The translations under genes were made by a program, and so were the position numbers. The notes under the pieces are model-generated. The model was not told the DNA's origin. It saw only the letters and a program-made list of their open reading frames with translations, and did no database searches. DNA of 64,000 bases from Halorubrum alkaliphilum (GTDB lineage Archaea > Halobacteriota > Halobacteria > Halobacteriales > Haloferacaceae). The stretch spans positions 1 to 64,000 of the forward strand of contig NZ_JAGGKQ010000010.1 of assembly GCF_017873815.1 (NCBI RefSeq), in the 5' to 3' direction. Positions 1 through 64,000 of the stretch are shown piece after piece; positions within the stretch are counted from its first letter, which is position 1; every line of letters starts with the position of its first letter.

Positions 1-504
1 TGGGATGACGGTGTGTTCTCTCTGGACCGGCGCAACGAGATCGTCTCGGAAGTGATCGACGAGGTATTCCATCTGAAGAACTCTGTTGCCAAGCATCGTC
101 CAGAAGAAGAGTTCGCGGCGATCCGCGAGCGGATCGCGCGAACGACCGAGCGCATCAAGAAGACAGCGTGGCAGCTGGATCAGTACGGATCAGGGAAGGC
201 TGCGGGGTATCTTCGGCGGTGGTTGCCGTCGATCGTGACGTTTGCCGAGCAGGCCGTCGAGGGGTTCGAGGTGCCGTGGACCTCGAACCCCGTCGAACGG
301 CTGATGGGTGAGGTCAGCAAGCGCTGTAAGAACCAGTGGATGCGCTGGACAAAGGATGGATTGGAGGCGATACTCCAGCTTCGGCTGGTGAAGTACGCTG
401 ATCCAGAGTACTACCAATCGTTCCTTGACGAACTGCTCCAACGATCGACCAAAACAGCAATGAGCTGTGAACTCTCAATTGAGAGCACCAGAGGCAAACT
501 CTAG
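1..504 (+). CDS. ISH6-like transposase, C-terminal part (cut by window start)
   Basis: The reading frame is open from base 1, so the gene starts outside the window and only about 167 C-terminal residues are seen. The text SNPVERLMGEVSKRC followed by NQWMRWTKDGLEAILQLRL resembles the C-terminal catalytic part of haloarchaeal ISH6-type transposases, where the glutamate of the NPVE motif would be the last acidic residue of the DDE triad (family recalled, not searched). The product would cut and join insertion sequence ends. The gene ends with TAG just before a small membrane protein gene. No inverted repeat could be defined on the right side because the left end is missing. It could also be a decayed copy; the visible part shows no frameshift. 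Confidence 0.72.
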   Translation, partial: WDDGVFSLDRRNEIVSEVIDEVFHLKNSVAKHRPEEEFAAIRERIARTTERIKKTAWQLDQYGSGKAAGYLRRWLPSIVTFAEQAVEGFEVPWTSNPVERLMGEVSKRCKNQWMRWTKDGLEAILQLRLVKYADPEYYQSFLDELLQRSTKTAMSCELSIESTRGKL

Positions 505-559
505 ACCGCTTTGCAACACGACCAAGAAGTTAACCGAACGCCGACGCGTTCGGTTCGGT

Positions 560-745
560 ATGGGGAAGCGACTTAGGACCGCCATCGGAGCAGCGATGAT
601 AGCAGTAGGGGCCATACAGACCGTCCTCTATGGCGTACAAGGAGAGGTGGTTCCGACCGCACTCGGCGCGACGTTCGGGGTACTCGGCGTCGCGTATCTC
701 TGGATCGAAGTGTACGGTGCCGAGTCGGATCGCCCCCACGGCTGA
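560..745 (+). CDS. Small two-helix membrane protein, unknown function
   Basis: A 61-residue protein starting at MGKRLRTAIGAAM. An upstream in-frame ATG at 467 would overlap the transposase 3' end and gives a polar extension with no hydrophobic character, so the ATG at 560 is preferred. Two hydrophobic segments are visible, about residues 6-24 and 28-48, joined by a short loop; the C-terminus (EVYGAESDRPHG) is polar. I do not recognise a family. It lies between the insertion sequence remnant and the convergent ABC permease gene. Function cannot be inferred. Confidence 0.5.
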   Translation: MGKRLRTAIGAAMIAVGAIQTVLYGVQGEVVPTALGATFGVLGVAYLWIEVYGAESDRPHG

Positions 746-852
746 CCGTGGCTTAGTCCGCTGAAAAACGACGCGGTCGGACGCGGGCTTTTCAGTTGGG
801 CCGGCGAACCGCACCTAAATACACGTGTACGGCTGGAGCGCCGCACACCGGG

Positions 853-1668
853 TCACAGGTCGTCGCGGTCGAATTTTAACAGGCCCAGTAGTGGCGGTGC
901 GAGCGTCCAGAACACCAGCATCGCGGCCGCCGAGATCTGCTGGTTGACCCGTTCGCCGGTGAACAGTTGGCCGCCGAGGAACCCGTTCGCCAGTTCCTCT
1001 ATTCCGGTCGTCGGGTTCGCCACGTCGAGGAACGTTCGAACCTGCTCGATCGAGAGGGGGAGTGCCGCGATGACGCCGTCGAGCGCGTCGACCACCTGCC
1101 CGGTGAGGAGCCCCCACAGCAGGACGAACACCGCGTACACCGCGATCCCGGCGATCAGCGCGCGCTGTTGGGTCGCCATCGCGGCCGAACAGCCGACGGC
1201 GATGGCGACGAACACGACCCCGAGCACCGCGGCGAACACCGTGTAGCCGAGGAAGGACCCGGCGTTGAACGTCACGGGAACGACTATCAAGACAAGCGCG
1301 GGCAGGAGGAAGCCCGCGAGGACGGCCAGCGCCAGCGCCGCGCCACGGCCGATCACCTTTCCGAAGACGACATCGGCACGGGAGTGCGGCAACGAGAGCA
1401 GCAGCTTCAGCGATCCGGAGTCGCGCTCGCCGCTCACCGCGTTGTAGCCGACGACGATACCGACGAGCGGTATCAGCCCGGTCACCAGCACCGGTCCGAC
1501 GAGCTGACTCAACAGGAGCTCGGTCGCGAACTGTTGGGCGTCCCCCTGCGGCCGGACGAGGTACGCGAACAGCGAGACCAGAAGCGAGAACAGCGCAACG
1601 AGGATCACCATCCCGCGCGACCGGACGGTGTCCTGGAAGTCCTTGTTCGCGACGGCGACGAGGCTCAT
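853..1668 (-). CDS. ABC-2 type transporter permease
   Basis: A 271-residue integral membrane protein with six hydrophobic segments (about residues 20-38, 51-78, 104-129, 136-162, 169-190 and 243-266). The loop after the second segment reads GERDSGSLKLLLSLPHSRAD, the typical cytoplasmic stretch of ABC-2 (NosY/CcmB-like) permeases. Its ATG overlaps the stop of the upstream ATP-binding gene by 4 bp (ATGA, 1665-1668), so the two are translated together and form one exporter in the cytoplasmic membrane. Substrate is unknown; haloarchaeal pairs of this type are linked to copper maturation, drug or lipid export, and nothing here decides between these. Confidence 0.85.
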   Translation of the reverse strand: MSLVAVANKDFQDTVRSRGMVILVALFSLLVSLFAYLVRPQGDAQQFATELLLSQLVGPVLVTGLIPLVGIVVGYNAVSGERDSGSLKLLLSLPHSRADVVFGKVIGRGAALALAVLAGFLLPALVLIVVPVTFNAGSFLGYTVFAAVLGVVFVAIAVGCSAAMATQQRALIAGIAVYAVFVLLWGLLTGQVVDALDGVIAALPLSIEQVRTFLDVANPTTGIEELANGFLGGQLFTGERVNQQISAAAMLVFWTLAPPLLGLLKFDRDDL

Positions 1669-2720
1669 GCGTCCACCTCGTCGGTGGACTCCGGAGACTC
1701 GTCCGCAGACTCCGGAGACTCGTCCGCGGACTCCGGAGAGCCACCGGCGGTTTCCGAGGTCTCGTCGGACTCCCGGCGTGTCGGCGCGTCGCCCTCGGTG
1801 TACGCCAAGAAGAGATCCTCCAGCGACGCCTCCCGCGTGTGGAAGTCCCGTACCGTCACGCCGGCGTCCTCCAACGCACCGATGACGGCTGTCTTCACCC
1901 CGCCCACACAGCTCACGACGAGCGTGTCGGCCCCCGCGGCGTCGGCTCCGGCGCTCCCACCCGCGCGAGCGACGTCCGTGACGCCATCGAGTGCCCGGAC
2001 CGCGTCGATCCCCTCGTCGGTCGCGGCGTCGACGTCGATCTCCAGCGTCTCCCCGCCGCCGACGGCCTCCCGGAGCCCGTCGATGGAGTCCTCAGCGACG
2101 AGTTCGCCCTGGCGCATGATCCCGACGCGGTCACAGACCGCCTCGACCTGTCCGAGCACGTGCGAGGAGAAGAAGACGGTCGCGCCGCGGTCGGCCTCCG
2201 CCCGGACGATCTCGCGCATGTCCTTCGCGCCCGCGGGATCGAGCCCGGAGGAGGGTTCATCGAGGACGAGCAGGTCCGGCTCGCCGACCAGCGCCATCGC
2301 CAGCACGAGCCGCTGACGCATCCCCTTCGAGTAGTCGCCGGCCTTCCGGTCGGCGTCATCGAGGATCCCGACACGGTCGAGGAGCGTCTCGGGATCGGCG
2401 TCTGCTCCCTTCGACTCGATCGCGAACTCGACGTGTTTCCGACCCGAGAGCCGGTCGTACACCGAGAACCCGTCCGGAAGGACGCCCGTCCGTTGTCGGA
2501 TCGCGACGCTCTCCTCGCCGGCGTCGCGTCCGAGAACGGTCACCGTTCCCTCGGTCGGTCGAACGAGATCGAGCAGCATGTTTATCGTGGTCGATTTGCC
2601 GGCTCCGTTGGGCCCGAGGAAGCCGTACACCTCGCCCTCCTTCACGGTGATATCGAGGTCCTCCACGGCCGTGACTCCGGGAAACTCCTTGGTCACTCCG
2701 CGCAGCTCGATGGCGGTCAT
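1665..2720 (-). CDS. ABC transporter ATP-binding protein
   Basis: A 351-residue nucleotide-binding subunit. Visible motifs are Walker A GPNGAGKST (residues 36-44), the signature-like YSKGMRQRL (130-138), Walker B LLVLDEPSSGLDP (150-162) and the switch histidine in SSHVLGQ (His187). After about residue 220 comes the DUF4162-like C-terminal region common in ABC-2 ATPases. The last 25 residues are an acidic tail made of imperfect repeats of ESPESADESPESADESPEST, encoded by a matching DNA tandem repeat near 1668-1745. It forms an operon with the permease through a 4-bp ATGA overlap. A TATA box lies at the expected distance upstream. Confidence 0.9.
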   Translation of the reverse strand: MTAIELRGVTKEFPGVTAVEDLDITVKEGEVYGFLGPNGAGKSTTINMLLDLVRPTEGTVTVLGRDAGEESVAIRQRTGVLPDGFSVYDRLSGRKHVEFAIESKGADADPETLLDRVGILDDADRKAGDYSKGMRQRLVLAMALVGEPDLLVLDEPSSGLDPAGAKDMREIVRAEADRGATVFFSSHVLGQVEAVCDRVGIMRQGELVAEDSIDGLREAVGGGETLEIDVDAATDEGIDAVRALDGVTDVARAGGSAGADAAGADTLVVSCVGGVKTAVIGALEDAGVTVRDFHTREASLEDLFLAYTEGDAPTRRESDETSETAGGSPESADESPESADESPESTDEVDA

Positions 2721-2740
2721 ACCTCCCGTTCCGCCGGCCG

Positions 2741-2749
2741 GTTTATAAA
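2741..2749 (-). promoter_or_regulatory. TATA box of the ABC transporter operon
   Basis: On the minus strand the sequence reads TTTATAAAC and ends about 21 bp before the ATG at 2720. This is the expected position for a leaderless haloarchaeal transcript. Confidence 0.6.
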
Positions 2750-2768
2750 TGGTCGTGGGTCTGGTTGC

Positions 2769-5093
<2,325 letters not shown>

Positions 5094-5145
5094 TCATCCC
5101 GACGGGCGTCGATACGTCTTAACCGGCGGAGCCCCAACCTCGACC

Positions 5146-5403
5146 ATGGCCTCAGAGTCGTGTGACGTCTGTGAGCGGTCCGTCAGGATCGCCGGCGGGA
5201 TCGGCGACCTGTGGAACTTCGCGTTCGAGTCGACCCAGGGGATGACCCTCGAACTGACGGACGGCTCCGAGTTCTTCCTCTGTTTCGAGTGTATGGAGGA
5301 GCTTCCCGGCGACCACGAGCCGACCGAATCGGACGTCGAGGCGCTCCGGGAGCGGACCGAGCCTGTCGAGGAGGACGGCAACTCTTTCTGGCACTGGGGG
5401 TAG
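5146..5403 (+). CDS. Small haloarchaeal protein with two CxxC motifs
   Basis: An 85-residue acidic protein starting MASESCDVCERS. Two CxxC pairs (CDVC near the N-terminus and CFEC at about residues 48-51) suggest one bound zinc ion. The C-terminus is EEDGNSFWHWG. The ATG at 5146 is chosen because the upstream in-frame extension overlaps the ligA promoter region and lacks recognisable content. It looks like one of the short uncharacterised zinc proteins that are common in haloarchaea; no function is known to me. A TATA-like gtcttaacc lies about 24 bp before the start. Confidence 0.75.
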   Translation: MASESCDVCERSVRIAGGIGDLWNFAFESTQGMTLELTDGSEFFLCFECMEELPGDHEPTESDVEALRERTEPVEEDGNSFWHWG

Positions 5404-5427
5404 CAGCGGGGCGAATCGCTTCCGAGC

Positions 5428-5436
5428 TTATATATC
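5428..5436 (+). promoter_or_regulatory. TATA box for the 5458 gene
   Basis: CTTATATAT, 22-30 bp before the ATG at 5458, fits a leaderless haloarchaeal promoter. Confidence 0.6.
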
Positions 5437-5457
5437 AACGCGTCGCATCCGCGGCGT

Positions 5458-5658
5458 ATGGACACTGCTGCGCTCGGCAGGTTCCTCCTCGTCCTCCTCG
5501 TGGCGAACGGGATCGGGTTCGTGATCGCAGCGGTGGTCTCGCCGCCGGACCCGTTCACGCAACTGTCCTACTATTTGCCGATGTTCCCGATCACGGTGGT
5601 CGTCGCGTACGTCCTCGTTTATAAGTGTGGGTTCGACCGGATCAACGCCGCGATCTAA
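5458..5658 (+). CDS. Small membrane protein, two helices
   Basis: A 66-residue protein beginning MDTAALGRFLLVLLVANGIG. Hydrophobic segments at about residues 7-28 and 38-55 are separated by PPDPFTQLSY; the tail YKCGFDRINAAI is polar. It resembles short haloarchaeal membrane proteins carried as DUFs, but I cannot name the family safely. A clear TATA box precedes the ATG, supporting that it is a real leaderless gene. Confidence 0.7.
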   Translation: MDTAALGRFLLVLLVANGIGFVIAAVVSPPDPFTQLSYYLPMFPITVVVAYVLVYKCGFDRINAAI

Positions 5659-5767
5659 GGGGTCGAGGTCTGATCGAATGAAAACGAGCGACCGTCAGCG
5701 ATGCGTGAGCCGCGGCGTTAGCGTGGCCGCGGCAGTGGCGTAAGAACGAACGCCGAGTCGACGCCGA

Positions 5768-6055
5768 TCAGGACCGCAGGACGCGGTACTCGACCGTCCC
5801 GATCCCGGGGATGTCGATCCGGCGGAGCGAGCCGCGGTGTCGTCGGACGAGTCGGGCGAGGTTTCGGACCACGCCGGCGACGACGATGAGGGCAGCCGCG
5901 GACACGACGGCCGCGACCGGGTAGCTGATGACGAACAGTGCGAGGGCTGCGAGCGCGAAGAACACCAGCAGCGTGAGGATCGATCCGCCGATCGACGGGG
6001 GACGTCGCGGCGGCAGCGACGATCCGTCTGCGGAGTTCGCGAGTAGTGGTTCCAT
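5768..6055 (-). CDS. Small membrane protein, unknown function
   Basis: A 95-residue protein when started at MEPLLANSADGS; an ATG seven codons upstream is possible. One long hydrophobic region (about residues 20-60, likely two helices) is followed by a basic segment NLARLVRRHRGSLRRI, consistent with a cytoplasmic C-terminus, and ends IGTVEYRVLRS. I recognise no family. It is transcribed away from the aminotransferase gene, with an AT-rich, repeat-bearing intergenic region between them. Confidence 0.6.
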   Translation of the reverse strand: MEPLLANSADGSSLPPRRPPSIGGSILTLLVFFALAALALFVISYPVAAVVSAAALIVVAGVVRNLARLVRRHRGSLRRIDIPGIGTVEYRVLRS

Positions 6056-6116
6056 ACATACTCGTTGTATCCGCACGCTAATAAGCTTTCATATTACAAA
6101 CACTTTCTGATACTCG

Positions 6117-6319
6117 GTACCATGTCACACAGTCGTAAATCGGCTGAAACCTCCGATAGTAGGGTGTAATGAGTGACATGGTACTAGTTGTGGTACTTGT
6201 TCAATATCGAATATATACCGATCTATCATGTGACCAGAGAGGGTTGACGAACGCCGATCGTCGACCACGAACTGCTGTCGATGACGGCCCGTAGATCGAT
6301 GCGCCATTCACAAGTACCA
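6117..6319. promoter_or_regulatory. GGTAC-type inverted repeats in a 300-bp gene-free leader
   Basis: The 304-bp region 6056-6359 has no gene. It holds a perfect 12-bp inverted repeat, GTACCATGTCAC at 6117-6128 and its complement at 6173-6184. It also holds a second perfect 10-bp pair, TGGTACTTGT at 6191-6200 and ACAAGTACCA at 6310-6319. All four arms share a GGTACY/RGTACC core. Such paired sites upstream of the class V aminotransferase look like operators for a dimeric repressor or activator; the regulator is unknown. An ATATATA tract lies near 6210. Confidence 0.5.
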
Positions 6320-6359
6320 TACTCTCTCGCAACCCCGAGTAAGACAACAGGTGGAGCCA

Positions 6360-7469
6360 GTGACGAAGAAACGCGAATACCGAGACGACTACACGGATAA
6401 GACGCTGTACATCCCCGGGCCGACGGAGGTCCGTGAGGACGTGATCGAGGCGATGACGGAGTCGCCGTTCGGCCACCGCATGGACCGGATGACCGACTTG
6501 TATACGACCATCGTCGAAGACACGAAGGAGTTCCTCGGCACCGACAACGACGTGGTGATCCTCACGGGCTCCGGCACGGAGTTCTGGGAGGCGACGACGC
6601 TGAACCTCGTGGACGAGAACGTCCTCGTCCCGACCTGCGGGGCGTTCAGCGAGCGCTACGCAAACGTCGCCGAGCGCCTCGGGAAGAACGTCGACCGACT
6701 GGAGTACGAGTGGGGGGAGGCAGTGAAGCCCGAGGACGTCCGCGAGGCGCTCGAATCGGGAGACACGCACTACGACATGGTCGCCGGCGTATTGAACGAG
6801 TCGTCGACCGGCGTCCGCAACCCGATCGAGGAGATCGGCGACGTCATAAGCGAGTTCCCGGACACGTACTTCGCCGTCGACGCCGTCTCGTCGCTCGGCG
6901 GCGACTACATCGACATCGACGCCCACGGTATCGACGCCATCTTCGCCTCCAGTCAAAAGGCGTTCGCGATGCCGCCGGGGCTCGCGATCTGTGTCGTCAG
7001 CGACGACGCCTACGACCGCGAGGCCGAGAAAGGGGACTCCTCGTGGTACGGCGGGTTCCGCCGCACGATCGACTACTACGACCGGAAGGGACAGACCCAC
7101 TCGACGCCCGCGATCCCGATCATGTTAGCGTACCGCAAGCAGATGAAACATATGCTGGCGGAGGGCCACGCGGCCCGCGACGAGCGCCACCGCGAGATGA
7201 TGGAGTACGTCCACGACTGGGCCGACGAGCACTTCGCGATGTTCCCGGAGGAGGGATACGAGTCGCAGACGGTCGCCTGTATCGAGAACACACAGGACAT
7301 CGATGTCGCGGCCACCATCGAAGAGGTGAGCGAGGAGTACGACATGGCCTTCTCGAACGGCTACGGCGACCTCGCGGAAGAGACGTTCCGGATCGGGCAC
7401 ATGGGAGAACACACCGTCGAGTCGATCCGCGAACTCACCGACGCGATCGAGGACGTCGCAGAACTGTGA
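6360..7469 (+). CDS. Class V aminotransferase (alanine-glyoxylate / serine-pyruvate type)
   Basis: About 369 residues of a fold type I PLP enzyme. Key parts are the substrate entry text YIPGPTEV near the N-terminus, LTGSGTEFWEA, the cofactor-ring aspartate in FAVDAVSSLGGD (about residue 174) and the Schiff-base lysine in SSQKAFAMPPG (about residue 200). The family moves amino groups between alanine or serine and glyoxylate or pyruvate; the true substrates cannot be read from sequence. The GTG at 6360 (VTKKREY) is preferred over the GTG at 6351, because relatives as I recall start MTKKREY and a GGTGGA stretch then lies at ribosome-binding distance. Repeated GGTAC operators upstream suggest regulated expression. 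Confidence 0.88.
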   Translation: MTKKREYRDDYTDKTLYIPGPTEVREDVIEAMTESPFGHRMDRMTDLYTTIVEDTKEFLGTDNDVVILTGSGTEFWEATTLNLVDENVLVPTCGAFSERYANVAERLGKNVDRLEYEWGEAVKPEDVREALESGDTHYDMVAGVLNESSTGVRNPIEEIGDVISEFPDTYFAVDAVSSLGGDYIDIDAHGIDAIFASSQKAFAMPPGLAICVVSDDAYDREAEKGDSSWYGGFRRTIDYYDRKGQTHSTPAIPIMLAYRKQMKHMLAEGHAARDERHREMMEYVHDWADEHFAMFPEEGYESQTVACIENTQDIDVAATIEEVSEEYDMAFSNGYGDLAEETFRIGHMGEHTVESIRELTDAIEDVAEL

Positions 7470-7556
7470 ACGTCGGGGGCGTCGCCAGGATCTAGCGTCG
7501 GTCTCGGTGAAATACCCGGGGCAAGCTACTTTTCTGACGCGTCGGAACACCCGGTC

Positions 7557-8741
7557 ATGGACCCCGATGCCCTCCGAGACGCCCTCAACCGATGGGTCGA
7601 AGAAGATGTGATAGACGAGTCGACTGCGGCGCGCATCCGCGCGTTCGAGACGAGCGAGACCGAATTCGAGTCGGACGACGCGGGCGAGGATGGGCTCCTC
7701 GGCGACCGGCGCGTCGTCGTCGCGCTCGCCCTGATGGGTGGTGCGCTGATCGCGGTCGGGGTCGGGACCTTCCTCTTGGAGCGCTGGGAGTCGATCCCAG
7801 TCGGCCTCCGGGCACTCGTTCTCCTCGGCGTCCCGCTCGCGGCGACAGGCGGTGCCGTCCACCTCGGCGACCGGTCCCCGCGAACCGCACACGGTCTGTG
7901 GCTGCTGGCGGCGCTTTTCACCGGCGTTACCCTGTTCCAACTGGCCGAACTGTTCTCGATCGCCGATGTGGAGGGGCTCGACGCGTGGCTCTGGCTGGCG
8001 TGGGCCGCCGTGGCGATCGGAATCGGAAGCGGCCTCGACTCCCGCCCGGTGACCGTCGTCGGCGTCGCCGTGGGACTGGGCGCGATCGCCGCTGCCGTTC
8101 CGGGGAACGCGTTTCTCGTCGCCGGGTTCTACGGCGGGATCGTGTACGCCGCAGGGGTGCTCACGGACGTGACGCTGCCGGAGGCAGGTGATGAAGCGAC
8201 GACCGAGGCATCGCCGACTCGGTTCGCGGGGACGCTCCGGTGGGTCGGCGGCGCGTTCGCGGTCAGCGTGATCGCGGCCATCGGCGTTTCCGGATCGCCG
8301 CCGCCGATCACGGACGACCCCGGAACCGTCGCGATCGCGGGTGCGGCCGCGGTGGCGGGGGTCGTCGCAGTCGCCCGATCGTGGCGCAGCGAGCGGGCGA
8401 GATACGCGGCCGCACCGGCGATCGCCGCGCCCGCGAGTCTCGGGATCGCGTGGGCGCTCGGGGGCGTCGGACTCGACGAGGTGGTCGTCGCCGTGGTCGG
8501 ACTCGCCTGTCTGCTCGGACTCCTCCTCGCGCTCGTCGTCGCGGCCGTCGGGCTCCAAGAGGCCGCGCTCGTCAACGTCGCGACGCTCGGGTTCGTGCTC
8601 GGGGTCGGTGCCTTCCTCGTCGGTCCCGTCGCCGACGTCACGTCCGGGCCGCTCGCGCTCGTCGCCGCCGGCCTCGTCCTGCTCGGTGCCGGGCTCGGCG
8701 CGGAGCGAGGACGACGCGAGGTGCTCTCGCGGATGGGGTGA
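7557..8741 (+). CDS. DUF2157-type multi-spanning membrane protein
   Basis: A 394-residue protein. The N-terminal 40 residues (MDPDALRDALNRWVEEDVID...RIRAFE) form a soluble helical head typical of DUF2157 proteins, followed by roughly ten to twelve hydrophobic helices from about residue 56 to 385. A charged linker (EAGDEATTEASPTR) divides the membrane part into two halves. No catalytic motif is visible. DUF2157 proteins are of unknown function in bacteria and archaea. The gene stands alone, and its 3' end faces the repeat element A and the convergent DUF424 gene. Confidence 0.75.
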   Translation: MDPDALRDALNRWVEEDVIDESTAARIRAFETSETEFESDDAGEDGLLGDRRVVVALALMGGALIAVGVGTFLLERWESIPVGLRALVLLGVPLAATGGAVHLGDRSPRTAHGLWLLAALFTGVTLFQLAELFSIADVEGLDAWLWLAWAAVAIGIGSGLDSRPVTVVGVAVGLGAIAAAVPGNAFLVAGFYGGIVYAAGVLTDVTLPEAGDEATTEASPTRFAGTLRWVGGAFAVSVIAAIGVSGSPPPITDDPGTVAIAGAAAVAGVVAVARSWRSERARYAAAPAIAAPASLGIAWALGGVGLDEVVVAVVGLACLLGLLLALVVAAVGLQEAALVNVATLGFVLGVGAFLVGPVADVTSGPLALVAAGLVLLGAGLGAERGRREVLSRMG

Positions 8742-8951
8742 GACAGGCCACGATCGAACCGAGAGGCTTCGTTGAAACGCTTCGATATTGGTGACGTGAA
8801 CAACATCGGGAATGAGATCGTATTCAACAGACATCTGAGCGGCAGCGACGCTCACTTATAAACGGACAAAATGGACAATCGTGGTGGCGCGCGCGGGAAG
8901 CGCGCGCGAGGGAGTTGCGGTCGTCCCGGAGCGAAGCGACGGGCGACCGCA

Positions 8952-9009
8952 ACGAGGCTGGGGAGGCGTGAGGTGCGGTGGCGGTGTGGGGTGGGACTCA
9001 AAGGGGCAG
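8952..9009 (+). ncRNA. Conserved 58-nt G-rich core of element A (candidate structured RNA)
   Basis: This segment begins ACGAGGCTGGGGAGGCGTGA and ends GTGGGACTCAAAGGGGCAG. It is almost identical in copy B (39774-39831) and in reverse in copy D (62676-62733), while the surrounding sequence differs. It is followed by one arm of a stem that covaries between copies. Transcription has not been shown; calling it an RNA is inference. Confidence 0.45.
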
Positions 9010-9100
9010 TCGCGAGGACGAAGCACGCTGCGGCAAGCACCGCAGGAACGAGCGGAGCGAGTGACAAGGAGCACAGCGAAGCGCGCGAGTCCTCGCAACT
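9008..9100 (+). other. Covarying long-range stem in element A
   Basis: AGT-C-GCGAGGAC at 9008-9019 pairs with GTCCTCGC-A-ACT at 9089-9100 (11 of 12 positions, one C-A mismatch). The same-position stems in copy B (AGCCACGAGGAC with GTCCTCGTGGCT) and copy D (GCCGGACT with AGTCCGGC) have different sequence but remain paired. Confidence 0.7.
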
Positions 9101-9351
9101 GGGGCTTTGACAGTGTTCACCGTCGATCCGCAGTCGCTGACTTATAAACGGATCATTCAGGATCTGGAAGCATCCAGTACCACATCAACCACTTATAAAC
9201 AGCCGCCAGCAACACCACTTGCTCGCTTATAAACAACTACTCCACCGTATTGCGAGACCCACTCCCGAAATCGCTCGATACCCGCACTCCAGCGACCGGC
9301 TGTTTCGGTCGACGGTCCGTCTGAAGGGTGGGTTTTGGTGGAGACCCGGGT

Positions 9352-9651
9352 TTATAGCCAGAGCAGTTGCGCGTGACGCGTTCCGTCGAACTCCAGCACC
9401 GTTTCCTCGTCGACGAGGCCGGCCTCGACCGCGATGCCGACCGCCTCGTTGCCGACGATGTTGCCGACTTGAGCGCGATGGAGGGCATCGACGACCGCCT
9501 CGGCGTCGGCCTCCTCGGCCTCGGGACCGCCGTAGAACTCCTCGCTCACGGTGAGCGTAGCGCGACCGTTGTCGTACGTCTCGCCGAGACAGTCGGCGTC
9601 ACAGACAGAAACGAGTCGTCCCTCGGCGGTGTCGCGCTCGCGGAGTAGCAT
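9352..9651 (-). CDS. DUF424 family protein
   Basis: A 99-residue protein. The pattern VSVCDADCLGETYDNG, then EFYGGPEAE, then VGNIVGNEAVGIAVEAGLV matches the small archaeal DUF424 family, whose members are near-universal in Archaea but lack an established function. Its ATG (complement of 9649-9651) directly abuts the stop codon of the upstream TPR gene, so the two are surely co-transcribed. The gene ends close to repeat element A. Confidence 0.85.
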   Translation of the reverse strand: MLLRERDTAEGRLVSVCDADCLGETYDNGRATLTVSEEFYGGPEAEEADAEAVVDALHRAQVGNIVGNEAVGIAVEAGLVDEETVLEFDGTRHAQLLWL

Positions 9652-10569
9652 CTAGAAGCCCTCTGGACCCTCACCCTGTAGCTCGCGTTCGTCCGGGGAG
9701 CCACGTCCGCCACCGCGCCCGCCTCGGCCACCAGTCCCGGGGTCGCCACCGCGACCGCCCGGGCCGCCAGCCCCCGGGCCGCCGCGACCGGGCCCTGCGT
9801 TCCCGCCGCCCATCCCACCTTGGCCGGTCTGCTCGTCGACCATCTGGCCTTCCGCCTCGCGACGGATCTCCTCGGCGCGGTCGGCGACCTCCTCGGCCTG
9901 CTCGTGTTCGCCCGCCTCTTCGAGTGCGCGCGCCTTCTCTTCGAGGACACCAGCATCGCGATATCCCAGCCGGATCGCGTTGTCGAAGCAGGTGACGGCG
10001 TCCTCGGCGAGGCCGCGCTCGACCAGGAAGAAGCCCCGGTTGTACCACGCCTCCGCGAACCGCGAGTCCTTCTCGACGGCGCGTTCGGCGTGTTCGAGCG
10101 CCTGCTCGGAACGGCCGAACTCCCAGAGCGCGTACGCGAGGTTCGTCTCGGCGGTCGCCGCGTGCTCGGAGTCGTCGTCGATGCGTAACGCCTCCTTGTA
10201 CGCGCCGATCGCCTCGTCGAACTCCTCCAGTTGTGCGTGGGCCGCCCCCTTGTTCACCCACGCCTCCTGAGCCTCTAGCGAGTCCTCCTCGGCGAAGCTG
10301 GCGGCGCGCTCGAACGTCTCCGTCGCCTCCTCGAACCGGTTGATCCCCATGTACGAGAGCCCGACATCGATCAGTCGGTCGACATCGACGACGTCGCTCT
10401 CGACGTTCCGTCGGTCGAGCACGTCCGTGAGCACCCGCGAGTCGACCGGATCGACCGTGTTCGGGTCGGCGTCCAGCTCCTCGGGGTCGAGGGTGAACTC
10501 CTCGTAGTCGGCGTCGACGCCCTGGCCCGCGGAGAACTCGTGGGCGTCGGCGTCGCGTTCGTCGGTCAT
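9652..10569 (-). CDS. Tetratricopeptide repeat protein with Gly/Arg-rich tail
   Basis: A 305-residue protein starting at MTDERDADAHEF; an upstream ATG seven codons earlier is less likely. Four to five TPR units span about residues 66-230, with typical spacing (for example AYKEALRIDDD, LEHAERAVEKDSRFAEAWYNRG, AVTCFDNAIRLGY). A highly charged helix follows (EHEQAEEVADRAEEIRREAEG). The last 55 residues are almost only glycine, arginine and proline, like an RGG tail that could bind nucleic acid. TPRs usually mediate protein contacts; partners are unknown. It is directly followed by the DUF424 gene with no gap. Confidence 0.85.
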   Translation of the reverse strand: MTDERDADAHEFSAGQGVDADYEEFTLDPEELDADPNTVDPVDSRVLTDVLDRRNVESDVVDVDRLIDVGLSYMGINRFEEATETFERAASFAEEDSLEAQEAWVNKGAAHAQLEEFDEAIGAYKEALRIDDDSEHAATAETNLAYALWEFGRSEQALEHAERAVEKDSRFAEAWYNRGFFLVERGLAEDAVTCFDNAIRLGYRDAGVLEEKARALEEAGEHEQAEEVADRAEEIRREAEGQMVDEQTGQGGMGGGNAGPGRGGPGAGGPGGRGGDPGTGGRGGRGGGRGSPDERELQGEGPEGF

Positions 10570-10740
10570 ATGCCCGGATTTGACGGTCACGATGGGTAAG
10601 GGTTACGTCGGCGGACTGTGAGCGATCGGGGCAGCAGATCCGGGCCTCCGATCACCAGCCCTGCGCCCAGAGCGATCCAACGTTGCTCCCGCTGGTCGAT
10701 GGATCCGTGGAATCAAATTCGTCCGGAAACAGCGATCGGT

Positions 10741-12252
10741 ATGGCAGACGGTGGCGAGGACCAGTCCCGTGTCGGGTCCCTCGCGTCCATTTCACGTGGC
10801 GCCTCGCTGTACACCATCGGCAAGGTAATCTCGGATGTCGGAGAGTTTCTGCTTCATCTGCTCGTGTCTCGGCTGTTGGGGGCAGCCAGCTATGGATTGT
10901 TCGCGTACGGAAAGACGCTCGCGTTTACCGCGCTGCTGGTGACTAACTTTGGATCCGACGAGTCAATTCTCAAGCACCTCCCACAGTATGAGAACGAGCC
11001 CCGAAAGCGGCGGTTCATGCTGGGGCTTGCGTGGGTCACCTCGGCGGGCGGGGGACTGATCGTTAGCGGCGCACTGTTTCTGCTCGCACCGATCGTCTCC
11101 AATCTGACGCTCTCCGACCCGCAGTTCGTCTCGGTGCTCCGGCTATTCGCGGCCGTGCTCTTCATCGACACGCTTGCGGGCCTGCTGTACTCGACCTTCC
11201 GCGCGGTACAACTGGTCGAGTACGAGGTACTAACGAAGCGGGTGCTCAAACCGGCGCTCCGCGTGCTCGGGGTTGGAGGCGTAATCGCCGTCGGCGGATC
11301 ACTATACGGCGTCGTCACCGCGATGGTGGTGGCGAGCGCGGTAACGTTCGCGGTTGCCGTGCTGTATTTTCTCCGACGAACCGAGATCCGACCGACGCTC
11401 CGTTCACCGGGCAACACGCGGGGAACCGTTCGTGAGTACTACGGGTACTCCCTTCCGCTGACCGCAAAGGAAGCGGGAACCGTGATGCAAGGCCGTGTCG
11501 ATGTCCTGATGGTCGGGTTCCTTCTCTCATCGACTGCGGTCGGCGTGTACAACGTCTCCGTGCTGGTCGCCGGAGTGCTGTACGTTCCGCTACTCGCTGT
11601 TAACCGCTTGTTCCCGCCGGTAGCCTCACGGCTGTACACGGAACGCCGCCGGGCAGATCTGACAGCAATCTATAGCGTAGTGACGCGGTGGACGTTGACC
11701 GCGAGTTTGCTTATCGCGGTTGTCGTCGTCGTGTTCCGCGTCGAGATACTTGCCCTGTTCGGCTCGGAGTTCACCGCCGGCACAGTCGTATTAACGCTGT
11801 TCGTCGTCAGCCAGTTGTGGAACTGTGCTACCGGACCGAGCGGGTATCTACTGATGATGACGGACCACCAGTACGTTGTTATGGCCACGGAGTGGCTGTT
11901 TGGGGTCGCTAACGTCGTTTTGAACTACGTGTTCATTCAAGCGTTCGGCCTCGTGGGGGCCGCGCTCGCGTCCGCGGGCGTGCTCGCAGCTCGGAACGTC
12001 ACGAAAATAGCGGCAGTGTGGTACTTCGAACGACTCCACCCCTACTCGTCGTCGTTCGTGAAACCGCTCATGGCCGCCGTCGTCGCGGCCGCTGGAGCGC
12101 TCGTCGTCGAGGCCACACTCAGCGGAGTTCCCGCGGTCGCCGTTGGAAGCGTCGTTGCGGCCGGATGCTACGGTATCGTTCTCGCTGTAGCGGGGACCGA
12201 GCCAGTCGACCGGGAGGTGTACCGACTGCTTACCGCGTCTCCCGACGAGTGA
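10741..12252 (+). CDS. Oligosaccharide flippase (Wzx/MATE-like membrane protein)
   Basis: A 503-residue integral membrane protein with about fourteen hydrophobic helices. The opening ISRGASLYTIGKVISDVGEFLLHLLVSRLLGAASYGLFAYGK region has the look of the polysaccharide biosynthesis / Wzx flippase family, and LPLTAKEAGTVMQGRVDVLMVG is the typical mid-protein repeat of the fold. It probably turns lipid-linked sugars across the membrane for surface glycan or S-layer glycosylation. The ATG at 10741 (MADGGEDQ) is chosen; a GTG 41 codons upstream adds a polar tail unlike relatives. Codon use is slightly less GC-rich than that of neighbours. No glycosyltransferase genes are next to it. Confidence 0.85.
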   Translation: MADGGEDQSRVGSLASISRGASLYTIGKVISDVGEFLLHLLVSRLLGAASYGLFAYGKTLAFTALLVTNFGSDESILKHLPQYENEPRKRRFMLGLAWVTSAGGGLIVSGALFLLAPIVSNLTLSDPQFVSVLRLFAAVLFIDTLAGLLYSTFRAVQLVEYEVLTKRVLKPALRVLGVGGVIAVGGSLYGVVTAMVVASAVTFAVAVLYFLRRTEIRPTLRSPGNTRGTVREYYGYSLPLTAKEAGTVMQGRVDVLMVGFLLSSTAVGVYNVSVLVAGVLYVPLLAVNRLFPPVASRLYTERRRADLTAIYSVVTRWTLTASLLIAVVVVVFRVEILALFGSEFTAGTVVLTLFVVSQLWNCATGPSGYLLMMTDHQYVVMATEWLFGVANVVLNYVFIQAFGLVGAALASAGVLAARNVTKIAAVWYFERLHPYSSSFVKPLMAAVVAAAGALVVEATLSGVPAVAVGSVVAAGCYGIVLAVAGTEPVDREVYRLLTASPDE

Positions 12253-12258
12253 TCCAGC

Positions 12259-13539
12259 TTACTCTTTAGCTCCGACACCACCCTCGGCACCGGAACCGTC
12301 CGGGTGCTCCACCCGAACCCGCGTTACTCGCGTCGGGGTCGCACTCGTCACGGTCAAGACGACCTCGCCGAGTTCGACGCGGTCGCCCTCCTCGGGAAGC
12401 CGGCCAACGGACTCCGTTATCAGCCCGGCAACCGTCTCGAACTCGCCGGCGAGAGGGAGGTCGGTCCCGAGACTCTCGTTGAGATACGCCACCGTCGTCC
12501 AGCCGTTGACGACCGCGGTTCCCTCTCCTGTGGGCCGGACGTGCTCGGTCTCCCCCCGCCCGACGATTTCGCCGACCACCTCCTCGATCACGTCCTCGAT
12601 CGTCGCGAGCCCGACGACCGCGCCGAACTCGTCGACGACGATCACCATCCGAGTCCCGTCGTCGCGCATCTCCGCGAACAGCTCGTCGACCGGCTTCGAC
12701 GCGGGGACGAACGTCGCCTCCCGGGTTGCGCTCGCGAGGTCCTCGCCGGCCGCGTCGGCGCGGATCGCATCGCGGACGTCGACGATTCCCACCACGTCGT
12801 CGCGGTTTTCGCCGTAGACGGGAAGCCGGGTGACGTGTTCGCTCGCCGCCGTCTCGATAATATCCGCGGGTGTCGCCGTGTCGCGGACGGCCACCATGTC
12901 GGTTCGGGGGACCATCACCGCCGTGACGCGGGTCGCTTCCAGATCGAGGACGCCGCGGATCATCGCCCCCTCCGTGGGGTCGAGCGCGCCGCCCGCCTCT
13001 CCCGAGAGGACGAGCGTCTCGATCTCCTCGCGGCTCACGTACGACCCGATGTCGGTGTCACCACCGATGAGACGTGTTACCAACCCGGAGGCAGTCTCGA
13101 AGACGACGAGGACCGGTCGGAGGAGCCGCTGGGCGATGACGACCGGACGGGAGACTCGGAGCGCGTGTTTCTCCGCGTTCGCGACGGCGTACGATTTTGG
13201 CGCTATCTCGCCGAAGACGATGACAAAAAACGAGGTGAACACCGTGGATCCGGTCGCGGCCTGACTCGCCGGGAGGTACTGGACAAGTACCGCGGTGGCG
13301 ACTGAGGCGGCGGCGATGTTGGCGACGTTGTTGCTGACCAGCGCAGTGACCAGAAAGCGGTGTGGGTTCTCTCGCAGCGTCGCAAGCGCCGCGCTCCCCG
13401 GGACACCCTCGGCGACCAGTGAGTCGACGCGGTGTTTTGCGACCGAAAAGACGGCGAGTTCCGAACTGGAGAAGAACCCGCTGATCGCGGTCAGCCCAAC
13501 GATCGCGATCGCTCCGAACAGCGTGAGCGTGAGGTCCAT
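12259..13539 (-). CDS. CNNM/HlyC-CorC family transporter protein with CBS pair
   Basis: A 426-residue protein. The N-terminal DUF21/CNNM membrane domain (about residues 1-190) contains the conserved SGFFSSSELAVFS and FVIVFGEIAPKSYA segments. A CBS domain pair follows (VMVPRTDMVAVR, TRLPVYGENRDDVVGIVDVRD, then GTRMVIVVDEFGAVVGLATIEDVIEEVVG). The C-terminal CorC_HlyC domain contains VRPTGEGTAVVNGWTTV and LPEEGDRVELG. Proteins of this family are linked to magnesium or other divalent cation efflux, with the CBS pair sensing nucleotides. Its 3' end lies 6 bp from the convergent flippase gene. Confidence 0.92.
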   Translation of the reverse strand: MDLTLTLFGAIAIVGLTAISGFFSSSELAVFSVAKHRVDSLVAEGVPGSAALATLRENPHRFLVTALVSNNVANIAAASVATAVLVQYLPASQAATGSTVFTSFFVIVFGEIAPKSYAVANAEKHALRVSRPVVIAQRLLRPVLVVFETASGLVTRLIGGDTDIGSYVSREEIETLVLSGEAGGALDPTEGAMIRGVLDLEATRVTAVMVPRTDMVAVRDTATPADIIETAASEHVTRLPVYGENRDDVVGIVDVRDAIRADAAGEDLASATREATFVPASKPVDELFAEMRDDGTRMVIVVDEFGAVVGLATIEDVIEEVVGEIVGRGETEHVRPTGEGTAVVNGWTTVAYLNESLGTDLPLAGEFETVAGLITESVGRLPEEGDRVELGEVVLTVTSATPTRVTRVRVEHPDGSGAEGGVGAKE

Positions 13540-13632
13540 ACGACCCCGATGAACCCCGACCGGAAAGGGTGTACCGGCGTCCGTCGAGCGAGCGACGACT
13601 CACCGCACCCCGAGAGTCGGCAACTCGTCCGC

Positions 13633-13875
13633 TCACACCACCTGTTCGCCGTCGTCGTCGTACACTTCGATAGCGTCGACCGGGCAGACCCGCGCCGCGA
13701 ATTTCGCATCGAACTCCTCGTCCTCGGGGACCTCAACCTCGAAGATATCCCCCTCTGTCTCCTCACCACCGACCAGATCGGCTTTTCCGTCGTCCAGATC
13801 CTTCTCGAACCCGTCCCACTCGGCGACACACTGGAACATGCCAATACAGGTGTCGCGGTCGAATCGTACTCGCAT
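13633..13875 (-). CDS. Ferredoxin, single cluster
   Basis: An 80-residue acidic protein, MRVRFDRDTCIGMFQCVAEW at the start. Cysteines occur as C-x5-C in the N-terminal part and as the late RVCPVDAI, the pattern of small monocluster ferredoxins with a 3Fe-4S or 4Fe-4S centre. It would carry electrons in the cytoplasm; its partner enzyme is unknown and no oxidoreductase gene is adjacent. The insert between the cysteine regions is rich in Asp and Glu as expected for a halophile. Confidence 0.85.
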   Translation of the reverse strand: MRVRFDRDTCIGMFQCVAEWDGFEKDLDDGKADLVGGEETEGDIFEVEVPEDEEFDAKFAARVCPVDAIEVYDDDGEQVV

Positions 13876-14068
13876 ACCGCTGCTACGCCGACCGGATACA
13901 AAGCGGTGACGACGCCGCGTGACGCGGGACGGCCGCCGCGTCGGCAGGATCCGATGCCCGGATCCCGCAGCGCGGGAGTTTCACCGGACGATGAGGGTAT
14001 GCCCCCTGCGGCTCGTTCGTCGAAACGCCCGGTGACGCCGACGCCCTCCCTCTCTCGTGGTCGGGTCG

Positions 14069-14077
14069 TTTTTATAT
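14069..14077 (+). promoter_or_regulatory. TATA box for the 14098 regulator
   Basis: TTTTTATAT, about 21-29 bp before ATG 14098, fits a leaderless promoter. Confidence 0.65.
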
Positions 14078-14097
14078 TCGACGCTACATCGACGCGT

Positions 14098-14877
14098 ATG
14101 GAACCGGATGGGCGCACTCTACGGTCCGTCCTCCACAAACGGATCGACGTGTTCCGGTCGCTCGACGAGTCGTCCGCGAGCAAGCCGGAGCTCGTCGACC
14201 GGCTGTCGAGTTCGCGGTCGACCGTAGATCGGGCGATCAGTGATCTCGAGGACGTCGACTGCGTCGAGTCGCGCAACGGAACCTACTCGCTGTCGGCAAC
14301 CGGTCGGTTCGCCCTCACGGAACACGAGCGATACGCGTCCACGACGCAGACAATCGCGCAGGCGAGCGACCTGCTCAGTGGGCTCCCGGAGTCCACGACG
14401 CTCCCGTCGGTGTTCCTCGAAGGTGCCGAGGTGACGGTCGGAGATCCCCATGCGCCATCGAGCGCGGCAACGACGAGTAGCCGACTGCTCGAACGGGCGA
14501 CTGCGATGCGGGGGCTCGCGCCGACGGTGCTCAAGTCGGACGTGTTCATTCTGAACCGCGAGCTCGACCGCGATGACCTGACGATCGACGTGGTCGCCGA
14601 ACCCGAAGTCGTCGAGGCGCTCTCCGCGCTCTCGGACACCCCGGTATCGGCGCTCGTCGCCCGCGACGCCTTCTCGCTGTATCGGAGTTCCAAGCCACTC
14701 CCGTACGCGCTCTGGGTGATGGAGACGCCCGAGGGCGACCGCGCGGGCGTCACGTTCCGCGGAGCCGGCGGCGGTGCCGGAATGGTGACCAACGACGCAC
14801 CCGACGCGGTCGCGTGGGCGAACGAGACGTTCGAGTCGTATCGGGCGGCTGCGGAGTCGGTCGACCGTCCTATTTAA
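14098..14877 (+). CDS. Winged-helix transcriptional regulator (haloarchaeal HTH type)
   Basis: A 259-residue protein. Residues about 10-75 form a winged helix (LDESSASKPELVDRLSSSRSTVDRAISDLEDVDCV with the recognition helix around SRSTVDRAI), and the remaining 180 residues form an alpha/beta effector domain of the kind seen in the large haloarchaeal family of HTH regulators (DUF1724-like). It should bind DNA as a dimer; the ligand is unknown. The ATG 14098 start fits a TATA box at 14069. The long open frame upstream of it is non-genic. A promoter for the next gene is embedded in its own 3' end. Confidence 0.82.
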   Translation: MEPDGRTLRSVLHKRIDVFRSLDESSASKPELVDRLSSSRSTVDRAISDLEDVDCVESRNGTYSLSATGRFALTEHERYASTTQTIAQASDLLSGLPESTTLPSVFLEGAEVTVGDPHAPSSAATTSSRLLERATAMRGLAPTVLKSDVFILNRELDRDDLTIDVVAEPEVVEALSALSDTPVSALVARDAFSLYRSSKPLPYALWVMETPEGDRAGVTFRGAGGGAGMVTNDAPDAVAWANETFESYRAAAESVDRPI

Positions 14878-14878
14878 G
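14871..14878 (+). promoter_or_regulatory. TATA box inside the regulator 3' end, for the 14903 gene
   Basis: TATTTAAG lies about 25 bp before ATG 14903 and includes the stop codon of the preceding regulator. Confidence 0.6.
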
Positions 14879-14902
14879 CGCGGAGCGACACATACTCCGA
14901 CG

Positions 14903-15157
14903 ATGACCGAAGTCTGGTTAGTCGACCGGCAGTTCGACTCGAAGGGACTCGTTCGGCTGACGTACGCCACCGAGGACGGCGAGCGCGTCCACACCAAGGA
15001 GCTGGCCGAACAGCGGCTCGTGACGGGGGGCGGAGTCACCGCCGGCCGCGACGTCGACGCGAGCGCGCTCGGCGAGACAGATCCGGAGGAAATCGAGCGG
15101 TTCGCGGCGGAGGCGTCGCGGATGGCAGCCGAACACGCGCTCGACGACACGGTGTGA
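14903..15157 (+). CDS. Small haloarchaeal protein, unknown function
   Basis: An 84-residue acidic soluble protein, starting MTEVWLVDRQFDSKGLVRLT, with two predicted beta strands and a C-terminal helix (EEIERFAAEASRMAAEHALDD). It has no cysteine pair and no membrane segment. I recognise it only as the sort of short protein conserved in Halobacteria. Its own TATA box lies in the stop region of the upstream regulator, so it is probably transcribed both from that promoter and by read-through. Confidence 0.7.
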   Translation: MTEVWLVDRQFDSKGLVRLTYATEDGERVHTKELAEQRLVTGGGVTAGRDVDASALGETDPEEIERFAAEASRMAAEHALDDTV

Positions 15158-15465
15158 ACGGTCAGTCGTTTATAAGAGAATATAGTGGACGGTCGGTCAG
15201 ACGCCTTCGATGATTCGTATTTATAGAAAACACCATCATCTTATAAACTGGAGCGAGCGGCCTGGAGTATGGGGTGTAATGGACCGCAACCACACTGCGA
15301 TCGCGCCGGTCCGCAGCCACCCTCGCAGGCCGCTCGGGCATTTATAAGTCGCTCGCGGACACGACGACAGGAGGTCGGACGATCAACTCGTTCAGCGATC
15401 TCATTTATAAACGCTCCAGCCACGCTTCCGACGGCTTAAATCGGATCGGGGGCTAACTGCCGGTA
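15158..15465. repeat. Gene-free region with four TTATAA boxes and an inverted repeat
   Basis: This 308-bp gap before hel308 contains TTATAA at 15170, 15241, 15342 and 15405, and the related TTATAG at 15221. Between the second and third boxes, GAGCGGCCTG (about 15255) and CAGGCCGCTC (about 15326) form an inverted repeat around 60 bp. The arrangement recalls elements A-C, but the G-rich core and terminal repeats are absent, so it may be a diverged or different member. A cttaaat TATA box for hel308 is seen near 15437. Confidence 0.6.
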
Positions 15466-17952
15466 ATGCAACCCAGTTCGCTCTCCGGGCTCCCCGCGGG
15501 CGTCGGCGAGGCGCTCGAGGCGGAGGGCGTCGCCGAGCTGTACCCGCCACAGGAGGCGGCCGTCGAGGCCGGAGTCGTCGACGGCGAGAGCCTCGTCGCG
15601 GCCGTCCCCACGGCATCCGGCAAGACCCTCATTGCGGAGCTGGCGATGCTCGCGTCGATAGAGCGCGGCGGCAAGGCCTTATATATCGTTCCGCTGCGCG
15701 CGCTCGCCAGCGAAAAGAAGGCGGAGTTCGAGCGCTGGTCGGAGTTCGGCGTGACCGTCGGCGTCTCGACGGGCAACTACGAGTCGGACGGCGAGTGGCT
15801 CGGCTCGCGTGATATCATCGTCGCCACGAGCGAGAAGGTCGACTCGCTGATCCGCAACGGCGCGCCGTGGATCGACGACCTCACCTGCGTCGTCAGCGAC
15901 GAGGTCCACCTCGTGAACGACTCGGGCCGCGGCCCGACGCTAGAGGTCACCCTCGCAAAGCTACGGAAGGTGAACACCGGTCTCCAGACGGTCGCGCTGT
16001 CGGCGACCGTCGGCAACGCGGACGTCATCGCCGAGTGGCTCGACGCCGAGTTGGTCGAGTCCGACTGGCGACCCATCGACCTCCGGACCGGCGTCCACTT
16101 CGGCAACGCGATCAACTTCGACGACGGGAGCCAACGCGAGGTGCCGGTCGACCGCGGCGAGGAACAGACCGCCCGGCTCGTCGCCGACGCGCTCGACACC
16201 GAGGAAGAGGGGCAGGGCGGCTCCTCGCTCGTGTTCGTTAACTCCCGCCGAAATGCCGAGTCGGCGGCCCGGAAGCTGACCGAGGTCACGGGATCGCGGC
16301 TCACGACTGACGAGCGCGACCGGCTCCGCGAGCTCGCCGAGGAGCTTCGCAGCGTCTCCGATACGGACACCTCCGAGGACCTCGCCGACGCGGTCGAGCA
16401 GGGGTCGGCGTTCCATCACGCGGGGCTGGCAAGCGAACACCGGAGTCTGATAGAGGACGCGTTTCGGGACCGCCTCATCAAGGTTATTTCCGCGACGCCG
16501 ACGCTCGCGGCCGGCGTCAACACCCCCGCCCGTCGGGTGGTCGTCCGCGACTGGCGGCGGTATGACGGCGACTTCGGCGGGATGAAACCCCTCGACGTGC
16601 TGGAGGTCCACCAGATGTGCGGCCGCGCGGGGCGTCCCGGTCTCGATCCGTACGGCGAGGCGGTGTTGCTCGCGAACGACGCGGACGGGATGGAGGAGCT
16701 GTTCGACCGGTACGTCTGGGCGGACGCCGAGCCCGTCCGGTCGAAACTCGCGGCCGAGCCCGCGCTCCGGACCCACGTGCTCGCGACGGTCGCGTCCGGC
16801 TTCGCCGCGACCCGCGAGGGGCTACTCTCGTTCCTCGATAACACCCTCTACGCGACCCAGACCGACGACGAGGGGCGGCTCACGGCCGTCACCGACGCCG
16901 TCCTCGACTACCTCGCCGTCAACGACTTCATCGAGCGCGAGCGCGACGAGGTGGACGGCACCGAGCGGCTGTCGGCGACCGGGATCGGCCACACCGTCTC
17001 GCGGCTCTACCTCGACCCGATGAGTGCCGCGGAGATGATCGACGGCCTCCGCGACGCGTGCGCCGACGACGCGACGAACACAACGGATGCGATGCCCGCC
17101 GAATCCGGGGAGTACGAGCGGGTAGCTCCGGACGATGCGGACGGCGAGCCCGGGTTCGGGACGTACAGTCCTGTGGGCGACGCGGACGACGACGTGGGCG
17201 ACGCGGACGACGATACCGACGACGCGGCCGGCGAGGAGGACGGGAAGCGGACCGACATCACCCCGCTCGGTTGCTACCACCTCGTGAGCCGGACCCCCGA
17301 CATGTACGAGCTCTACCTCAAGTCGGGGGATCGGGAGACGTACACGGAGATCTGTTACGAGCGCGAGACCGAGTTCCTCGGGGACGTTCCCTCGGAGTAC
17401 GAAGACGTCCGGTTCGAGGACTGGCTCGCGTCGCTCAAGACCGCCCGCCTGTTGGAGGACTGGGCGGACGAGGTCGACGAGGACCGGATCACCGAACGAT
17501 ACGGAGTCGGTCCCGGAGACATCCGCGGGAAGGTCGACACGGCCGAGTGGCTGCTCCGCGCCGCGGAAACCCTCGCGAGCGACGTGGAGGGGATCGACGG
17601 CGACGCGGTGCTCGCGGTTCGGCGGGCCAGAAAGCGGGTCGAGTACGGCGTGCGCGAACCGCTCCTCAACCTCGCGGGCGTGCGGAACGTCGGCCGGAAG
17701 CGCGCACGGCGGCTGTACGAGGCGGGCGTCGAGACCCGCGCGGACCTCCGGGAGGCGGACAAGGCCGTGGTGCTCGGCGCGCTCCGTGGCCGGGAGAAGA
17801 CGGCGGAGCGGATCCTCGAACACGCCGGCCGCGAGGACCCCTCAATGGACACCGTCGACGCCGACGCCTCGGCCTCGGCGGCCGCGACCGCGGGGAGCAG
17901 CGGCGGCGACGGCGGCGGTGACGGCCAGTCAAGCCTCGGTGATTTCGGATGA
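15466..17952 (+). CDS. hel308: Hel308 family ATP-dependent DNA helicase
   Basis: An 828-residue superfamily 2 helicase: Walker [11 protein letters not shown] (residues about 45-54), Walker B DEVH (145-148), motif III ALSAT, and motif [13 protein letters not shown] winged helix, ratchet domain and C-terminal helix-hairpin-helix ([16 protein letters not shown]) follow. Hel308 unwinds forked DNA at stalled replication forks. A poorly conserved acidic insert (about residues 525-600, runs of Asp) separates the ratchet region. The last residues, QSSLGDFG, look like a PCNA-interacting (PIP) box. Its stop overlaps the start of cgi121 by 4 bp (ATGA), so helicase and KEOPS subunit are co-translated. 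Confidence 0.95.
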
Positions 17953-18536
17953 CCGACCCGTTGGCCCAACGGGCCGACGACGAGGAGCCCGCCCAGCCGA
18001 CGCCCCACCCCGACTGCCGGCTCGTGGAGGGGACGGTGGAGATCGACGACCTCGACGAGTTCCTGGCGTTCATCGAGGAGGTCGGAGAGGAGACGGACGC
18101 GGTCGTCCAGGCGTTCGACGCCGACTACGTCGTCGACGGCGACCATCTCCGGCGGGCGACGCGGCTCGCGGCCCGCGCCATCGCCCGCGACGAGGCGGTC
18201 GCCCGCGACCCGGCGGTCGAGGTGTTGTTGTACGCCGCGGGCCGCAGGCAGATCGACCGAGGGCTCGAACTCGGCGTCTCGTCCGGAGAGAACCGCGTCG
18301 TTCTCGTCGTCGCCGACTTCGGAGGGGTCCCAGGTTCCGACCGCTCGACCGGGGATCTCGACGCGGCCGAACGGAGACTTGCGGCGGGTCTGACCCCGGA
18401 GGCGACGCTCGGAACGTTCGACGAGGTCGCGGTCCGCGAGTACTACGACGTGAGCGACCGCGAGCTCGCGGCGACCGCTGGCGACCTCGCCGACGTCGTT
18501 CACGAGCGCGTCGCGCTGCTCGACGTCGAGAAGTGA
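17949..18536 (+). CDS. cgi121: KEOPS complex subunit Cgi121
   Basis: A 195-residue protein. After a short disordered N-terminus, the segments [39 protein letters not shown] and [19 protein letters not shown] match Cgi121. This subunit binds the tRNA CCA end and docks on the Bud32 kinase in the KEOPS machine that makes t6A37 in ANN-decoding tRNAs. The Leu-Tyr-Ala-Ala-Gly-Arg-Arg-Gln-Ile stretch is the best family marker. It overlaps the hel308 stop by 4 bp, an arrangement seen in other haloarchaea as I recall. Confidence 0.92.
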
Positions 18537-18554
18537 CTGGGGCCGGGAACGATC

Positions 18555-18596
18555 GATGTCGAGAGGTGGGCGATGTCGAGAGGTGGGCGATGTCGA
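18555..18596. repeat. 17-bp tandem repeat after cgi121
   Basis: GATGTCGAGAGGTGGGC occurs twice in tandem (18555-18571, 18572-18588) followed by the first 8 bases of a third unit. It lies between cgi121 and the tRNA gene, in non-coding DNA. Confidence 0.85.
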
Positions 18597-18757
18597 CGTC
18601 GCGAACCGCGCCGAGGATCGGTATCGAACCCCTTCGCTTCGCCTCCAAACCGACGGACTGCGGAATGGTTTCGTTCCAGTCGAAGCCAGCGCTACCCCGT
18701 GGTTGAACGTCGACTCGTGGAGCGGAACCCGTCCAAGAACACGGTCGGCGGGTAGAA

Positions 18758-18830
18758 TAGTCCATCCTGGATTCGAACCAGGGTCGAAGCCCCCAGAAGG
18801 CTTCAGGATTGGCCACTACCCCAATGGACT
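18758..18830 (-). tRNA. tRNA-Gln (anticodon CUG)
   Basis: On the minus strand the sequence folds as a tRNA: acceptor AGTCCAT with ATGGACT, anticodon arm AAGCC-TTCTGGG-GGCTT giving anticodon CTG, and T arm CCTGG-TTCGAAT-CCAGG. The discriminator base is A and no CCA is encoded. The G-rich D-loop (GGGGTAGTGGCC) is usual for haloarchaeal tRNA-Gln. In Archaea it is charged with Glu and amidated by GatDE. Confidence 0.93.
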
Positions 18831-18965
18831 GTGCGCATCACCGCTACTCCACGCGTGTTTGTAAGCGTTGCGCGTCGCATCCTCCGTGGTATTCGGTCGC
18901 ATTCGTCGGAAGCGGCGCGAGCAACCTCCCTCGTCGTGATCGTCGCATATGGATCGATCGACGCG

Positions 18966-18970
18966 TTTTA
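18966..18970 (+). promoter_or_regulatory. TATA box of purO
   Basis: The TTTTA tract lies about 26-30 bp before ATG 18996, in keeping with a leaderless transcript. Confidence 0.5.
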
Positions 18971-18995
18971 GCGATCCGACTGACCACAGTCGTGT

Positions 18996-19586
18996 ATGTA
19001 CATCGGACGGTTCCTCGTCGTCGCTCCCGGCATCGGTGCCTACCGCGTCTCCTCGCGCTCGTTCCCGAACCGCCGCGTGGTCGACCGCGGCGATACCCTG
19101 ACCGTGGGCCCGACCCCTGACGCGCCCGAGACGGACAACCCGTACGTCTCCTACAACTGCGTCCGCGAGGTGGAGACGCCGACCGGCGAGCCGCTGGCGG
19201 TCGTCGGCAACGGGTCACACGTCGACCCGGTCGCGGAGAAGGCGGAGCTCGGCTATCCCGCCCGCGACGCGCTCGCGACCGCGCTGCTCGCGCTCGACTT
19301 CGAGAAGGACGACTACGACACGCCCCGGATCGCCGGCGTCGTCGGCGCGGACACGGCGACGATCGCGACCGTCAGACGCGACGCCCTGATCGTCGAGACG
19401 GTGGACTCGCCGACCCTCGTCGCCACCTACGAGCTGGACGCGCCCGAATCTCATGACCTTGCGGCGACCGACGCGGCGTCGGCCGCGACCGAGCTCCTCA
19501 CGGCCGACTTCGAGCACTCCGTGTGTGCCGCGGCCGCGACCGTCGACGGGGAGGGCGTCTCGCTGGCGTTCGACAACGGCGAGTAG
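18996..19586 (+). CDS. purO: IMP cyclohydrolase, archaeal type
   Basis: A 196-residue PurO: N-terminal [26 protein letters not shown] and [13 protein letters not shown] are diagnostic of the archaeal cyclohydrolase that closes FAICAR to IMP, the last step of purine synthesis. It replaces the bacterial PurH cyclohydrolase domain. The protein has the usual length and an Ntn-hydrolase-like fold (family knowledge). The start is fixed by a TATA-like tract 26-30 bp upstream. The gene is separated from the downstream peptidase by about 75 bp and may be independently transcribed. Confidence 0.95.
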
Positions 19587-19662
19587 GTCCGAGAACTCCT
19601 CGGTCGGTCCCGGCAGCTTCCGGCTCCCGACGCCTTTTGAGCCCTCGGGGAGACGACCGCGT

Positions 19663-21822
19663 ATGGAGCGCGTTACAGCGGCTACGTACCACGATATCAC
19701 GAAGCCGACCGACCCGCGACTCTCACCGGACGGCAATCGGGTCGCCTTCCTCCGGCGACAGCCGAACGGCGACGAGGACTACGAGTCGACGGTGTACGTC
19801 GTCGACGCCGGGGCTGGCGACGGCGGGAGCGAGGTCGACGGCGGAACGGCACCCCGGCGACTCACCCTCGCGGAAGGGGCCGACGCCGAACCGCGGTGGA
19901 GCCCCTCCGGCGACCGGATCGCGTTCACCTCGACGCGGGGGGCCGACGACGACCGCCAACAGCTGTGGGTCCTCCCGATGGACGGCGGGGAGGCCCGGCA
20001 GGTCACGGACGTCGTCGGTGGCGTCTCCGGGATTGCGTGGTCGCCGGACGGCGAGCGGATCGCGTTCACCCAGTCGGTCACCGCCGAGGACCGTGAGGCG
20101 GACCGTGACCTGTCGGTTCCGGACGAGTACGAACCCGAGGAGCACCCCGATCCCCGCGTGATCGACCGCACAGTCTACCGGACGAACCAGTCGTACTTCG
20201 ACGGCCGCCGGTCGGGCGTGTACGTCGTCGACGCGGACGCGGTCGTGGACGGCGTCGAGAGCAGCCCGGAAGCGGGTGATTCCGCCGAGCCCGAGTCGTC
20301 CGCGGTCGAGCGCGTGACCGACCGCGACGCCGACTTCGCCGCGCCGGAGTGGGGTGACGCCGACACGCTGTATTACACCGAGTCGGTCGGTGATGACCCC
20401 GACGACTCCTACGAGATCGCGATCCACGCACGGGACCTCGCGGACGATGTCGTCGAGCGGATCCACACCACGACCGGGTGGGGAACGTCGCTCGCGGCGA
20501 CCGCGGACGGCCGGGTCGCGTTCGCACACACGGAGCCGGAGGGGGCGTCGATGAACCAGAGCGACCTCCACGTCCTCGATCGCGCGAGCGACACGGTTCG
20601 CTCGCCCACCGAGGGGCTCGACCGCGGACTCGGCTACGAGACATCCCCGCAGTGGGGTCCAAATGGAGAGGAACTCTACTTTGCCACGCCCGACGAGGGG
20701 AAGACCGCGCTGTGGAGCGTTCCGGCTGACGAGAGCGCGGACCCCGAACGTCGCTTTCGACGCGGCGCGATCGCCGGAGCAACCGTGGGTTCGACCGCGC
20801 GCGACGACGTCATCGTCGCCGCCGCGCTCAGCGAGTGGGACCACCCCGGTGACGTGTTCCTGTTCGACGCCGGAGCCGACGAAACGGTCCGGCTGACCGA
20901 GTTGAACGCGGAGCTGCTGGCCGAGCGCCACGTAGGAGAGCCCGAGGAGCTACGCTTCGAGTCCGACGGGACCGAGATAGAGGGCTGGGTGCTCACGCCG
21001 CCCGGGTTCGACGCGGGTGACGGCTCGGGCGGCGCGGAAGACGACGAGTACCCGCTCGCGGTCGAGATCCACGGCGGCCCCCACGCGATGTGGACGACAT
21101 CGGGAACGATGTGGCACGAGTTCCAAACGCTCGCGGCCCGCGGCTACGTAGTCTTCTGGTCGAACCCGCGTGGCTCCTCGGGCTACGGCGAGTCGTTCCT
21201 CCAAGCGATCGAGCGCGACTGGGGAGGGGTCACCCTCGCCGACGTGGAGGCGGGCGTCGACACGGTGCTCGACGACTACCCGGTCGACGAGGAGAACGTC
21301 TTCGTCACCGGCGGCTCGTTCGGCGGATTCATGACCGCGTGGGCGGTGGGGAAAACCGACCGGTTCCGCGCCGCAGTCGCTCAGCGCGGCGTCTACGACC
21401 TGACTGGGTTCTACGGCTCCACGGACGGGGCGTACAAGCTGGTCGAGGGCGACTTCGACACGGTCCCCTCCGCGGAGCCCGGCTGGTTGTGGGAGCAGTC
21501 GCCGACCGGCCACGCCGACGCGGTCGACACGCCGACGCTACTGATCCACTCCGAGGACGACACCCGCACCCCGATCTGTACGGCGGAGCTGTACCACCGG
21601 ATCCTCCGGAAGAACGGCGTCGACACCCGGTTCGTGCGGTATCCCCGCGAGGGGCACGAGCTGTCGCGGTCGGGCGAACCGGCCCACGTCGTCGATCGCA
21701 TCGAGCGGATCGCTCGCTGGTTCGACGGGTACTCCGATCACCACGACGCGCCGCGGACGCTGGATCGCTCCGAGGACGACGGACTGACGGCCGGCGAGAA
21801 CGACGAGAGCGAGGACGCCTGA
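19663..21822 (+). CDS. S9 family prolyl oligopeptidase / acylaminoacyl peptidase
   Basis: A 719-residue protein with an N-terminal beta-propeller (repeated WSPDGERIAF, WSPSGDRIAF, LSPDGNRVAF and QWGPNGEELYFA blades, residues about 15-430) and a C-terminal alpha/beta hydrolase. The catalytic triad is Ser552 in TGGSFGGFM, Asp632 or Asp633 in LIHSEDDTRTP and His665 in REGHELSRSG. The oxyanion region is HGGPHAMW. It would hydrolyse small peptides in the cytoplasm. The ATG at 19663 is chosen over an in-frame ATG inside purO. It has an acidic C-terminal tail and no signal peptide. Confidence 0.93.
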   Translation: MERVTAATYHDITKPTDPRLSPDGNRVAFLRRQPNGDEDYESTVYVVDAGAGDGGSEVDGGTAPRRLTLAEGADAEPRWSPSGDRIAFTSTRGADDDRQQLWVLPMDGGEARQVTDVVGGVSGIAWSPDGERIAFTQSVTAEDREADRDLSVPDEYEPEEHPDPRVIDRTVYRTNQSYFDGRRSGVYVVDADAVVDGVESSPEAGDSAEPESSAVERVTDRDADFAAPEWGDADTLYYTESVGDDPDDSYEIAIHARDLADDVVERIHTTTGWGTSLAATADGRVAFAHTEPEGASMNQSDLHVLDRASDTVRSPTEGLDRGLGYETSPQWGPNGEELYFATPDEGKTALWSVPADESADPERRFRRGAIAGATVGSTARDDVIVAAALSEWDHPGDVFLFDAGADETVRLTELNAELLAERHVGEPEELRFESDGTEIEGWVLTPPGFDAGDGSGGAEDDEYPLAVEIHGGPHAMWTTSGTMWHEFQTLAARGYVVFWSNPRGSSGYGESFLQAIERDWGGVTLADVEAGVDTVLDDYPVDEENVFVTGGSFGGFMTAWAVGKTDRFRAAVAQRGVYDLTGFYGSTDGAYKLVEGDFDTVPSAEPGWLWEQSPTGHADAVDTPTLLIHSEDDTRTPICTAELYHRILRKNGVDTRFVRYPREGHELSRSGEPAHVVDRIERIARWFDGYSDHHDAPRTLDRSEDDGLTAGENDESEDA

Positions 21823-21831
21823 TCGGTCGAC

Positions 21832-22221
21832 CTACTCGCCGTCCGGGTCGAACTGGTCGATCGAGTCATGGACGCCCGCCACCCACTCGTCGAGCGCGTC
21901 GTGTAACAGCGTCTTCGCCTCCGGGACGGGGATCGCGGTGTACTGATACACGTACCCGCCTGAGTCGAGCAGCCGACGGCGACGATCGATCAGTCCCTTC
22001 TCGCGGAGCGTCGACAGCGATCGATTCACGTTCGAGCGGTCACGGTCGAGGACGGCCGCGAGTTCGGCGACGGTGCTCCCCGGATGCTCGATCAGGGTCA
22101 GATACGTTCGGCTCTCGTGGTCCCGGATGCCGAACACACAGGAGAGGACGTGATCGAAGGAGGGCGAGGCGTCGCCGACGAGCTCCTCGATGTCCGGCTG
22201 AGGGATATCGGGTTCGGCCAT
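21832..22221 (-). CDS. TrmB-like winged-helix transcriptional regulator
   Basis: A 129-residue protein. Residues about 35-95 give a winged helix: ESRTYLTLIEHPGSTVAELAAVLDRDRSNVNRSLSTLREKGLIDRRRR, with the recognition helix at RSNVNRSLSTL and a wing containing GGYVYQYTA. The C-terminal PVPEAKTLLHDALDEWVAGVH is a helical dimerisation tail. It lacks the effector domain of large TrmB proteins, so it is a stand-alone DNA-binding protein. It ends 9 bp from the convergent peptidase gene. Target genes are unknown. Confidence 0.8.
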   Translation of the reverse strand: MAEPDIPQPDIEELVGDASPSFDHVLSCVFGIRDHESRTYLTLIEHPGSTVAELAAVLDRDRSNVNRSLSTLREKGLIDRRRRLLDSGGYVYQYTAIPVPEAKTLLHDALDEWVAGVHDSIDQFDPDGE

Positions 22222-22281
22222 GTCATACGATCGGTGGCGACGGGCTTAAACATCGGTCCTCGGCGGTGACGGGGTGGGTAC

Positions 22282-22521
22282 TCACTCCTCGGCAGCGTAG
22301 CCCATTCGATAGAGGCAGCTGCGCATCTCTGCCTCCTCGGTGTGTCTGTGGAGGTTCGTCGGCGTGTCACAGTGGTACGTCTCCCCGTCGTATCGGAGCA
22401 CGACCTCGTGGGTGCCGCCGGCGACCTCGACACCGATGAGTATCCGACGGCCCGCCCGAAGTTCATCGAGGATCTCGTCGGCGGAGCGCTCACCGGGTTC
22501 GATCCGCAGTGGTCCGTCCAT
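22282..22521 (-). CDS. Small haloarchaeal protein, unknown function
   Basis: A 79-residue soluble protein starting MDGPLRIEPGERSADEILDE. A predicted beta-rich middle (RILIGVEVAGGTHEVVLRYDGETYHCDTP) is followed by a helix with LHRHTEEAEMRSCLYRMGYA. It follows the DUF5828-like gene with only 3 bp between its start and that gene's stop, so they are an operon. No family function is known to me. Confidence 0.75.
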   Translation of the reverse strand: MDGPLRIEPGERSADEILDELRAGRRILIGVEVAGGTHEVVLRYDGETYHCDTPTNLHRHTEEAEMRSCLYRMGYAAEE

Positions 22522-22524
22522 CGA

Positions 22525-23211
22525 TCAGGTGATCGTCGACTCGGGGCCGCCCTGCTCTTCGGGCGGTTCAACCCCTTCCGCGGCCGCGACATCCTCCGTC
22601 CGTTTCTCGGTCTCGACGTGCCAGCGGTCGATCTCCGACTCGTAGTCGTCGAGGATCTCACGGACCTCCGATTTCAGGCGGTCGTCGTTAACGTTCACCT
22701 CGAACTCGAACGTTTCTCCGTCGGCACCGCGGCCGACCTCGGTGACGTTTGCGCTGATGAGTTCGTTGTCGAAGTAGTACGGCGCGACCTGCGTCATCAC
22801 CTTTTGATACACGGTGTTCTCGACCTTTCGGATCGCCTTCCGGCCCGCGGAGTCGGCCGCCCGGGCGACGTGATCGATGGACTCCCCCCACCGTTCCATC
22901 GCGCCCTCCGTGTCGTCGTCCTCGACCTTCTCGTAGGACTCCGTGAGCTTCTCGCCCGCGGTTTGGAGGTCGTCACCCGGACTCTGTCCGGCCTTCTCGC
23001 CGTTCCCCTCGCTCACGGACGCCTGCTCGGCAGTCTTCTCGGAGACGTCCTCGTCGATCCGCTCGTGGGCCTTCGGTCGCCAGTCGTCGAAGTCGTGGAA
23101 CGCGTCGCCGTCGGTACCGGCCTCCCGGAGCGCGAGCGTGATCCGCTCGCCGTGTTCGACGATGTCGCCCCAGTCCCCGCGTTGTTTGAACCCGGAGATA
23201 CTCTCTTCCAT
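22525..23211 (-). CDS. DUF5828-like haloarchaeal protein
   Basis: A 228-residue highly acidic soluble protein: an N-terminal domain starting MEESISGFKQRGDWGDIVEH, a low-complexity linker (about residues 60-85), then a helical/beta domain with AIRKVENTVYQKVMTQVAPYYFDNELISANV and FEFEVNVNDDRLKSEV, and a disordered tail. I recall this as the haloarchaeal DUF5828 family; its role is not known. It heads a two-gene operon with the 22282 gene. The ATG at 23211 is the first in frame. Confidence 0.75.
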   Translation of the reverse strand: MEESISGFKQRGDWGDIVEHGERITLALREAGTDGDAFHDFDDWRPKAHERIDEDVSEKTAEQASVSEGNGEKAGQSPGDDLQTAGEKLTESYEKVEDDDTEGAMERWGESIDHVARAADSAGRKAIRKVENTVYQKVMTQVAPYYFDNELISANVTEVGRGADGETFEFEVNVNDDRLKSEVREILDDYESEIDRWHVETEKRTEDVAAAEGVEPPEEQGGPESTIT

Positions 23212-23311
23212 TGTTGGCGCGGGCTACGTGGCGAATGGGTATAAGTTTCCCCTGTCGGCTATCATTTCTGATGCGGATCGATCGACGTGGGTCCCACCGT
23301 GCGGATCCGCG

Positions 23312-23473
23312 CTACTGCTCCGCGGGTTCCGGCTCGTTGCCGGTGTCGGGGCTCGGCTGGTGGACTTCGTCGCCGAGGGCGATCCAGACCATGTACACCA
23401 TCGCAGCGACCATCGCGAGCGTCGCTATCGATCCAACGATACCGACCATGGAGACGGAGACGAGACCGAACAT
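23312..23473 (-). CDS. Small single-span membrane protein (53 aa)
   Basis: The protein runs MFGLVSVSMVGIVGSIATLA then a continued hydrophobic stretch to about residue 33, and ends with an acidic proline-containing tail (DTGNEPEPAEQ). This is an apparent single or double-pass membrane mini-protein with a cytoplasmic acidic tail. It is below common length cut-offs, but its composition is gene-like and it sits alone in a 377-bp gap between divergently placed genes. Family unknown. Confidence 0.55.
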   Translation of the reverse strand: MFGLVSVSMVGIVGSIATLAMVAAMVYMVWIALGDEVHQPSPDTGNEPEPAEQ

Positions 23474-23557
23474 ACCTGCGGATGGGCGGTGATGGTGTAT
23501 CAACGTATCGGCTCGTGACGGATCGTCCGTCAGACGCGGCGTGGCCACGTGATCACG

Positions 23558-23563
23558 TTTTAA
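23558..23563 (+). promoter_or_regulatory. TATA box of upp
   Basis: TTTTAA ends 25 bp before ATG 23589, consistent with leaderless transcription. Confidence 0.6.
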
Positions 23564-23588
23564 GGCGTGCGGGGACCCCCCTTCGACA

Positions 23589-24266
23589 ATGACGATCGAA
23601 GACCGGGATGACGCCCATCTCGTCACGCACGCGTTGGCGAAGGACACCCTCTCGCGGCTACGCGACGTCGAAACTGAGCAGGTCGCCTTCCGAAAGGGAC
23701 TGGTGAAGCTCGGCCGGATCTGCGGGTACGAGATCATCGACGGGGCGATGGGGACGGAGTACGTCCCGGTCCACACCCCGCTCGCGGAGACGACCGGCGA
23801 GCGCGTCAAGGGGTTGGACGACGTCGTCATCATCAACGTGCTCCGGGCGGCAACGCCGTTCGTCGAAGGACTCTTAAAAGCCTTCCCGCGGGCGAAACAG
23901 GGCGTCATCTCCGCCGGCCGCGACGAGGAGGCGGGAATGAACGCGGACGGCGAGTTCCCGATCACCATCGACTACGTGAAACTGCCGGAGATACGCGAGG
24001 ACGACACGGTGATCGTCGCGGACCCGATGCTCGCAACGGGGTCGACGATGTGTGCCGTCCTCGACCACATTCTCGCGGAAGCGGACGACTACGAGGATCT
24101 GTTCGTGCTCTCCGCGGTCTCCGCGCCCGACGGACTGGTCCGCGTCGCCGACGCCGTTCCCGACGCCGACCTGTTGACCGTCGCCATCGACGACCACCTC
24201 GACGAAGACGGCTTCATCGTCCCCGGCCTTGGCGATGCCGGCGACCGGGCGTTCCGAACGAACTGA
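23589..24266 (+). CDS. upp: Uracil phosphoribosyltransferase
   Basis: A 225-residue type I PRTase. The PRPP-binding loop is [14 protein letters not shown], the loop II region [13 protein letters not shown], and the uracil-binding C-terminal hood [39 protein letters not shown] is intact. It converts uracil and PRPP to UMP in pyrimidine salvage and is the target of 5-fluorouracil selection in other organisms. It is a stand-alone gene with a clear TATA box and normal family length. Confidence 0.96.
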
Positions 24267-24308
24267 GAACGACGCGGACCTCGCCCGGGTGAGCGTGGTC
24301 GTAACGTG

Positions 24309-24314
24309 TTTTAA
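24309..24314 (+). promoter_or_regulatory. TATA box for the 24339 gene
   Basis: TTTTAA ends 24 bp before ATG 24339. Confidence 0.55.
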
Positions 24315-24338
24315 GGGCTCCCCCCACGAGCGATCCGT

Positions 24339-24560
24339 ATGAGCGACGCGCCGACGACCAACCCTTGTGAGGCCTGCGGCGAGGCGACGACGGACGCGCT
24401 CGCGCGGACCGTCCGTCTCAGCGTCGACCGGGCGAACATCGACACCCAGCGGCTCTGTCCCGAGTGTTTCGCCGACTGGATCGACCGGTACCAGTCCGAG
24501 ATGAGCGGTGGGAGCGAGGACGCCGACGGTGGATCCGACTCCGAGATAATCGTCGACTGA
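24339..24560 (+). CDS. Small zinc-finger-like haloarchaeal protein
   Basis: A 73-residue protein with two CxxC motifs, CEACGE near residue 9 and CPECFADW near residue 40, separated by TVRLSVDRANIDTQRL, then a Ser/Gly/Asp-rich tail. The two knuckles probably bind one zinc ion. Such short zinc proteins are very common in haloarchaea and mostly without known role. It is preceded by its own TATA box and followed by thrC about 95 bp later. Confidence 0.75.
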   Translation: MSDAPTTNPCEACGEATTDALARTVRLSVDRANIDTQRLCPECFADWIDRYQSEMSGGSEDADGGSDSEIIVD

Positions 24561-24624
24561 CGGCTTCGTTCTCGGTTCGAACCGGGCAACGCCCTGGCTG
24601 GCAACGTCCGACCCCACCGCCCGT

Positions 24625-24630
24625 CTTAAG
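24625..24630 (+). promoter_or_regulatory. TATA box of thrC
   Basis: CTTAAG ends 25 bp before ATG 24656. Confidence 0.5.
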
Positions 24631-24655
24631 CCGCGGCGGAACGGAACCGGACGTA

Positions 24656-25939
24656 ATGGATCTCGCGATCGACACCCCGACCCCGTCGGCACCGGACTGC
24701 GCCGACGACGGGACGTGGCTCGCCTGTATCGAGTGCGACGAGACGTTCGCCCCCTTCGAGGACGTGCGGTACACCTGTGACGAGTGTGACGGCCTGCTCG
24801 AAGTGCGGTACGACGACCCGCCGACGTTCGACGAGTTCGGGTCGGGCGCGTCGACGGACGGCCCGGACCGCGGCGTCTGGCGCTATCGCGAGGCGCTCCC
24901 CTTCGATCTGGGCGTGACGCTCCCCGAAGGCGACACGCCGCTTCACCGCGTGCCCCGGATCGAGGAGGCCGTCGGCGTCGACGCGCTCCGGATCAAACAC
25001 GAGGGAATGAACCCCACCGGATCTTTTAAAGATCGGGGGATGACGGTCGGGGTCCGGGTCGCCGAGGAGCTCGGCGTCGGCGCGCTCGCCTGTGCCTCGA
25101 CGGGCAACACCTCAGCCGCGCTCGCCGCCTACGGCGGCCGCGGCGGCATGCAGACGCTCGTGCTCCTGCCGCAAGGGAAGGTCGCCGCGGGAAAGGTCGC
25201 ACAGGCGAGCCTCCACGGCGCGCGCATCCTGGAGGTCGACGGCAACTTCGACGCCTGTCTCGACATCGTACAAGAACTGGCGGCCCGGGGGGAGGCGTAC
25301 CTGCTCAACTCGCTGAACCCGTTCCGTCTGGAGGGCCAGAAAACGATCGGCTTCGAGATCTTAGAGGAGTTCTACGCGGACTACGGCGGCTTCCCGGACC
25401 GGATCGTGCTCCCCGTTGGCAACGCCGGGAACACCTCTGCGCTTTATAAGGGGTTCCGCGAACTCGTCCAGGCTGGCGCGCTCGACGTCGACGAGGTTCC
25501 CAAGCTGACCGGCGTTCAAGCCGGGGGGGCTGCCCCGATGGTCGAGGCGATCGAGGAGGGGAACGACGAGATCCGCCGGTGGGAGGAGGTCGAAACGCGG
25601 GCGACCGCGATCCGTATCGGCAACCCGGTCAACGCGCCGAAGGCGATTCCGGGGATCCGCAACACGGGTGGCACCGCGGTCGCCGTCAGCGACCCGGAGA
25701 TCACGGCCGCACAGGCACACCTCGCAAGCGAGGGGGTCGGCGTCGAACCCGCTTCCGCGGCGAGTCTCGCCGGCCTCAAGAAACTCCGCCGAGAGGGCGT
25801 CGTCGACGACGACGAGCGCGTCGTCTGCCTGACGACCGGACACCTCTTAAAAGACCCCGAGGCGGCCTACGAGGCCGGCGGCGACCCCGAACCCGTCCCG
25901 AACGACGTCGACGCGGTCGTCGAACACCTGCGGGACTGA
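24656..25939 (+). CDS. thrC: Threonine synthase
   Basis: A 427-residue PLP enzyme that converts O-phosphohomoserine to threonine. It begins with a zinc-ribbon-like segment (CIECDETF ... YTCDECDGLLEV), then the PLP lysine in NPTGSFKDRG (Lys125), the STGNTSAALAAYGGRGG loop and the phosphate-binding PVGNAGNTSALYKGF. The start at 24656 is set by a TATA box and by the expected family N-terminus; an upstream in-frame ATG lies inside the preceding gene. Its pathway partner homoserine kinase (thrB) is about 24 kb away at 49671, so the threonine genes are not in an operon here. Confidence 0.95.
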   Translation: MDLAIDTPTPSAPDCADDGTWLACIECDETFAPFEDVRYTCDECDGLLEVRYDDPPTFDEFGSGASTDGPDRGVWRYREALPFDLGVTLPEGDTPLHRVPRIEEAVGVDALRIKHEGMNPTGSFKDRGMTVGVRVAEELGVGALACASTGNTSAALAAYGGRGGMQTLVLLPQGKVAAGKVAQASLHGARILEVDGNFDACLDIVQELAARGEAYLLNSLNPFRLEGQKTIGFEILEEFYADYGGFPDRIVLPVGNAGNTSALYKGFRELVQAGALDVDEVPKLTGVQAGGAAPMVEAIEEGNDEIRRWEEVETRATAIRIGNPVNAPKAIPGIRNTGGTAVAVSDPEITAAQAHLASEGVGVEPASAASLAGLKKLRREGVVDDDERVVCLTTGHLLKDPEAAYEAGGDPEPVPNDVDAVVEHLRD

Positions 25940-25981
25940 CAGGCCCGAACGTATTTGTGTACACAAACACAAACACAACAT

Positions 25982-26308
25982 ATGGGAACGAAGACGATCG
26001 GGATCCGGGAGGCAGTGTACGAGCGGCTGCGTGCCCGGAAACGCGAGGGCGAGAGCTTCACGGACACCATCGACCGACTGATCGAGGAGTCGGGCGGCGA
26101 CTGGCGAGAGGGATTCGGAACGCTTCCAGCAGAGGAGACAGAAGCGCTGCGTGAGGCCACCCGCGAGTCACGAGGCGATACAGCAACCGCGCTCTCTGCC
26201 CGACAGCGCCGCGGAGTCGGGCAGTTTGAGACCGCAAGCCGGGCAGACGACGGAGACGAGAGAACCGTCGAAAACGGGCCCGACGCTGACGGCGAGGAGG
26301 AGGCGTGA
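25982..26308 (+). CDS. vapB: VapB-like antitoxin
   Basis: A 108-residue protein starting MGTKTIGIREAVYERLRARK, a ribbon-helix-helix-like N-terminus of archaeal VapB (DUF217) antitoxins, with REGESFTDTIDRLIEESGGDWREGFGTL as the linker that normally wraps the toxin. The gene overlaps vapC by 4 bp. The upstream stretch ACACAAACACAAACACAAC is a short direct repeat and could be the autoregulatory operator. A GTG nine codons upstream is possible but would include this repeat. Confidence 0.85.
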   Translation: MGTKTIGIREAVYERLRARKREGESFTDTIDRLIEESGGDWREGFGTLPAEETEALREATRESRGDTATALSARQRRGVGQFETASRADDGDERTVENGPDADGEEEA

Positions 26309-26709
26309 CGACACACCTGTTAGACACCACGTTCCTGATCGACTATCTCAGGGGTGACGAAGGCGTCAAGGAGTATCTGACCGAGACGGAGGACGACCCC
26401 CTGCTCACAACGACGCTCAACCTCAAGGAGGTTGCCACGGGGTGGCGGCTTCGGGGCGAGTTCGCTCCCGAGAGCCTTTTTTCGACGTTCGACTGGGTCG
26501 ATGTCGTCCCCTTCCGGATTGAACACGCCGTGGCCGCGAGCGAGTACGCGGCGTCGCTCTACGAGTCGTCGGAGCACACTCGACGCGAGATAGACGCAGC
26601 CGCGGCCGACCTCCTCATCGCGGCGGTCGCGGACGAGGAGGGCGCGACCGTCGTCACCCGCAACGTGGAGGATTTCGAGCGGTTCGGTGTTCCGACGGCG
26701 ACGTACTGA
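26305..26709 (+). CDS. vapC: VapC-like PIN domain toxin
   Basis: A 134-residue PIN domain ribonuclease with a GTG start (ATGA-like overlap with vapB). Acidic catalytic residues are visible in LLDTTFLIDYLRGD (first Asp), NLKEVATGWR (Glu), REIDAAAADLLIAAVADEEG (Asp) and VVTRNVEDFERFGV. VapC toxins cut tRNA or rRNA when freed from VapB. It is a typical type II toxin-antitoxin module in the most accessory-looking stretch of the window. RNA target is unknown. Confidence 0.88.
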   Translation: MTTHLLDTTFLIDYLRGDEGVKEYLTETEDDPLLTTTLNLKEVATGWRLRGEFAPESLFSTFDWVDVVPFRIEHAVAASEYAASLYESSEHTRREIDAAAADLLIAAVADEEGATVVTRNVEDFERFGVPTATY

Positions 26710-26747
26710 GACCCAGTTCCTCGATCGCCGTTCGGCGTGTTCGGTTT

Positions 26748-27554
26748 TTATACTCCCCAGCCCGGGCGCATCGACTCGAACTGATCCGAGTCGTGGCCGA
26801 ACACGACCTCGGCGTCGTGGCGGCGCTCGATCGCCCGAAGTCGTCGAAGGCTCTCGCGCCACTCCGTCTTCCCCCACAGGAGCGGCCCGCCGAGTGGGAG
26901 TTCGTCGTCGTAGTTGGCCCGCATGTACGCCTGATCGCCTGCGAACACGAGCGTGCCCTCGTCGTCGAGATGGAGCACGGAGCCGGTTAGTCCGGGCGTG
27001 TGACCGGGCAGACGGACGAACTCGAGGTCGGTGAAGTGCTCCTCGCGGTCGGCGTGGAGGGGCTGCCAGTTCAGGTCGTGATCGAAGTCCGCGAGCAGGT
27101 AGCCGCCGTCGCCCGCGCCCACCTTCGCGTCGTAGTAGGCGAACTCCAGTTCTTTCCGATGCGCATAGATCGGCGTGTCGGTGCCCGCGAAGAACTCCAG
27201 TCCGCCGGCGTGGTCGATATGTAGATGGCTCACAAACACGGCGTCGATGTCGTCGAGCGCGTAGCCGGCGGCCGCGAGGTCGTCGTCGAGTCGGTGATCG
27301 CTCGCGTCGTGCGGATGAAACGCCTCGACGAGGTCGTCGGGCCAGTGCCCGTCGGCCGCCTCGTGGTGTGAGCCCGTGTCCCAGAGGATCGTCGCCTCCG
27401 GGTGGTCGATCACGAGGTTCCACACGGGGATCTCGTCGTAGTCGATATCGGGGTTGCGATCGGTGCGGGTGGCGAGCGTGTTCCCCTCCAGCATGTAGTT
27501 CATGTCGCAGCGGATTCCCCCGCGATCGATGACATAGACCTCGGCGTCGACCAT
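26748..27554 (-). CDS. Metallo-beta-lactamase hydrolase, N-acyl homoserine lactonase-like
   Basis: A 268-residue MBL-fold enzyme. The metal motif VSHLHIDHAGG (HxHxDH), a later LPGHTPG histidine, the bridging Asp in VFAGDQAYM and a final VVFGHDSDQF are all present, giving a complete di-zinc site. The order and length, and the opening VIDRGGIRCDMNYMLEGNTLATR, are like AiiA/AttM lactonases, but MBL enzymes are easily mis-named, and esterase or lactonase of another substrate is equally possible. If a real lactonase, it could quench acyl-lactone signals or recycle sugar lactones. It faces vapC tail to tail. Confidence 0.75.
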   Translation of the reverse strand: MVDAEVYVIDRGGIRCDMNYMLEGNTLATRTDRNPDIDYDEIPVWNLVIDHPEATILWDTGSHHEAADGHWPDDLVEAFHPHDASDHRLDDDLAAAGYALDDIDAVFVSHLHIDHAGGLEFFAGTDTPIYAHRKELEFAYYDAKVGAGDGGYLLADFDHDLNWQPLHADREEHFTDLEFVRLPGHTPGLTGSVLHLDDEGTLVFAGDQAYMRANYDDELPLGGPLLWGKTEWRESLRRLRAIERRHDAEVVFGHDSDQFESMRPGWGV

Positions 27555-27689
27555 GCTCTGCCGTTCTCGCGGGAGGAATAGACCCTTTCGACTCTGTTGA
27601 AACCCTTCACATCTGATACGAGAGCCGTGCTGAATACAGGCGGGAATTTCTCACACACCGGCTTCTTCCAGTCGTGTCCAGTTCGTTAC

Positions 27690-28229
27690 TCAGTTCTTGG
27701 ATCTACATCGAGTAACTACGTCCAGTCCCGGCCGACCATCGGACCACCAGACTGCCACTCCAAAGACGAAAGTGACCGCCTCAAACCACAGCGTCGTAAT
27801 TTCAACTCCCCCGATCGTCCCAACGACTTTCACCCCGGAGTACGGTGGCATTTCTGTTATCGGCCACAGCAGGAAACCGAGTTCGTGGAAGTCACCGGCC
27901 AAAACGTGCCACGGGATATCTGCTGCGATGTGTGACCCGTAGCCGATCGCAAACGCAACGGCAAGATCGAACCGATGTCGCTGATGAACAAGGAATCCAA
28001 CTACCCCAACGATCAATATGGCCCCGAATAGAGAGTGTGCGAACGTCCGCCCAACGGGTGTGATTCCAACGAGCCACAGCGGTTGATCGATTAGATCCGG
28101 AAGAGCTGCGGCACAGACCGCGACGACTGTTGGCACTCCCTGCGGTTGTCTCTCGTGTCGGATACGCGTGTACCCCGCATAGCAGAGGTACCCGACGACC
28201 GGATGAACGATTGGGTTCATCTCTCGCAT
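27690..28229 (-). CDS. Membrane-bound metal-dependent hydrolase (YdjM/DUF457-like)
   Basis: A 179-residue membrane protein. MNPIVHPVVGYLCYAG opens with the HP motif, ALPDLIDQPLWL has the conserved PD, TFAHSLFGAIL provides a further His, and YGSHIAADIPWHVL another H...D pair. This is the histidine/aspartate set of the YdjM-like family of putative zinc hydrolases. Four to five hydrophobic segments are visible. Base composition is clearly lower in GC than neighbours, with A/T-rich third positions, suggesting horizontal acquisition. The start could be the third-codon ATG (MNPIVHP). Confidence 0.75.
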   Translation of the reverse strand: MREMNPIVHPVVGYLCYAGYTRIRHERQPQGVPTVVAVCAAALPDLIDQPLWLVGITPVGRTFAHSLFGAILIVGVVGFLVHQRHRFDLAVAFAIGYGSHIAADIPWHVLAGDFHELGFLLWPITEMPPYSGVKVVGTIGGVEITTLWFEAVTFVFGVAVWWSDGRPGLDVVTRCRSKN

Positions 28230-28510
28230 GAGGACAGTGTCTTACTAATGACATAGCAGTTCCCGTTGGACAAACGAGTAATCGGCCCTGCTGAACTCAT
28301 CCTCTACGTCCAGCACGACGCGCGAAACCGGTCACTATCTAAGGATTTCACGTATGGAAACGCTGCTAGCTAGCCAAACCACGGCTAACAACAAAATGAT
28401 TACGCCGTCTAGGGATCTGCTTCTTCCACAGCCGGTAGGCGGTCGAAACGTGTGTGCGGTGCGGTCGCTGTCTAGCGATAGCAGATGCTAAAGAAGGGCC
28501 CCGACCGACC

Positions 28511-28540
28511 GCTGAGGGCCGCCGATTGGCGGCCCTCAGC
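28511..28540. repeat. Perfect hairpin, 13-bp stem, GATT loop
   Basis: GCTGAGGGCCGCC, loop GATT, then GGCGGCCCTCAGC. It is not followed by a T run on either side, so it is not a classical terminator. Confidence 0.85.
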
Positions 28541-28643
28541 TCCCTCGTCTGTCTGCCCGGCCAGTGGTCATCATCATTCGGAGAGGCGATCTTGTGACTC
28601 GGGACGCCAGCACGTGAAGCAGAGATTCACGTATTCGGGCTTT

Positions 28644-28672
28644 CCCGGATGCCGCGCGCCGCGGCATCCGGG
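28644..28672. repeat. Perfect hairpin, 13-bp stem, 3-nt loop
   Basis: CCCGGATGCCGCG, loop CGC, then CGCGGCATCCGGG. It has the same short-loop, perfect-stem style as the hairpins in elements A-C. Confidence 0.85.
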
Positions 28673-28867
28673 CTGTAGCGCCCATGACTCGACTTCTTTC
28701 GCGCACGGACCAGTCAACAGAACGTGCTCTATGGCACGGAATCCTTATCGGTCTCTTGCGCCCCATATCTTGGTTCACGTTCTCTAGGGATAGCAGCGTT
28801 TCCATCGAGTCAACAGAACTCCCCCGTTCTTTCCCGGAGAAACCCGGCCGCAGGTTGCCGCCGTCGC

Positions 28868-30475
28868 TTACAGCTCCGCTTCCCGTGCCGCCTCGTCGTC
28901 GAGGGTTATTTCCGTCACCTCGATAATCCGACTGTCCGCGAGTAGGGTCTCGATAGCCTCGTCGGGAACGTCATGGTCGAGGTCGTAGACGGTGAGTGCC
29001 TCGCCGCCCTGTGTCTCGCGGGCGTTGTACATCCCCGCGATGTTCACGCCGTGGTCACCGAGGACGGTACCGACCAGCCCGATGACGCCCGGCTCGTCGG
29101 TGTTGCGCGCGACGAGCATGTGGCCGTACGGGACCGCGTCGACGCGGAAGCCGTCGATCCGGACGATCCGGGGGTCCTCGCCCGCGAACAGCGTCCCTTC
29201 GACGCTGAGCGAGTCGTCACCGTTGTTGACGGTGACTCGAACGATGCTCTGGAAGTCGTCGGTTTGCCGGGTCTTCGACTCGGTCACGTCGATACCGCGC
29301 TCCTCTGCCAGCCGGGGAGCGTTGACCGCGTTCACCTGCCACTCCAGCGGCTCGAACACGCCCTTCAGCGCGGAGGCGGTGACCAGATCGACATCCTCCT
29401 CGGCGATGTCGCCCTCGTAGGTCACCTCGACGCTCGTGATCCGGCCGTCGAGGAGCTGTGCGGCGACCTTCCCAGCGGTCTCCGCAACCGCGATGTACGG
29501 CTCGATCCGCGGGAACGCGGTCTCGTCCACGGACGGAGCGTTGAGCGCGGTCAACACCGGCTCCCCGTTGAACGCCGCGATCACCGCCTCCGCAGTGTCG
29601 ACCGCGACGTTCTCCTGTGCCGCCTCCGTCGACGCGCCGAGGTGTGGCGTGAGGACGACGTCCTCAACGTCCAGAAGCGGGGAGTCGTCGGGGAGCGGCT
29701 CCTCGGCGAACGAGTCGAGCGCGGCACCGGCCACGACGCCGTCGTCGACGGCCTCGGCCAGCGCGTCCTCGTCGACGATGCCGCCGCGAGCACAGTTGAT
29801 CAGGTAGCCACCCTCCAGCTGGGCCAGTTCGTCCTCGCCGATCATGCCCTCCGTCTCAGGCAGGAGGGGCGTGTGGATCGTCGCGAAGTCGCCGCGGCCG
29901 AGCGCCTCGTGGAGGTCGTCCACGAGCTCCGCGCCGAGCCGGTCGGCACGCTCCTCGGAGATGTACGGGTCGTAGACGACGAGATCCATCCCAAGCGAGT
30001 CGAGCCGTTTGGCCACTTCCTGACCGACGCGACCGAGGCCGACGATCGTGAGCGTCTTGTTGTTCACCTCGGTGCCGAGGAACGCCCCTTTCGCCCACTC
30101 GCCGCCCTTCAGTCGGCCGTGAGCCTGCGGGATCGATCGCGCGGTAGCGAACGTCATCGCAACGGAGTGTTCGGCGGCCGCGCGGACGTTCCCCTCGGGC
30201 GCGTTGGCGACGATGACGCCGTGGTCGGTAGCGGCCTCGATGTCGATGTTGTCGACGCCGATGCCGGCACGACCGACGATCACGAGATCGTCGGCTGCCT
30301 CGAACACCGACCGGGAAACGTCGGTTCCGGACCGAACGATGAGCGCGTTGGCGTCGCTCACGGCGTCCAACAGCGCGTCACCCTCGACGTCATAGTCCGT
30401 CTGCACCTCGTGGCCGGCCTCCCGTAACCGATCCAGACCGGGATCGGCTATCGGGTCCGTAACGAGTACTTTCAT
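28868..30475 (-). CDS. serA: D-3-phosphoglycerate dehydrogenase
   Basis: A 535-residue SerA of the long type. N-terminal MKVLVTDPIADPGLDRL, the NAD-binding GLGRVGQEVAKRL (Rossmann), catalytic regions ARGGIVDEDAL and TPHLGASTEAAQENVA with the conserved His, then the intervening ASB domain and a C-terminal ACT domain (VARNTDEPGVIGLVGTVLGDHGVNIAGM). It oxidises 3-phosphoglycerate in serine synthesis and the ACT domain probably mediates serine feedback. The ATG at 30475 matches the family N-terminus; an in-frame ATG 56 codons upstream is rejected. Confidence 0.95.
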   Translation of the reverse strand: MKVLVTDPIADPGLDRLREAGHEVQTDYDVEGDALLDAVSDANALIVRSGTDVSRSVFEAADDLVIVGRAGIGVDNIDIEAATDHGVIVANAPEGNVRAAAEHSVAMTFATARSIPQAHGRLKGGEWAKGAFLGTEVNNKTLTIVGLGRVGQEVAKRLDSLGMDLVVYDPYISEERADRLGAELVDDLHEALGRGDFATIHTPLLPETEGMIGEDELAQLEGGYLINCARGGIVDEDALAEAVDDGVVAGAALDSFAEEPLPDDSPLLDVEDVVLTPHLGASTEAAQENVAVDTAEAVIAAFNGEPVLTALNAPSVDETAFPRIEPYIAVAETAGKVAAQLLDGRITSVEVTYEGDIAEEDVDLVTASALKGVFEPLEWQVNAVNAPRLAEERGIDVTESKTRQTDDFQSIVRVTVNNGDDSLSVEGTLFAGEDPRIVRIDGFRVDAVPYGHMLVARNTDEPGVIGLVGTVLGDHGVNIAGMYNARETQGGEALTVYDLDHDVPDEAIETLLADSRIIEVTEITLDDEAAREAEL

Positions 30476-30696
30476 GCTCGTAGGGACCGGCGGCGCGAGG
30501 TTAACGCTTTCCTCATCGCGCGGTTTTGCCGGTCCGATAGCGGAGCAGGGACGACCGCCCGATCCGTGATCGTGTAAGTATAACCCCTCCGTTTCGGGTG
30601 GAACCAAGTCGTTCGTGCGTATGGCCGGCGTTGTGTCCGTCACGAGAAGAGGGTCCGCGTGTTCGGCGACGGATACGTTCCGCTCTCGAGTGCTAT

Positions 30697-31677
30697 TTAT
30701 AAGCGGTCGCCGAGATCCTCGGCGAAGTACGTCACGATCAGATCCGCGCCCGCGCGCTTGAGCGAGAGCAGCGACTCGTGGGCGGTCGCCTCGAGATCCA
30801 GCCAGCCGTTTTCAGCGGCCGCGTGGAGCATCGCGTACTCGCCGGAGACGTTGTATGCGGCGATCGGCCGGTCGAACTCTCGGCGAAGGTCCGAGACAAC
30901 ATCGAGGTACGGGAGTCCGGGTTTCACCATGAGGACATCCGCTCCTTCCTCGGCGTCGAGACGGGCCTCACGAAGCGCCTCGCGGCGGTTCGCGGGGTCC
31001 ATCTGGTAGTGGCGGCGGTCGCCGAACGCGGGTGCGCCGTCGGCGGCGTCCCGGAACGGACCGTAAAAGGCGGACTCGTACTTCGCGGCGTAGCTCATGA
31101 GCGCGACCCCCTCGTGGCCGGCGTCGTCGAGCGCTTCCCGGATCGCCCGAACCTGCCCGTCCGTCATCGCCGAGGGGGCGACCATGTCCGCCCCCGCGTC
31201 GGCCTGCGAGACGGCCGTTTCCGCCAACAGTTCCAGCGTCTCGTCGTTTTTCACCGTCAGCGTCGGGTCCGACTCGGCGCTCTCCTCGACGACCCCGCAG
31301 TGACCGTGGTCAGTGTACTCACACAGACAGACGTCGCCGATGACGTAGGCGTCCGTCTCCGCCGAGATGCGCCGAATCGCACGCTGAACGACGCCGTCCT
31401 CGGCATACGCACGGCTCCCCGTCGCGTCCTTCGTTTCCGGAATCCCGAACAGGATGACGGCTTCGACGCCCGTCCTCCGAATCTCCTCGACGCGAGCGAC
31501 GGCCTCGTCGACGGGGACGCGCTCGTGGCCCGGCATCGACTCGATAGGGACGCGCTCGTCGGTCGTCGCGTCGACGAAGACGGGCGCGACGAGGTCTGAC
31601 GCCGCCAGCGACGACTCGCTGACGAGCGGGCTGACGCCGTCGGTACGGAGTCGGCGGGGACGGTCGGTCGGGTACAT
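30697..31677 (-). CDS. hemB: Delta-aminolevulinic acid dehydratase (porphobilinogen synthase)
   Basis: A 326-residue HemB. Active-site lysines are seen in [19 protein letters not shown] and [15 protein letters not shown] metal-binding cysteine cluster is present ([14 protein letters not shown]), so this is a zinc-type enzyme. It joins two 5-aminolevulinates into porphobilinogen for heme, siroheme and cobalamin. The stop codon lies in a TTTATAAG sequence. A good TATA box is found upstream. Other hem genes are not in the window. Confidence 0.96.
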
Positions 31678-31702
31678 ACGCGGGGATCGGTGCCGGACCG
31701 TC

Positions 31703-31710
31703 TTTTATAA
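31703..31710 (-). promoter_or_regulatory. TATA box of hemB
   Basis: TTATAAAA on the minus strand, 26-33 bp before the ATG at 31677. Confidence 0.6.
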
Positions 31711-31778
31711 TTCGTTCGCGGGATCAATGAGGCGTTCGCGGGATCCGAGTGCGTGTCCACGCGGAACGAAGCACCCGC

Positions 31779-31943
31779 CTACTCCGTCGACTCGACATCG
31801 ATCCGGTCGCGAAGCGCCTCCAATCCGTCGTCTTCGGCCAGCTCCTCGACCCGCTCGCGGAAGTGATCCGTACACAGTCCGACGACGACGCCGGCCTGTT
31901 CGGCCTCGAACGCGGCCTCGTGGTCGCAGTAGTGACACCGCAT
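31779..31943 (-). CDS. DUF6757-like small zinc protein
   Basis: A 54-residue protein, MRCHYCDHEAAFEAEQAGVV then GLCTDHFRERVEELAEDDGLEALR. One CxxC pair plus a CxxH-like pair (CTDHF) form a small zinc site. I recall it as the haloarchaeal DUF6757 family; function unknown. The ATG at 31943 is chosen because the 14-codon upstream extension overlaps the stop of the PHP gene. It follows that gene by 25 bp, so both may be one transcript. Confidence 0.75.
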   Translation of the reverse strand: MRCHYCDHEAAFEAEQAGVVVGLCTDHFRERVEELAEDDGLEALRDRIDVESTE

Positions 31944-31968
31944 ACTCGGCTCTCGGTCGCGCCGGGAG

Positions 31969-32820
31969 TTAACCTTGTTCCTCATCCGGGTCGGGGAGTC
32001 GCTCGCGGACCGGCTCGAACGCCGACGCGGAGAGTCCGGCCGCGCCGAGCGTCCGCTCGTGGGCGTCGCTCCCGCCCGTCAAGAGGAGGTCCGCGTCGGC
32101 CGCGACGCGGTCGACGCGCTCGACATCGACCGGCCGGCCGTACGGATAGAACCGTTCGACCGCGTCGAGATCGCGGGCGACATCGAGCGCGGCGTCGACG
32201 TCGTCGTAGCGGAACGGGTGCGCGAGCCCGACGACCGGACAGGCCTCGCGGAGGAGCGCGACGCCGCGGTCGAGATCGGTCACGTCGCGGGCGACGTAGC
32301 AGGGGCCGTCGTTGCCGATCAGTTCGTCGAAGGCGTCAGTGTAGTCGTACGGCGCAGACGACTCATCGATGGCGCGAGCGATATGCGGACGGCCGAGCCC
32401 GGGTCGCGGCTCGACGTCGAGGTCGATCCCCAGTCGGTCCTCGACGCGGGCGAGGATCCGCGCGCCGCGCTCCTGACGATCCGTTTGGAGCCGGTCGATC
32501 TCGGCGTCGAGCGCGTCGGTGTGTTCGACGGCGTAACCGAGCAGGTCGAGCCGCTCGAAGCCGGCGTCGACCCGGAGTTCGATCCCGCGGACGATCCGGA
32601 CTCCGTCACGCTCGACGACCGGCGCGTCGATCCCCGGATGGATGCGGTCGTGATCGGTGACGGCGACCCAGTCGAGACCGGCCTCGCGGGCGGCGGCCGG
32701 CACCTCCTCGATCGTCAACGTTCCGTCCGAGACGGTGGTGTGCGTGTGGAGGTCGGCAACGACGGACCCGTCCGAAACGACTCCGGCGTCCGTCTCCGTG
32801 GCGTCAGCATCGGCGGTCAT
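31969..32820 (-). CDS. PHP domain phosphoesterase
   Basis: A 283-residue protein of the PHP superfamily. Metal ligands appear in ADLHTHTTVSDG, VAVTDHD, RGIELRVD, GLGRPHIARAI, GLAHPFRYDD and TGGSDAHE, giving a complete trinuclear metal site. Relatives hydrolyse phosphate esters such as 3',5'-nucleoside bisphosphates (RNase AM/YciV type) or histidinol phosphate; the YciV type is the more likely from the HTHTTVSDGTLTIEEVP start. The ATG at 32820 (MTADADATE) is preferred to one eight codons upstream. Confidence 0.85.
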   Translation of the reverse strand: MTADADATETDAGVVSDGSVVADLHTHTTVSDGTLTIEEVPAAAREAGLDWVAVTDHDRIHPGIDAPVVERDGVRIVRGIELRVDAGFERLDLLGYAVEHTDALDAEIDRLQTDRQERGARILARVEDRLGIDLDVEPRPGLGRPHIARAIDESSAPYDYTDAFDELIGNDGPCYVARDVTDLDRGVALLREACPVVGLAHPFRYDDVDAALDVARDLDAVERFYPYGRPVDVERVDRVAADADLLLTGGSDAHERTLGAAGLSASAFEPVRERLPDPDEEQG

Positions 32821-32923
32821 ATCGCCCGTTCGCGGCCGTGTCACTAAGGATCGACGATGCGCGACGCAGATGTATTAGGATATATAAGGAGTACCACTCG
32901 ACTAAGGACGTACATGGACAATC

Positions 32924-32929
32924 ATTAAG
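32924..32929 (+). promoter_or_regulatory. TATA-like box for the 32955 gene
   Basis: ATTAAG, 26-31 bp before ATG 32955. A second AT-rich box, TATATAAG at 32881-32888, lies further upstream. Confidence 0.45.
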
Positions 32930-32954
32930 AACCGTCGGCGGTTTTGATCTGTTG

Positions 32955-33239
32955 ATGCGATTGAATGGCGTCGACGACCGGATCGAACGGCACCAGTTCC
33001 CGACCACCTCGGAAGAGATCATCGCGGCTCACGGGAACGCGACGGTAGAGCTCGCCGAGGGCTCCGAGCGGCTCGGCGACGTGCTCGAACGGTTCGGCGA
33101 GCAGACGTTCGACGCGCCCGAAGAGGTGCTCGACACGCTACGAGCCGGCGTCTGTCACCGGGGAGTCGGTCGCCGGTTCTACTCGGACCGAGATCCGACG
33201 GCCGCCGGCGAAAACGGACCACAGCCGGTCTCGTTCTGA
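32955..33239 (+). CDS. DUF5789-like haloarchaeal protein
   Basis: A 94-residue protein starting MRLNGVDDRIERHQFPTTSE. The core EEIIAAHGNATVELAEGSERLGDVLERFGEQTFDAPEEVLDTLRAGVCHRGVGRRFYSDRDP matches my memory of DUF5789, a small Halobacteria-specific family of unknown role. An in-frame ATG 39 codons earlier is rejected because a TATA-like box lies between it and the chosen start. The 3' end faces the convergent DUF5784-like gene with a TTATAA hairpin in between. Confidence 0.72.
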   Translation: MRLNGVDDRIERHQFPTTSEEIIAAHGNATVELAEGSERLGDVLERFGEQTFDAPEEVLDTLRAGVCHRGVGRRFYSDRDPTAAGENGPQPVSF

Positions 33240-33298
33240 GCGGACGGGCGAACGACCGGGAGTGGTCTCAGTTTTGTACGGGCTACCGGGAGCCACGA

Positions 33299-33325
33299 GA
33301 CGCTTATAAACGCGGCGAGAGCGTC
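33299..33325. repeat. Single CTTATAAAC box in a short hairpin between convergent genes
   Basis: GACGCT at 33299-33304 pairs with AGCGTC at 33320-33325, and CTTATAAAC (33303-33311) lies at the loop side. It sits between the 3' ends of two convergent genes and overlaps the stop of the minus-strand one. Confidence 0.6.
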
Positions 33326-34373
33326 AGTCGAGCCACTCGATCACACCGGAGAGGTCAAGCGGTACCGATCCGCTCCGGTACCCCTCGACTCGCCCGCTTG
33401 GGCGGGCACGGAGAACGATCGCGGGTTTGTGTCGAACCGCGGGTTTCGCGGCGGCGACCGCGCCCCAGTCGTCGGCCGGGAACGAGCTACAGTCGACGAG
33501 GAGGGTCGCCCCGCCGCCGTGGGCCTCGAGTTGCCCCCTCGTCTTCGTTTGTACGGTGTCGCGGACGGCGGCGACGGGGTCGTTTGCCGACCGAGTCGCG
33601 ACGGGTTGCGGACGGGTCACCTCGACGAGCCACGCGGCTCCCGTATCGGGATCCGCGGCGCGGAAATCCAGCGAGTGACCGGTCGTCACCTCGATCTCCG
33701 GCGTGACCTCGTAGCCAGCGCGAGCGAGCAGGCTGGCGGCCGTGAACTCCGCGATCGTCGCGCTCATCCGGACGAGATCCATCGACATCGACGTGCCGAG
33801 CTTGCCCGCCATCGTCTCCCGGAACTCGTCGAGGATCCCGGGACGAAGAAGCTCTTCGACGTAGCCGACCGCCGCCTCGCGCGTCGCGTCCGGGAAGCCG
33901 GCGGCGTGGTCGCGGAAGAACGCCCGCGTCGTCTCCGATCCGTCCTTCGAGCAGAACACGGGAAGGAAGTACCACGAGACGTGCGGGTAGTCGGCGAGCC
34001 ACGGCTCGTCGTCGTGAAGCCCGGCGAGCAGTTCCCGTTGTGCCCACCGCGAAACAGCATACGGGACCTCGTCGAACCCGTACTTGTCCGTCCGCCAGAG
34101 GTCACTCGGCGTCTCCGTGTTGCCGAGCCAGTAGCCGACGGGGCCGGCGTTCGCACCCGCCGGTGGGTCGTCGTCGGAGTCCGTCCAGCAGAACAGCGCC
34201 ATCGACCCGTCGTCCATGTCGAACCGCCGCGCGTCGTATCCGGAGGGTGACGCGAACCAGGGGTCGTCAGCGACCACGCCGAGGTTCTCGTCGAGCGGGC
34301 GTTCGATCCGCGAGCGCACTCGGTTCCGGTCCCAACGGCCGGGGGCGCGCCTGAATCGGAGCGGTTGTGCCAC
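33324..34373 (-). CDS. DUF5784-like haloarchaeal protein
   Basis: A 349-residue protein starting with GTG at VAQPLRFRRAPGRWD. The N-terminal half is rich in Trp and Asp (DDPWFASPSGYDARRFDMDDGSMALFCW), while the C-terminal half has a restriction-endonuclease-like look: EFTAASLLARAGYEVTPEIEVTTGHSLDFRAADPDTGAAWLVEVTRPQP contains the D...ExT spacing of PD-(D/E)xK nucleases. I recall the family as DUF5784; nuclease activity is only a suggestion. The GTG start was chosen over an ATG 22 codons upstream from remembered relatives. Confidence 0.72.
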   Translation of the reverse strand: MAQPLRFRRAPGRWDRNRVRSRIERPLDENLGVVADDPWFASPSGYDARRFDMDDGSMALFCWTDSDDDPPAGANAGPVGYWLGNTETPSDLWRTDKYGFDEVPYAVSRWAQRELLAGLHDDEPWLADYPHVSWYFLPVFCSKDGSETTRAFFRDHAAGFPDATREAAVGYVEELLRPGILDEFRETMAGKLGTSMSMDLVRMSATIAEFTAASLLARAGYEVTPEIEVTTGHSLDFRAADPDTGAAWLVEVTRPQPVATRSANDPVAAVRDTVQTKTRGQLEAHGGGATLLVDCSSFPADDWGAVAAAKPAVRHKPAIVLRARPSGRVEGYRSGSVPLDLSGVIEWLD

Positions 34374-34466
34374 GGGTTCGCTACCCGGCCGGCCGGCTAA
34401 TGGCTTCCGGTGGAGAAGGAGGTACGACCACCTGATCACGGGGGCGTAGTGGGTAGATCGTCGACA

Positions 34467-34474
34467 GGTATATC
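34467..34474 (+). promoter_or_regulatory. TATA box of the 57-aa DUF5786-like gene
   Basis: GGTATATC ends 28 bp before ATG 34503. The decamer TCAATGGGTG follows at 34473-34482 and recurs in the first codons at 34506-34515. Confidence 0.5.
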
Positions 34475-34502
34475 AATGGGTGTTCCATAGTCAAGGCGTA
34501 CC

Positions 34503-34676
34503 ATGTCAATGGGTGCCTATGACGAGGACGAACACGAGCGCCGTGCGCAGAAGACGAGCGTCGTCGACGCGGATTTCGACGCCGAACGGCCGGAGTACGC
34601 GGGATCGCTCACCTACGACTCCGGCAACTCGACGGAGGCACTCCTCGACACGTTTCAAGAACTGAAGGACGACTGA
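34503..34676 (+). CDS. DUF5786-like small acidic protein (57 aa)
   Basis: A 57-residue protein, starting MSMGAYDEDEHERRAQKTSV and ending TEALLDTFQELKDD. It is highly acidic, soluble and without cysteine. It closely resembles the DUF5786 family as I remember it (MSMGAYDEDEHERRE... ending STEALLDKFKEI), an abundant short haloarchaeal protein of unknown function. It falls below usual gene length cut-offs. A TATA box lies upstream, and the convergent 34737 gene ends 60 bp away. Confidence 0.85.
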   Translation: MSMGAYDEDEHERRAQKTSVVDADFDAERPEYAGSLTYDSGNSTEALLDTFQELKDD

Positions 34677-34736
34677 CGCCGCGTCCCGGACACGGTGCGG
34701 CGGTTCGATCCCTTCTCGCAGTATCGGTCCCGTCGG

Positions 34737-35411
34737 TCAGGAATCCGTGAGCAGTATCGCCGTCGAACAGACGACGGCAACCGCAAGCACGTGGCCGACG
34801 ACCGCCCCCAACAGGATCGGCTCCGCCAGCAGGAAGGGAACGAGCCCGAGTTGGAGCACGGAGAACCCGATGTTCTCTGCGTCCAGCCGGCGGACGCTCG
34901 CGGCGTCCTCGGGCGAGAGGTCGACGTGGACGGCCCGCCAGAGCGCGACCACCGCGCTCCACCACGACGTGCCGATCCGATAGGTGAGGTCCCAGAGGAT
35001 CAACAGCGTGAGATACACGACCGGGATCGGCGGATCCGAGCCGAACAGCCGCTGAAGAAGTGCCCCGTCCCAAACGAACAGATACGTCACGAGCGCGATG
35101 AACGCGAGCACGCCCAACACGATCTCAACGCTCGACCCGAAGAGGAGACGCTTGTGGGACGACGGCGTCGACAACAGTCGGTTCTTTTCGCCGAGCCGGT
35201 GCATCTCGACGCTGCCGATCGCCGCGACGACGACCGCCGCGGTGCCCGCGATGACCGCGTTCCACAGCCCGTAGTACCAGCCCAAGAGGAGAACGCCGGC
35301 CTGAAAGATCACGAACTGGATCGTGACCGCGAGCGTTCGCGGAACCTCAAGGCCCGGGATTCCACTTACGAGGCTCTCGTACACCCACGTCTCGCCGTAC
35401 TGTCGGCTCAC
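34737..35411 (-). CDS. Haloarchaeal multi-span membrane protein
   Basis: A 224-residue protein starting MSRQYGETWVYESLVSGIPG. Hydrophobic segments are at about 30-47, 49-67, 92-112, 128-146, 180-198 and 200-221. A conserved-looking cytoplasmic loop holds EMHRLGEKNRLL and a second holds YRIGTSWWSAVVALWRAVHVDLSPED. I recognise it as a family restricted to Halobacteria but have no function for it. Its start overlaps the stop of the SDR gene by 4 bp (35408-35411), so the two are translationally coupled. Confidence 0.75.
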   Translation of the reverse strand: MSRQYGETWVYESLVSGIPGLEVPRTLAVTIQFVIFQAGVLLLGWYYGLWNAVIAGTAAVVVAAIGSVEMHRLGEKNRLLSTPSSHKRLLFGSSVEIVLGVLAFIALVTYLFVWDGALLQRLFGSDPPIPVVYLTLLILWDLTYRIGTSWWSAVVALWRAVHVDLSPEDAASVRRLDAENIGFSVLQLGLVPFLLAEPILLGAVVGHVLAVAVVCSTAILLTDS

Positions 35412-36352
35412 GACGAGGCGTCCTCGCGATCGTCGACGGCGGCGGTTCCGGCGGTTCCGGCGGCGTCGACCGCCCGCGCGACCGCGAGATCGAAGGGGGT
35501 GGACTCCACCGGCACCAGCTCACGGATCCGGTCGTCCTCGACGATGACGGTGTTGCGGAGTCCTTCCACGAGCGACCGCGCGAGGTACGGGTTCACGTCC
35601 GTGACGAGCCGGAGCCACCGGGCGGACAGCCCGGGGCTCAAAACGGGAACTCGAACGATCCGGAGTCCGTGCCCGAACTGTCGGCGGGTTCGGCGGAGGA
35701 TCTCCGCGTACGTCAACACGTCCGGGCCGCCGATCTCGTAGGTCTCGCCCGCGGTCTCCGGGGCATCGAGAACACCGCTCAGATACGCGATCACGTCGTC
35801 GATCGCGATCGGCTGACACAGCGTGTCGACCCACTTCGGCGTGAGCATCACCGGAAGGCGGCTCGCGAGCCCGCGGATCACCTCGAAGCTCGCGCTGCCC
35901 GCACCGATGACGATCGCGGCCCGAAGCGTCGTCAACGCGTACTCGCCGTCGCCGAGCACCCGTTCCACTTCGCGACGCGACTGGAGGTGTTCGGAGAGTC
36001 CTTCACGGTCCTCGCCGAGCCCGCCTAGATACACCACGCGCTCGACGCCAGCTCCGGATGCGGCCGCCGCGAAGTTGCTCGCGCAGTTCCGGTCCCGCTC
36101 CTCGTATCCGGGCCCCCCGTCGAGCGAGTGGACGAGGTAGTACGCCGCGTCCACGGTCTCCCCATCGATCTCGAACGCGGGGGGAAGCGTCTCGGGTTCG
36201 AGGAGATCCCCCTCGACGACGTGGACGCCCTCCGGCGGGTGGTAGCCGTCGGCATCGCGGACGAGCGTGACGACCTCGTGGCCCCGATCGAGCAGCGTGG
36301 GAACGAGTCGAGTTCCGACGAACCCGGTCGCGCCAGTGACGAGAACGCGCAT
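35408..36352 (-). CDS. NAD(P)-binding atypical SDR protein
   Basis: A 314-residue Rossmann protein. The dinucleotide-binding GATGFVGTRLVPTLLDRGHEV at the N-terminus, VHVVEGDLLEP, AAYYLVHSLDGGPGYEERD and VVYLGGL follow the atypical SDR pattern (NmrA/YesF-like) seen in haloarchaeal NAD-dependent epimerase-like proteins. The canonical YxxxK motif is absent, so it may bind rather than turn over substrate, or act on membrane lipids or quinones. It is the first gene of an operon with a membrane protein, which would fit a membrane-associated role. Confidence 0.85.
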   Translation of the reverse strand: MRVLVTGATGFVGTRLVPTLLDRGHEVVTLVRDADGYHPPEGVHVVEGDLLEPETLPPAFEIDGETVDAAYYLVHSLDGGPGYEERDRNCASNFAAAASGAGVERVVYLGGLGEDREGLSEHLQSRREVERVLGDGEYALTTLRAAIVIGAGSASFEVIRGLASRLPVMLTPKWVDTLCQPIAIDDVIAYLSGVLDAPETAGETYEIGGPDVLTYAEILRRTRRQFGHGLRIVRVPVLSPGLSARWLRLVTDVNPYLARSLVEGLRNTVIVEDDRIRELVPVESTPFDLAVARAVDAAGTAGTAAVDDREDASS

Positions 36353-36549
36353 ACATCATACACGGTCTAGGCGAATATAAGACCCTGCCACGGTCGAGGC
36401 CGTCGGCAGTGTCGCCGGGTCGTCTCGCTCGGCACCGTCGACGCCGACGCCGACGACTCCGGGCGTGACGGACGGGCGGTGATCAGCGGACCGTCGAAAC
36501 GCCCGTCGTCGACCGATTGGTAAAAGGGCACGCCCGATGTCGAACCGAT

Positions 36550-37461
36550 ATGAACGCTGGCGAGTTCGAGCCGGTTCACGGTGTCCCAGATCTGTTCGTA
36601 CATGACACCGGAATGTTCGACACCGACGAGTACGGCTCCGTGTACGTGTACGACGCCGACGAGCCCGCCGTGATCGACACGGGCACCGGTGCGAATCGGG
36701 AGACGCTGTTCAAGACCCTTGACGAGGTCGGGATCGAGCGCGACGACCTCGCGTGGATCGTCGCGACGCACGCCCACCTCGATCACGCCGGCGGGGCCGG
36801 ACATCTGGCGAAACGATATCCGGAGGCGGAAGTAGTCGTCCCCGAACAGGGTGTCGGACACCTCGTCGATCCCGAGGCTCTCGTCGCCGGCACGAAGTCC
36901 GCGGTCGGAGACCAGTGGCGCTACTACGACGATCCGGAGCCGGTTCCCGAAGACCGAATTACCGGGCTCGCCGACGGCGATCGGATCGATCTCGGGGATC
37001 GCGAACTCGTCGTCCACGACGCGCCGGGACACGCCCCCCACCACGCGGTGTATCACGAGCCCGACGCGGAGGTCGTCTTTACCGCCGACGCCGCCGGGAT
37101 CTACGTGCCCGAAGTCGACACAGTCCGGCAGACGACACCACCGCCGCAGTTCGATCTGGACCAGTGTCTTCGGGACCTCGGAGCCGTCGCCGATCTGGAG
37201 CCGGAGTACTGCTGTTTCGGCCACTTTGGTCCCCGCAAGTACGACGAGTCCCTGATCGGCGAGGCGAAGCGAGCCTACGTCGAGTGGGTAGAGGCGGTGC
37301 GAGCCAAGCGCGCTGAGCTCGACGGTGACGACGAGGCGGTCGTCGAACACTTCGAGTCGACGAGCGCGGACGTGGAATTCTGGAATCCCGAGCGGGCACG
37401 GGCGGACGCCAGCTTGAACACGCGCGGCGTGTTGACGTATCTCGATCGCACCGAAGAGTGA
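36550..37461 (+). CDS. Metallo-beta-lactamase fold hydrolase
   Basis: A 303-residue MBL protein. Metal ligands are seen in THAHLDHAGGAGHLAKRY, the later HDAPGHAPHH, FTADAAGIY and a final CCFGHFGPR histidine. The DAPGHAPHHAVYHEPD and TTPPPQFDLDQC stretches are typical of the haloarchaeal MBL-fold hydrolases that are annotated as glyoxalase II-like, but the substrate is not deducible. The ATG at 36550 is chosen over one 11 codons upstream. It is unrelated in detail to the lactonase-like MBL protein at 26748. Confidence 0.85.
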   Translation: MNAGEFEPVHGVPDLFVHDTGMFDTDEYGSVYVYDADEPAVIDTGTGANRETLFKTLDEVGIERDDLAWIVATHAHLDHAGGAGHLAKRYPEAEVVVPEQGVGHLVDPEALVAGTKSAVGDQWRYYDDPEPVPEDRITGLADGDRIDLGDRELVVHDAPGHAPHHAVYHEPDAEVVFTADAAGIYVPEVDTVRQTTPPPQFDLDQCLRDLGAVADLEPEYCCFGHFGPRKYDESLIGEAKRAYVEWVEAVRAKRAELDGDDEAVVEHFESTSADVEFWNPERARADASLNTRGVLTYLDRTEE

Positions 37462-37542
37462 GACGACGCCGGGTGCGAGGACGATCCGGCGGGTCGACGT
37501 AGAAACGCCCTAAAGTCCACGCCGCGTAGGGTTCGATAACGA

Positions 37543-38148
37543 ATGGGCATCTTCGATACGATCCGAGCCGTGCTCGGGACGAACGCGGAGGCCGGCGCAA
37601 CCCGCGAAGCCGATCCCGAGGACCTCTTCGGGATGTCGACGGCGTACATGACGATGGAGGCCGACCTCGGCTACGACCACTGCGGCGAGGCGGCGCTGTG
37701 TTTCTCCGGCGTCGACAGCACCCGCTTCGACGACGCCGTGAGCACCGTCGAGGAGATCCTCGCGGCCGGCGAGGTGGAAACCGGAACGGGATTCCATCGT
37801 CACGAGGACGACCACGGCTACCACTGGTTCGTCCTCGAAGACGACGACCCCGAGGATCTCGTGACCAGCATCCACTTCGCCGCGGACCAGTTCATCGAGG
37901 AAGGGTTCGGATCGCGACTCCTCGCGGCCGTCTTCGGCTTTGAGGACGACAGTGGCGACGCGTACTGGATCTACTCGTTCCGCCGCGGCGCGTACTACCC
38001 GTTCGCGCCCGACGGCGCGAACAGTCGGAACCAGCGGAGGGAGTTCAAGCTCCAGTCCGTTCTCGACGGCGAGTTGGGCATTGAGGACGACGAGTCCTAC
38101 TGGTACCCGCTGTGGCCGGACGCTCCGGGACGACACCCGTGGGAGTGA
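37543..38148 (+). CDS. PspA-associated protein PspAB-like
   Basis: A 201-residue acidic soluble protein. MGIFDTIRAVLGTNAEAGAT, DPEDLFGMSTAYMTMEADLGYDHCGEAALCFSGVDS and AAVFGFEDDSGDAYWIYSFRRGAYYPFAPD are the text I associate with haloarchaeal PspAB, a protein named for its link with phage-shock protein A homologues (membrane stress). No pspA gene is visible in this window, so the association rests on family recall. A CCTAAAG box lies 28 bp upstream. Confidence 0.7.
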   Translation: MGIFDTIRAVLGTNAEAGATREADPEDLFGMSTAYMTMEADLGYDHCGEAALCFSGVDSTRFDDAVSTVEEILAAGEVETGTGFHRHEDDHGYHWFVLEDDDPEDLVTSIHFAADQFIEEGFGSRLLAAVFGFEDDSGDAYWIYSFRRGAYYPFAPDGANSRNQRREFKLQSVLDGELGIEDDESYWYPLWPDAPGRHPWE

Positions 38149-38152
38149 TCGG

Positions 38153-38656
38153 ATGAGTGTGGACCCCTCGGCCGCGTCAACCCATGGCGGGAACGACGGC
38201 CGCGACGCCGCCCACAAACGCGTCCTCCGCGCGGTCGCCGCTCAGGCCGCGGTGTTGAGCGCGGCGGTCCACCTGCTGTGGGCGTGGCCACAGCTCGCGG
38301 AACCGGCCGATCCCCGGCCGTACGTGTTCGTCCTCGGCGCAGTCTTCACCGTCCTCGTGGCGGCAGCGACGCTGAAAGCCGACGAGTACCGGCGGCTGTA
38401 CGCGCTCGGCGCGGGGACGCTCTCCGCGTACCTCCTCGGCTACGTCGGCTGGCACGGCGGGGAAGTGGCTGCCGCGCTCGTGGGCGATCCGCTGGCGATC
38501 GTCGGGAAGGGGGCGGAGCTCGTAGGCGTGGTCGCGTTCCTCGCGCTCTACCGGTTGGCACCGCCGACGAACGTCGTCGTGGAGCGTCGTAACTCCGGCG
38601 GGGCAGACGGGTCCGACCCCCGTCCCGTCGATGATGGCGGCGAGAGGGAGGACTGA
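38153..38656 (+). CDS. Four-helix membrane protein, unknown function
   Basis: A 167-residue protein starting MSVDPSAASTHGGNDGRDAA. Hydrophobic segments at about 28-46, 54-71, 81-101 and 118-136 are followed by a polar tail (SGGADGSDPRPVDDGGERED). It begins 5 bp after the PspAB-like stop, so the two are an operon; coupling with a membrane-stress protein fits a membrane role. No family recognised. Confidence 0.72.
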   Translation: MSVDPSAASTHGGNDGRDAAHKRVLRAVAAQAAVLSAAVHLLWAWPQLAEPADPRPYVFVLGAVFTVLVAAATLKADEYRRLYALGAGTLSAYLLGYVGWHGGEVAAALVGDPLAIVGKGAELVGVVAFLALYRLAPPTNVVVERRNSGGADGSDPRPVDDGGERED

Positions 38657-38695
38657 CCGACACGACTTATTAGCCGGACGGCGGATCCTTCGGTA

Positions 38696-39328
38696 GTGAG
38701 CGACACCTACCGGACGGTCGGCGGGCGGGCGACCGCGACGTTCGAGGTCCGTGGCTCGGAGTTCCTCGGCCACGTCTCGCCCGCGGACAGCGTCGACGAG
38801 GCCGAGGCGTTCATCGAGACCGTCGGGGCGGAGTACGCGGACGCAACGCACAACGTCCCGGCGTACCGGGTACCAGCCGGGGAGGCGTCGGAGCGGACGC
38901 CCGATTCGGACGTGATGCTCCGGGAGTACGGCGACGACGACGGCGAGCCGAGCGGCTCGGCGGGAAAGCCGGCATTAAACGTTCTCCAGCAGCGGGAAGT
39001 TCGCAACGTCGTCTGCGTGGTAACCCGGTACTACGGCGGGACGAACCTCGGCGTGGGCGGGCTCGCGAGGGCGTACTCGCGGGCGGTCAAGGAAGCCGTC
39101 GACGAGGCGGGCGTGATCGAGGAGCGTCCACACCGGCGGCTGATCGTCCGAACCGACTACGACGACTCCGGGACCCTTCGCGGACTGATCGAGTCGTCCG
39201 GCGTCGAGTTCGACGCCGACTACGACGAACGGGTTCGATTCGAACTGCGGATACCAGTCGAGGAAATCGAGTCCCTCGTCGAGCGACTCAACAGTGCGAC
39301 GAGCGGGCGGGTCGAGATCGACCGGTGA
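38696..39328 (+). CDS. YigZ / IMPACT family protein
   Basis: A 210-residue UPF0029 protein with a GTG start. The signature GKPALNVLQQREVRNVVCVVTRYYGGTNLGVGGLARAYS is complete, and a C-terminal DUF1949-like domain (RLIVRTDYDDSGTLRGLIESSGVEFDADYDERVRFEL) follows. Bacterial YigZ and eukaryotic IMPACT proteins are linked to translation control and binding to ribosomes or elongation factors; the archaeal role is unproven. A TATA-like CTTATTAG lies about 25 bp before the GTG. Its 3' end faces repeat element B. Confidence 0.9.
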   Translation: MSDTYRTVGGRATATFEVRGSEFLGHVSPADSVDEAEAFIETVGAEYADATHNVPAYRVPAGEASERTPDSDVMLREYGDDDGEPSGSAGKPALNVLQQREVRNVVCVVTRYYGGTNLGVGGLARAYSRAVKEAVDEAGVIEERPHRRLIVRTDYDDSGTLRGLIESSGVEFDADYDERVRFELRIPVEEIESLVERLNSATSGRVEIDR

Positions 39329-39661
39329 GCGCGGAAATGACGAACAGGCGACGCGGCCGCTGTGTGTTTTCCGCGGCGGGGCGTCGCGCTCCCGTCCAGT
39401 GCGCCGCGGGCGACGGTCACGTCACGGAGGAGTTGGCCGCGGCTTCGGTTATAAATAGACGGCTCAGTGGACCGACTGATCTTCATAGAGTGTTTAGTGA
39501 GTGATTTCGGGAGTGGGTATAGCAGATCGCCGGCGACGAGATCGTATTTAAAAGGAGTATGAGCGGTAGCGACGACCACTTATAAACGAGCGATACTATC
39601 GGCGTCACCGGCGGCTCCGCCGCCGGTTGCTAGCGAGAGCTTCGCTCTCGCCCTGCGCCCC

Positions 39662-39688
39662 GGTTCGTGCCTTATAAAGGCGCGAACC
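39662..39688 (+). repeat. Hairpin with TTATAA in its apex (element B)
   Basis: GGTTCGTGCCTT, loop ATA, AAGGCGCGAACC form a 12-pair stem with one T-G wobble. The TTATAA box occupies the tip. Confidence 0.8.
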
Positions 39689-39715
39689 GCGAGGGACCGA
39701 AGGCCCCTCTGGCAG

Positions 39716-39771
39716 CCGGTGCTACGCGCCGGCGACGACGGCGCGAGGGAGTCGCCGGCGCGGAGCACCGG
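39716..39771 (+). repeat. Twenty-pair hairpin in element B
   Basis: CCGGTGCT-A-CGCGCCGGCGAC (39716-39736) pairs with GTCGCCGGCGCG-G-AGCACCGG (39751-39771) with one A-G mismatch. It occupies the same place, just before the core, as different hairpins in copies A and C. Confidence 0.85.
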
Positions 39772-39773
39772 TG

Positions 39774-39831
39774 ACGAGGCTGGGGAGGCGTGAGGTGCGG
39801 GTGCTGTGCGGGGTGGGACTAAAAGGGGCAG
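39774..39831 (+). ncRNA. Conserved 58-nt G-rich core of element B (candidate structured RNA)
   Basis: Starts ACGAGGCTGGGGAGGCGTGA and ends GTGGGACTAAAAGGGGCAG. Only a few positions differ from the copy A core. In B an extra 50-nt hairpin-forming insert follows before the covarying stem. Confidence 0.45.
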
Positions 39832-39885
39832 GGAGCGGGGCCGACCGGAGGGAGGCCCCGACAGCGAACGGGCCGGAGGCCCGTG

Positions 39886-40029
39886 AGCCACGAGGACGAA
39901 GCACGACGACGCAAGCAGCGTGGCGCTACGCGCCACGGGAAGCCGGTAGCGGAGCCGCCGGCGACACCGCAAGGAGCGAGTGAAACGAGCGACTGAGGAG
40001 CACAGCGAGTCGCGCGAGTCCTCGTGGCT
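39886..40029 (+). other. Covarying long-range stem in element B
   Basis: AGCCACGAGGAC (39886-39897) and GTCCTCGTGGCT (40018-40029) are fully complementary over 12 bp. Copy A has a different sequence in both arms (AGTCGC and GCAACT on the outer side), still largely paired. Confidence 0.75.
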
Positions 40030-40235
40030 GGGGCTTTGGAGGCGTTTACCGCCGATCCGCCAGCAGCCAGTTATAAGCGAGCGACTGGGGCTTTGGACGC
40101 ACTCACCGCGTCAGCAACGACTTATAAACAGCCGACAGCAACACCACTAGATCACTTATAAACAACCGATCGGCCATATCGATATACCCACTCCCGCCAT
40201 CGTTCGCTGCGTCGCCGCCATTGAACTCGGGTATA

Positions 40236-41909
40236 TTAAGTGAACTTCCGGACGGTCATGTTCAGCGTGTCGAGATCGAGTATCGGCGCGTAGCCTGCGT
40301 CAGGATCGATGTTGACGGACTTCTGGAAGTCGGTCTGTGACTGCCAGCAGCCGGAGTTGACCGCGAGCACGTCGTGGTACTTCCCCCAGCCGAGCTTGTG
40401 GACGTGGCCGGTGTGGAACACGTCGGGCACGTCCTCGATGACGAGGTAGTCCCGTTCCTCCGGGGCGACACGGGTATGTCCCCCGAACTGCGGGGCGACG
40501 TGGCGTTTCTTGAGGAGTTGGTACATCGCTTTGTGCGGCTCCTCGTAGCTCGCCTTCTCCTCGGGGAGTTCGGCGATCACCTCGTCGAGCGAGACGCCGT
40601 GGTACATCAGTACGTCAACGCCTTCGACGGTCACGGTCGCGGGGTTCGAGACGATCCGCGCGTCGTGGACGTCCATGATCGAGCGGAGTTCCTCGTTAAA
40701 CCCGGGCTGTGGCTCCGCGAGTCTGACGGCGTCGTGGTTCCCGGGTATCATCACGATCTCGGTGTCGGCCGGGACCTCCTTGAGGTGCTCCGCGAACGCC
40801 TCGTACTGGTCGTAGATGTCGACGATCTCTAGCTCCTCGTCCTGGTCCGGGTAGACGCCGACGCCCTCGACCATGTCGCCGGCGATCAGCAGGTACTCGA
40901 CGGGCTCAGCCTCTGGCGTGTGGAGCCAGTCGGTAAAGCGACTCCACGCGTCGGCGACGAACTCGTCGCTGCCGACGTGGACGTCGGAGATCAGCGCCGC
41001 CTGTACGTGGCGGTCGGCCCCGCCGGTGACGCGGCTTCGGGGGACGTCGGGGAAGTGGAGCGAGTCGGCAAAGAGGATCCCGGAATCGTCGGCGAGCGTG
41101 CCGTCGACGGCGACACACTCGTCCATCAGGATCTCATCGACGACGTCGGCGAGGCCCTTGTCCTTCATCACCAGCGCCGGGAACGTTCCGGTGCTGTCCT
41201 CCAACTCGATCAGCCAGTGGCCCGACTTCGTCGAGCGGACGTCGTTGACGAGCCCGATCATCGCGGCCTCGCTCCCGCCGGGCATATCGGCGATCGCCGT
41301 CGCCGGCCGGTGGTTGACGCGTCCCCGGAGCAGCTTCGAGAGCCGCTCGTAGCGGTCCCGAAACGTCCGAACGAAGTCGTCGTACTCTCCGGTGCCGGTG
41401 CTCCGGCCGGTCATGTCGTTGGCGATCTCGAGTTCGCGGCGGGAGGGGTCGGCCGGAGCGCTGGCGGACCCGGGTTCAGGAGCACTGGACGCGTCGGAAC
41501 CGTCCCGAACCGCGTCCCCGGACCCCTTCGTTTCGACTGGAGATCCGCCGTTTTCATCGTCTCTCTCGAAGGATCCGGTCGCCTCTGTCGGCGAGGGGTC
41601 GGGATTCGTCGGCGAGGGGTCGGGATTCGTCGGCGAGGGGTCGGGATTCGTCGGCGAGGGATCGGGATCGTCACTGTCCCTCGACGGCGGGGCGGGGTCG
41701 TCGGCCGGGCCGTCGCTTCGCTCGTCGACGACCGCGCGGACGTGGTCGGCCGTGATCCGGAGGGCGTCGTCGGGCGCGGCGTCGACGACCGCTTCGAGGG
41801 TCGCAGCCGGTCGCTCCGCGCCCGCGAGCAACGTTACCGCCTCGCGTTCGGCGTTGTACCCGCGGCTGGCCAGTTCGCTGACGACCCGGGCGTTCGACTC
41901 CAGCGGCAC
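40236..41909 (-). CDS. polB: DNA polymerase D small subunit (DP1)
   Basis: A 557-residue protein, GTG start at VPLESNARVVSELA. The MRE11-like exonuclease core is complete: ALISDVHVGS, YLLIAGDMVEGVG, VMIPGNHDAVR, LMYHGVSLDE, APQFGGHTRVAP and HTGHVHKLGWG, preceded by an OB-fold (KSGHWLIELEDSTGTFPALVM). DP1 is the proofreading subunit of archaeal replicative PolD. Between the N-terminal helical domain and the core is a disordered linker carrying four to five DPSPTNP repeats encoded by a 21-bp DNA repeat. It is 91 bp downstream of mutL and likely in the same transcript as mutS-mutL. Confidence 0.95.
   Translation of the reverse strand: MPLESNARVVSELASRGYNAEREAVTLLAGAERPAATLEAVVDAAPDDALRITADHVRAVVDERSDGPADDPAPPSRDSDDPDPSPTNPDPSPTNPDPSPTNPDPSPTEATGSFERDDENGGSPVETKGSGDAVRDGSDASSAPEPGSASAPADPSRRELEIANDMTGRSTGTGEYDDFVRTFRDRYERLSKLLRGRVNHRPATAIADMPGGSEAAMIGLVNDVRSTKSGHWLIELEDSTGTFPALVMKDKGLADVVDEILMDECVAVDGTLADDSGILFADSLHFPDVPRSRVTGGADRHVQAALISDVHVGSDEFVADAWSRFTDWLHTPEAEPVEYLLIAGDMVEGVGVYPDQDEELEIVDIYDQYEAFAEHLKEVPADTEIVMIPGNHDAVRLAEPQPGFNEELRSIMDVHDARIVSNPATVTVEGVDVLMYHGVSLDEVIAELPEEKASYEEPHKAMYQLLKKRHVAPQFGGHTRVAPEERDYLVIEDVPDVFHTGHVHKLGWGKYHDVLAVNSGCWQSQTDFQKSVNIDPDAGYAPILDLDTLNMTVRKFT
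41592..41665. repeat. 21-bp in-frame tandem repeat in polB
   Basis: About four units of GGGTCGGGATTCGTCGGCGA-type sequence encode the DPSPTNP heptad in the DP1 linker. Units are nearly identical, so copy number probably varies between strains. Confidence 0.85.
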
Positions 41910-42000
41910 GAGAGAGGTGAGGGGGGAGCGACGCAAAACGATTGCGGAGCGGGGCGGGGCCGATAGACGTCCTGCTATCGGTCGCAGAGTGGCTCGACGA

Positions 42001-43767
42001 CTACCGATCCCGTTCGAACCCGGCGGCGAACGTCGCCTCGGAGACGGAGAGGACCGTCGGTCGGCCGTGCGGACAGGCGAAGGGACGCTCACACTCCCCG
42101 AGGCGGTCGAGCAGTGCGCGAGTCGCGTCGGCGTCGGTGAGCTCTCCACGCTTCAACGACGGGTGACAGGCGAGGTCGGCCAGCAGGCGCTCGCGGGCGT
42201 CACGGGCATCGCGACCGCTCCGGCCGCCGGATCCCGAGCCGGGGTCCGACAGCGTCGCGAGCGCGTCCCGGAACGCCCCGACATCGGCGGTGCGGCCGAA
42301 CGGCGCGGGCACCGTCCGGATCCTGACGGTTCCACCGCCAAACGGCTCCGTCTCGAAGCCGAGCGCGGCGAGGTCGTCGGCGTGCGTCTCGGCGGTCGCG
42401 ACCTCCGACGCCGAGAGCGACACCGCTGCCGGGGGGTCGAGTTCGGCGGTCGGGAGGGGGTCGCCGTCGAACGCGCGGGCGAGCCGCTCGTAGTTCACTC
42501 GCTCGTGTGCGGCGTGGGCGTCTACCACGAGCAGCTCGTCGCCCGACTCGACGAGCGCGTAGAGGTCTCGAAAAGTTCCGATCGGCTCGGCGTCGGCGAA
42601 CGTCGCCGACCGCGACCCGTCCGCCTCACCGACCGGGTCGAGCGCGGTGTCGAGGTCCGTCGCGACCTCGGCCTGCCGCCGGAGGTCCGCGCCGGTGAGC
42701 GCGTCCGCGACCGCGGATTCGACCGCGTCGGCGACGGTGTCGGCGTCGCGGAGGCCGACTTCCCGCTTTGCCGGGTGGACGTTCGGATCGATCCGGTCCG
42801 GGGGAAGTCCGACGTCGACCGCGGCGACCGGCTCGCGGCCGTCTGGGAGCAGCCGGTCGTAGCCCGCCCGCACCGCGCCGGCGACCCGGTCGTCACGGAC
42901 CGGGCGACCGTTCACCGAGACCCGGAGGTGGTCACGCGACGCGCGGGTGACGGAGGGGTACGCGAGGACGCCGCCCATCTCGACGGGAACCGCGTCGTCG
43001 CCGGATTCGAGGGTGTGGCTCGCGGACACCGCGGTGGACCGGCTGGCGGTCTCCCGGTCGTAGACGCCGAGCAGGGCGTCGGTGACCCCGGTTCCGGGCG
43101 TCGACAGAGTCGTCGAGCCGTCGTGATCGAGGGTAACGGCGACGTGGGGGTTCGCGAGCGCGTAGTCGGCGACGAGAGCCGAGATCCGCGAGAACTCCGC
43201 GCGCGACCCGGCGAGCGCCTCCCGGCGGGCCGGCCGGGTCGCGAACAGGTCACGGACGACGACGGTCGTGCCGCGGGCGCGGCCGACATCGGAGACGTCC
43301 GGGTCGGAGCGATCCTCCGTATCAGCTCCGCCCCCGTCTCGCGGGTCGACGACGACCCGGGTTCCGACCGCACCGCCGTCGTTGGTCGTCACCTCGAGAC
43401 GAGCCGCGTCGGCGACCGCCGCGAGCGCTTCCCCGCGGAAGCCGAGCGAGTCGACCCCGACGGGGTCGGCGTCGGGCGCGAGCTTGCTCGTCGCGTGTCG
43501 CTCCACCGCGAGCCGGGCGTCCGCTCGGGACATCCCCCGACCGTCGTCCGCGACCCGGATCCGATCGGTTCCGTCGCCGTCGACCGCGATCTCGACCCGC
43601 GAGGCCCCCGCGTCGAGCGCGTTGTCGACGAGCTCGGCGACGACCCGCGCCGGTCGGGTGATCACCTCGCCGGCGGCGATCCGATCGACGGTGGCGGGGT
43701 CGAGCCGGCGGATCGGCTCTCTGTCGGCGTCGGCGTTGCGCTCGGCGTCGGGCCGATCAGTCGTCAT
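42001..43767 (-). CDS. mutL: DNA mismatch repair protein MutL
   Basis: A 588-residue MutL. The GHKL ATPase motifs are intact: [50 protein letters not shown] and the later [13 protein letters not shown]. The C-terminal domain has [16 protein letters not shown] in place of the DQHA(X)2E(X)4E metal motif and ends with [14 protein letters not shown], so endonuclease activity is plausible, though the first residues read DAHA instead of DQHA. It overlaps the mutS stop by 11 bp. It acts after MutS in mismatch repair, nicking the new strand. Confidence 0.95.
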
Positions 43768-46645
43768 GTGCGAGGCGGTCCTGGAGGTCGGAGAGTGTGT
43801 TCAGCGCCTCCATCGGAGTCGTTCTCGCGAGATCGAGGTCGCGGAGGATCGTGGCGACGTCGGGTGGGATATCCGCCGTCGACTCCGGGGAGTCGCCCGC
43901 GGACGATCCGCCCCCGGACGCGTCCGTCAGCGACGGGTCGGCTCGTTCGTCTCCCTCCGTCTCCTCCGTGAGGAACTCGCGGAGCGAGGCGTCGTCGACG
44001 TCCGGGGCATCGTCAACACCGAGAGCATCGTCAACGTCACCGGGAGCGTCGTCGTCATGGGAGTCCGCGTCAGTGGAGTCCGCGTCGTCGCCGCCGACGG
44101 CGCTTCCGCCGGCAGCGGAGTCGCTCTCGCCCTCGTCGACCGCGACCAGCTCGCGCGACCGGTCGACGACGGGAGCGGGAACCCCAGCCAGCTCGGCCAC
44201 CTCGACTCCGTACGACGACGAGGACGCGCCCCGAACGACCCGATGAAGGAAGGTCACGTCGCCGTCCTCGCGGGTGGCGGAAAAGTGGAGGTTGAACGCA
44301 CGCTCGCGCTCCGCAGCGAGGTCGGTCAGCTCGTGATAGTGTGTCGCAAAGAGCGTGGTCGCGCCCAGCTCGTCGTGGACGAACTCGGCGGCCGCGCGGG
44401 CGATAGCTCGTCCGTCCGTCGTGGCGGTACCGCGGCCGACCTCGTCGAGGAGGACGAGCGAGTCGGAGCCCGCGTCGTGGAGGATCTCGGTCAGCTCGCT
44501 CATCTCGCGCATGAACGTCGACTGCCCCCCGGCGATGTCGTCGGAGGCCCCGACCCGCGTGAACAGCCGCGAGAGTACCGGGAGCCGGGCGGCCTGCGCG
44601 GGGACGAACGAGCCGGTCTGTGCGAGCACGACCGCGAGTGCCACCTGCCGCATGTACGTCGACTTCCCGCTCATGTTCGGGCCGGTGATCACGGCGACCG
44701 AGCCGCGCGGCAGGTCCGCGTCGTTGGGGACGAACGCGTCCTCCGTCCGCTCGACGACCGGGTGCCGACCGCCCTCGATCCGGATTCCAGCGTCCGGATC
44801 CTCGGTCACTTCGGGTCTGACGTAATCGTTCGCGACCGCGACCGCCGCAAGCGACGCGAGCACGTCCAGATCCGCGAGCGCGTCCGCGAGCGCCTGGATC
44901 CGCTCCGTCTCCTCGGCAACCCGGTCGCGCACCTCGACGAACAGCTCGTACTCCAGCGCATCGGCGCGCTCGGCGGCCCCGAGGATCTCCTCCTCCCGCT
45001 CCTTCAGTTCCGGCGTGTAGTAGCGCTCGCTGTTTTTTAGGGTCTGCCGGCGGTGGTAGTCGTCCGGCACTCGGTCGAGGTTGGCGTCGGTCACCTCGAT
45101 GTAGTAGCCGTGGACCTGCGTGTGTCCGACCGAGAGCGAGTCGATCCCGGTCCGATCGCGCTCGCTCGCCTCCAACTCGGCGACCCACTCGCGACCCTCG
45201 CGCTCGGTGGCGCGCAGCTCGTCGAGGTCGCGATCGAACCCGTCGCGGATCACTCCGCCATCGGTGATCTCCTGTGGCGGATCCGCGGCGATCGCGTCGT
45301 CGATCAGCTCGCGGATCTCGCCGAGTTCGTCGAGGCGGTCACGGAGGTTCGTGAGGTGGTCGGTTCGGGGGAGCGAGTTCCCACTCGCTCCGGCGGTGTC
45401 CGTGGCGTCCGTCGCCGCCTCCGAGAGCGTCGCCTTCAGCTCGGGAACCATGTCGAGGGTCGCGTGTAGCGACCGGAGGTCGCGGGCGTCGGCACGGCCG
45501 CGGGACACCCGTCCGATCAGCCGTTCGAGGTCGTACGCGGTCGAGAGCGCGTCCGCGATCCCCTCCCGAGCGAGGGTCCGGTCCGCCAGCTCGCCGACCG
45601 CGTCGTGTCGGCTCCGGATCGCGTCGGCGTCGACCAAGGGACGGCGGAGCCAACGTTCCAGACGCCGGCGACCGAGCGCGCAGTTCGTCTCGTTGAGCAC
45701 GTCGAACAGCGTGTCGCTCGCGCCGAGCCCGCGGTTCTCGAACAGTTCGAGGCTGCGCTGGGCCGCCGCGTCGAGCCGGAGGCCGTCGCGAGGGTCGTAC
45801 CGGCGGACGCGCGAGACGTACTCCAGAGGCCCGTCGTCGCCCTGCGTGTACTCGGCGTACGCCAACACCGCGCCCGCGGCACGGAGTTCGGCGTCGTACT
45901 CGAACCGACGCTCGGGCGCGGAAACGTACGGCTCCAGTCGATCGCGGGCCGCCCGGCGGTCGAACGCCTCGGGATCGTACTCGTGGCGCTCCCAGTTGCC
46001 GGCGGCGTCCGAGGGAGCGAACGCGGCCGCGTCCGGTCCGACGATCAGCTCCGCGGGCGCGACCCGGTCGAGCTCCCCGATTACGGTGTCGGGATCCCCT
46101 GCGGTAACGAGACACTCACCGGTGGAGACGTCGACGGCGGCGAGCCCGAGCGTCGGATCGGGCTCGTCGTGGGAGGTGGTTTCCTCGGCCGATCCGGACG
46201 CCAGCGCGGCGACGTAGTTCGTCGTGCCCGACTCCAGCAGGTCGTCCTCGACGACGGTCCCGGGCGTTATTACCTCGGTGACGGCGCGGTCGACGAGCCC
46301 CGAGGCCTGCTCTGCGTCCTCGACCTGATCGCCGAGCGCGACGCGGTAGCCCGCGTCGAGCAGCGTGTCAAGGTAGGGCGCGGCGTTGTCGATGGGTATC
46401 CCTGCCATCGGGTACTCGCCGGTCGAGTCGGTTCGCTCGGTGAGCGTCACCTCACAGACGCGGGCGACGGTCTCGGCGGCCTCACAGAACGCCTCGTAGA
46501 AGTCACCCACCTGGAACAGGACGAGCGCGTCCTCGTGGGCGGCACAGAGGTCGGCGTACTGCGAGAGCATCGGCGTGAGCTCCTCGCGGGCCGCCGCGAT
46601 CCCGGGCGGGAGCCCCGTGACTGTCTCCCGATCCGGCGTTGACAT
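43757..46645 (-). CDS. mutS: DNA mismatch repair protein MutS
   Basis: A 962-residue MutS1. The mismatch-reading Phe-x-Glu is in [11 protein letters not shown] near residue 45; the connector, core and clamp follow; Walker A is GPNMSGKST (about 655-663), then [30 protein letters not shown] and [12 protein letters not shown]. The C-terminus has a long acidic insert ([17 protein letters not shown] style) before a conserved helix ([14 protein letters not shown]). The ATG at 46645 is chosen from the family N-terminus; a much longer open frame upstream is rejected. It recognises mismatches and loads MutL, encoded immediately downstream with an 11-bp overlap. Confidence 0.96.
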
Positions 46646-46798
46646 ACCACCGATCGGGTCGGCCGAGAACATAAACGGCACGGAGCACCGAAACGACCGT
46701 CGGTTCGGGCGGACGAGCGGTTCGGACGGACGAGCGGGCGGCGGTCGGTGTCGAGCGGATGAGGCCCGTCTCCCGAGAGTCTTACAGTCCTCGACGCC

Positions 46799-47332
46799 GT
46801 GATCCGGGACGTGGAGAACCGTACGATACTCGTCGGGCTGGCGGCGACGTTCATCGGGCTCACGGCACTGTTGCTCGTCGGCGGGGTCGTCGTCAGTCCC
46901 GTCCTCCTCGCGGTCGCCGTCCCCTTCGGCGTCGTCGCGTACCTGTTGTGGTACCACGCCAGCGGTCGGCTCCGCGATCGAGTGCGGGTCGAGGCCGACC
47001 GGATCGGCCCGACGGAGCGCGAGCGCGCCAGACAGCGCGCGAGGGCGGCCGAGAACCGACGTGACGCCTATCGGGCGGCCGGTGCCGGGGGACGCGGTGG
47101 ACGCCGGAGCGGGACGGGAGGAGGCCGGGACCGGCGAGAGCGGGCACCCCGCACGAACGGCATGTCCGAGCGCGAGGCCTACGAGACGCTTGATCTCGAC
47201 CGTACCGCCGACCGCGAGGCGATCCGATCGCGGTACCGGGAGCGCGCGAAACGACTCCATCCCGACGGGGAAGACGGGGACGAGGACGCGTTCAAAGACC
47301 TGAACCGCGCCTACGAGGTTCTGACCGACTGA
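46799..47332 (+). CDS. Membrane-anchored J-domain protein
   Basis: A 177-residue protein with a GTG start. Two hydrophobic helices (about 12-32 and 34-51) are followed by an Arg/Gly-rich basic linker and a C-terminal J domain ([34 protein letters not shown]), with the HPD motif that stimulates Hsp70 ATPase. It would recruit DnaK to the membrane. It is unlike true DnaJ, lacking the zinc finger domain. It is transcribed away from mutS and converges with mobA. Confidence 0.85.
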
Positions 47333-47338
47333 AGCAGG

Positions 47339-48073
47339 TCAGACGTGGGGAGCGAGGAACGCCTCCGCGTCGTCGAGCTCCGCCTGCGTGTTGACGTTGG
47401 TGAAAGTCCGCTCGGTCGTCCGGCTGCGGATGGTGGCGTCGTCGACGACGACCGCGTCGAGCCCCTCGACCGTGTCGAGGACCTTGCGCTCCCCTCGGGC
47501 GAGCGTCCGGTCACAGGCGGTCGCCATCGCGTCCGCGTGATACACCGCCTGCGTCGTCTGGAGCCATCGGTCGGAGAGTCGAGGGACTGCGGCGTCGTAG
47601 CTGCGGCGCGCGTCGTCGTGGACACCGGTGCCGCTCGCACCGTCGCTGCCGTCGACTCCCTGGCCCCGGGCGTCGTCGAAGAGGGAGGCCGCGAACCAGG
47701 GGTCGACGAACGGCATGTCGCAGGCGACGACGAGGACGTACTCGTCGGGTGCGGCCCGACAGGCGTTGCGGATCCCCGCGACCGGCCCCCGATCGCTGTC
47801 GTCGTCGAGTGCCCAGCGGATCGGCAGGGGGACTCCCTCCATCGCCGCGGTGATGGCGTCCCGCTGGTCGGGGCGGCAGTTCACCACGAGGTCGTCGACG
47901 ACCGGGTCGCAGCCGCTTGCGCGGTCGGCTCCCGGGGGGACCGGATCGTCGACGCCAGCAAGGCGGTTCGCAACCCGACGGATCATCGGGACGCCGCCGA
48001 GCTCGGCGACCGACTTGTCGACGTCGCCGAAGCGGGTCGACCGGCCGCCGGCGACGATGGCACCGGTTGGCAT
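47339..48073 (-). CDS. mobA: Molybdenum cofactor guanylyltransferase
   Basis: A 244-residue nucleotidyltransferase. [22 protein letters not shown] is the GTP-binding motif with the catalytic Lys, [17 protein letters not shown] is the second, and [10 protein letters not shown] is the metal/nucleotide DMP motif. It attaches GMP to molybdopterin to make the bis-MGD type cofactor. A possible alternative is a related cobinamide or MobA-like transferase, but the motif set favours MobA. A low-complexity Asp/Gly insert occurs mid-protein. No molybdoenzyme genes are adjacent. Confidence 0.88.
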
Positions 48074-48184
48074 ACGAACCCGGTCGAAGCGGAGCGGCTT
48101 CTGGTTTGCGGTCGGGGGTATCGGGGTCGGGGAGCGATGGGAACGGATCCCCGTTTCCGGCGTTCGTTCCGCCGAAAGCGACCC

Positions 48185-48190
48185 GTTAAG
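48185..48190 (+). promoter_or_regulatory. TATA box of pdxS
   Basis: GTTAAG ends 24 bp before ATG 48215, at the expected distance for a leaderless start. Confidence 0.5.
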
Positions 48191-48214
48191 TGGCCGGCAG
48201 CCCTACCGATACAC

Positions 48215-49123
48215 ATGCCAGAGGCAACGGATCTGGAGGAGCTGAAGCGGGGGACCGAACTGGTCAAGCGCGGCTTCGCGCGAATGCAGAAGGGCGGCGT
48301 TATCATGGACGTCGTCAACCGCGAGCAGGCCCGCATCGCCGAGGACGCAGGGGCGGTCGCGGTGATGGTGCTCGAGAACGTCCCGGCGGACATCCGGAAG
48401 CGTGGCGGCGTCGCGCGGATGCCCGACCCGGAACGCGTTCCGGAAGTGATCGACGAGGTGTCGATCCCGGTGATGGGGAAATCCCGGATCGGTCACCGCA
48501 AGGAGTCGGAGATCCTCGAAGCGCTCGGCGTCGACATGATCGACGAGAGCGAGGTGCTCACGCCCGCCGACGACGAGTACCACACCGACAAGCGCGACTT
48601 CACGTCTCCGTTCGTCTGCGGGGCTCGGAACCTCCCCGAAGCGCTCCGCCGGATCCGCGAGGGCGCGGCGATGATCCGGACGAAGGGCGAGGCCGGCACC
48701 GGCGACGTCAACCAGGCCGTCAAACACCAGCGGACGATCAAAAAGCAGATCCGCACCCTCACCGGGCTCAACTACGAGGAGCGCGAGGAGTGGGCCCGCG
48801 AGCACGGCGCGCCGCGGGATCTGGTCCACGAGGCCGCGGAGGCCGGTCGGCTCCCGGTCGTCAACTTCGCGGCGGGCGGCATCGCCACGCCAGCGGACGC
48901 GGCGCTGATGATGTATCACGGCTGTGACGGCATCTTCGTCGGCTCCGGCATCTTCGGCGCGGAGGACCCCGAGGCGATGGGCAAGGCCATCGTCGAGGCC
49001 GTCAATAACTGGGACGACCCCGAGGAGCTCGCGCGGATCGCCTCCGGGACGGGCAAGGGCATGAAGGGGCAGTCCAACGAGGACATGGCCGAGGAGGAGA
49101 AGCTCCAAGGCCGCGGCGTTTAA
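48215..49123 (+). CDS. pdxS: Pyridoxal 5'-phosphate synthase subunit PdxS
   Basis: A 302-residue TIM-barrel synthase. [40 protein letters not shown] (ribose-binding Lys) and [19 protein letters not shown] (second active-site Lys) are fully conserved, as are [31 protein letters not shown]. It makes PLP from ribose 5-phosphate, glyceraldehyde 3-phosphate and ammonia supplied by PdxT, which is not in the window. The C-terminus is acidic. The ATG at 48215 fits the family start and a GTTAAG box 25 bp upstream. The 3' end faces repeat element C. Confidence 0.97.
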
Positions 49124-49243
49124 AAGGGAATCCGGGCTCTGAGCCGGTGCGGTGTCTTATAAATGGCTGCGAGCGGTCTCCCGGCGAATGTCGACTCCGT
49201 TCCACTGGACGCTTCGCGCTACTCGAACCTCTGTACTCGATAC

Positions 49244-49643
49244 CGGGAGTAGATCGGATATACTGAGACGGTGGTGTTTATAAGCGAGAGAGCGGTGTTG
49301 CTGGCGGCGGTTTATAAATGAACGAGGCAAGGGATATCTCTTCTAAATCCCCAGCTCTCCGTTTATAAGTCGGAGACTGCGGATCGACGGTGAAGGCCTC
49401 CAAAGCCCCAGCCTCGTCGCTGGCGGCGGCAGCCGCCAGCGACTCCCTCGCGGTTCGGGGCTCGGAGAGCCGCTCACCGAGGCGCGGGGCGAGAGCGACG
49501 CTCTCGCTAGCAACCGGCGGCGGAGCCGCCGATGACGCCACCGTGTCGTCCATTTATAATCGATCGTCGCGGCCGCTCACAGTCTTTTACATTCGATCAC
49601 GTCGCTGCCGATGTGAGAAACTCACTCCCGAGATCACTCACTA
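49244..49643 (-). repeat. Modular TTATAA/hairpin element, copy C (reverse, lacks the core)
   Basis: About 400 bp between convergent pdxS and thrB. Read on the minus strand it starts TAGTGAGTGATCTCGGGAGT (49643 downward), then TGAGCGGCCGCGACG and TTATAA (49554-49559). Hairpins are GGCGGC-TCC-GCCGCC, GCGAGAGC-GTC-GCTCTCGC and a perfect 12-bp stem with 4-nt loop (49416-49443). Then come GAGGCTGGGGCTTTGGAGG, TTATAA (49363-49368), the 34-bp spaced pair (49310, 49276) and the end ACTCCCG (49244-49250). The 58-nt core and covarying stem are missing. Flank 49124-49243 has one more TTATAA (49157) and no gene. Confidence 0.85.
49416..49443 (-). repeat. Perfect 12-bp hairpin in element C
   Basis: GTCGCTGGCGGC, loop of four, GCCGCCAGCGAC. 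It sits between GAGGGA and GAGGCTGGGG, the same position as different hairpins in copies A and B. Confidence 0.85.
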
Positions 49644-49670
49644 CTCGTGGAACCCAACGAACGCCTCGCC

Positions 49671-50552
49671 TCACTCCTCCAGTATCGTCGCACCGCGGCC
49701 GATCTTGGTCTGGTACGCGCGGGCCTCGATCCCGGCGGCGGCGAAGGCGTCGAGCATGGAAGCGGCGATGGCCTGCCGCCGATCGTCGTGACAGGCGGCG
49801 ATGATCGCGGGACCGGCTCCGCTGACGGTGACGCCGGTCGCGCCGGCGTCGAACGCGGCCTCGCGAACGTCGTCGTAGCCGGTGATGAGGCGTGCGCGCT
49901 CGGGGGTGACGACCGGGTCGCACATTCCCGATCCGACGAGATCAGGGTCGGACCGGCACATCCCGACCGCGAGGGTGGCAGCGTTGCCGACGGTCGCAAC
50001 GAGGTCGTCCATCGAGGCCGTCTCGGGGACGACGCGGCGGGCGTCCCGCGTCGAGACGGCGACATCGGGGAGGCAGACGACGAGCGGCACGTCCGCGTCG
50101 ACTGCGGTGGTCCCGTCGGCGGCGGTGACGGTGAACCCGCCGAGAATGGAGGGCGCGACGTTGTCGGAGTGAGCGACGCCGGAGACGACCGCCTCGCCCT
50201 CCGCAGCGACGGGGACCAGCTCGTGTCGGGAGAGCCCCCGGTCGTAGAGTTCGTTGAGCGCGACGGCGGCCCCCGCGGCGCTGGCGGCCGAGGATCCGAG
50301 CCCGGAGGCGGGTCTAACGCCCTTGTCGATGTGGATGCGTGCGGGCGCGTCGAGCGCATCGACGACCGCACCGACGGTGTTGGAATCGGGGTCCTCGGGG
50401 ATGTACTGGGCACCGACGCCGGTCACCTCGATGGTGGTCCGATCAGCGCGTTCGACCGTGATAACGTCGGCCGGGCGCGAGAGCGCTACCCCGAAGACGT
50501 CGAAGCCGCTGCCGAGGTTCGCGCTGGTGGCGGGTGCCCGTACCGTGACCAT
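49671..50552 (-). CDS. thrB: Homoserine kinase
   Basis: A 293-residue GHMP kinase. MVTVRAPATSANLGSGFDVFGVAL is the substrate/first motif, PASGLGSSAASAAGAAVALNEL is the ATP-binding motif 2 and VSGAGPAIIAAC is motif 3. It phosphorylates homoserine for ThrC. The length is normal for the family. Its stop codon is only about 25 bp from the end of repeat element C. A short polar gap separates it from the DUF gene at 50682. Confidence 0.95.
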   Translation of the reverse strand: MVTVRAPATSANLGSGFDVFGVALSRPADVITVERADRTTIEVTGVGAQYIPEDPDSNTVGAVVDALDAPARIHIDKGVRPASGLGSSAASAAGAAVALNELYDRGLSRHELVPVAAEGEAVVSGVAHSDNVAPSILGGFTVTAADGTTAVDADVPLVVCLPDVAVSTRDARRVVPETASMDDLVATVGNAATLAVGMCRSDPDLVGSGMCDPVVTPERARLITGYDDVREAAFDAGATGVTVSGAGPAIIAACHDDRRQAIAASMLDAFAAAGIEARAYQTKIGRGATILEE

Positions 50553-50681
50553 GGCGGGGAGTCGATCCGGGGCATCAAAAAGGAGCGGGATCGAACAAGC
50601 GTGGGGCGGGCACGGGACGCGATCGAGGGCAACGGGAACACGAGCGGGAGGAGAGAGCGGGAGCGAAACCGACGACGGTGA

Positions 50682-50963
50682 CTACGAGTCCGCGGTGGTC
50701 CAGAGCAGCGGACCGACGACCGCCAGGCCGATTCCGAAGAGAACGTAGACCGCCGGCAGCGTCGTGAACGGGGCCATGAGGAAGATCGCGCCGAAGCCCA
50801 TGACGACCGTCGCGATCACCTTCTGTGATTTCAACGGGGCCGCGCCCAGAAGCGAGACAACGAACGCGAGCAGCAGGGCGTGCCCGAGGTGGTAATCGAG
50901 CAGGAACGCGTCGATGGTCAGCGGCGAGAGCATCTTGTCGAGGAGTGGGAGGGATTCGCGCAT
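50682..50963 (-). CDS. Small membrane protein, unknown function
   Basis: A 93-residue protein, MRESLPLLDKMLSPLTIDAF at the start. Three hydrophobic segments at about 20-41, 47-65 and 67-89 are visible; SQKVIATVVMGFGAIFLMAPF covers the second. It resembles small Halobacteria-specific membrane proteins (DUF8006-like in my memory, not certain). It lies upstream of thrB on the same strand with a 129-bp gap, so an operon is possible but unproven. Confidence 0.7.
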   Translation of the reverse strand: MRESLPLLDKMLSPLTIDAFLLDYHLGHALLLAFVVSLLGAAPLKSQKVIATVVMGFGAIFLMAPFTTLPAVYVLFGIGLAVVGPLLWTTADS

Positions 50964-51098
50964 TAAAGTTCCGTTTCGCGGGAGGGGCGTAATATCGACG
51001 GACTCAGGTGTATCGTGACGGGATACACGGATCTCCTGCCGCGTTTCCGGCGGCTCGTCGATCCCTGATTATAAGCCCCGCCGCGTCGACCACGAAGC

Positions 51099-52391
51099 GT
51101 GCGACTCGTTCAAGTGATGATCCCGGCGGGGAAACGCGCGGCGGTCGTCCGCGCGCTCGACGAGGAGGGGGTCGACTACGTCGTCACCGACGAGACCAGC
51201 GGCCGCGAGTACACGGCGGTGGCGACGTTCCCCCTCCCGACCGCAGCGGTCGAGCCGGTCCTCGAACGGCTCCGCGAGGCCGGGATCGACGAACGGACCT
51301 ACACCGTCATCGTCGCCGCGGAGACGGTGATATCGCGGCGGTTCGAGGCGCTAGAGGAGGAGTACGCGAGGGAGTCCGATCGCGCGGAAGACCGAATATC
51401 GCGTGAGGAGCTACAGGCGAAGGCGGCCGACCTTGCCTCCGGAATGCGGACGTACGTCCTCATGACCGTTATTTCGGCGGTGATCGCGACGGCGGGGTTG
51501 CTGTTGAACTCGCCGGCGACCGTCGTCGGGTCGATGGTGATCGCGCCGCTGATAGGGCCGGCGATGTCGGCCGCCATCGGGACCGTCGTCGACGACGAGA
51601 CGATGTTCCGTCGTGGGGTCCGAATGCAGGTGATCGGCGTCGGTGTCGCCGTCCTCTCGGCGACGCTATTCGCCGCAGCCCTGCGCTCGCTCGCGTTGGT
51701 TCCGCCGGGACTCAACCCGCTCGAACTCGCGGAGGTCGCGGAACGGCTCGCCCCGAACGTGCTCGTGCTCGCGGTTGCCATCGGAGCCGGCATCGCGGGT
51801 ATCGTCTCGCTGATGACCGGCGTCTCCGCGACGCTCGTCGGCGTGATGATTGCGGTGGCGCTGATCCCGCCCGCCGCCGCCGTCGGCATCGGGATCGCCT
51901 TCGGGATCCCCCGGCTCGTCGTCGGCGCGGGCGTGATCGTGGCGGTGAACGTCCTCTCGATCAACCTCTCGGCGCTCGTCGTGTTGTGGTACAACGGCTA
52001 TCGACCCCAGCAGTGGTTCCGTGAGGACGACGCACGGGCGGCGCTCGTCAAGCGCGTCGGGGTGCTCGTCGTCGCTATCGCGCTCCTCTCCGTGTTTCTC
52101 GGCGGCGTCACCTACGAATCGTACGTCGCGTCGACCACCGAAACCGACATCCGAAACGCCGTCGGCGACGAGTTGGCGGCCATCGACGGCGGAATGGAGC
52201 TGTTGGAACTCGACGTCCAGCGGAGCGGTACCGTCCCGCCGCTGTCGACTGATCGCGTCGTAGTTACGATCGGCGCACCCCCAGGAACGACCATCGACGG
52301 ACTCGCAACACGGTTGGACGAGCAGATCGAGGCGGTGACCGGTGACCGCGTGGACGTGGAGGTCAGAGTAGTAACGGTTGACCGGGCATAG
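51099..52391 (+). CDS. TIGR00341 / DUF389 family membrane protein
   Basis: A 430-residue protein with a GTG start (VRLVQVMIPAGKRAAV). The N-terminal 80 residues form a soluble ferredoxin-like domain, then a charged helix, then the DUF389 membrane domain with ATVVGSMVIAPLIGPAMSAAIGTV, and further helices including TGVSATLVGVMIAVALIPPAAAVGIGIAFG. A C-terminal soluble domain of about 85 residues follows. DUF389 proteins are widespread and of unknown function, thought to be transport related. It is a stand-alone gene. Confidence 0.88.
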   Translation: MRLVQVMIPAGKRAAVVRALDEEGVDYVVTDETSGREYTAVATFPLPTAAVEPVLERLREAGIDERTYTVIVAAETVISRRFEALEEEYARESDRAEDRISREELQAKAADLASGMRTYVLMTVISAVIATAGLLLNSPATVVGSMVIAPLIGPAMSAAIGTVVDDETMFRRGVRMQVIGVGVAVLSATLFAAALRSLALVPPGLNPLELAEVAERLAPNVLVLAVAIGAGIAGIVSLMTGVSATLVGVMIAVALIPPAAAVGIGIAFGIPRLVVGAGVIVAVNVLSINLSALVVLWYNGYRPQQWFREDDARAALVKRVGVLVVAIALLSVFLGGVTYESYVASTTETDIRNAVGDELAAIDGGMELLELDVQRSGTVPPLSTDRVVVTIGAPPGTTIDGLATRLDEQIEAVTGDRVDVEVRVVTVDRA

Positions 52392-52449
52392 CCCACGACT
52401 GGACTCGCGAGCGTCCTGTGTTATCCGACTGTCCGGGCGTTCCGACGGC

Positions 52450-53439
52450 TCACCGCTCCTCGCCGTCTCGCGTGGGTAAGTCGGGGTCGTACTCGACCGC
52501 GTCGACGACCATATCGAGGACGGACTCGACGTTCTCGTTCTGGGTGACGCTCATCGTCGCGTCGACAGCCTCGGCACGAACCGCGTCGAAGCGGTCGTGT
52601 TTGTTCGCGACTGTGAGAAGCGGGATCGACTCGTCGAACAGCGCACGGACCTCCTCGCGGAGTTCGAGTTGGACATCGAGGGGGTACCCACAGTCTCCGG
52701 ACGGGTCGAGCACGAAGAGGACGACATCCGCGAGGTGGGCCACCGCGCTCACCGCCTGCCGCTCGATGTCGTTGCGCTCCGCTTCAGGACGGTCGAGCAG
52801 TCCAGGCGTATCGACGATCTGGTAACGAATATGATCGCGCTCGAAGTGTCCGACCTGAACGCCGCGGGTTGTGAACGGGTACTCGGCGATCTCGTTTGCG
52901 GCGCGGGTGACGTGGTTCACGAACGAGGATTTGCCGACGTTCGGGTAGCCCGCGACGACGATAGCGGGTTCGTCGGGGCGGATGTCCGGTAGGTCCCGCA
53001 GGTCGTCACGAGAGTCACCGATGTAGCGGAGGTCGTCTTCGATCTGGTCCATGACGTCCGCCATCCGGGCGAACGCCTGCTTGCGGTGTTTCCGAGCGGT
53101 GTCGACGTCGGAGTTGCGGATCTTCGTCGTGTACTCGTCACGGAGGTCCTCTATCTGCCGACTCGCCCACATTACCTGTGAAAGTGCCTGTCGGAGGCGG
53201 TCGACATCGACGATGGCGTCCGCGAGTTCGTAGTAGAACGGGTCGACGTCGAAGCCGAAATCCGGCCACGAAACGACGACGTTCTCTAAGTTGTCCGAGA
53301 GGATGTTGCCGGCGGTCCGCAGCATCGACTCCTGGGCCTCGTGGCCACGCTTGGCGCGACCCGCGCGTGCCGCACGGGAGAATGCCTTGTCGACGAGTTC
53401 CTCTGAGCGGGGGGTCGTCGGGAGGCCCTCAAATATCAT
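52450..53439 (-). CDS. Nog1-like GTPase
   Basis: A 329-residue protein. The N-terminal helical domain (MIFEGLPTTPRSEELVDKAFSRA, residues 1-160) is the Nog1-specific NOG1_N region, followed by a GTPase domain: G1 AGYPNVGKSS, G3 DTPGLLDRP, G4 ANKHDRFD. Eukaryotic Nog1 acts in 60S ribosome maturation, and archaeal homologues are presumed to help large-subunit assembly. It lacks the long C-terminal extension of eukaryotic Nog1. The ATG at 53439 matches the family N-terminus; a longer frame upstream is not used. Confidence 0.93.
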   Translation of the reverse strand: MIFEGLPTTPRSEELVDKAFSRAARAGRAKRGHEAQESMLRTAGNILSDNLENVVVSWPDFGFDVDPFYYELADAIVDVDRLRQALSQVMWASRQIEDLRDEYTTKIRNSDVDTARKHRKQAFARMADVMDQIEDDLRYIGDSRDDLRDLPDIRPDEPAIVVAGYPNVGKSSFVNHVTRAANEIAEYPFTTRGVQVGHFERDHIRYQIVDTPGLLDRPEAERNDIERQAVSAVAHLADVVLFVLDPSGDCGYPLDVQLELREEVRALFDESIPLLTVANKHDRFDAVRAEAVDATMSVTQNENVESVLDMVVDAVEYDPDLPTRDGEER

Positions 53440-53564
53440 ACGCCGGTGTACCCCGCCGAGAGGGATAAGGGCGTCCGTTTCCGGGCCATGCGGGACGCGA
53501 AGGGGAAAACGGACCCTCGACACGCTCCGATACGTTTACGCACGTCCGTGGCCGCCCCTGTGAC

Positions 53565-54017
53565 ATGAGTCTTGAAGCCACCGTGGCCGCCCCGTTCCAG
53601 TGGCACGCCGCGGAGCGGCTGGGCGAGGGCGAGTTCGTGGTGGCGCTCTCGCTGGAGCGTGACTGGTTCTCACCGGACCAAGCGAAGCGGCTCGTCGACG
53701 TGGCGGTCGGGCGGGGACTGGTCGAGGAAGAGGACGGTGACCTGCTTGCCCGATTCGACCCGGACGAGGTGACGATACCCGAGGGGTTTCACCCCTCGGA
53801 GGACGTGTTGCGCGAGCAGTCGACGTTCGAGACCGCGCTCGACGCCATCGTCGACGCCGGCGTCGAGAAACAGCGCGCGGTCGCGGGGATCAACGAGCGA
53901 CAGCGCGCGCTCGCGATCACCATCGAGGCGGCGGCAGTCCTCTACGCGAAAGAGCGGGGAGCGGCGGTCGACCACCTCGCTGCCGACGTTCGGTCCGAAC
54001 TCACGGGGGGCGAGTGA
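53565..54017 (+). CDS. DUF2240 family protein
   Basis: A 150-residue protein starting MSLEATVAAPFQWHAAERLG. An N-terminal winged-helix-like region (SLERDWFSPDQAKRLVDVAVGRGLVEEEDGDLLARF) is followed by a helical C-terminal half (TFETALDAIVDAGVEKQRAVAGINERQ). This is the archaeal DUF2240 family, of unknown function. Its stop overlaps the next gene's ATG (TGATG), so the two are co-translated. It has a TATA-like CGTTTAC about 26 bp upstream. Confidence 0.85.
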   Translation: MSLEATVAAPFQWHAAERLGEGEFVVALSLERDWFSPDQAKRLVDVAVGRGLVEEEDGDLLARFDPDEVTIPEGFHPSEDVLREQSTFETALDAIVDAGVEKQRAVAGINERQRALAITIEAAAVLYAKERGAAVDHLAADVRSELTGGE

Positions 54018-54415
54018 TGGCTGAAGAGCGCCTGACCGACGGCGTCCGGATCGCGCAACTGCTCGCCTCGGAGGTGACCGGGAACCACGGACGGCTCCGG
54101 GATCTGTCGGTGACAGACGCCGATCCCGACGTAGAGCCGACGCCGGACGGTGCGCTCGCGTACGCACTCGTCGACGGCAACAATCGACTCGGCGAGGCGT
54201 TCGTCCAGCCCGACCGCGTCAGGGTCGAGTTCCGGGTCGCGCCGGACGCCGCCGCCGACGCCGCCGGAACTGCGGGGCTCCGCGTCAGGCCGAAGGCGAC
54301 CCAGCCGCCGCGGACGCTGGTGTTCGTCGAGAGCGGCGCAGAAGTAAAGCGAGTCCTCCCGGTGCTCGAAGCCGTACTCGAAACGGGAAGCCGTTCCGCA
54401 AACAGTGACACGTAG
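54017..54415 (+). CDS. Haloarchaeal protein downstream of DUF2240, unknown function
   Basis: A 132-residue soluble acidic protein, MAEERLTDGVRIAQLLASEV at the start. A central beta-rich part (ALAYALVDGNNRLGEAFVQPDRVRVEFRVAPDAA) and a final RTLVFVESGAEVKRVLPVLEAVL segment are visible. I recognise no domain. The ATG at 54017 shares an A with the stop of the DUF2240 gene, so they are one operon and may act together. Confidence 0.78.
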   Translation: MAEERLTDGVRIAQLLASEVTGNHGRLRDLSVTDADPDVEPTPDGALAYALVDGNNRLGEAFVQPDRVRVEFRVAPDAAADAAGTAGLRVRPKATQPPRTLVFVESGAEVKRVLPVLEAVLETGSRSANSDT

Positions 54416-54462
54416 TACGGGAATCGAGGCGGTCCGCGGTGGCTCCGAGCCGAGCGGTTCGC

Positions 54463-56355
54463 CTACTCCGGGCTCCCGCCATCGCCCATGGCCACGTCGC
54501 GTGTCGACCCGGCCGACGGACCGTCGCTCGACCCGTCGCTGACATCGAACGCTCGGAGCAGCTCTTGGAGCCGCTCGGCCTGATCGACGAGGGATCCGAC
54601 TTCGGTCGTCGCTTGCGACATCGCCGATAGCTGGTCGGCGGCCGCCGTCGAGACCTCATCCGCCTCCTCGGCGGTCGACTGGCTGATTCCCGCCACCTCC
54701 TCGGCCATCGACACCGTCTCCTCGGTGCTCGCGGCCTGATCGTCGGTTGCGTTGCTGATCTCGCGGATTCCCTCGTCGGTCTCGGCGGCGTTGTCGGCGA
54801 CCCGAGTGAACGCGTCGGCCGTGTCGCGGACGGCGTCCGCACCGGCGTCCATGTGTTCACTCGCCGTGCGGACCTCCTCCACCGTCGCCGTTGTCTGTCG
54901 TTGGGTCCCCTCGATCAGCTCCTCAATCTCTTCGGCCGCATCCTTCGTCTCCTCGGCGAGCTGTTTCACCTCGTCGGCGACGACGGCGAAGCCGTCGCTC
55001 GATCCCGTTCCGTCGCCGCCGGCGCGCGCGGCCTCGATGTTGGCGTTGAGCGCGAGGAGGTTGGTCTGCTCGGCGATATCGCCGATGAGGTCGACGATCT
55101 CGCCGATGTCGTCCATCCGCTCTTCGAGCAGCCGGACGTTCTCCGCGGTCGACTCGATCGCCGCCTGCGACTCCTGGACGCTATCGATCGCCGTCTCGGC
55201 GGTGTCTTCACCCTCATCTGCGATCCCGGCCGTCTGCTGGGCGGCGTCAGCGACAGTTTCGGTCGAGGAGGCGACCTCCTCGATCGCTGCCGAGAGGTTG
55301 TTCATTTCGCTCGACACCTGCGTGAGCATCTCCCGCTGTTCGTCGGCACCCTCCGCGATCTCTCCGATCGACTCGGTCACGTCCTCGCTGAGTCCCTCGG
55401 CGGTGTCGACGTTCGACATCGCCTTGCTGCTCGCGTCGGACACCTCGTGGGCGAACGACTGGATCTCCTCCATCGTCGCCTCGATATCGTCCATCATCTC
55501 GTTGAACGCCGCGCCGATCTGCTCCATCGCTTCGCTCTCGCTGTCGGCGTCGAGCCGAACCGTCAGGTCACCGGCAGCGGCACGGTCCATGCCCGTCTGG
55601 TACTCGTCGGCCTTCGTTTCGAGGTGCTGGTTCAGGCGTTCGACCTCCTCGCGGCGCTTCTCGACTTCCGATTTTGCCGCCTCGACGTCCTGTATCTCCG
55701 CCTTCTGCTCCGCGACGGTGTCGAGTTTCTCCTCGACGTCCCGCCGTGACGACTCTATCGACGACCACAGCTGAAGAATGCCGAACACGCCGGCGAGGAC
55801 GAACGCCGCGTGGACGTTCGCCCAGAAGCCGTGGTTTTGCATCGCCGGCTCGTGGTTGAACATCATCCCCATCTCGAGTATCGAAAACAGCTGGTGGGTA
55901 CCGGCGACGACCGCCACGCCGATCGCAAGCGGCACCCAGTCCTCGTACATGGCCAGCCAAACGATTGCGACGAAGTAGTGGAAGTGTGCCTCGATGAATC
56001 CGCCTGAAAAGGAGACGAGTACCGTGGACGCCCACGTCAACGCGAGCGCGATCGCGCCGGACCGTACCCGGCGCGGCAGCATTGGGAGCGCCGCGACGGC
56101 GGTCAGCGCGCCGACGGCCCCGACCCATAAAAGTAATTCAGTCGTCCCGATCGCCGGCAGGGTTGCTCCCGAGATCGGTTCCGGGCCTTCGAGCAGCCCG
56201 AGTCCGACGAGGAGCGGAACGTGGAGCGCCGCGATGACGAGCATGATCCGATGCCGACGGGCCCACGTGTCGGCGTCGATCTTGCTCCCATCGGGAATCG
56301 ACTCGAACAACCCGTTGAGGCGGTCGGCCACGCCGGGATTCGTATTACTTGCCAT
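54463..56355 (-). CDS. Methyl-accepting chemotaxis transducer (Htr type)
   Basis: A 630-residue protein. Six hydrophobic helices occupy residues about 35-200, including GFIEAHFHYFVAIVWLAMYEDWVPLAIG, a His-rich membrane sensor seen in some transducers and cyclases. A coiled coil (SSRRDVEEKLDTVAEQKAEIQDVEAAKSEVEKRREEVERLNQHLE), a HAMP-like segment and the cytoplasmic signalling domain follow, with the hairpin tip EIVDLIGDIAEQTNLLALNANIEAARAG, the CheA/CheW contact. The C-terminal Ser/Asp/Gly tail is disordered. The ligand is unknown. Che genes are not in the window. Confidence 0.92.
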   Translation of the reverse strand: MASNTNPGVADRLNGLFESIPDGSKIDADTWARRHRIMLVIAALHVPLLVGLGLLEGPEPISGATLPAIGTTELLLWVGAVGALTAVAALPMLPRRVRSGAIALALTWASTVLVSFSGGFIEAHFHYFVAIVWLAMYEDWVPLAIGVAVVAGTHQLFSILEMGMMFNHEPAMQNHGFWANVHAAFVLAGVFGILQLWSSIESSRRDVEEKLDTVAEQKAEIQDVEAAKSEVEKRREEVERLNQHLETKADEYQTGMDRAAAGDLTVRLDADSESEAMEQIGAAFNEMMDDIEATMEEIQSFAHEVSDASSKAMSNVDTAEGLSEDVTESIGEIAEGADEQREMLTQVSSEMNNLSAAIEEVASSTETVADAAQQTAGIADEGEDTAETAIDSVQESQAAIESTAENVRLLEERMDDIGEIVDLIGDIAEQTNLLALNANIEAARAGGDGTGSSDGFAVVADEVKQLAEETKDAAEEIEELIEGTQRQTTATVEEVRTASEHMDAGADAVRDTADAFTRVADNAAETDEGIREISNATDDQAASTEETVSMAEEVAGISQSTAEEADEVSTAAADQLSAMSQATTEVGSLVDQAERLQELLRAFDVSDGSSDGPSAGSTRDVAMGDGGSPE

Positions 56356-56556
56356 AATTGTGCCTACCTCCAGTGTCCGAGTATATCAATCCTCAGCCAC
56401 GATTATCATATCCAGTATTTTTTGCCGGTATGTGTGAGATAGCTGCCACAAACCGGACAGCGATCAACAGACGAACCGATCCGGCTGGAGAGCAGCGGCT
56501 CGGTGCGAAGCGGGCGAGCCGGACGCTTTTAAGTCTCGTCGGGACGCAGTACGGTC

Positions 56557-57807
56557 GTGACGCTCGATCCGATCCACGTCGAGAACATCGCGCGGCTCGC
56601 GTACGGCATCGCCGGCGACGTGGACACCACCGATCACGAAGACCTGTCGCGGCAGGTGTGGGAGGAGTGGCTACCCGAACTCTACCGCGACGGCCGGATC
56701 GTAATCGAGCCCGTCGGGGATCACGAGCGACGGCTGGCCCCGATCGACGACGTCGCGCTCGCGGACCGTCCGTTCGGGACGGTCCACGGGCTCGATTCCG
56801 GCACGATCAACCCGACGACGTTTAAAAACGGGCTCGTCGTCGACGTGGCTCACGCGGCGATGGCGTCGGAGCCGACCGACCTCGATCTCCACCGCGACCG
56901 CACCATCGTCGCGACGGTTCACGCGGGCGACTCGACCGCCGACTTCGACGGCGAGTGGACCGAACGGGACGCGGGTCACACCCGCCAGCGGGTGCTTCAC
57001 GCGCCCCGCGTCAACCGGTACGCCGAGGGGGTCGTCCACGCGCTCGCGCTGTACCTCGCGGAGGGGACACACGCGCTCGATCACGCCGACGCGGTCGACG
57101 AACTCCTCGTGCTCGACGGCCCGATATATCCGAAGGAGCTGTTCACCTGGAAGGACCGCGATCCGGAACTGGGCGAGCTGGCGCGAGAGGCGAAACCGCG
57201 GGCGGTCGTCGAGAAGTACGTCCGGCTCGTCGAGCGGTTCGTCGAGCGCGACGTACCCCTCGCGGGGTTCGTGAAGAACCCGGCCAGCCGAACAATCGTT
57301 CGATCCCTGTCCCGGAAGGGCGTGGAGTCTCCCTGGCCCGACGACACCGCACTGTTCACTCGGCTGCTCGAACGCCGGGAAGATGGTGACGACGGCGAGC
57401 GCGTCGACGACGCGCTCACGTTCACCACGTGGTTCCACAGTCGCGGGGGCGCAGACGGGACGATGGCCGCCGACGACGACGCGCTCGGAATCGACCGTCG
57501 GCTCGACCCCGAACTGTACGAGCCGACGTTCATGGTGCTGTACGACCCGCGAACCGACATCACGTATAAATTGGAGGCACCGTACGCGTTCACCCGCGAC
57601 GCGGACACGCGGGACCGCCTGACTCGACAGGTGCTCGCGGACGTGGCCACGACGCGAGGGCCGCCGACTGCGGTCGAGAAGGCCGACGCGCTCGCGCGGA
57701 TCAACGCGACCGAGAAGGCGGCGCTACGACGGAAGTTCGAGGAGCGATTCGACAGCGACCAACAGGCGACTTACGACGACCATCGGTGGGGAAAGGACCG
57801 ACGCTAG
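56557..57807 (+). CDS. nurA: NurA domain 5'-3' nuclease
   Basis: A 416-residue protein with a GTG start (VTLDPIHVENIARLAYG). FGTVHGLDSGTINPTTFKNGLVVDVAHA gives the first catalytic Asp of NurA, LLVLDGPIYPKELFTW the second, and VPLAGFVKNPASRTIVRSL the Lys-containing segment. NurA works with the HerA ATPase and Mre11-Rad50 to resect DNA ends. No herA is next to it; in haloarchaea herA is often elsewhere. It has a CTTTTAAG box 26 bp before the GTG. Confidence 0.88.
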   Translation: MTLDPIHVENIARLAYGIAGDVDTTDHEDLSRQVWEEWLPELYRDGRIVIEPVGDHERRLAPIDDVALADRPFGTVHGLDSGTINPTTFKNGLVVDVAHAAMASEPTDLDLHRDRTIVATVHAGDSTADFDGEWTERDAGHTRQRVLHAPRVNRYAEGVVHALALYLAEGTHALDHADAVDELLVLDGPIYPKELFTWKDRDPELGELAREAKPRAVVEKYVRLVERFVERDVPLAGFVKNPASRTIVRSLSRKGVESPWPDDTALFTRLLERREDGDDGERVDDALTFTTWFHSRGGADGTMAADDDALGIDRRLDPELYEPTFMVLYDPRTDITYKLEAPYAFTRDADTRDRLTRQVLADVATTRGPPTAVEKADALARINATEKAALRRKFEERFDSDQQATYDDHRWGKDRR

Positions 57808-57812
57808 CCCGT

Positions 57813-58541
57813 TCATATCGAGTTGACCAGAAGCACGACGTAGATGGCCGCGTTGTAGACGCCGTGTGCCAGCCCGGGGATCAACACGTTGTCGGTGCGC
57901 TCGTAGAGGGCCCCCAGTACGCAGCCCAGTCCAACTACGACGCCGACGTACGCCCACTGCTCGGCCGTACTCCCGTCGATGCCCGGGAGGTGGATCAGGC
58001 CGAAGAGGACGCTCGCGAGCAGGATCGCGGGCGCAGCGTCGAGCGCGCGGCGGAGCCCCCCCTGGACGACCCCACGGAACAGCAGTTCCTCGACCGGGCC
58101 GACGACGAGCAGCGACACCGCGATCATCGCGAGGTAGTACGCGACCGGGTCGCCACCGGGGACGGTCGCCTGGTTCTGTGCGGTACCGAGGCCGACGGAC
58201 TGAAGCCCGAACAGCGCGGCGTACTGGAGGACCAACAACGCGGCTCCCGCGCCGACGACGAGTCCGACGTCGCGGGCCGTGAGCCGGGAGATCCGGAGGA
58301 GGTCCCACTCCTCGGTGATCGCGAGATACCCGAGGGCCGCGAGGAGGAACCCGCTGAACTGGAGGACGGTCCGGAGCAGCTGCCACCCGTTCCCGCCCTC
58401 GACGACGATGCCGGCGCGGATTGCGAGCGACGAGACCGGCGCGGTAACCGCGCTCGCGACGACTAAGGCGAGCAGGACCGCGAAGGCGGCGCTCCCCAGG
58501 CGGAGGAGCCCGTGGACCGAAGCGGGGAGGTCGTCCGTCAT
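57813..58541 (-). CDS. CPBP family intramembrane metalloprotease
   Basis: A 242-residue membrane protein with eight hydrophobic segments. The Abi/CPBP motifs are complete: EELLFRGVVQGGLRR (motif 1 glutamates and arginine), FGLIHLPG (motif 2 histidine) and HGVYNAAIY (motif 3). The family includes CAAX prenyl endopeptidases and bacteriocin self-immunity proteins; the archaeal substrate is unknown. The ATG at 58541 (MTDDLPASVHG) is chosen. Its stop is 5 bp from the convergent nurA stop. Confidence 0.9.
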   Translation of the reverse strand: MTDDLPASVHGLLRLGSAAFAVLLALVVASAVTAPVSSLAIRAGIVVEGGNGWQLLRTVLQFSGFLLAALGYLAITEEWDLLRISRLTARDVGLVVGAGAALLVLQYAALFGLQSVGLGTAQNQATVPGGDPVAYYLAMIAVSLLVVGPVEELLFRGVVQGGLRRALDAAPAILLASVLFGLIHLPGIDGSTAEQWAYVGVVVGLGCVLGALYERTDNVLIPGLAHGVYNAAIYVVLLVNSI

Positions 58542-58627
58542 CGGCGGTGCTAGGATGTGCGGGGTGTTAGGCGCTCCGGAAAGGACGGGATGTCGGACGG
58601 GTCGGACCGTGCTCGGAGAAGGAGGGT

Positions 58628-59920
58628 TCAGCGCCCCTCGATCCGGAGCTCGCGCTTGTCGTCGACCGCGTCGGCCTCGGGGAACGCTCCACCGCCGAGC
58701 AGGCCACGGGCCGCGTTTTTTCCCCACTCGACGGCGGGCTGGGTGAACGTCGAGACGCTCGCGAGCTCGCCGTACAGCACGCAGGCGGCTTCCATCCCGA
58801 ACAGTAGCTCGCCGAGAGCGCGCTCGTCGACGCGGTCGATCTCGATCCGGACGTTCGGGACCCCCGCGGCCGCGAGGCTCGCCTCGGTCGCGTCGAACTC
58901 CGCGTCGAGCAGATCGCCGAGCGAGGAGCCGCCGAGGTACGCGAGCCCGTCGAGGTCGGTCTCGGGGATCGTCGACGTCGAGCGCTCCGTCGGGCGCAGG
59001 AGCGTCACGAGCTTGTCCGGCGGCCCGGCGCGGTACAGTTGGAGCTGGGAGTGCTGGTCGGTCGCGCCGAGCGCACGGGCGGGCGTCTGCCCGAGCCCGT
59101 CCTTGCCGAGGCTCTCGGCCCACAGCTGCGCGAACCACTCCGCGAACGTCTCCAGCGACTCCGCGTACGGCATGAACGCGTTCGTGCGCGCGCCGCGCTC
59201 CGCGAGCGCGTACGTCGTCGCACCGTAGGCGTACGCCGGCGACTCGAACAGCGACCCCGACAACGCATCCATCCCGTCACGCCCGCCTGCGAGCACCGCC
59301 TCGACATCGTGGCCCTGGAGGGCGGCGACCGCGAGCCCGACCGTCGAGAGCACCGAGAACCGGCCCGGGACGCCCTCGGGAACGTCGAGCGCAGGGAGGG
59401 CGTGGGCCTCGGCGAGCCGCCGGAGGTTCCCCGACTCGCCGGTTGTGACGAAGGTACGCTCGGTCCAGTCGACGCCCGCGTCCGCCATCGCCTCGCGGAC
59501 GACGAGGAAGTTCGCGAGCGTCTCGGCGGTCGTTCCCGACCGGGAGACGACGTTGACGACGACGTCATCAAGCGGGAGGGAGGCGAGCAGGGCGTCGACG
59601 TGGTCGGGGTCGACGTTGTCGAGGAAGTAGGCGTCCACGTCGCTGTCGAGTGCGTCCGCGAGCGTCGCAGCCCCGAGCGCGCTCCCGCCGATGCCGACCG
59701 TGAGGACCGCCTCGGGGTCCTCGAAGGGCGCGACCGCCGCGCGGATCGCGTCCGGGTCGGTCGTCTCGGGGAGGTTCAGCGAGGCGTAGCCGAACTCGTC
59801 GTTCACCATCCCATCCGCGATCCGCTCGTGAGCGTCCGCGACCCGGTCGTCCAGTCGCTCCAGCGTCGCCTCCGTGACTCCCGGCGTCGTGCCGAGCGCA
59901 TTGCCGATGTCGACGTTCAT
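58628..59920 (-). CDS. pgi: Glucose-6-phosphate isomerase
   Basis: A 430-residue SIS-domain phosphoglucose isomerase. Motifs include VLTVGIGGSALGAATLADAL, VVNVVSRSGTTAETLANFLVVREAM (phosphate-binding SGT), the catalytic Glu in LGATDQHSQLQLYRAGP context and FTQPAVEWGKNAARGLL with the conserved Lys. It interconverts glucose 6-phosphate and fructose 6-phosphate, a gluconeogenic step in haloarchaea. It has a CTTAAG TATA box at the expected place. The 229 bp upstream up to the TnpB element carry no gene. Confidence 0.95.
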   Translation of the reverse strand: MNVDIGNALGTTPGVTEATLERLDDRVADAHERIADGMVNDEFGYASLNLPETTDPDAIRAAVAPFEDPEAVLTVGIGGSALGAATLADALDSDVDAYFLDNVDPDHVDALLASLPLDDVVVNVVSRSGTTAETLANFLVVREAMADAGVDWTERTFVTTGESGNLRRLAEAHALPALDVPEGVPGRFSVLSTVGLAVAALQGHDVEAVLAGGRDGMDALSGSLFESPAYAYGATTYALAERGARTNAFMPYAESLETFAEWFAQLWAESLGKDGLGQTPARALGATDQHSQLQLYRAGPPDKLVTLLRPTERSTSTIPETDLDGLAYLGGSSLGDLLDAEFDATEASLAAAGVPNVRIEIDRVDERALGELLFGMEAACVLYGELASVSTFTQPAVEWGKNAARGLLGGGAFPEADAVDDKRELRIEGR

Positions 59921-59944
59921 ACCGAAAGAGCCGGGCGAGCGCGA

Positions 59945-59950
59945 CTTAAG
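59945..59950 (-). promoter_or_regulatory. TATA box of pgi
   Basis: CTTAAG, 25-30 bp before the pgi ATG at 59920 (minus strand). Confidence 0.55.
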
Positions 59951-60119
59951 TATGGGCGACCGTGCGGCGGCGACGAAGGACGGCAACGTCGACCGGATGG
60001 CGCTGTCGACTGGGACCGTGGACCACGACCACCGCCGCAATACCGAGTTATATATTCGAACCGGCCGGAGCGGTGGCGCGCGCGGTCTGAGGACGACCGA
60101 CGGGAGTCCTCGGCGCGTG

Positions 60120-60330
60120 CGAGGGACGCCGCGAGCGACTGTGTGAATCGCCTCGGGGTCAAGCCCCGAGGCTTCCCGTTTCCACGACATGACTTGCAGA
60201 CACGGACTCGAAGTGAGTCGTGTCCGTAGCGGTCACAGTCTCCACGGGCGTGTCTTCGGGCCATCCCAGCCCTAATTCAGCAAAGCCTCTCTGTAGGACG
60301 TTCATCGCCGCATTCGCGTCCCTGTCTGTC
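60120..60330 (-). ncRNA. Candidate omega RNA (TnpB guide RNA)
   Basis: In characterised TnpB systems the guide RNA overlaps the 3' end of tnpB and runs through the element's end into flanking DNA. Here it would cover the last 170 bases of tnpB and the terminal hairpin. The guide would be the flanking DNA from about 60140 down to 60120 on the minus strand. Position is inferred; boundaries are approximate. Confidence 0.4.
60150..60172 (-). repeat. 3' palindrome of the TnpB element
   Basis: GCCTCGGGG, TCAAG, CCCCGAGGC, 9-bp stem. The TnpB stop codon sits in the loop. Sequence beyond it on the minus strand is GATTCACAC and then flanking DNA. Confidence 0.85.
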
Positions 60331-61400
60331 TCAAATCCACACGACGGACAGGAGTGTTCCCTGACCCAGATGGGTTTCGCTGTCTCCACACTGCACGACG
60401 CGCATTCTTTGCTCGTGCCTCGGGCTTCGACCTGTACGACGCGACTGCCGTACAATTCTGCTTTGTATTCGAGCAGGGTGATGAACTGTCGCCACGCCGC
60501 ATCCTGCTTATTTCGAGTGTTGTGCGACTGTTCAAGCATCCCCTTCACGTTCAGGTCTTCGACGAATACGGCGTCGTACTCGCGGACAAGCCATGTCGTT
60601 ATCTTATGCTGGTAGTCCAGCACCTTCCGGCGAATTCGACGCTTGAGTTTGGCAACTTCGACTCGTTGTTTCTCGTAGTTATTCGACCCCTTCTCCTTCC
60701 GAGATAACTTACGCTGTTCGCGTCCGAGTCGCTCGTAGTCGTTTTTGAGGTCGAGCCAATCCACGGTTTTGCCGTCGCTAGTGTGGATGTAGTTGAGTAT
60801 TCCGAGGTCGATGCCGACGCTGTTGCTCGCGTCCAGCGATTCCACGTCGGGTTTCTCGGGGAGATCGGCGTCGTCGGTTTCGAGGCCGAAGGAGACGAAC
60901 CACTCGCCAGTCGTCTCCTTCTTGAACGTGACCTCTTTGATCGTGGCGTGGTCGGGAATCGGGCGGTGGTATCGAATCTTCACCCAACCGATTTTGCTGA
61001 AGCGGACGTACGCGAACCTGTCTTTGCCCCTCTTTTCATCGAGGTCGAAACCAGACTGGTTGTACGTGACGCTTCGATAATCGGTGGGTGCTTGCCGTTT
61101 GAGCCGACCAACGTTGTATCCCCTCTCCTTCTTTTTGCGAAGGTTCGAGAGGTTCCGATAGAAGCGTGCGACGGTGGCTTGGGCGGCCTTCGAGTGTAGT
61201 TTACCGAAGACGGGCCACTTTCGCTTCCAGTCGGGAAGTTTGTTGTTCTGGTCGTACTCACTCGGCTTATTGTCTTCCGGGGCTTGTTCGTAGTCCCAGC
61301 GGACGTGGTTGTAGAGCTGGCGATGAACATCCAGATGGTGTTCCAGTCCAGCCGCTACCTTTTGTGTCGGGTAAGCGTGGTAGCGGTGACTATGTTCCAT
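60159..61400 (-). CDS. tnpB: TnpB, RNA-guided endonuclease of an IS200/IS605-like element
   Basis: A 413-residue protein. The RuvC triad appears intact: Asp198 in VGIDLGILN, Glu281 in AVFVEDLNVKGM and Asp361 in TDRDANAAMN. The zinc ribbon has Cys333, Cys336, Cys351 and Cys354 (ECASCS, SCPSCG). The N-terminal WED-like part (HRYHAYPTQKVAAGLEHHLD) is present. TnpB proteins cut DNA guided by an RNA made from the element's right end, helping the element persist. The 3' end overlaps a palindrome. The gene is full length without frameshift and so may be active. It sits between the pgi promoter and DUF5809. Confidence 0.93.
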   Translation of the reverse strand: MEHSHRYHAYPTQKVAAGLEHHLDVHRQLYNHVRWDYEQAPEDNKPSEYDQNNKLPDWKRKWPVFGKLHSKAAQATVARFYRNLSNLRKKKERGYNVGRLKRQAPTDYRSVTYNQSGFDLDEKRGKDRFAYVRFSKIGWVKIRYHRPIPDHATIKEVTFKKETTGEWFVSFGLETDDADLPEKPDVESLDASNSVGIDLGILNYIHTSDGKTVDWLDLKNDYERLGREQRKLSRKEKGSNNYEKQRVEVAKLKRRIRRKVLDYQHKITTWLVREYDAVFVEDLNVKGMLEQSHNTRNKQDAAWRQFITLLEYKAELYGSRVVQVEARGTSKECASCSVETAKPIWVREHSCPSCGFETDRDANAAMNVLQRGFAELGLGWPEDTPVETVTATDTTHFESVSASHVVETGSLGA

Positions 61401-61462
61401 CGCTGTCTATTGATTAGTGGTGTGTTCATTTAGTGGTTTGTATCACGAGTTGTCGGCTTCAT

Positions 61463-61483
61463 CCCCGAGGTCAAGCCTCGGGG
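61463..61483 (-). repeat. 5' palindrome of the TnpB element
   Basis: CCCCGAGG, TCAAG, CCTCGGGG, 8-bp stem, about 63 bp upstream of tnpB. Confidence 0.8.
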
Positions 61484-61510
61484 TATTCGCCTTGTCCGCC
61501 GATAAATCGA

Positions 61511-61948
61511 TCACCGTCCCGACTCGTAAAACTCCTCGCGGTACACGCGCCCGAACGCGTTACGGCGGAGCGTGCTCACGGCCGCGTCCTCGCCGTCCTG
61601 AAACGTCGTCGCGATCACGGTCTCGGCGAAGGGGATCGGATGCCACGCGACGTTGTCGACGTCGTCGCCGCCGAGCCGGGTCACGTCTTCCTCGTCGTAG
61701 TCGGACGTGTCCAGCCAGTCGTCGAACTCGTCGTCCGTGCCGACGTGGACCGTCAGCAGTTCGGCGAAGATCGCGTCGCGGGCGGTCTCGATTACCTCGG
61801 GTCGAACGCGTTCGTCGTACTCGTCCGCGCCGAACTCCATCGCCTTCGCGGTCTCCCGGACGACCGTTTTCGCCGCGGGACCGGCGTCCTCGTAGCGTTC
61901 CAACGCCGCCGCGCGGGTGGTCGGCGCGAACGCGCCTCGGGTTCTCAT
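61511..61948 (-). CDS. DUF5809-like haloarchaeal protein
   Basis: A 145-residue acidic soluble protein starting MRTRGAFAPTTRAAALERYE. The text AMEFGADEYDERVRPEVIETARDAIFAELLTVHVGTDDEFDDWL and HPIPFAETVIATTFQDGEDAAVSTLRRNAFGRVYRE matches my memory of DUF5809, always next to DUF5810 in haloarchaea. It lies 37 bp downstream of the DUF5810 gene on the same strand, so they form an operon. The role is unknown. The TnpB element inserted just after its stop codon. Confidence 0.82.
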   Translation of the reverse strand: MRTRGAFAPTTRAAALERYEDAGPAAKTVVRETAKAMEFGADEYDERVRPEVIETARDAIFAELLTVHVGTDDEFDDWLDTSDYDEEDVTRLGGDDVDNVAWHPIPFAETVIATTFQDGEDAAVSTLRRNAFGRVYREEFYESGR

Positions 61949-61985
61949 GGCTAGCGGTCGGGAACCCACTGATAAGGGCGTTGTG

Positions 61986-62438
61986 CTACGAACCCGTGGC
62001 GTCATCCGGCGGGTCGTCCGACGCGTCGTCCGATTCCGTCTCGTTTTCGTCCGCATACATCTCCCGGGTCAACTCGCGTGCCTCCCGAACCGCGTCCGCC
62101 GCCTCCGGGTCGAGTTCCGAGAGGTCGGGATCGCGGAGCGCGGAGCGGGAGTCAGTGGCCCCGCCGTGGGCGTGATCGTGACCGCCGGCATCCACGTCGG
62201 GTCGGCCGCGGGGTCGACCGGTCGTGTCCTCGAACACCTCGTGGTACTCCGCGTTCTCGGCGTGATCCGTGACCATACTCGCGAGTCCTGCGGGGTCACG
62301 ATCGCTCCAGTCGGGGGCGTACTCGTCGAGCCACGCCTCGTGGTCGTCGCCGTGGAGCATCGCCGTGAACGCGAGGTGATGCGCGAGGTGCTCGCCGTCG
62401 CGCTGGGGCGTCTCACAGACGGGGCACGCGTATCCCAT
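61986..62438 (-). CDS. DUF5810-like haloarchaeal zinc protein
   Basis: A 150-residue protein. It starts MGYACPVCETPQRDGEHLAHHLAFTAMLHG, a CxxC followed by HLAHH that together form a probable zinc finger. The middle (EAWLDEYAPDWSDRDPAGLASMVTDHA) is helical, and the tail is rich in His, Asp and Gly. I recall it as DUF5810. It heads an operon with DUF5809 and is divergent from aIF2-gamma, with element D between. Confidence 0.82.
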   Translation of the reverse strand: MGYACPVCETPQRDGEHLAHHLAFTAMLHGDDHEAWLDEYAPDWSDRDPAGLASMVTDHAENAEYHEVFEDTTGRPRGRPDVDAGGHDHAHGGATDSRSALRDPDLSELDPEAADAVREARELTREMYADENETESDDASDDPPDDATGS

Positions 62439-62608
62439 GTCGAGCGTGGGTTCGTGAGTGAGCCGTAAAGCGGCGTCGGACGATGACGGCGATGACGTGG
62501 TTCTGATACATGGTTGACTGGGGGTCAGCGGTGGAGACTTTCAAAACCCCAGCTGCTTACTTATAAACGGTTGAGCACGGATCGACGGTGGACACCCCCA
62601 AAGCCCCA

Positions 62609-62673
62609 GCCGGACTTGACCTCCTCCCACGACTGAAGTCGTGGGCTCTCTCCTGCATTCTCTGTAGTCCGGC
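62609..62673 (-). other. Covarying long-range stem in element D
   Basis: GCCGGACT (62609-62616) and AGTCCGGC (62666-62673) form a perfect 8-bp stem at the place occupied by GCGAGGAC/GTCCTCGC in copy A. Both arms differ from A and B, but pairing is kept. Confidence 0.7.
62626..62645. repeat. IS200/IS605-like terminal palindrome inside element D
   Basis: CCCACGACT, GA, AGTCGTGGG. This resembles the end palindrome of haloarchaeal IS1341-type elements as I remember them. No transposase gene accompanies it. Confidence 0.6.
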
Positions 62674-62843
62674 GACTGCCCCGTTGAGTCCCACTCCGGA
62701 CAGCACCCGCACCTCACGCCTCCCCAGCCCCGTCACCGCACCACACTGATTTATTTAAGTATCGTCGTCTCCGTCGGATTCCCGCCTTCCGATCGACGGA
62801 TCCGTCGGCGCTCGCGTGCGCGTTTCTCGCGGCTATAACAGCA

Positions 62844-62896
62844 ACTTTATCACTCGCACGGGGCGAATTTCCGGTAAGACTACTCCGTTAGGAGGT
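62844..62896 (+). promoter_or_regulatory. Promoter and strong ribosome-binding site of the aIF2-gamma gene
   Basis: A TATA-like ACTTTATCAC (62844-62853) would give a start about 27 nt before the GTG. GGAGGT at 62891-62896, six bases before GTG 62903, is the only textbook Shine-Dalgarno site noted in this window, so this gene has a leader and does not follow the leaderless pattern of its neighbours. Another TATA-like box, TTATTTAAG, is at 62751-62759. Confidence 0.6.
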
Positions 62897-62902
62897 CCAA
62901 CA

Positions 62903-64000
62903 GTGACTGAAGCCAACACACAACCGGAGGTGAACATCGGTCTCGTCGGTCACGTCGACCACGGGAAGACGACGCTCGTGCAGGCGTTGTCCGGCTCGTG
63001 GACCGACCAGCACAGCGAGGAAATGAAACGCGGTATCTCGATCCGGCTCGGGTACGCGGACGCGACGTTCCGGCGCTGTCCCGGCGTCGACGAACCCGAG
63101 TGTTACACCACCGAGGAGGAGTGTGCCGACGGCTCGACGAGCGAGGTCCTGCGTACCGTCTCGTTCGTCGACGCCCCCGGCCACGAGACGCTGATGGCGA
63201 CGATGCTCTCGGGCGCGTCGATCATGGACGGAGCGGTCCTCGTCGTGAGTGCCACGGAGGACGTCCCGCAGGCGCAGACCGAAGAGCACCTGATGGCGCT
63301 CGACCTCATCGGGATCGAGAACATCGTCATCGCACAGAACAAGGTCGATCTGGTCGATCGCGACCGCGCCGTCGACAACCACCGGCAGATCCAGGAGTTC
63401 GTCGAGGGGACGGTCGCGGAGGGCGCGCCGATCGTCCCCGTCTCCGCCGGTCAAGAAGTCAATCTCGACCTGCTCATGCAGACTATCGAGGAGGAGATCC
63501 CGACCCCGGAGCGCGATCCCGGCGAGGACGCCCGGATGTTCGCGGCCCGCTCGTTCGACATCAATCGACCGGGCGCAACCGCGAGCGAACTCAAGGGGGG
63601 CGTCGTCGGCGGCTCGCTCGTCAGCGGCGAGTTGGCGGTCGGCGACGGATTGGAGATCCGTCCGGGACGGCAGGTCGACGAGGAGGGACAGACGGAGTGG
63701 CGGCCGCTCGAAACGAGCGTTCGATCGCTACAGGCCGGTAACAACGACGTGGAGTCTGCTCGACCGGGCGGGCTGCTCGGCGTCGGTACGGGGCTCGACC
63801 CCAGCCTGACGAAGGGCGACGCGCTCGCGGGACAGGTCGCCGGCGAGCCGGGGACGCTTCCCCCGACGCGACACGAGTTCGAGATGAAAGTCGATCTGCT
63901 CGACCGCGTCGTCGGGAAGGAGGACGACGAGAGCGGCGAGAGCGATATCGAGGAGATCACGACCGGTGAACCCCTCATGTTGACCGTCGGCACCGCGACG
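62903..64000 (+). CDS. eif2g: Translation initiation factor aIF2 subunit gamma (cut by window end)
   Basis: 366 codons are visible from a GTG start; the gene continues past base 64000. GTPase motifs are intact: G1 [19 protein letters not shown], switch I around [19 protein letters not shown]3 [14 protein letters not shown] and G4 [11 protein letters not shown] zinc knuckle region ([19 protein letters not shown]) follows switch I, and domain II ([32 protein letters not shown]) is conserved. It brings initiator Met-tRNA to the small ribosomal subunit. An acidic insert ([13 protein letters not shown]) is in domain III. A strong Shine-Dalgarno site precedes the GTG. Confidence 0.97.

Follow-up and report, generated by a model that had tools for sequence, protein, structure and literature searches.

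Do paired base changes between two distant arms, seen in three copies within one stretch of DNA, mark a conserved helix, and what carries that helix? The question arises from the window, by which we mean the whole 64,000-nucleotide stretch of Halorubrum alkaliphilum DNA that was analysed, where the original prediction had one stem forming at a homologous place in copies A, B and D. We find that this stem lies within a dispersed, non-coding element that occurs throughout haloarchaea and that has, on the + strand, the order GGG-Y-GGG-ACT-P4a-GGG-P4b-GGG-P4a'. The inner helix, P4b, is the predicted stem; it varies freely yet stays complementary. The outer helix, P4a, varies by compensatory swaps only, and the GGG/GGG loop between the two hardly varies. 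These sequence features suggest a family of structured RNA (or single-strand DNA) that has so far gone unrecognised.

The stem and the element that contains it

The three-copy stem itself held up. In copy A, AGTCGCGAGGAC (9008-9019) and GTCCTCGCAACT (9089-9100) form 11 of 12 Watson-Crick pairs, the sole exception being C9011.A9097; the full + strand arms of P4b, supported by covariation, are C plus AGTCGCGAGGAC (9007-9019) and GTCCTCGCAACT plus G (9089-9101). Copy B pairs AGCCACGAGGAC (39886-39897) with GTCCTCGTGGCT (40018-40029) at 12 of 12 positions, and copy D, on the minus strand (62599-62692), pairs GCCGGACT with AGTCCGGC at 8 of 8. The extra insert claimed for copy B is present as about 56 additional bases between the end of GGGGC (39829) and the stem. 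The stems do lie at a homologous place, except that copy D has extra bases at its stem base and its register is thus not exactly identical. The further suggestion that flanking AAAG and CTTT could pair was right in substance and off by one base in its coordinates: they belong to a five-pair helix, P4a, formed on the + strand by CAAAG (8999-9003, from compensatory pair counts) and CTTTG (9105-9109, from covariation). Between P4a and P4b, a conserved GGG at 9004-9006 faces a conserved GGG at 9102-9104. Copies B and D carry one lesion each in P4a (ACTAAAAG and CTCAACG). An unguided fold of the copy A region recovers P4a, P4b and the G.G loop between them, together with two 5' hairpins, P1 and P3 (z -3.5); the minus strand folds well too, as expected because of the inverted repeats.

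Copy A lies between convergent genes within the dispersed element and covers approximately 8764-9290 on the + strand if longer flanks common to some own-genome copies are included, its outer ends not being sharply defined. Copy B spans 39773-40206 (+ strand) and copy D 62578-62746 (minus strand), and copy C (49275-49598, minus strand) consists of 5' and 3' portions only, the core being absent.

In Halorubrum the element is made up of two hairpins (P1 and P3), a core rich in G, the P4 domain and one to five copies of a 3' unit of ~58 bp. The 5' module of copy A contains, on the + strand, P1 (8888-8906; CGCGCGC/GCGCGCG around a GGGAA loop, from the sequence and its minimum-free-energy fold) and P3 (8915-8952; TTGCGGTCG.../...CGACCGCAA, from the fold and 282 copies, in which stems exceed the length found in shuffled sequence and 93 distinct 5' arms occur). 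The conserved core CGAGGCTGGGGAGGCGTGAGGTGCGG follows at 8953-8985 (+), with most columns conserved at 0.88-1.00 over 313 copies; every own-genome copy found has an intact core, and its 14-base anchor is nearly identical among them. Next comes GGGTGGG (8989-8995, +), an instance of GGGYGGG in which two G-tracts, candidate quadruplex strands, are joined by a one-base pyrimidine linker; GGG directly precedes YGGGACT in 255/264 Halorubrum copies, and GGGY is present in 37 of 47 copies collected class-wide. At the loop positions G faces G in 260-261 of the 264 Halorubrum copies and in 122-123 of the 123 class-wide ones. Inside P4b, additional helices occupy 9020-9088 (+), where two inner pairs reach E<0.05, and this inner hairpin is inverted in 8/260 copies. 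The 3' unit, CTGGGGCTTTG ... TTATAA, runs from 9099 to 9147 on the + strand, with its TTATAA at 9142-9147; it is often tandem, with two to five units in 159/273 copies. Because of its nearly equal length we considered the 58-bp repeats of HF2, which were rejected as they show different motifs and no phage match was found.

TTATAA direct repeats stand towards both ends of the element in many Halorubrum copies. The 5' box of copy A lies at 8856-8861. In 146/267 copies, compared with 0/211 background segments, TTATAA precedes the GCGGTGGCGCG anchor by no more than 45 nt, mostly by 6-9 nt (19 nt in copy A). On the other side, TTATAA lies exactly 31 nt past CTGGGGCTTTGG in 114 of the 153 copies having it. 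A reading of TTATAA as the element's own promoter was rejected: the box stands 7-9 nt before the 5' module, probably too near for an archaeal TATA box to yield a transcript containing the whole of P1, and it also occurs 31 nt after the 3' end.

Smaller modules were seen within the element. Twin-hairpin inserts, of the form stem-TGGCA-stem-GAC in either orientation, occur in L013, L039, the window (39829-39886) and other copies, at several positions inside P1, P3 and P4, as if a smaller module had moved within the element. In L360, a hairpin of ~55 nt is inserted in the GGGYGGGACTGAAAGG motif, with GGGACTGA on both sides as an apparent 8-bp target duplication.

Covariation of the two P4 helices

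We collected 313 copies, 264 of which contain both sides of P4. The original prediction read the paired changes as a conserved helix and named R-scape as the check; we ran an equivalent, an APC-corrected G-test against a null of alignments simulated on an inferred tree (200 for the 65-copy set), in which indels are not modelled and a tree is assumed although copies recombine. Five column pairs reached E<0.05 in an alignment of 65 Halorubrum copies (A1), all in predicted helices and three of them within P4b, and 11 did so in 123 class-wide copies, where each of the 13 top-ranked covarying pairs falls in P4a or P4b. In the 123-copy set the P4b pairs are partly ascertained, as they were used in choosing partners, and the P4a pairs are not. 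Significant pairs thus rise above the tree-based null and lie entirely in helices, which supports the conserved-helix reading.

Several other measures agree with this. Standard pairs fill 98.4% of cells in A1 compared with 86.9% after shuffling, and only 19-55% when the alignment is slid by 1-3 columns; its covariation score of 0.340 (versus 0.116) was matched by 0/500 shuffles, and both pairing and covariation lie above every shuffle and every slid control. Among 143 distinct arm pairs, the nine top APC-corrected mutual-information values all lie on the diagonal. For P4a, pair 2 is A-T in 230, G-C in 29, G.T in three and A.C in one of the 264 Halorubrum copies, where independence would give 26 A.C, 28 G.T and 3.6 G-C. 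Across the class (123 copies), pair 1 swaps from C-G (58 copies) to G-C (62), and pair 2 is A-T in 102 and G-C in 16. Of 47 copies taken from genera other than Halorubrum, 46-47 keep P4a and the loop intact, and all P4b pairs vary among them.

P4a also allowed a prediction made in advance, that GGAAG would be found opposite CTTCC. We evaluated it on 20 newly fetched loci, placing partners via P4b and GGG only and accepting stem scores of at least 7. Eleven of the 12 GGAAG copies had CTTCC and the twelfth had CTTTC, which retains pairing through G-U; of four GAAAG copies three had CTTTC and one a lesion, and four loci lacked a recognisable stem.

Occurrence across genomes and turnover at single sites

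A search of the whole own Halorubrum genome returned 67 matches, which fall at about 40 places. All 22 same-genus genomes sampled were positive, as was one genome from another family, and the named records that carry the Halorubrum form are nearly all Halorubrum. More broadly, GGGACTSRAAGGGGC occurs in 127/194 haloarchaeal genomes, with a reversed-sequence control that is almost always zero, and 42 of the 65 haloarchaeal genera sampled share the helix-GGG/GGG-helix trait; the related pattern GGGYGGGACTSRAAGGGG was found in 0/164 genomes of the phylum outside the haloarchaeal class. Counts from exact patterns are lower bounds. Copy number differs greatly even between sister species, with four copies in G019 and 169 in G053.

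P4a differs between genomes. G029, from another family, has the identical arrangement with GAAAG/CTTTC replacing CAAAG/CTTTG, and P4a is near-uniform within some genomes (CGAAG in 19/20 listed copies of G015, GGAAG in 13/14 of G075) despite P4b stems that differ among the same copies. A uniform P4a beside differing P4b points to a factor that reads the G-loop in trans, or to conversion confined to the core.

The minimal form of the element is only about 120 nt long and is present in 55 plasmid records. The Halorubrum core was not found in plasmids or phages, nor did the core pattern match viral contigs; short-motif matches in 31 viral contigs were judged to be chance because none had the element's stem with its partner. 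In 11 plasmids (L447-L450 and L452-L458), from at least nine genera and five families (hosts Halomarina, Halobacterium, Halorientalis, DL31, Halorarius, Haloprofundus, Haloplanus, Halobaculum, Haladaptatus and Natronorubrum), a minimal element lies 423-594 nt upstream of a divergent gene for an OB-fold 'DNA-binding protein'. It sits in a conserved structured intergenic stretch whose opposite-side gene varies, and several of these plasmids are typed MPF_T; element and OB-fold gene may form a maintenance or transfer module. Head-to-head pairs of minimal elements, ~31 bp apart, were seen in several genomes (L361, L376-L378, L382, L384). In one genus, six loci (L362, L364, L365 and L368-L370) have a second conserved structured stretch upstream, CCGCGCGGCCAAGCGAGTGCCGGATGGGTGAAAGCCCGGCAGCGCAACG, so that the 3' ends of various larger structured RNAs may be formed by the P4 domain.

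With respect to genes, 62 of 147 placed copies lie in convergent gaps and 20 in divergent ones; the gaps at these loci total 189 convergent, 168 divergent and 421 tandem. Between tandem genes the element points either way almost equally often (37 versus 28), which speaks against the RNA reading. Gene calls are heuristic, annotated plasmids excepted.

Individual sites show both persistence and loss. At one intergenic orthologous site the element lies in the identical place and orientation in 13 Halorubrum species, at full length in 12. Own arms of the 12 full-length copies pair at ~11.6 of 12 positions, compared with 8.0 of 12 when arms are mixed between species over all 13 copies. L255 and L256 agree in one half but not in the other, a pattern suggestive of exchange among copies. 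L251 is a near-empty site that retains a single TTATAA, and L247 and L249 retain remnants. The copy A site is without the element in the other species examined; presence at one site and absence at the other imply that copies come and go, and the wide spread in copy number together with the empty window site is more in keeping with a mobile repeat than with an essential RNA. At the orthologous site, L257 and L258 contain a short two-gene segment that by eye has the look of a ribbon-helix-helix/RelE-type toxin-antitoxin; it adjoins a shortened element in L257 and replaces the element in L258.

A probable folded strand on a mobile repeat, and rival readings

Mismatches offer a view of which strand folds. 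On the + strand, P4b stems with no more than three mismatches contain 48 G-U and 15 A-C (p=2e-5), a polarity that becomes a weak signal when position 3 is left out (28 versus 15, p=0.03). P3 leans the same way (G.T 8, A.C 2), and the class-wide comparison is flat (G-U ~4, A-C ~3), its counts being too small for bias. A mismatch count over inverted repeats of the whole element (G.T 25, A.C 29 at K=5) was without strand bias and was discarded as too noisy. Tolerance of G-U over A-C suggests that the + strand acts single-stranded, most likely as RNA, although deamination of C on an exposed top strand is an alternative source of the G-U excess.

We favour, with a probability of roughly 55%, a reading in which the element is a folded single strand, most likely RNA, that rides on a mobile, homogenised repeat and has a quadruplex and a protein partner. 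The + strand would act in folded, single-stranded form, most likely as RNA in intergenic or 3'-untranslated transcripts. Four G3 tracts are conserved, as a G-quadruplex would require, and the upstream GGGYGGG could combine with the GGG/GGG loop to form one. Haloarchaeal cells hold multimolar potassium, in which these tracts would probably form a quadruplex stacked on the duplex; G-loop and P4a together are the probable recognition site of a trans-acting factor. Copies would spread and vanish like a transposase-less repeat, and gene conversion probably homogenises them, keeping the core alike and swapping whole stems. The most likely role would be that of a protein-binding or stabilising structure in transcripts, presumably to the benefit of the host. 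A bolder version, which we consider less likely than not, would be a haloarchaea-specific, high-copy, transcribed RNA family with a three-tetrad quadruplex clamped between two helices and bound by a haloarchaeal protein that co-evolves with it and makes P4a base pairs switch genome-wide.

The strongest rival, to which we give somewhat better than a one-in-four chance, is that the element is purely a transposase-less mobile repeat of PATE or REP/BIME type, whose + strand folds as single-strand DNA and is read by a transposase, of Y1 type or another. Selection would then maintain the structure for its mobility and not for any role as a host RNA. Occupied and empty orthologous sites, the large copy-number differences, TTATAA at both ends with one box left in near-empty L251, the + strand bias and the inverted and inserted hairpin modules would all follow. 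Against this, G018 has at least 82 copies and no Y1 transposase match, 0 of six Y1 loci in three genomes resemble an autonomous version, old copies at orthologous sites have stayed intact and not decayed, and TTATAA ends are not class-wide, being absent in G029 and the other families examined.

Known haloarchaeal repeats provide the closest comparison. The PATEs, SMRs and MITEs of Haloquadratum walsbyi are transposase-less, dispersed and palindrome-rich, and are defined by transposon-linked features, either palindromes near the termini or terminal inverted repeats; PATEs are heterogeneous in form, and core deletion between direct repeats is known (PMC3119063). Our element is likewise haloarchaeal, dispersed, palindrome-rich and transposase-less, and the core loss of copy C resembles PATE core deletion, but it is defined by an internal helix-GGG/GGG-helix with covarying arms. 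An IS200/IS605 (PATE-type) origin was rejected on the basis of G018 and of Y1 loci that are unlike the element, and the element showed no link to IS605 ends. A unit bounded by terminal inverted repeats, GGCTCTGTTGAAATCC, encloses some own-genome copies; these termini flank just a few copies and are absent from most, and a MITE was rejected on this ground. The GGCTCTGTTGAAATCC repeat itself was seen at C6:35690-36277 (L224, L028), with flanks TTATAACT/TTATAATT, and at C18:54397-54855 (L234), with an element core in one copy and none in the other.

REP/BIME sequences of enteric bacteria, which are associated with RAYT Y1 transposases, are hairpins that occur between genes in high copy number, often close to where a gene ends (3'). 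The element shares each of these traits but is longer and multi-domain, with a G.G internal loop and GGGYGGG, and differs from the REP/BIME-RAYT pairing in the lack of a Y1 transposase in the genome with at least 82 copies. OLE, GOLLD and ROOL are large ornate bacterial non-coding RNAs that are long, multi-hairpin and covarying, with modular insertions. The element resembles them in all of these respects; unlike them, it is a candidate RNA only, occurs in tens to hundreds of copies per genome and has a minimal form of ~120 nt.

A second rival dispenses with single-strand selection, attributing the paired arms to template switching, arm-to-arm gene conversion or a DNA cruciform. Gene conversion is reported to be efficient in haloarchaea (PMC8223754), and the inverted inner hairpins represent arm-based rearrangement at the DNA level. 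Yet arm-to-arm copying would make GGG face CCC, and GGG faces GGG nearly always, between two covarying helices, while the P4a swaps are tidy compensatory pairs. A cruciform would show no G-U/A-C bias, since the complement of G-U is A-C and both strands fold. We consider this explanation improbable. That the element is a TnpB/IscB-type omega RNA or another described RNA family is highly unlikely, for although IS200/IS605 omega RNAs (Rfam RF02656/RF02657) exist in haloarchaea (PMC12558985), Rfam 15, these two families included, gave 0 matches in the window at the gathering threshold and in 8700-9350 at E<=1, and the loci examined do not systematically adjoin tnpB.

The favoured reading, a folded strand on a mobile repeat, describes an element that is apparently unannotated. 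Its sequences were not found in a relevant context in open-access papers; subscription literature lay outside the search, and a prior description there is possible. The literature text searched on intrastrand-triplex repeats makes no mention of haloarchaea. With four G3 tracts and a hairpin as one linker, the element resembles quadruplex-duplex hybrids; general G4 density in archaea is described in the consulted part of PMC7565180, where a conserved quadruplex-in-a-helix motif of this kind does not appear.

If the element acts as RNA, few families of structured RNA elements in archaea would exceed it in abundance; if it acts as single-strand DNA, it would be a repeat family carrying an unusual recognition signal. 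In either case, its unannotated copies confound haloarchaeal surveys of repeats, G4 motifs and small RNAs. Two helices around three conserved G.G oppositions, in multimolar potassium, would make it a natural test case for quadruplexes in vivo, and a P4a that is near-uniform within genomes and switches between them makes a trans-acting partner testable by phylogenetic profiling.

Follow-up and report, generated by a model that had tools for sequence, protein, structure and literature searches.

A gene-free repeat family of Halorubrum built around a single strand-specific folded module

Results

Copies A to D in the window

We analysed a 64,000-nucleotide stretch of the Halorubrum alkaliphilum genome (contig NZ_JAGGKQ010000010.1, positions 1 to 64,000; hereafter the window). 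It contains four related non-coding regions, copies A to D, which lie where the original prediction had placed them and share sequence blocks in the same order. Their features, with the basis for copy B in brackets, are as follows.

39498..40206, plus strand: copy B, complete element including both terminal repeats (sequence; 28 of 29 relatives have both flanking genes and no element)
39498..39518, plus strand: copy B, left terminal repeat TGAGTGATTTCGGGAGTGGGT (sequence, terminal-repeat pattern)
39545..39585, plus strand: copy B, left arm with TATTTAAA, TGAGCGGTAGCGACG and TTATAA (sequence)
39600..39775, plus strand: copy B, variable hairpins ahead of the G-rich core (sequence)
39776..39831, plus strand: copy B, G-rich core, GAGGCTGGGGAGGCGTGAGGTGCGG to GGGACTAAAAGGGGCAG, including the 5′ side of the long-range helix (sequence, alignment)
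39888..39897, plus strand: copy B, 5′ arm of the long stem P4, CCACGAGGAC (P4 pairing across 144 copies)
40018..40027, plus strand: copy B, 3′ arm of P4, GTCCTCGTGG (P4 pairing across 144 copies)
40028..40084, plus strand: copy B, first 57-bp unit, with the CTGGGGCTTTGG block (3′ side of the long-range helix) and TTATAA
40085..40127, plus strand: copy B, second unit, shortened, with CTGGGGCTTTGG and TTATAA (sequence)
40186..40206, plus strand: copy B, right terminal repeat, inverted (sequence)
8804..9277, plus strand: copy A, left end shortened
8954-9009, plus strand: copy A, G-rich core
9010-9019 and 9089-9098, plus strand: copy A, P4 arms
near 9257-9277, plus strand: copy A, right terminal repeat
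49233..49640, minus strand: copy C, without G-rich core and P4
near 49400-49415, minus strand: copy C, GAGGCTGGGG/CTTTGG junction
62531..62746, minus strand: copy D, G-rich core, P4 and two 3′ blocks

The four copies are less uniform than had been described. Inverted termini, claimed for all of them, are clear in copy B; the left end of copy A is short and imperfect (CGGGAATGAG), and copy D has no terminal repeat. The repeat itself proved longer than first given, at about TGAGYGATNNCGGGAGTGGGT. Copy D had been called partial, and it does consist of the G-rich core, P4 and the two 3′ blocks only, lacking terminal repeats and the left TTATAA. The 58-nt G-rich core and the long-range stem, also listed as common property, are both absent from copy C, in which GAGGCTGGGG runs directly into CTTTGG, as if the segment between two GGCTGGGG repeats had been deleted. 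Not all of the "perfect" hairpins are perfect: a tandem G.A mismatch recurs regularly in many of their stems. The CTGGGGCTTTGG block and TTATAA, taken for separate blocks, are both parts of one unit of about 57 bp that is present one to five times. The P4 loop of copy D contains GCCCACGACTTCAGTCGTGGG (about 62626-62646, minus strand), which may resemble the end hairpin of haloarchaeal IS200/IS605 elements.

Anatomy and copy number

In the window genome, a complete copy extends from a terminal repeat (TGAGYGATNNCGGGAGTGGGT) through a left arm (TATTTAAA, GTGAGCGGCNGCGACG, TTATAA) and a series of hairpins to the G-rich core, then through P4, whose loop contains additional hairpins, to the CTGGGGCTTTGG/TTATAA unit or units, a tail with TTATAA and the inverted terminal repeat. 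The unit of about 57 bp occurred once, twice, three, four and five times in 102, 21, 12, 2 and 1 of 138 modules, respectively. An outer sequence, GTCAGTACAGACGNAG, lies beside some copies; by eye, all four of its matches in the genome adjoin elements.

The original prediction was to be given up if no copies existed outside the window, and many were found elsewhere in the genome (3.1 Mb, 64 contigs). A BLAST search with copy B returned 115 pieces on many contigs, including copies A and C, a number far beyond chance expectation. The terminal-repeat pattern gave 34 + 39 = 73 matches vs 0 + 1 for the reversed control, and half of the G-rich core gave 49 at one mismatch or fewer. Further stretches were read: 37 with BLAST pieces and 16 of the 20 taken via the terminal-repeat pattern.

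At two places (L213, G000:C10 near 66.3 kb; L216, G000:C13 near 47.7 kb), short tandem repeats of the end of the element (ATCAGTCGACCCCACG-like and CCATCAGCCACTCCCG) adjoin degenerate copies. Contigs G000:C4, C6, C7, C8, C12, C22, C25 and C34 end inside or right beside copies, some of them in G/C runs resembling sequencing trouble at strong hairpins. The family thus bears on assembly as well, because several contigs of Halorubrum alkaliphilum stop within copies.

Covariation of the folded module

We collected 194 modules, 40 from the same genome and 154 from other genomes, by matching the conserved blocks. Block conservation among them is therefore partly built in; the covariation and G.A counts are free of this bias. 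From the 194, we aligned 49 modules of similar length. The fold comprises a hairpin, P2, in which a tandem G.A step is near-invariant, and the long stem P4, of changing sequence. Outside P4 lie, in order, CAG paired with CTG, GGG facing GGG in a symmetric internal loop, and a long-range helix of CAAAG facing CTTTG. Across the 17 pairs tested in P2 and P4, 15 had changed on both sides and 94.3% of cells paired, compared with 32-47% when the partner was slid; none of 500 shuffles reached the observed covariation values. Both G.A positions of P2 were kept in 44 of 49 rows each, and the adjacent pairs covary.

The GGG/GGG loop was kept in 207 out of 215 modules; as speculation, two more G tracts nearby could join it in a G-quadruplex. 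In the same 215 modules, one long-range pair read A-T in 165, G-C in 45, G-T in 3, A-C in 1 and C-T in 1. It was A-T in 35 of 36 modules from the window genome and G-C in 21 of 21 from another genome (G014). Both forms coexist in 7 of 34 genome groups, so the change probably arose more than once. In G014 (L266-L285), all 21 modules read carry CGAAG/CTTCG although their hairpins vary widely, which would amount to genome-wide homogeneity for one paired change.

Only once the long-range helix had been proposed did we test it in other genera. Where modules there read GAAAG for CAAAG, the 3′ side read CTTTC in 28 out of 31, the pair next to the A-T/G-C one being G-C there in place of C-G, and TTTT in one; no block was found in the remaining two. 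The P4 arms of these genera differ in sequence and are mostly still complementary. Another candidate, a closing stem GCGGTG/CACCGC, was dropped because by eye its 3′ side varies without a matching 5′ change.

A match to a named Rfam family had been set as grounds for abandoning the idea of a distinct family. Rfam gave no match in the whole window at the gathering threshold; in E-value mode it gave none for one further copy (L110) and two chance-level matches for copy B (E 1.7 and 2.6), and thus nothing meaningful in either mode. For the L110 module, folding-energy z values were -3.48 (RNA) and -2.24 (DNA) on the G-rich strand and -3.60 (RNA) and -3.77 (DNA) on the opposite strand; folding energy alone does not pick out a strand or a molecule.

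One folded strand

In the hairpins that the G-rich strand forms, 119 of the 179 internal loops of 2x2 type were GA/GA and 2 were TC/TC. In the rest of the window, GA/GA fell outside the six commonest types of 74, the sixth of which occurred twice. The G.A step was flanked by a pyrimidine before and a purine after in 109 of 130 cases. Only one strand carries the features of the fold. The cruciform of the original prediction is thus not borne out, because a symmetric cruciform would show no preference for GA/GA over TC/TC. The selected structured module that it also proposed is upheld by the covariation against shuffled and slid controls, by the test in other genera and by these one-strand mismatches.

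Over P4 pairs 1-10 in 144 copies, a count that takes in some copies with stems out of register, G.T outnumbered A.C by 90 to 28 (37 to 1 at pair 1). Three-base loops were found in 205 out of 310 distinct perfect hairpins, and 192 of these were closed by C-G. The 205 distinct triloops included 72 GNA and 34 TNC, compared with 2 of each among 52 elsewhere in the window, and the 64 distinct tetraloops included 18 GNNA and 1 GNRA. C(GNA)G and GNNA are highly stable loops in DNA; in RNA, the common loop is GNRA. These loop counts speak for DNA, and the favoured wobble pairs at the base of P4 speak for RNA. That the folded strand is displaced DNA is somewhat less likely than not, and that it is a transcript is a little less likely again.

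Spread across genomes and differences between arms

With copy B as query, all 52 genomes of the genus matched, its own included. Among the at least 116 stretches with the core listed in named records, 109 were from Halorubrum. Half of the core was present in 41 of 392 sampled genomes of the order, 32 from the genus and nine from outside it. It occurred 5-173 times per genome in the 32 (own included); outside the genus, it occurred 65 times in one genome and once each in eight. The densest genome had 173 matches in 3.02 Mb, or about one copy per 17 kb. A minimal copy from H. sodomense used as query matched 123 of 170 genomes of the family, some of which may share only common hairpins. Two exact patterns found 0 stretches each in viral contigs, the phages searched gave no match, and plasmids gave few and weak matches only (2 and 6 records). 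In one locus of another genus (L288, G106:C1 near 2,769,909), we observed a minimal form, GAAAGGGGCAGGGGCTTTC, with the helix and both G tracts and without the P4 domain.

Read by eye, copies from G004, G006 and H. sodomense have the core, P4 and the 3′ block but lack the terminal repeats seen in the window lineage, and scanning the stretches from G004 and G006 with the terminal-repeat pattern gave a single weak match. We typed the arms of the 124 modules, out of 194, that had both anchors: a terminal repeat was present in 41, the outer sequence in 7 and only TTATAA in 41, and the other 35 had none of these. The conserved part is thus the folded module and not the terminal repeats. The module is retained across lineages while the surrounding arms differ, and the family is built around this single module.

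Insertion sites and placement

For each of the sites of copies A, B and C, we compared 29 of 51 relatives searched. At the B site, 28 out of 29 relatives have both flanking genes and no BLAST match to copy B; in the remaining one, the upstream gene is absent from its contig. Copy B is an insertion, occupying a site where most relatives have no element. At the A site, none of the 29 relatives has a module within about 1.3 kb; this is not a clean empty site, because the far flank is poorly or not syntenic. At the C site, a module lies nearby in 6 of 29 relatives. Both C flanks were located in six relatives: in three, a module occupies that intergenic region in matching orientation (one copy being reduced), and three have none by pattern, of which one (L338) retains a remnant. 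The original prediction had set empty sites, as a sign of mobility, against fixed syntenic copies, as a sign of a cellular role. B sites were mostly empty, and copy C showed long retention in 3 of 6 relatives. The claim of a mobile element is thus supported for copy B, through its empty sites, and through the different arms around one module.

Among collected loci, an element was present on both sides in 27 of 56 flank comparisons and on one side in 29, a comparison biased by choosing loci for having an element and by some two-sided cases arising via distant copies. The two-sided cases argue that many sites are old and, with sites B and C, that copies insert, persist and decay. The closest pair among own-genome copies compared was only 94.0% identical over 620 bp, which gives no sign of very recent movement; there were no near-identical copies among them. 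We found no target duplication in 22 two-ended copies (best z 2.5 over 440 combinations), which old copies may have lost; the relatives' flanks were too diverged to give exact insertion boundaries. No transposase-bearing element sharing the terminal repeats was seen among own-genome terminal-repeat pairs. When we clustered 598 flanking proteins, the largest cluster had 8 members at 8 loci and by eye comprised ordinary genes; no protein family recurrently linked to the element emerged. One copy (L033, G000:C3 near 167,500-168,700) is interrupted by about 0.7 kb with an ORF that by eye resembles, we presume, an IS6-type transposase.

Placement was assessed for 153 of the 194 copies, leaving out 41 at edges, against genes from a codon-score caller. 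Nine out of 153 copies overlapped predicted genes. Convergent gaps held 65 of 153 copies (background 112 of 716) and divergent gaps 25 of 153 (background 196 of 716), as expected for insertions that avoid genes and promoters. There was no orientation bias towards codirectional genes (29 vs 34) and no strand pattern along G001 (100 of 101 places; 53 runs vs 50.3 expected, arc test P 0.16). Two further candidates were set aside. PMC8707807 reports a spacing of about 26 nt for the HF2 repeats; we dropped TTATAA as a promoter of the module, because a start about 26 nt downstream would fall inside it. The 58-bp repeats of HF2 were dropped as relatives, since the motifs quoted in that paper differ.

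Discussion

We favour the reading, with a probability of about one half, that copies A to D are members of an old and extensive family of non-autonomous mobile elements, present in Halorubrum and in some related haloarchaea, that carry a strand-specific folded module. The mobility machinery would recognise this module: during a single-stranded stage, a trans-acting protein would bind the element's folded strand and copy or move the element. Slippage among repeated GGCTGGGG, TTATAA and hairpin arms could then produce modular variants and deletions. We only infer that the module serves mobility. Counting against mobile elements, we found no transposase, donor element, target duplication or recent copy, and many sites are old; the absence from viral contigs and phages, with few weak matches in plasmids, is also unusual for an active mobile element.

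The long-range covariation would also suit a structured RNA family, in which all copies or a few master copies are transcribed and act as a host RNA or spread, SINE-like, via reverse transcription. The excess of G.T over A.C in P4 (90 vs 28) is what a wobble-tolerant RNA would show, and window-type copies have a TATTTAAA box upstream of the module. This box, however, was by eye not seen in every lineage, the loops are not RNA-like (1 GNRA to 18 GNNA among 64 distinct tetraloops), the copies show no orientation bias towards codirectional genes (29 vs 34) and Rfam gave no match; we regard an RNA family as rather unlikely. Still less probable is a host function, in which the cell would retain the family as a chromosomal-structure or replication element that spreads chiefly through inheritance. 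Conservation of the module across the genus (all 52 genomes, the window genome among them), the occurrence of certain copies at shared positions in several species and, among the matches listed, the location of all 100 G001 places on its large contig speak for it; the range of 5-173 half-core matches per genome, the lack of a strand pattern along G001 and the absence of copy B from most relatives speak against it.

Finally, the palindromes might have no function, being made and kept via DNA-level slippage, template switching and gene conversion. Deletions between repeats, hairpin loops in both orientations (72 GNA and 34 TNC of 205 distinct triloops) and, by eye, an internal segment inverted in copies C4_57, C6_106 and C6_148 fit such an origin. 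It leaves unexplained the GA/GA loops on one strand (119 vs 2), the near-invariant G.A step next to covarying pairs and the covariation of a helix split by a long domain, and we consider it very improbable and already disfavoured. In L028, L040 and L042, by eye, the segment enclosed by P4 has the opposite orientation to that in other copies, as though it had turned over between the inverted arms.

Within the mobile-element reading, a bolder version is that the family is selected for folding as single-stranded DNA. The G-rich strand would then form minihairpins whose loops are GNA or GNNA, with sheared G.A steps in tandem, and its GGG/GGG loop would join two further G tracts in a quadruplex, which the molar potassium inside haloarchaeal cells would favour. 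This folded strand would be the substrate of a putative single-strand transposition system. We hold this version to be unlikely on present evidence. The family lends itself to testing two questions. One is by what means repeats that lack both genes and target duplications move in archaea; the other is whether selection can shape a genomic sequence for folding as single-stranded DNA.

We found no name for the family in the literature searched, and it matched no Rfam family. The original prediction fairly contrasted it with a uniform MITE, although BOX, BIME and other mosaic repeats are a kind already known. By definition, MITEs are short, gene-free, many-copy elements with inverted terminal repeats, which describes window-type copies only, and the target site duplication of MITEs was not seen in our 22 two-ended copies. 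BOX and BIME of bacteria are intergenic, MITE-like mosaics of stem-loops with a conserved block order and a variable number of inner units. The present family differs from them in domain of life and in sequence, and we know of no G.A-rich strand-specific module or GGG/GGG helix in BOX or BIME. HEARO and omega RNAs are multi-copy, stand-alone structured RNAs of mobile elements, with a conserved fold linked to mobility; unlike them, our family has no Rfam match, and its flanking-protein clusters have at most 8 members among 598 proteins.

Closer parallels come from Haloquadratum. According to excerpts of PMC3119063, the small mobile repeats SMR-A and SMR-B of Haloquadratum walsbyi are gene-free and present in many copies, with inverted terminal repeats not traced to a transposon and no target duplication; SMR-A is about 110 bp long and inserts into other mobile elements. 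Our family likewise has inverted terminal repeats, and neither a target duplication nor a parent transposon was found; judged by that description, it is set apart from SMR-A by its greater length, its modularity and its covarying strand-specific module. The same excerpts describe palindrome-associated elements (PATEs) as gene-free, hairpin-bearing elements without target duplication or inverted terminal repeats that resemble IS605 ends and are tied to IS605-type single-strand transposition (PMC3119063). As far as that account goes, our family resembles PATEs in being gene-free and hairpin-bearing, with no target duplication found, and differs in that no IS605 link was found and window-type copies have inverted terminal repeats, which by eye module-only copies elsewhere do not. 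We think the family is more interesting than first stated: not a MITE cruciform but a strand-specific folded module that persists across lineages while its arms differ.
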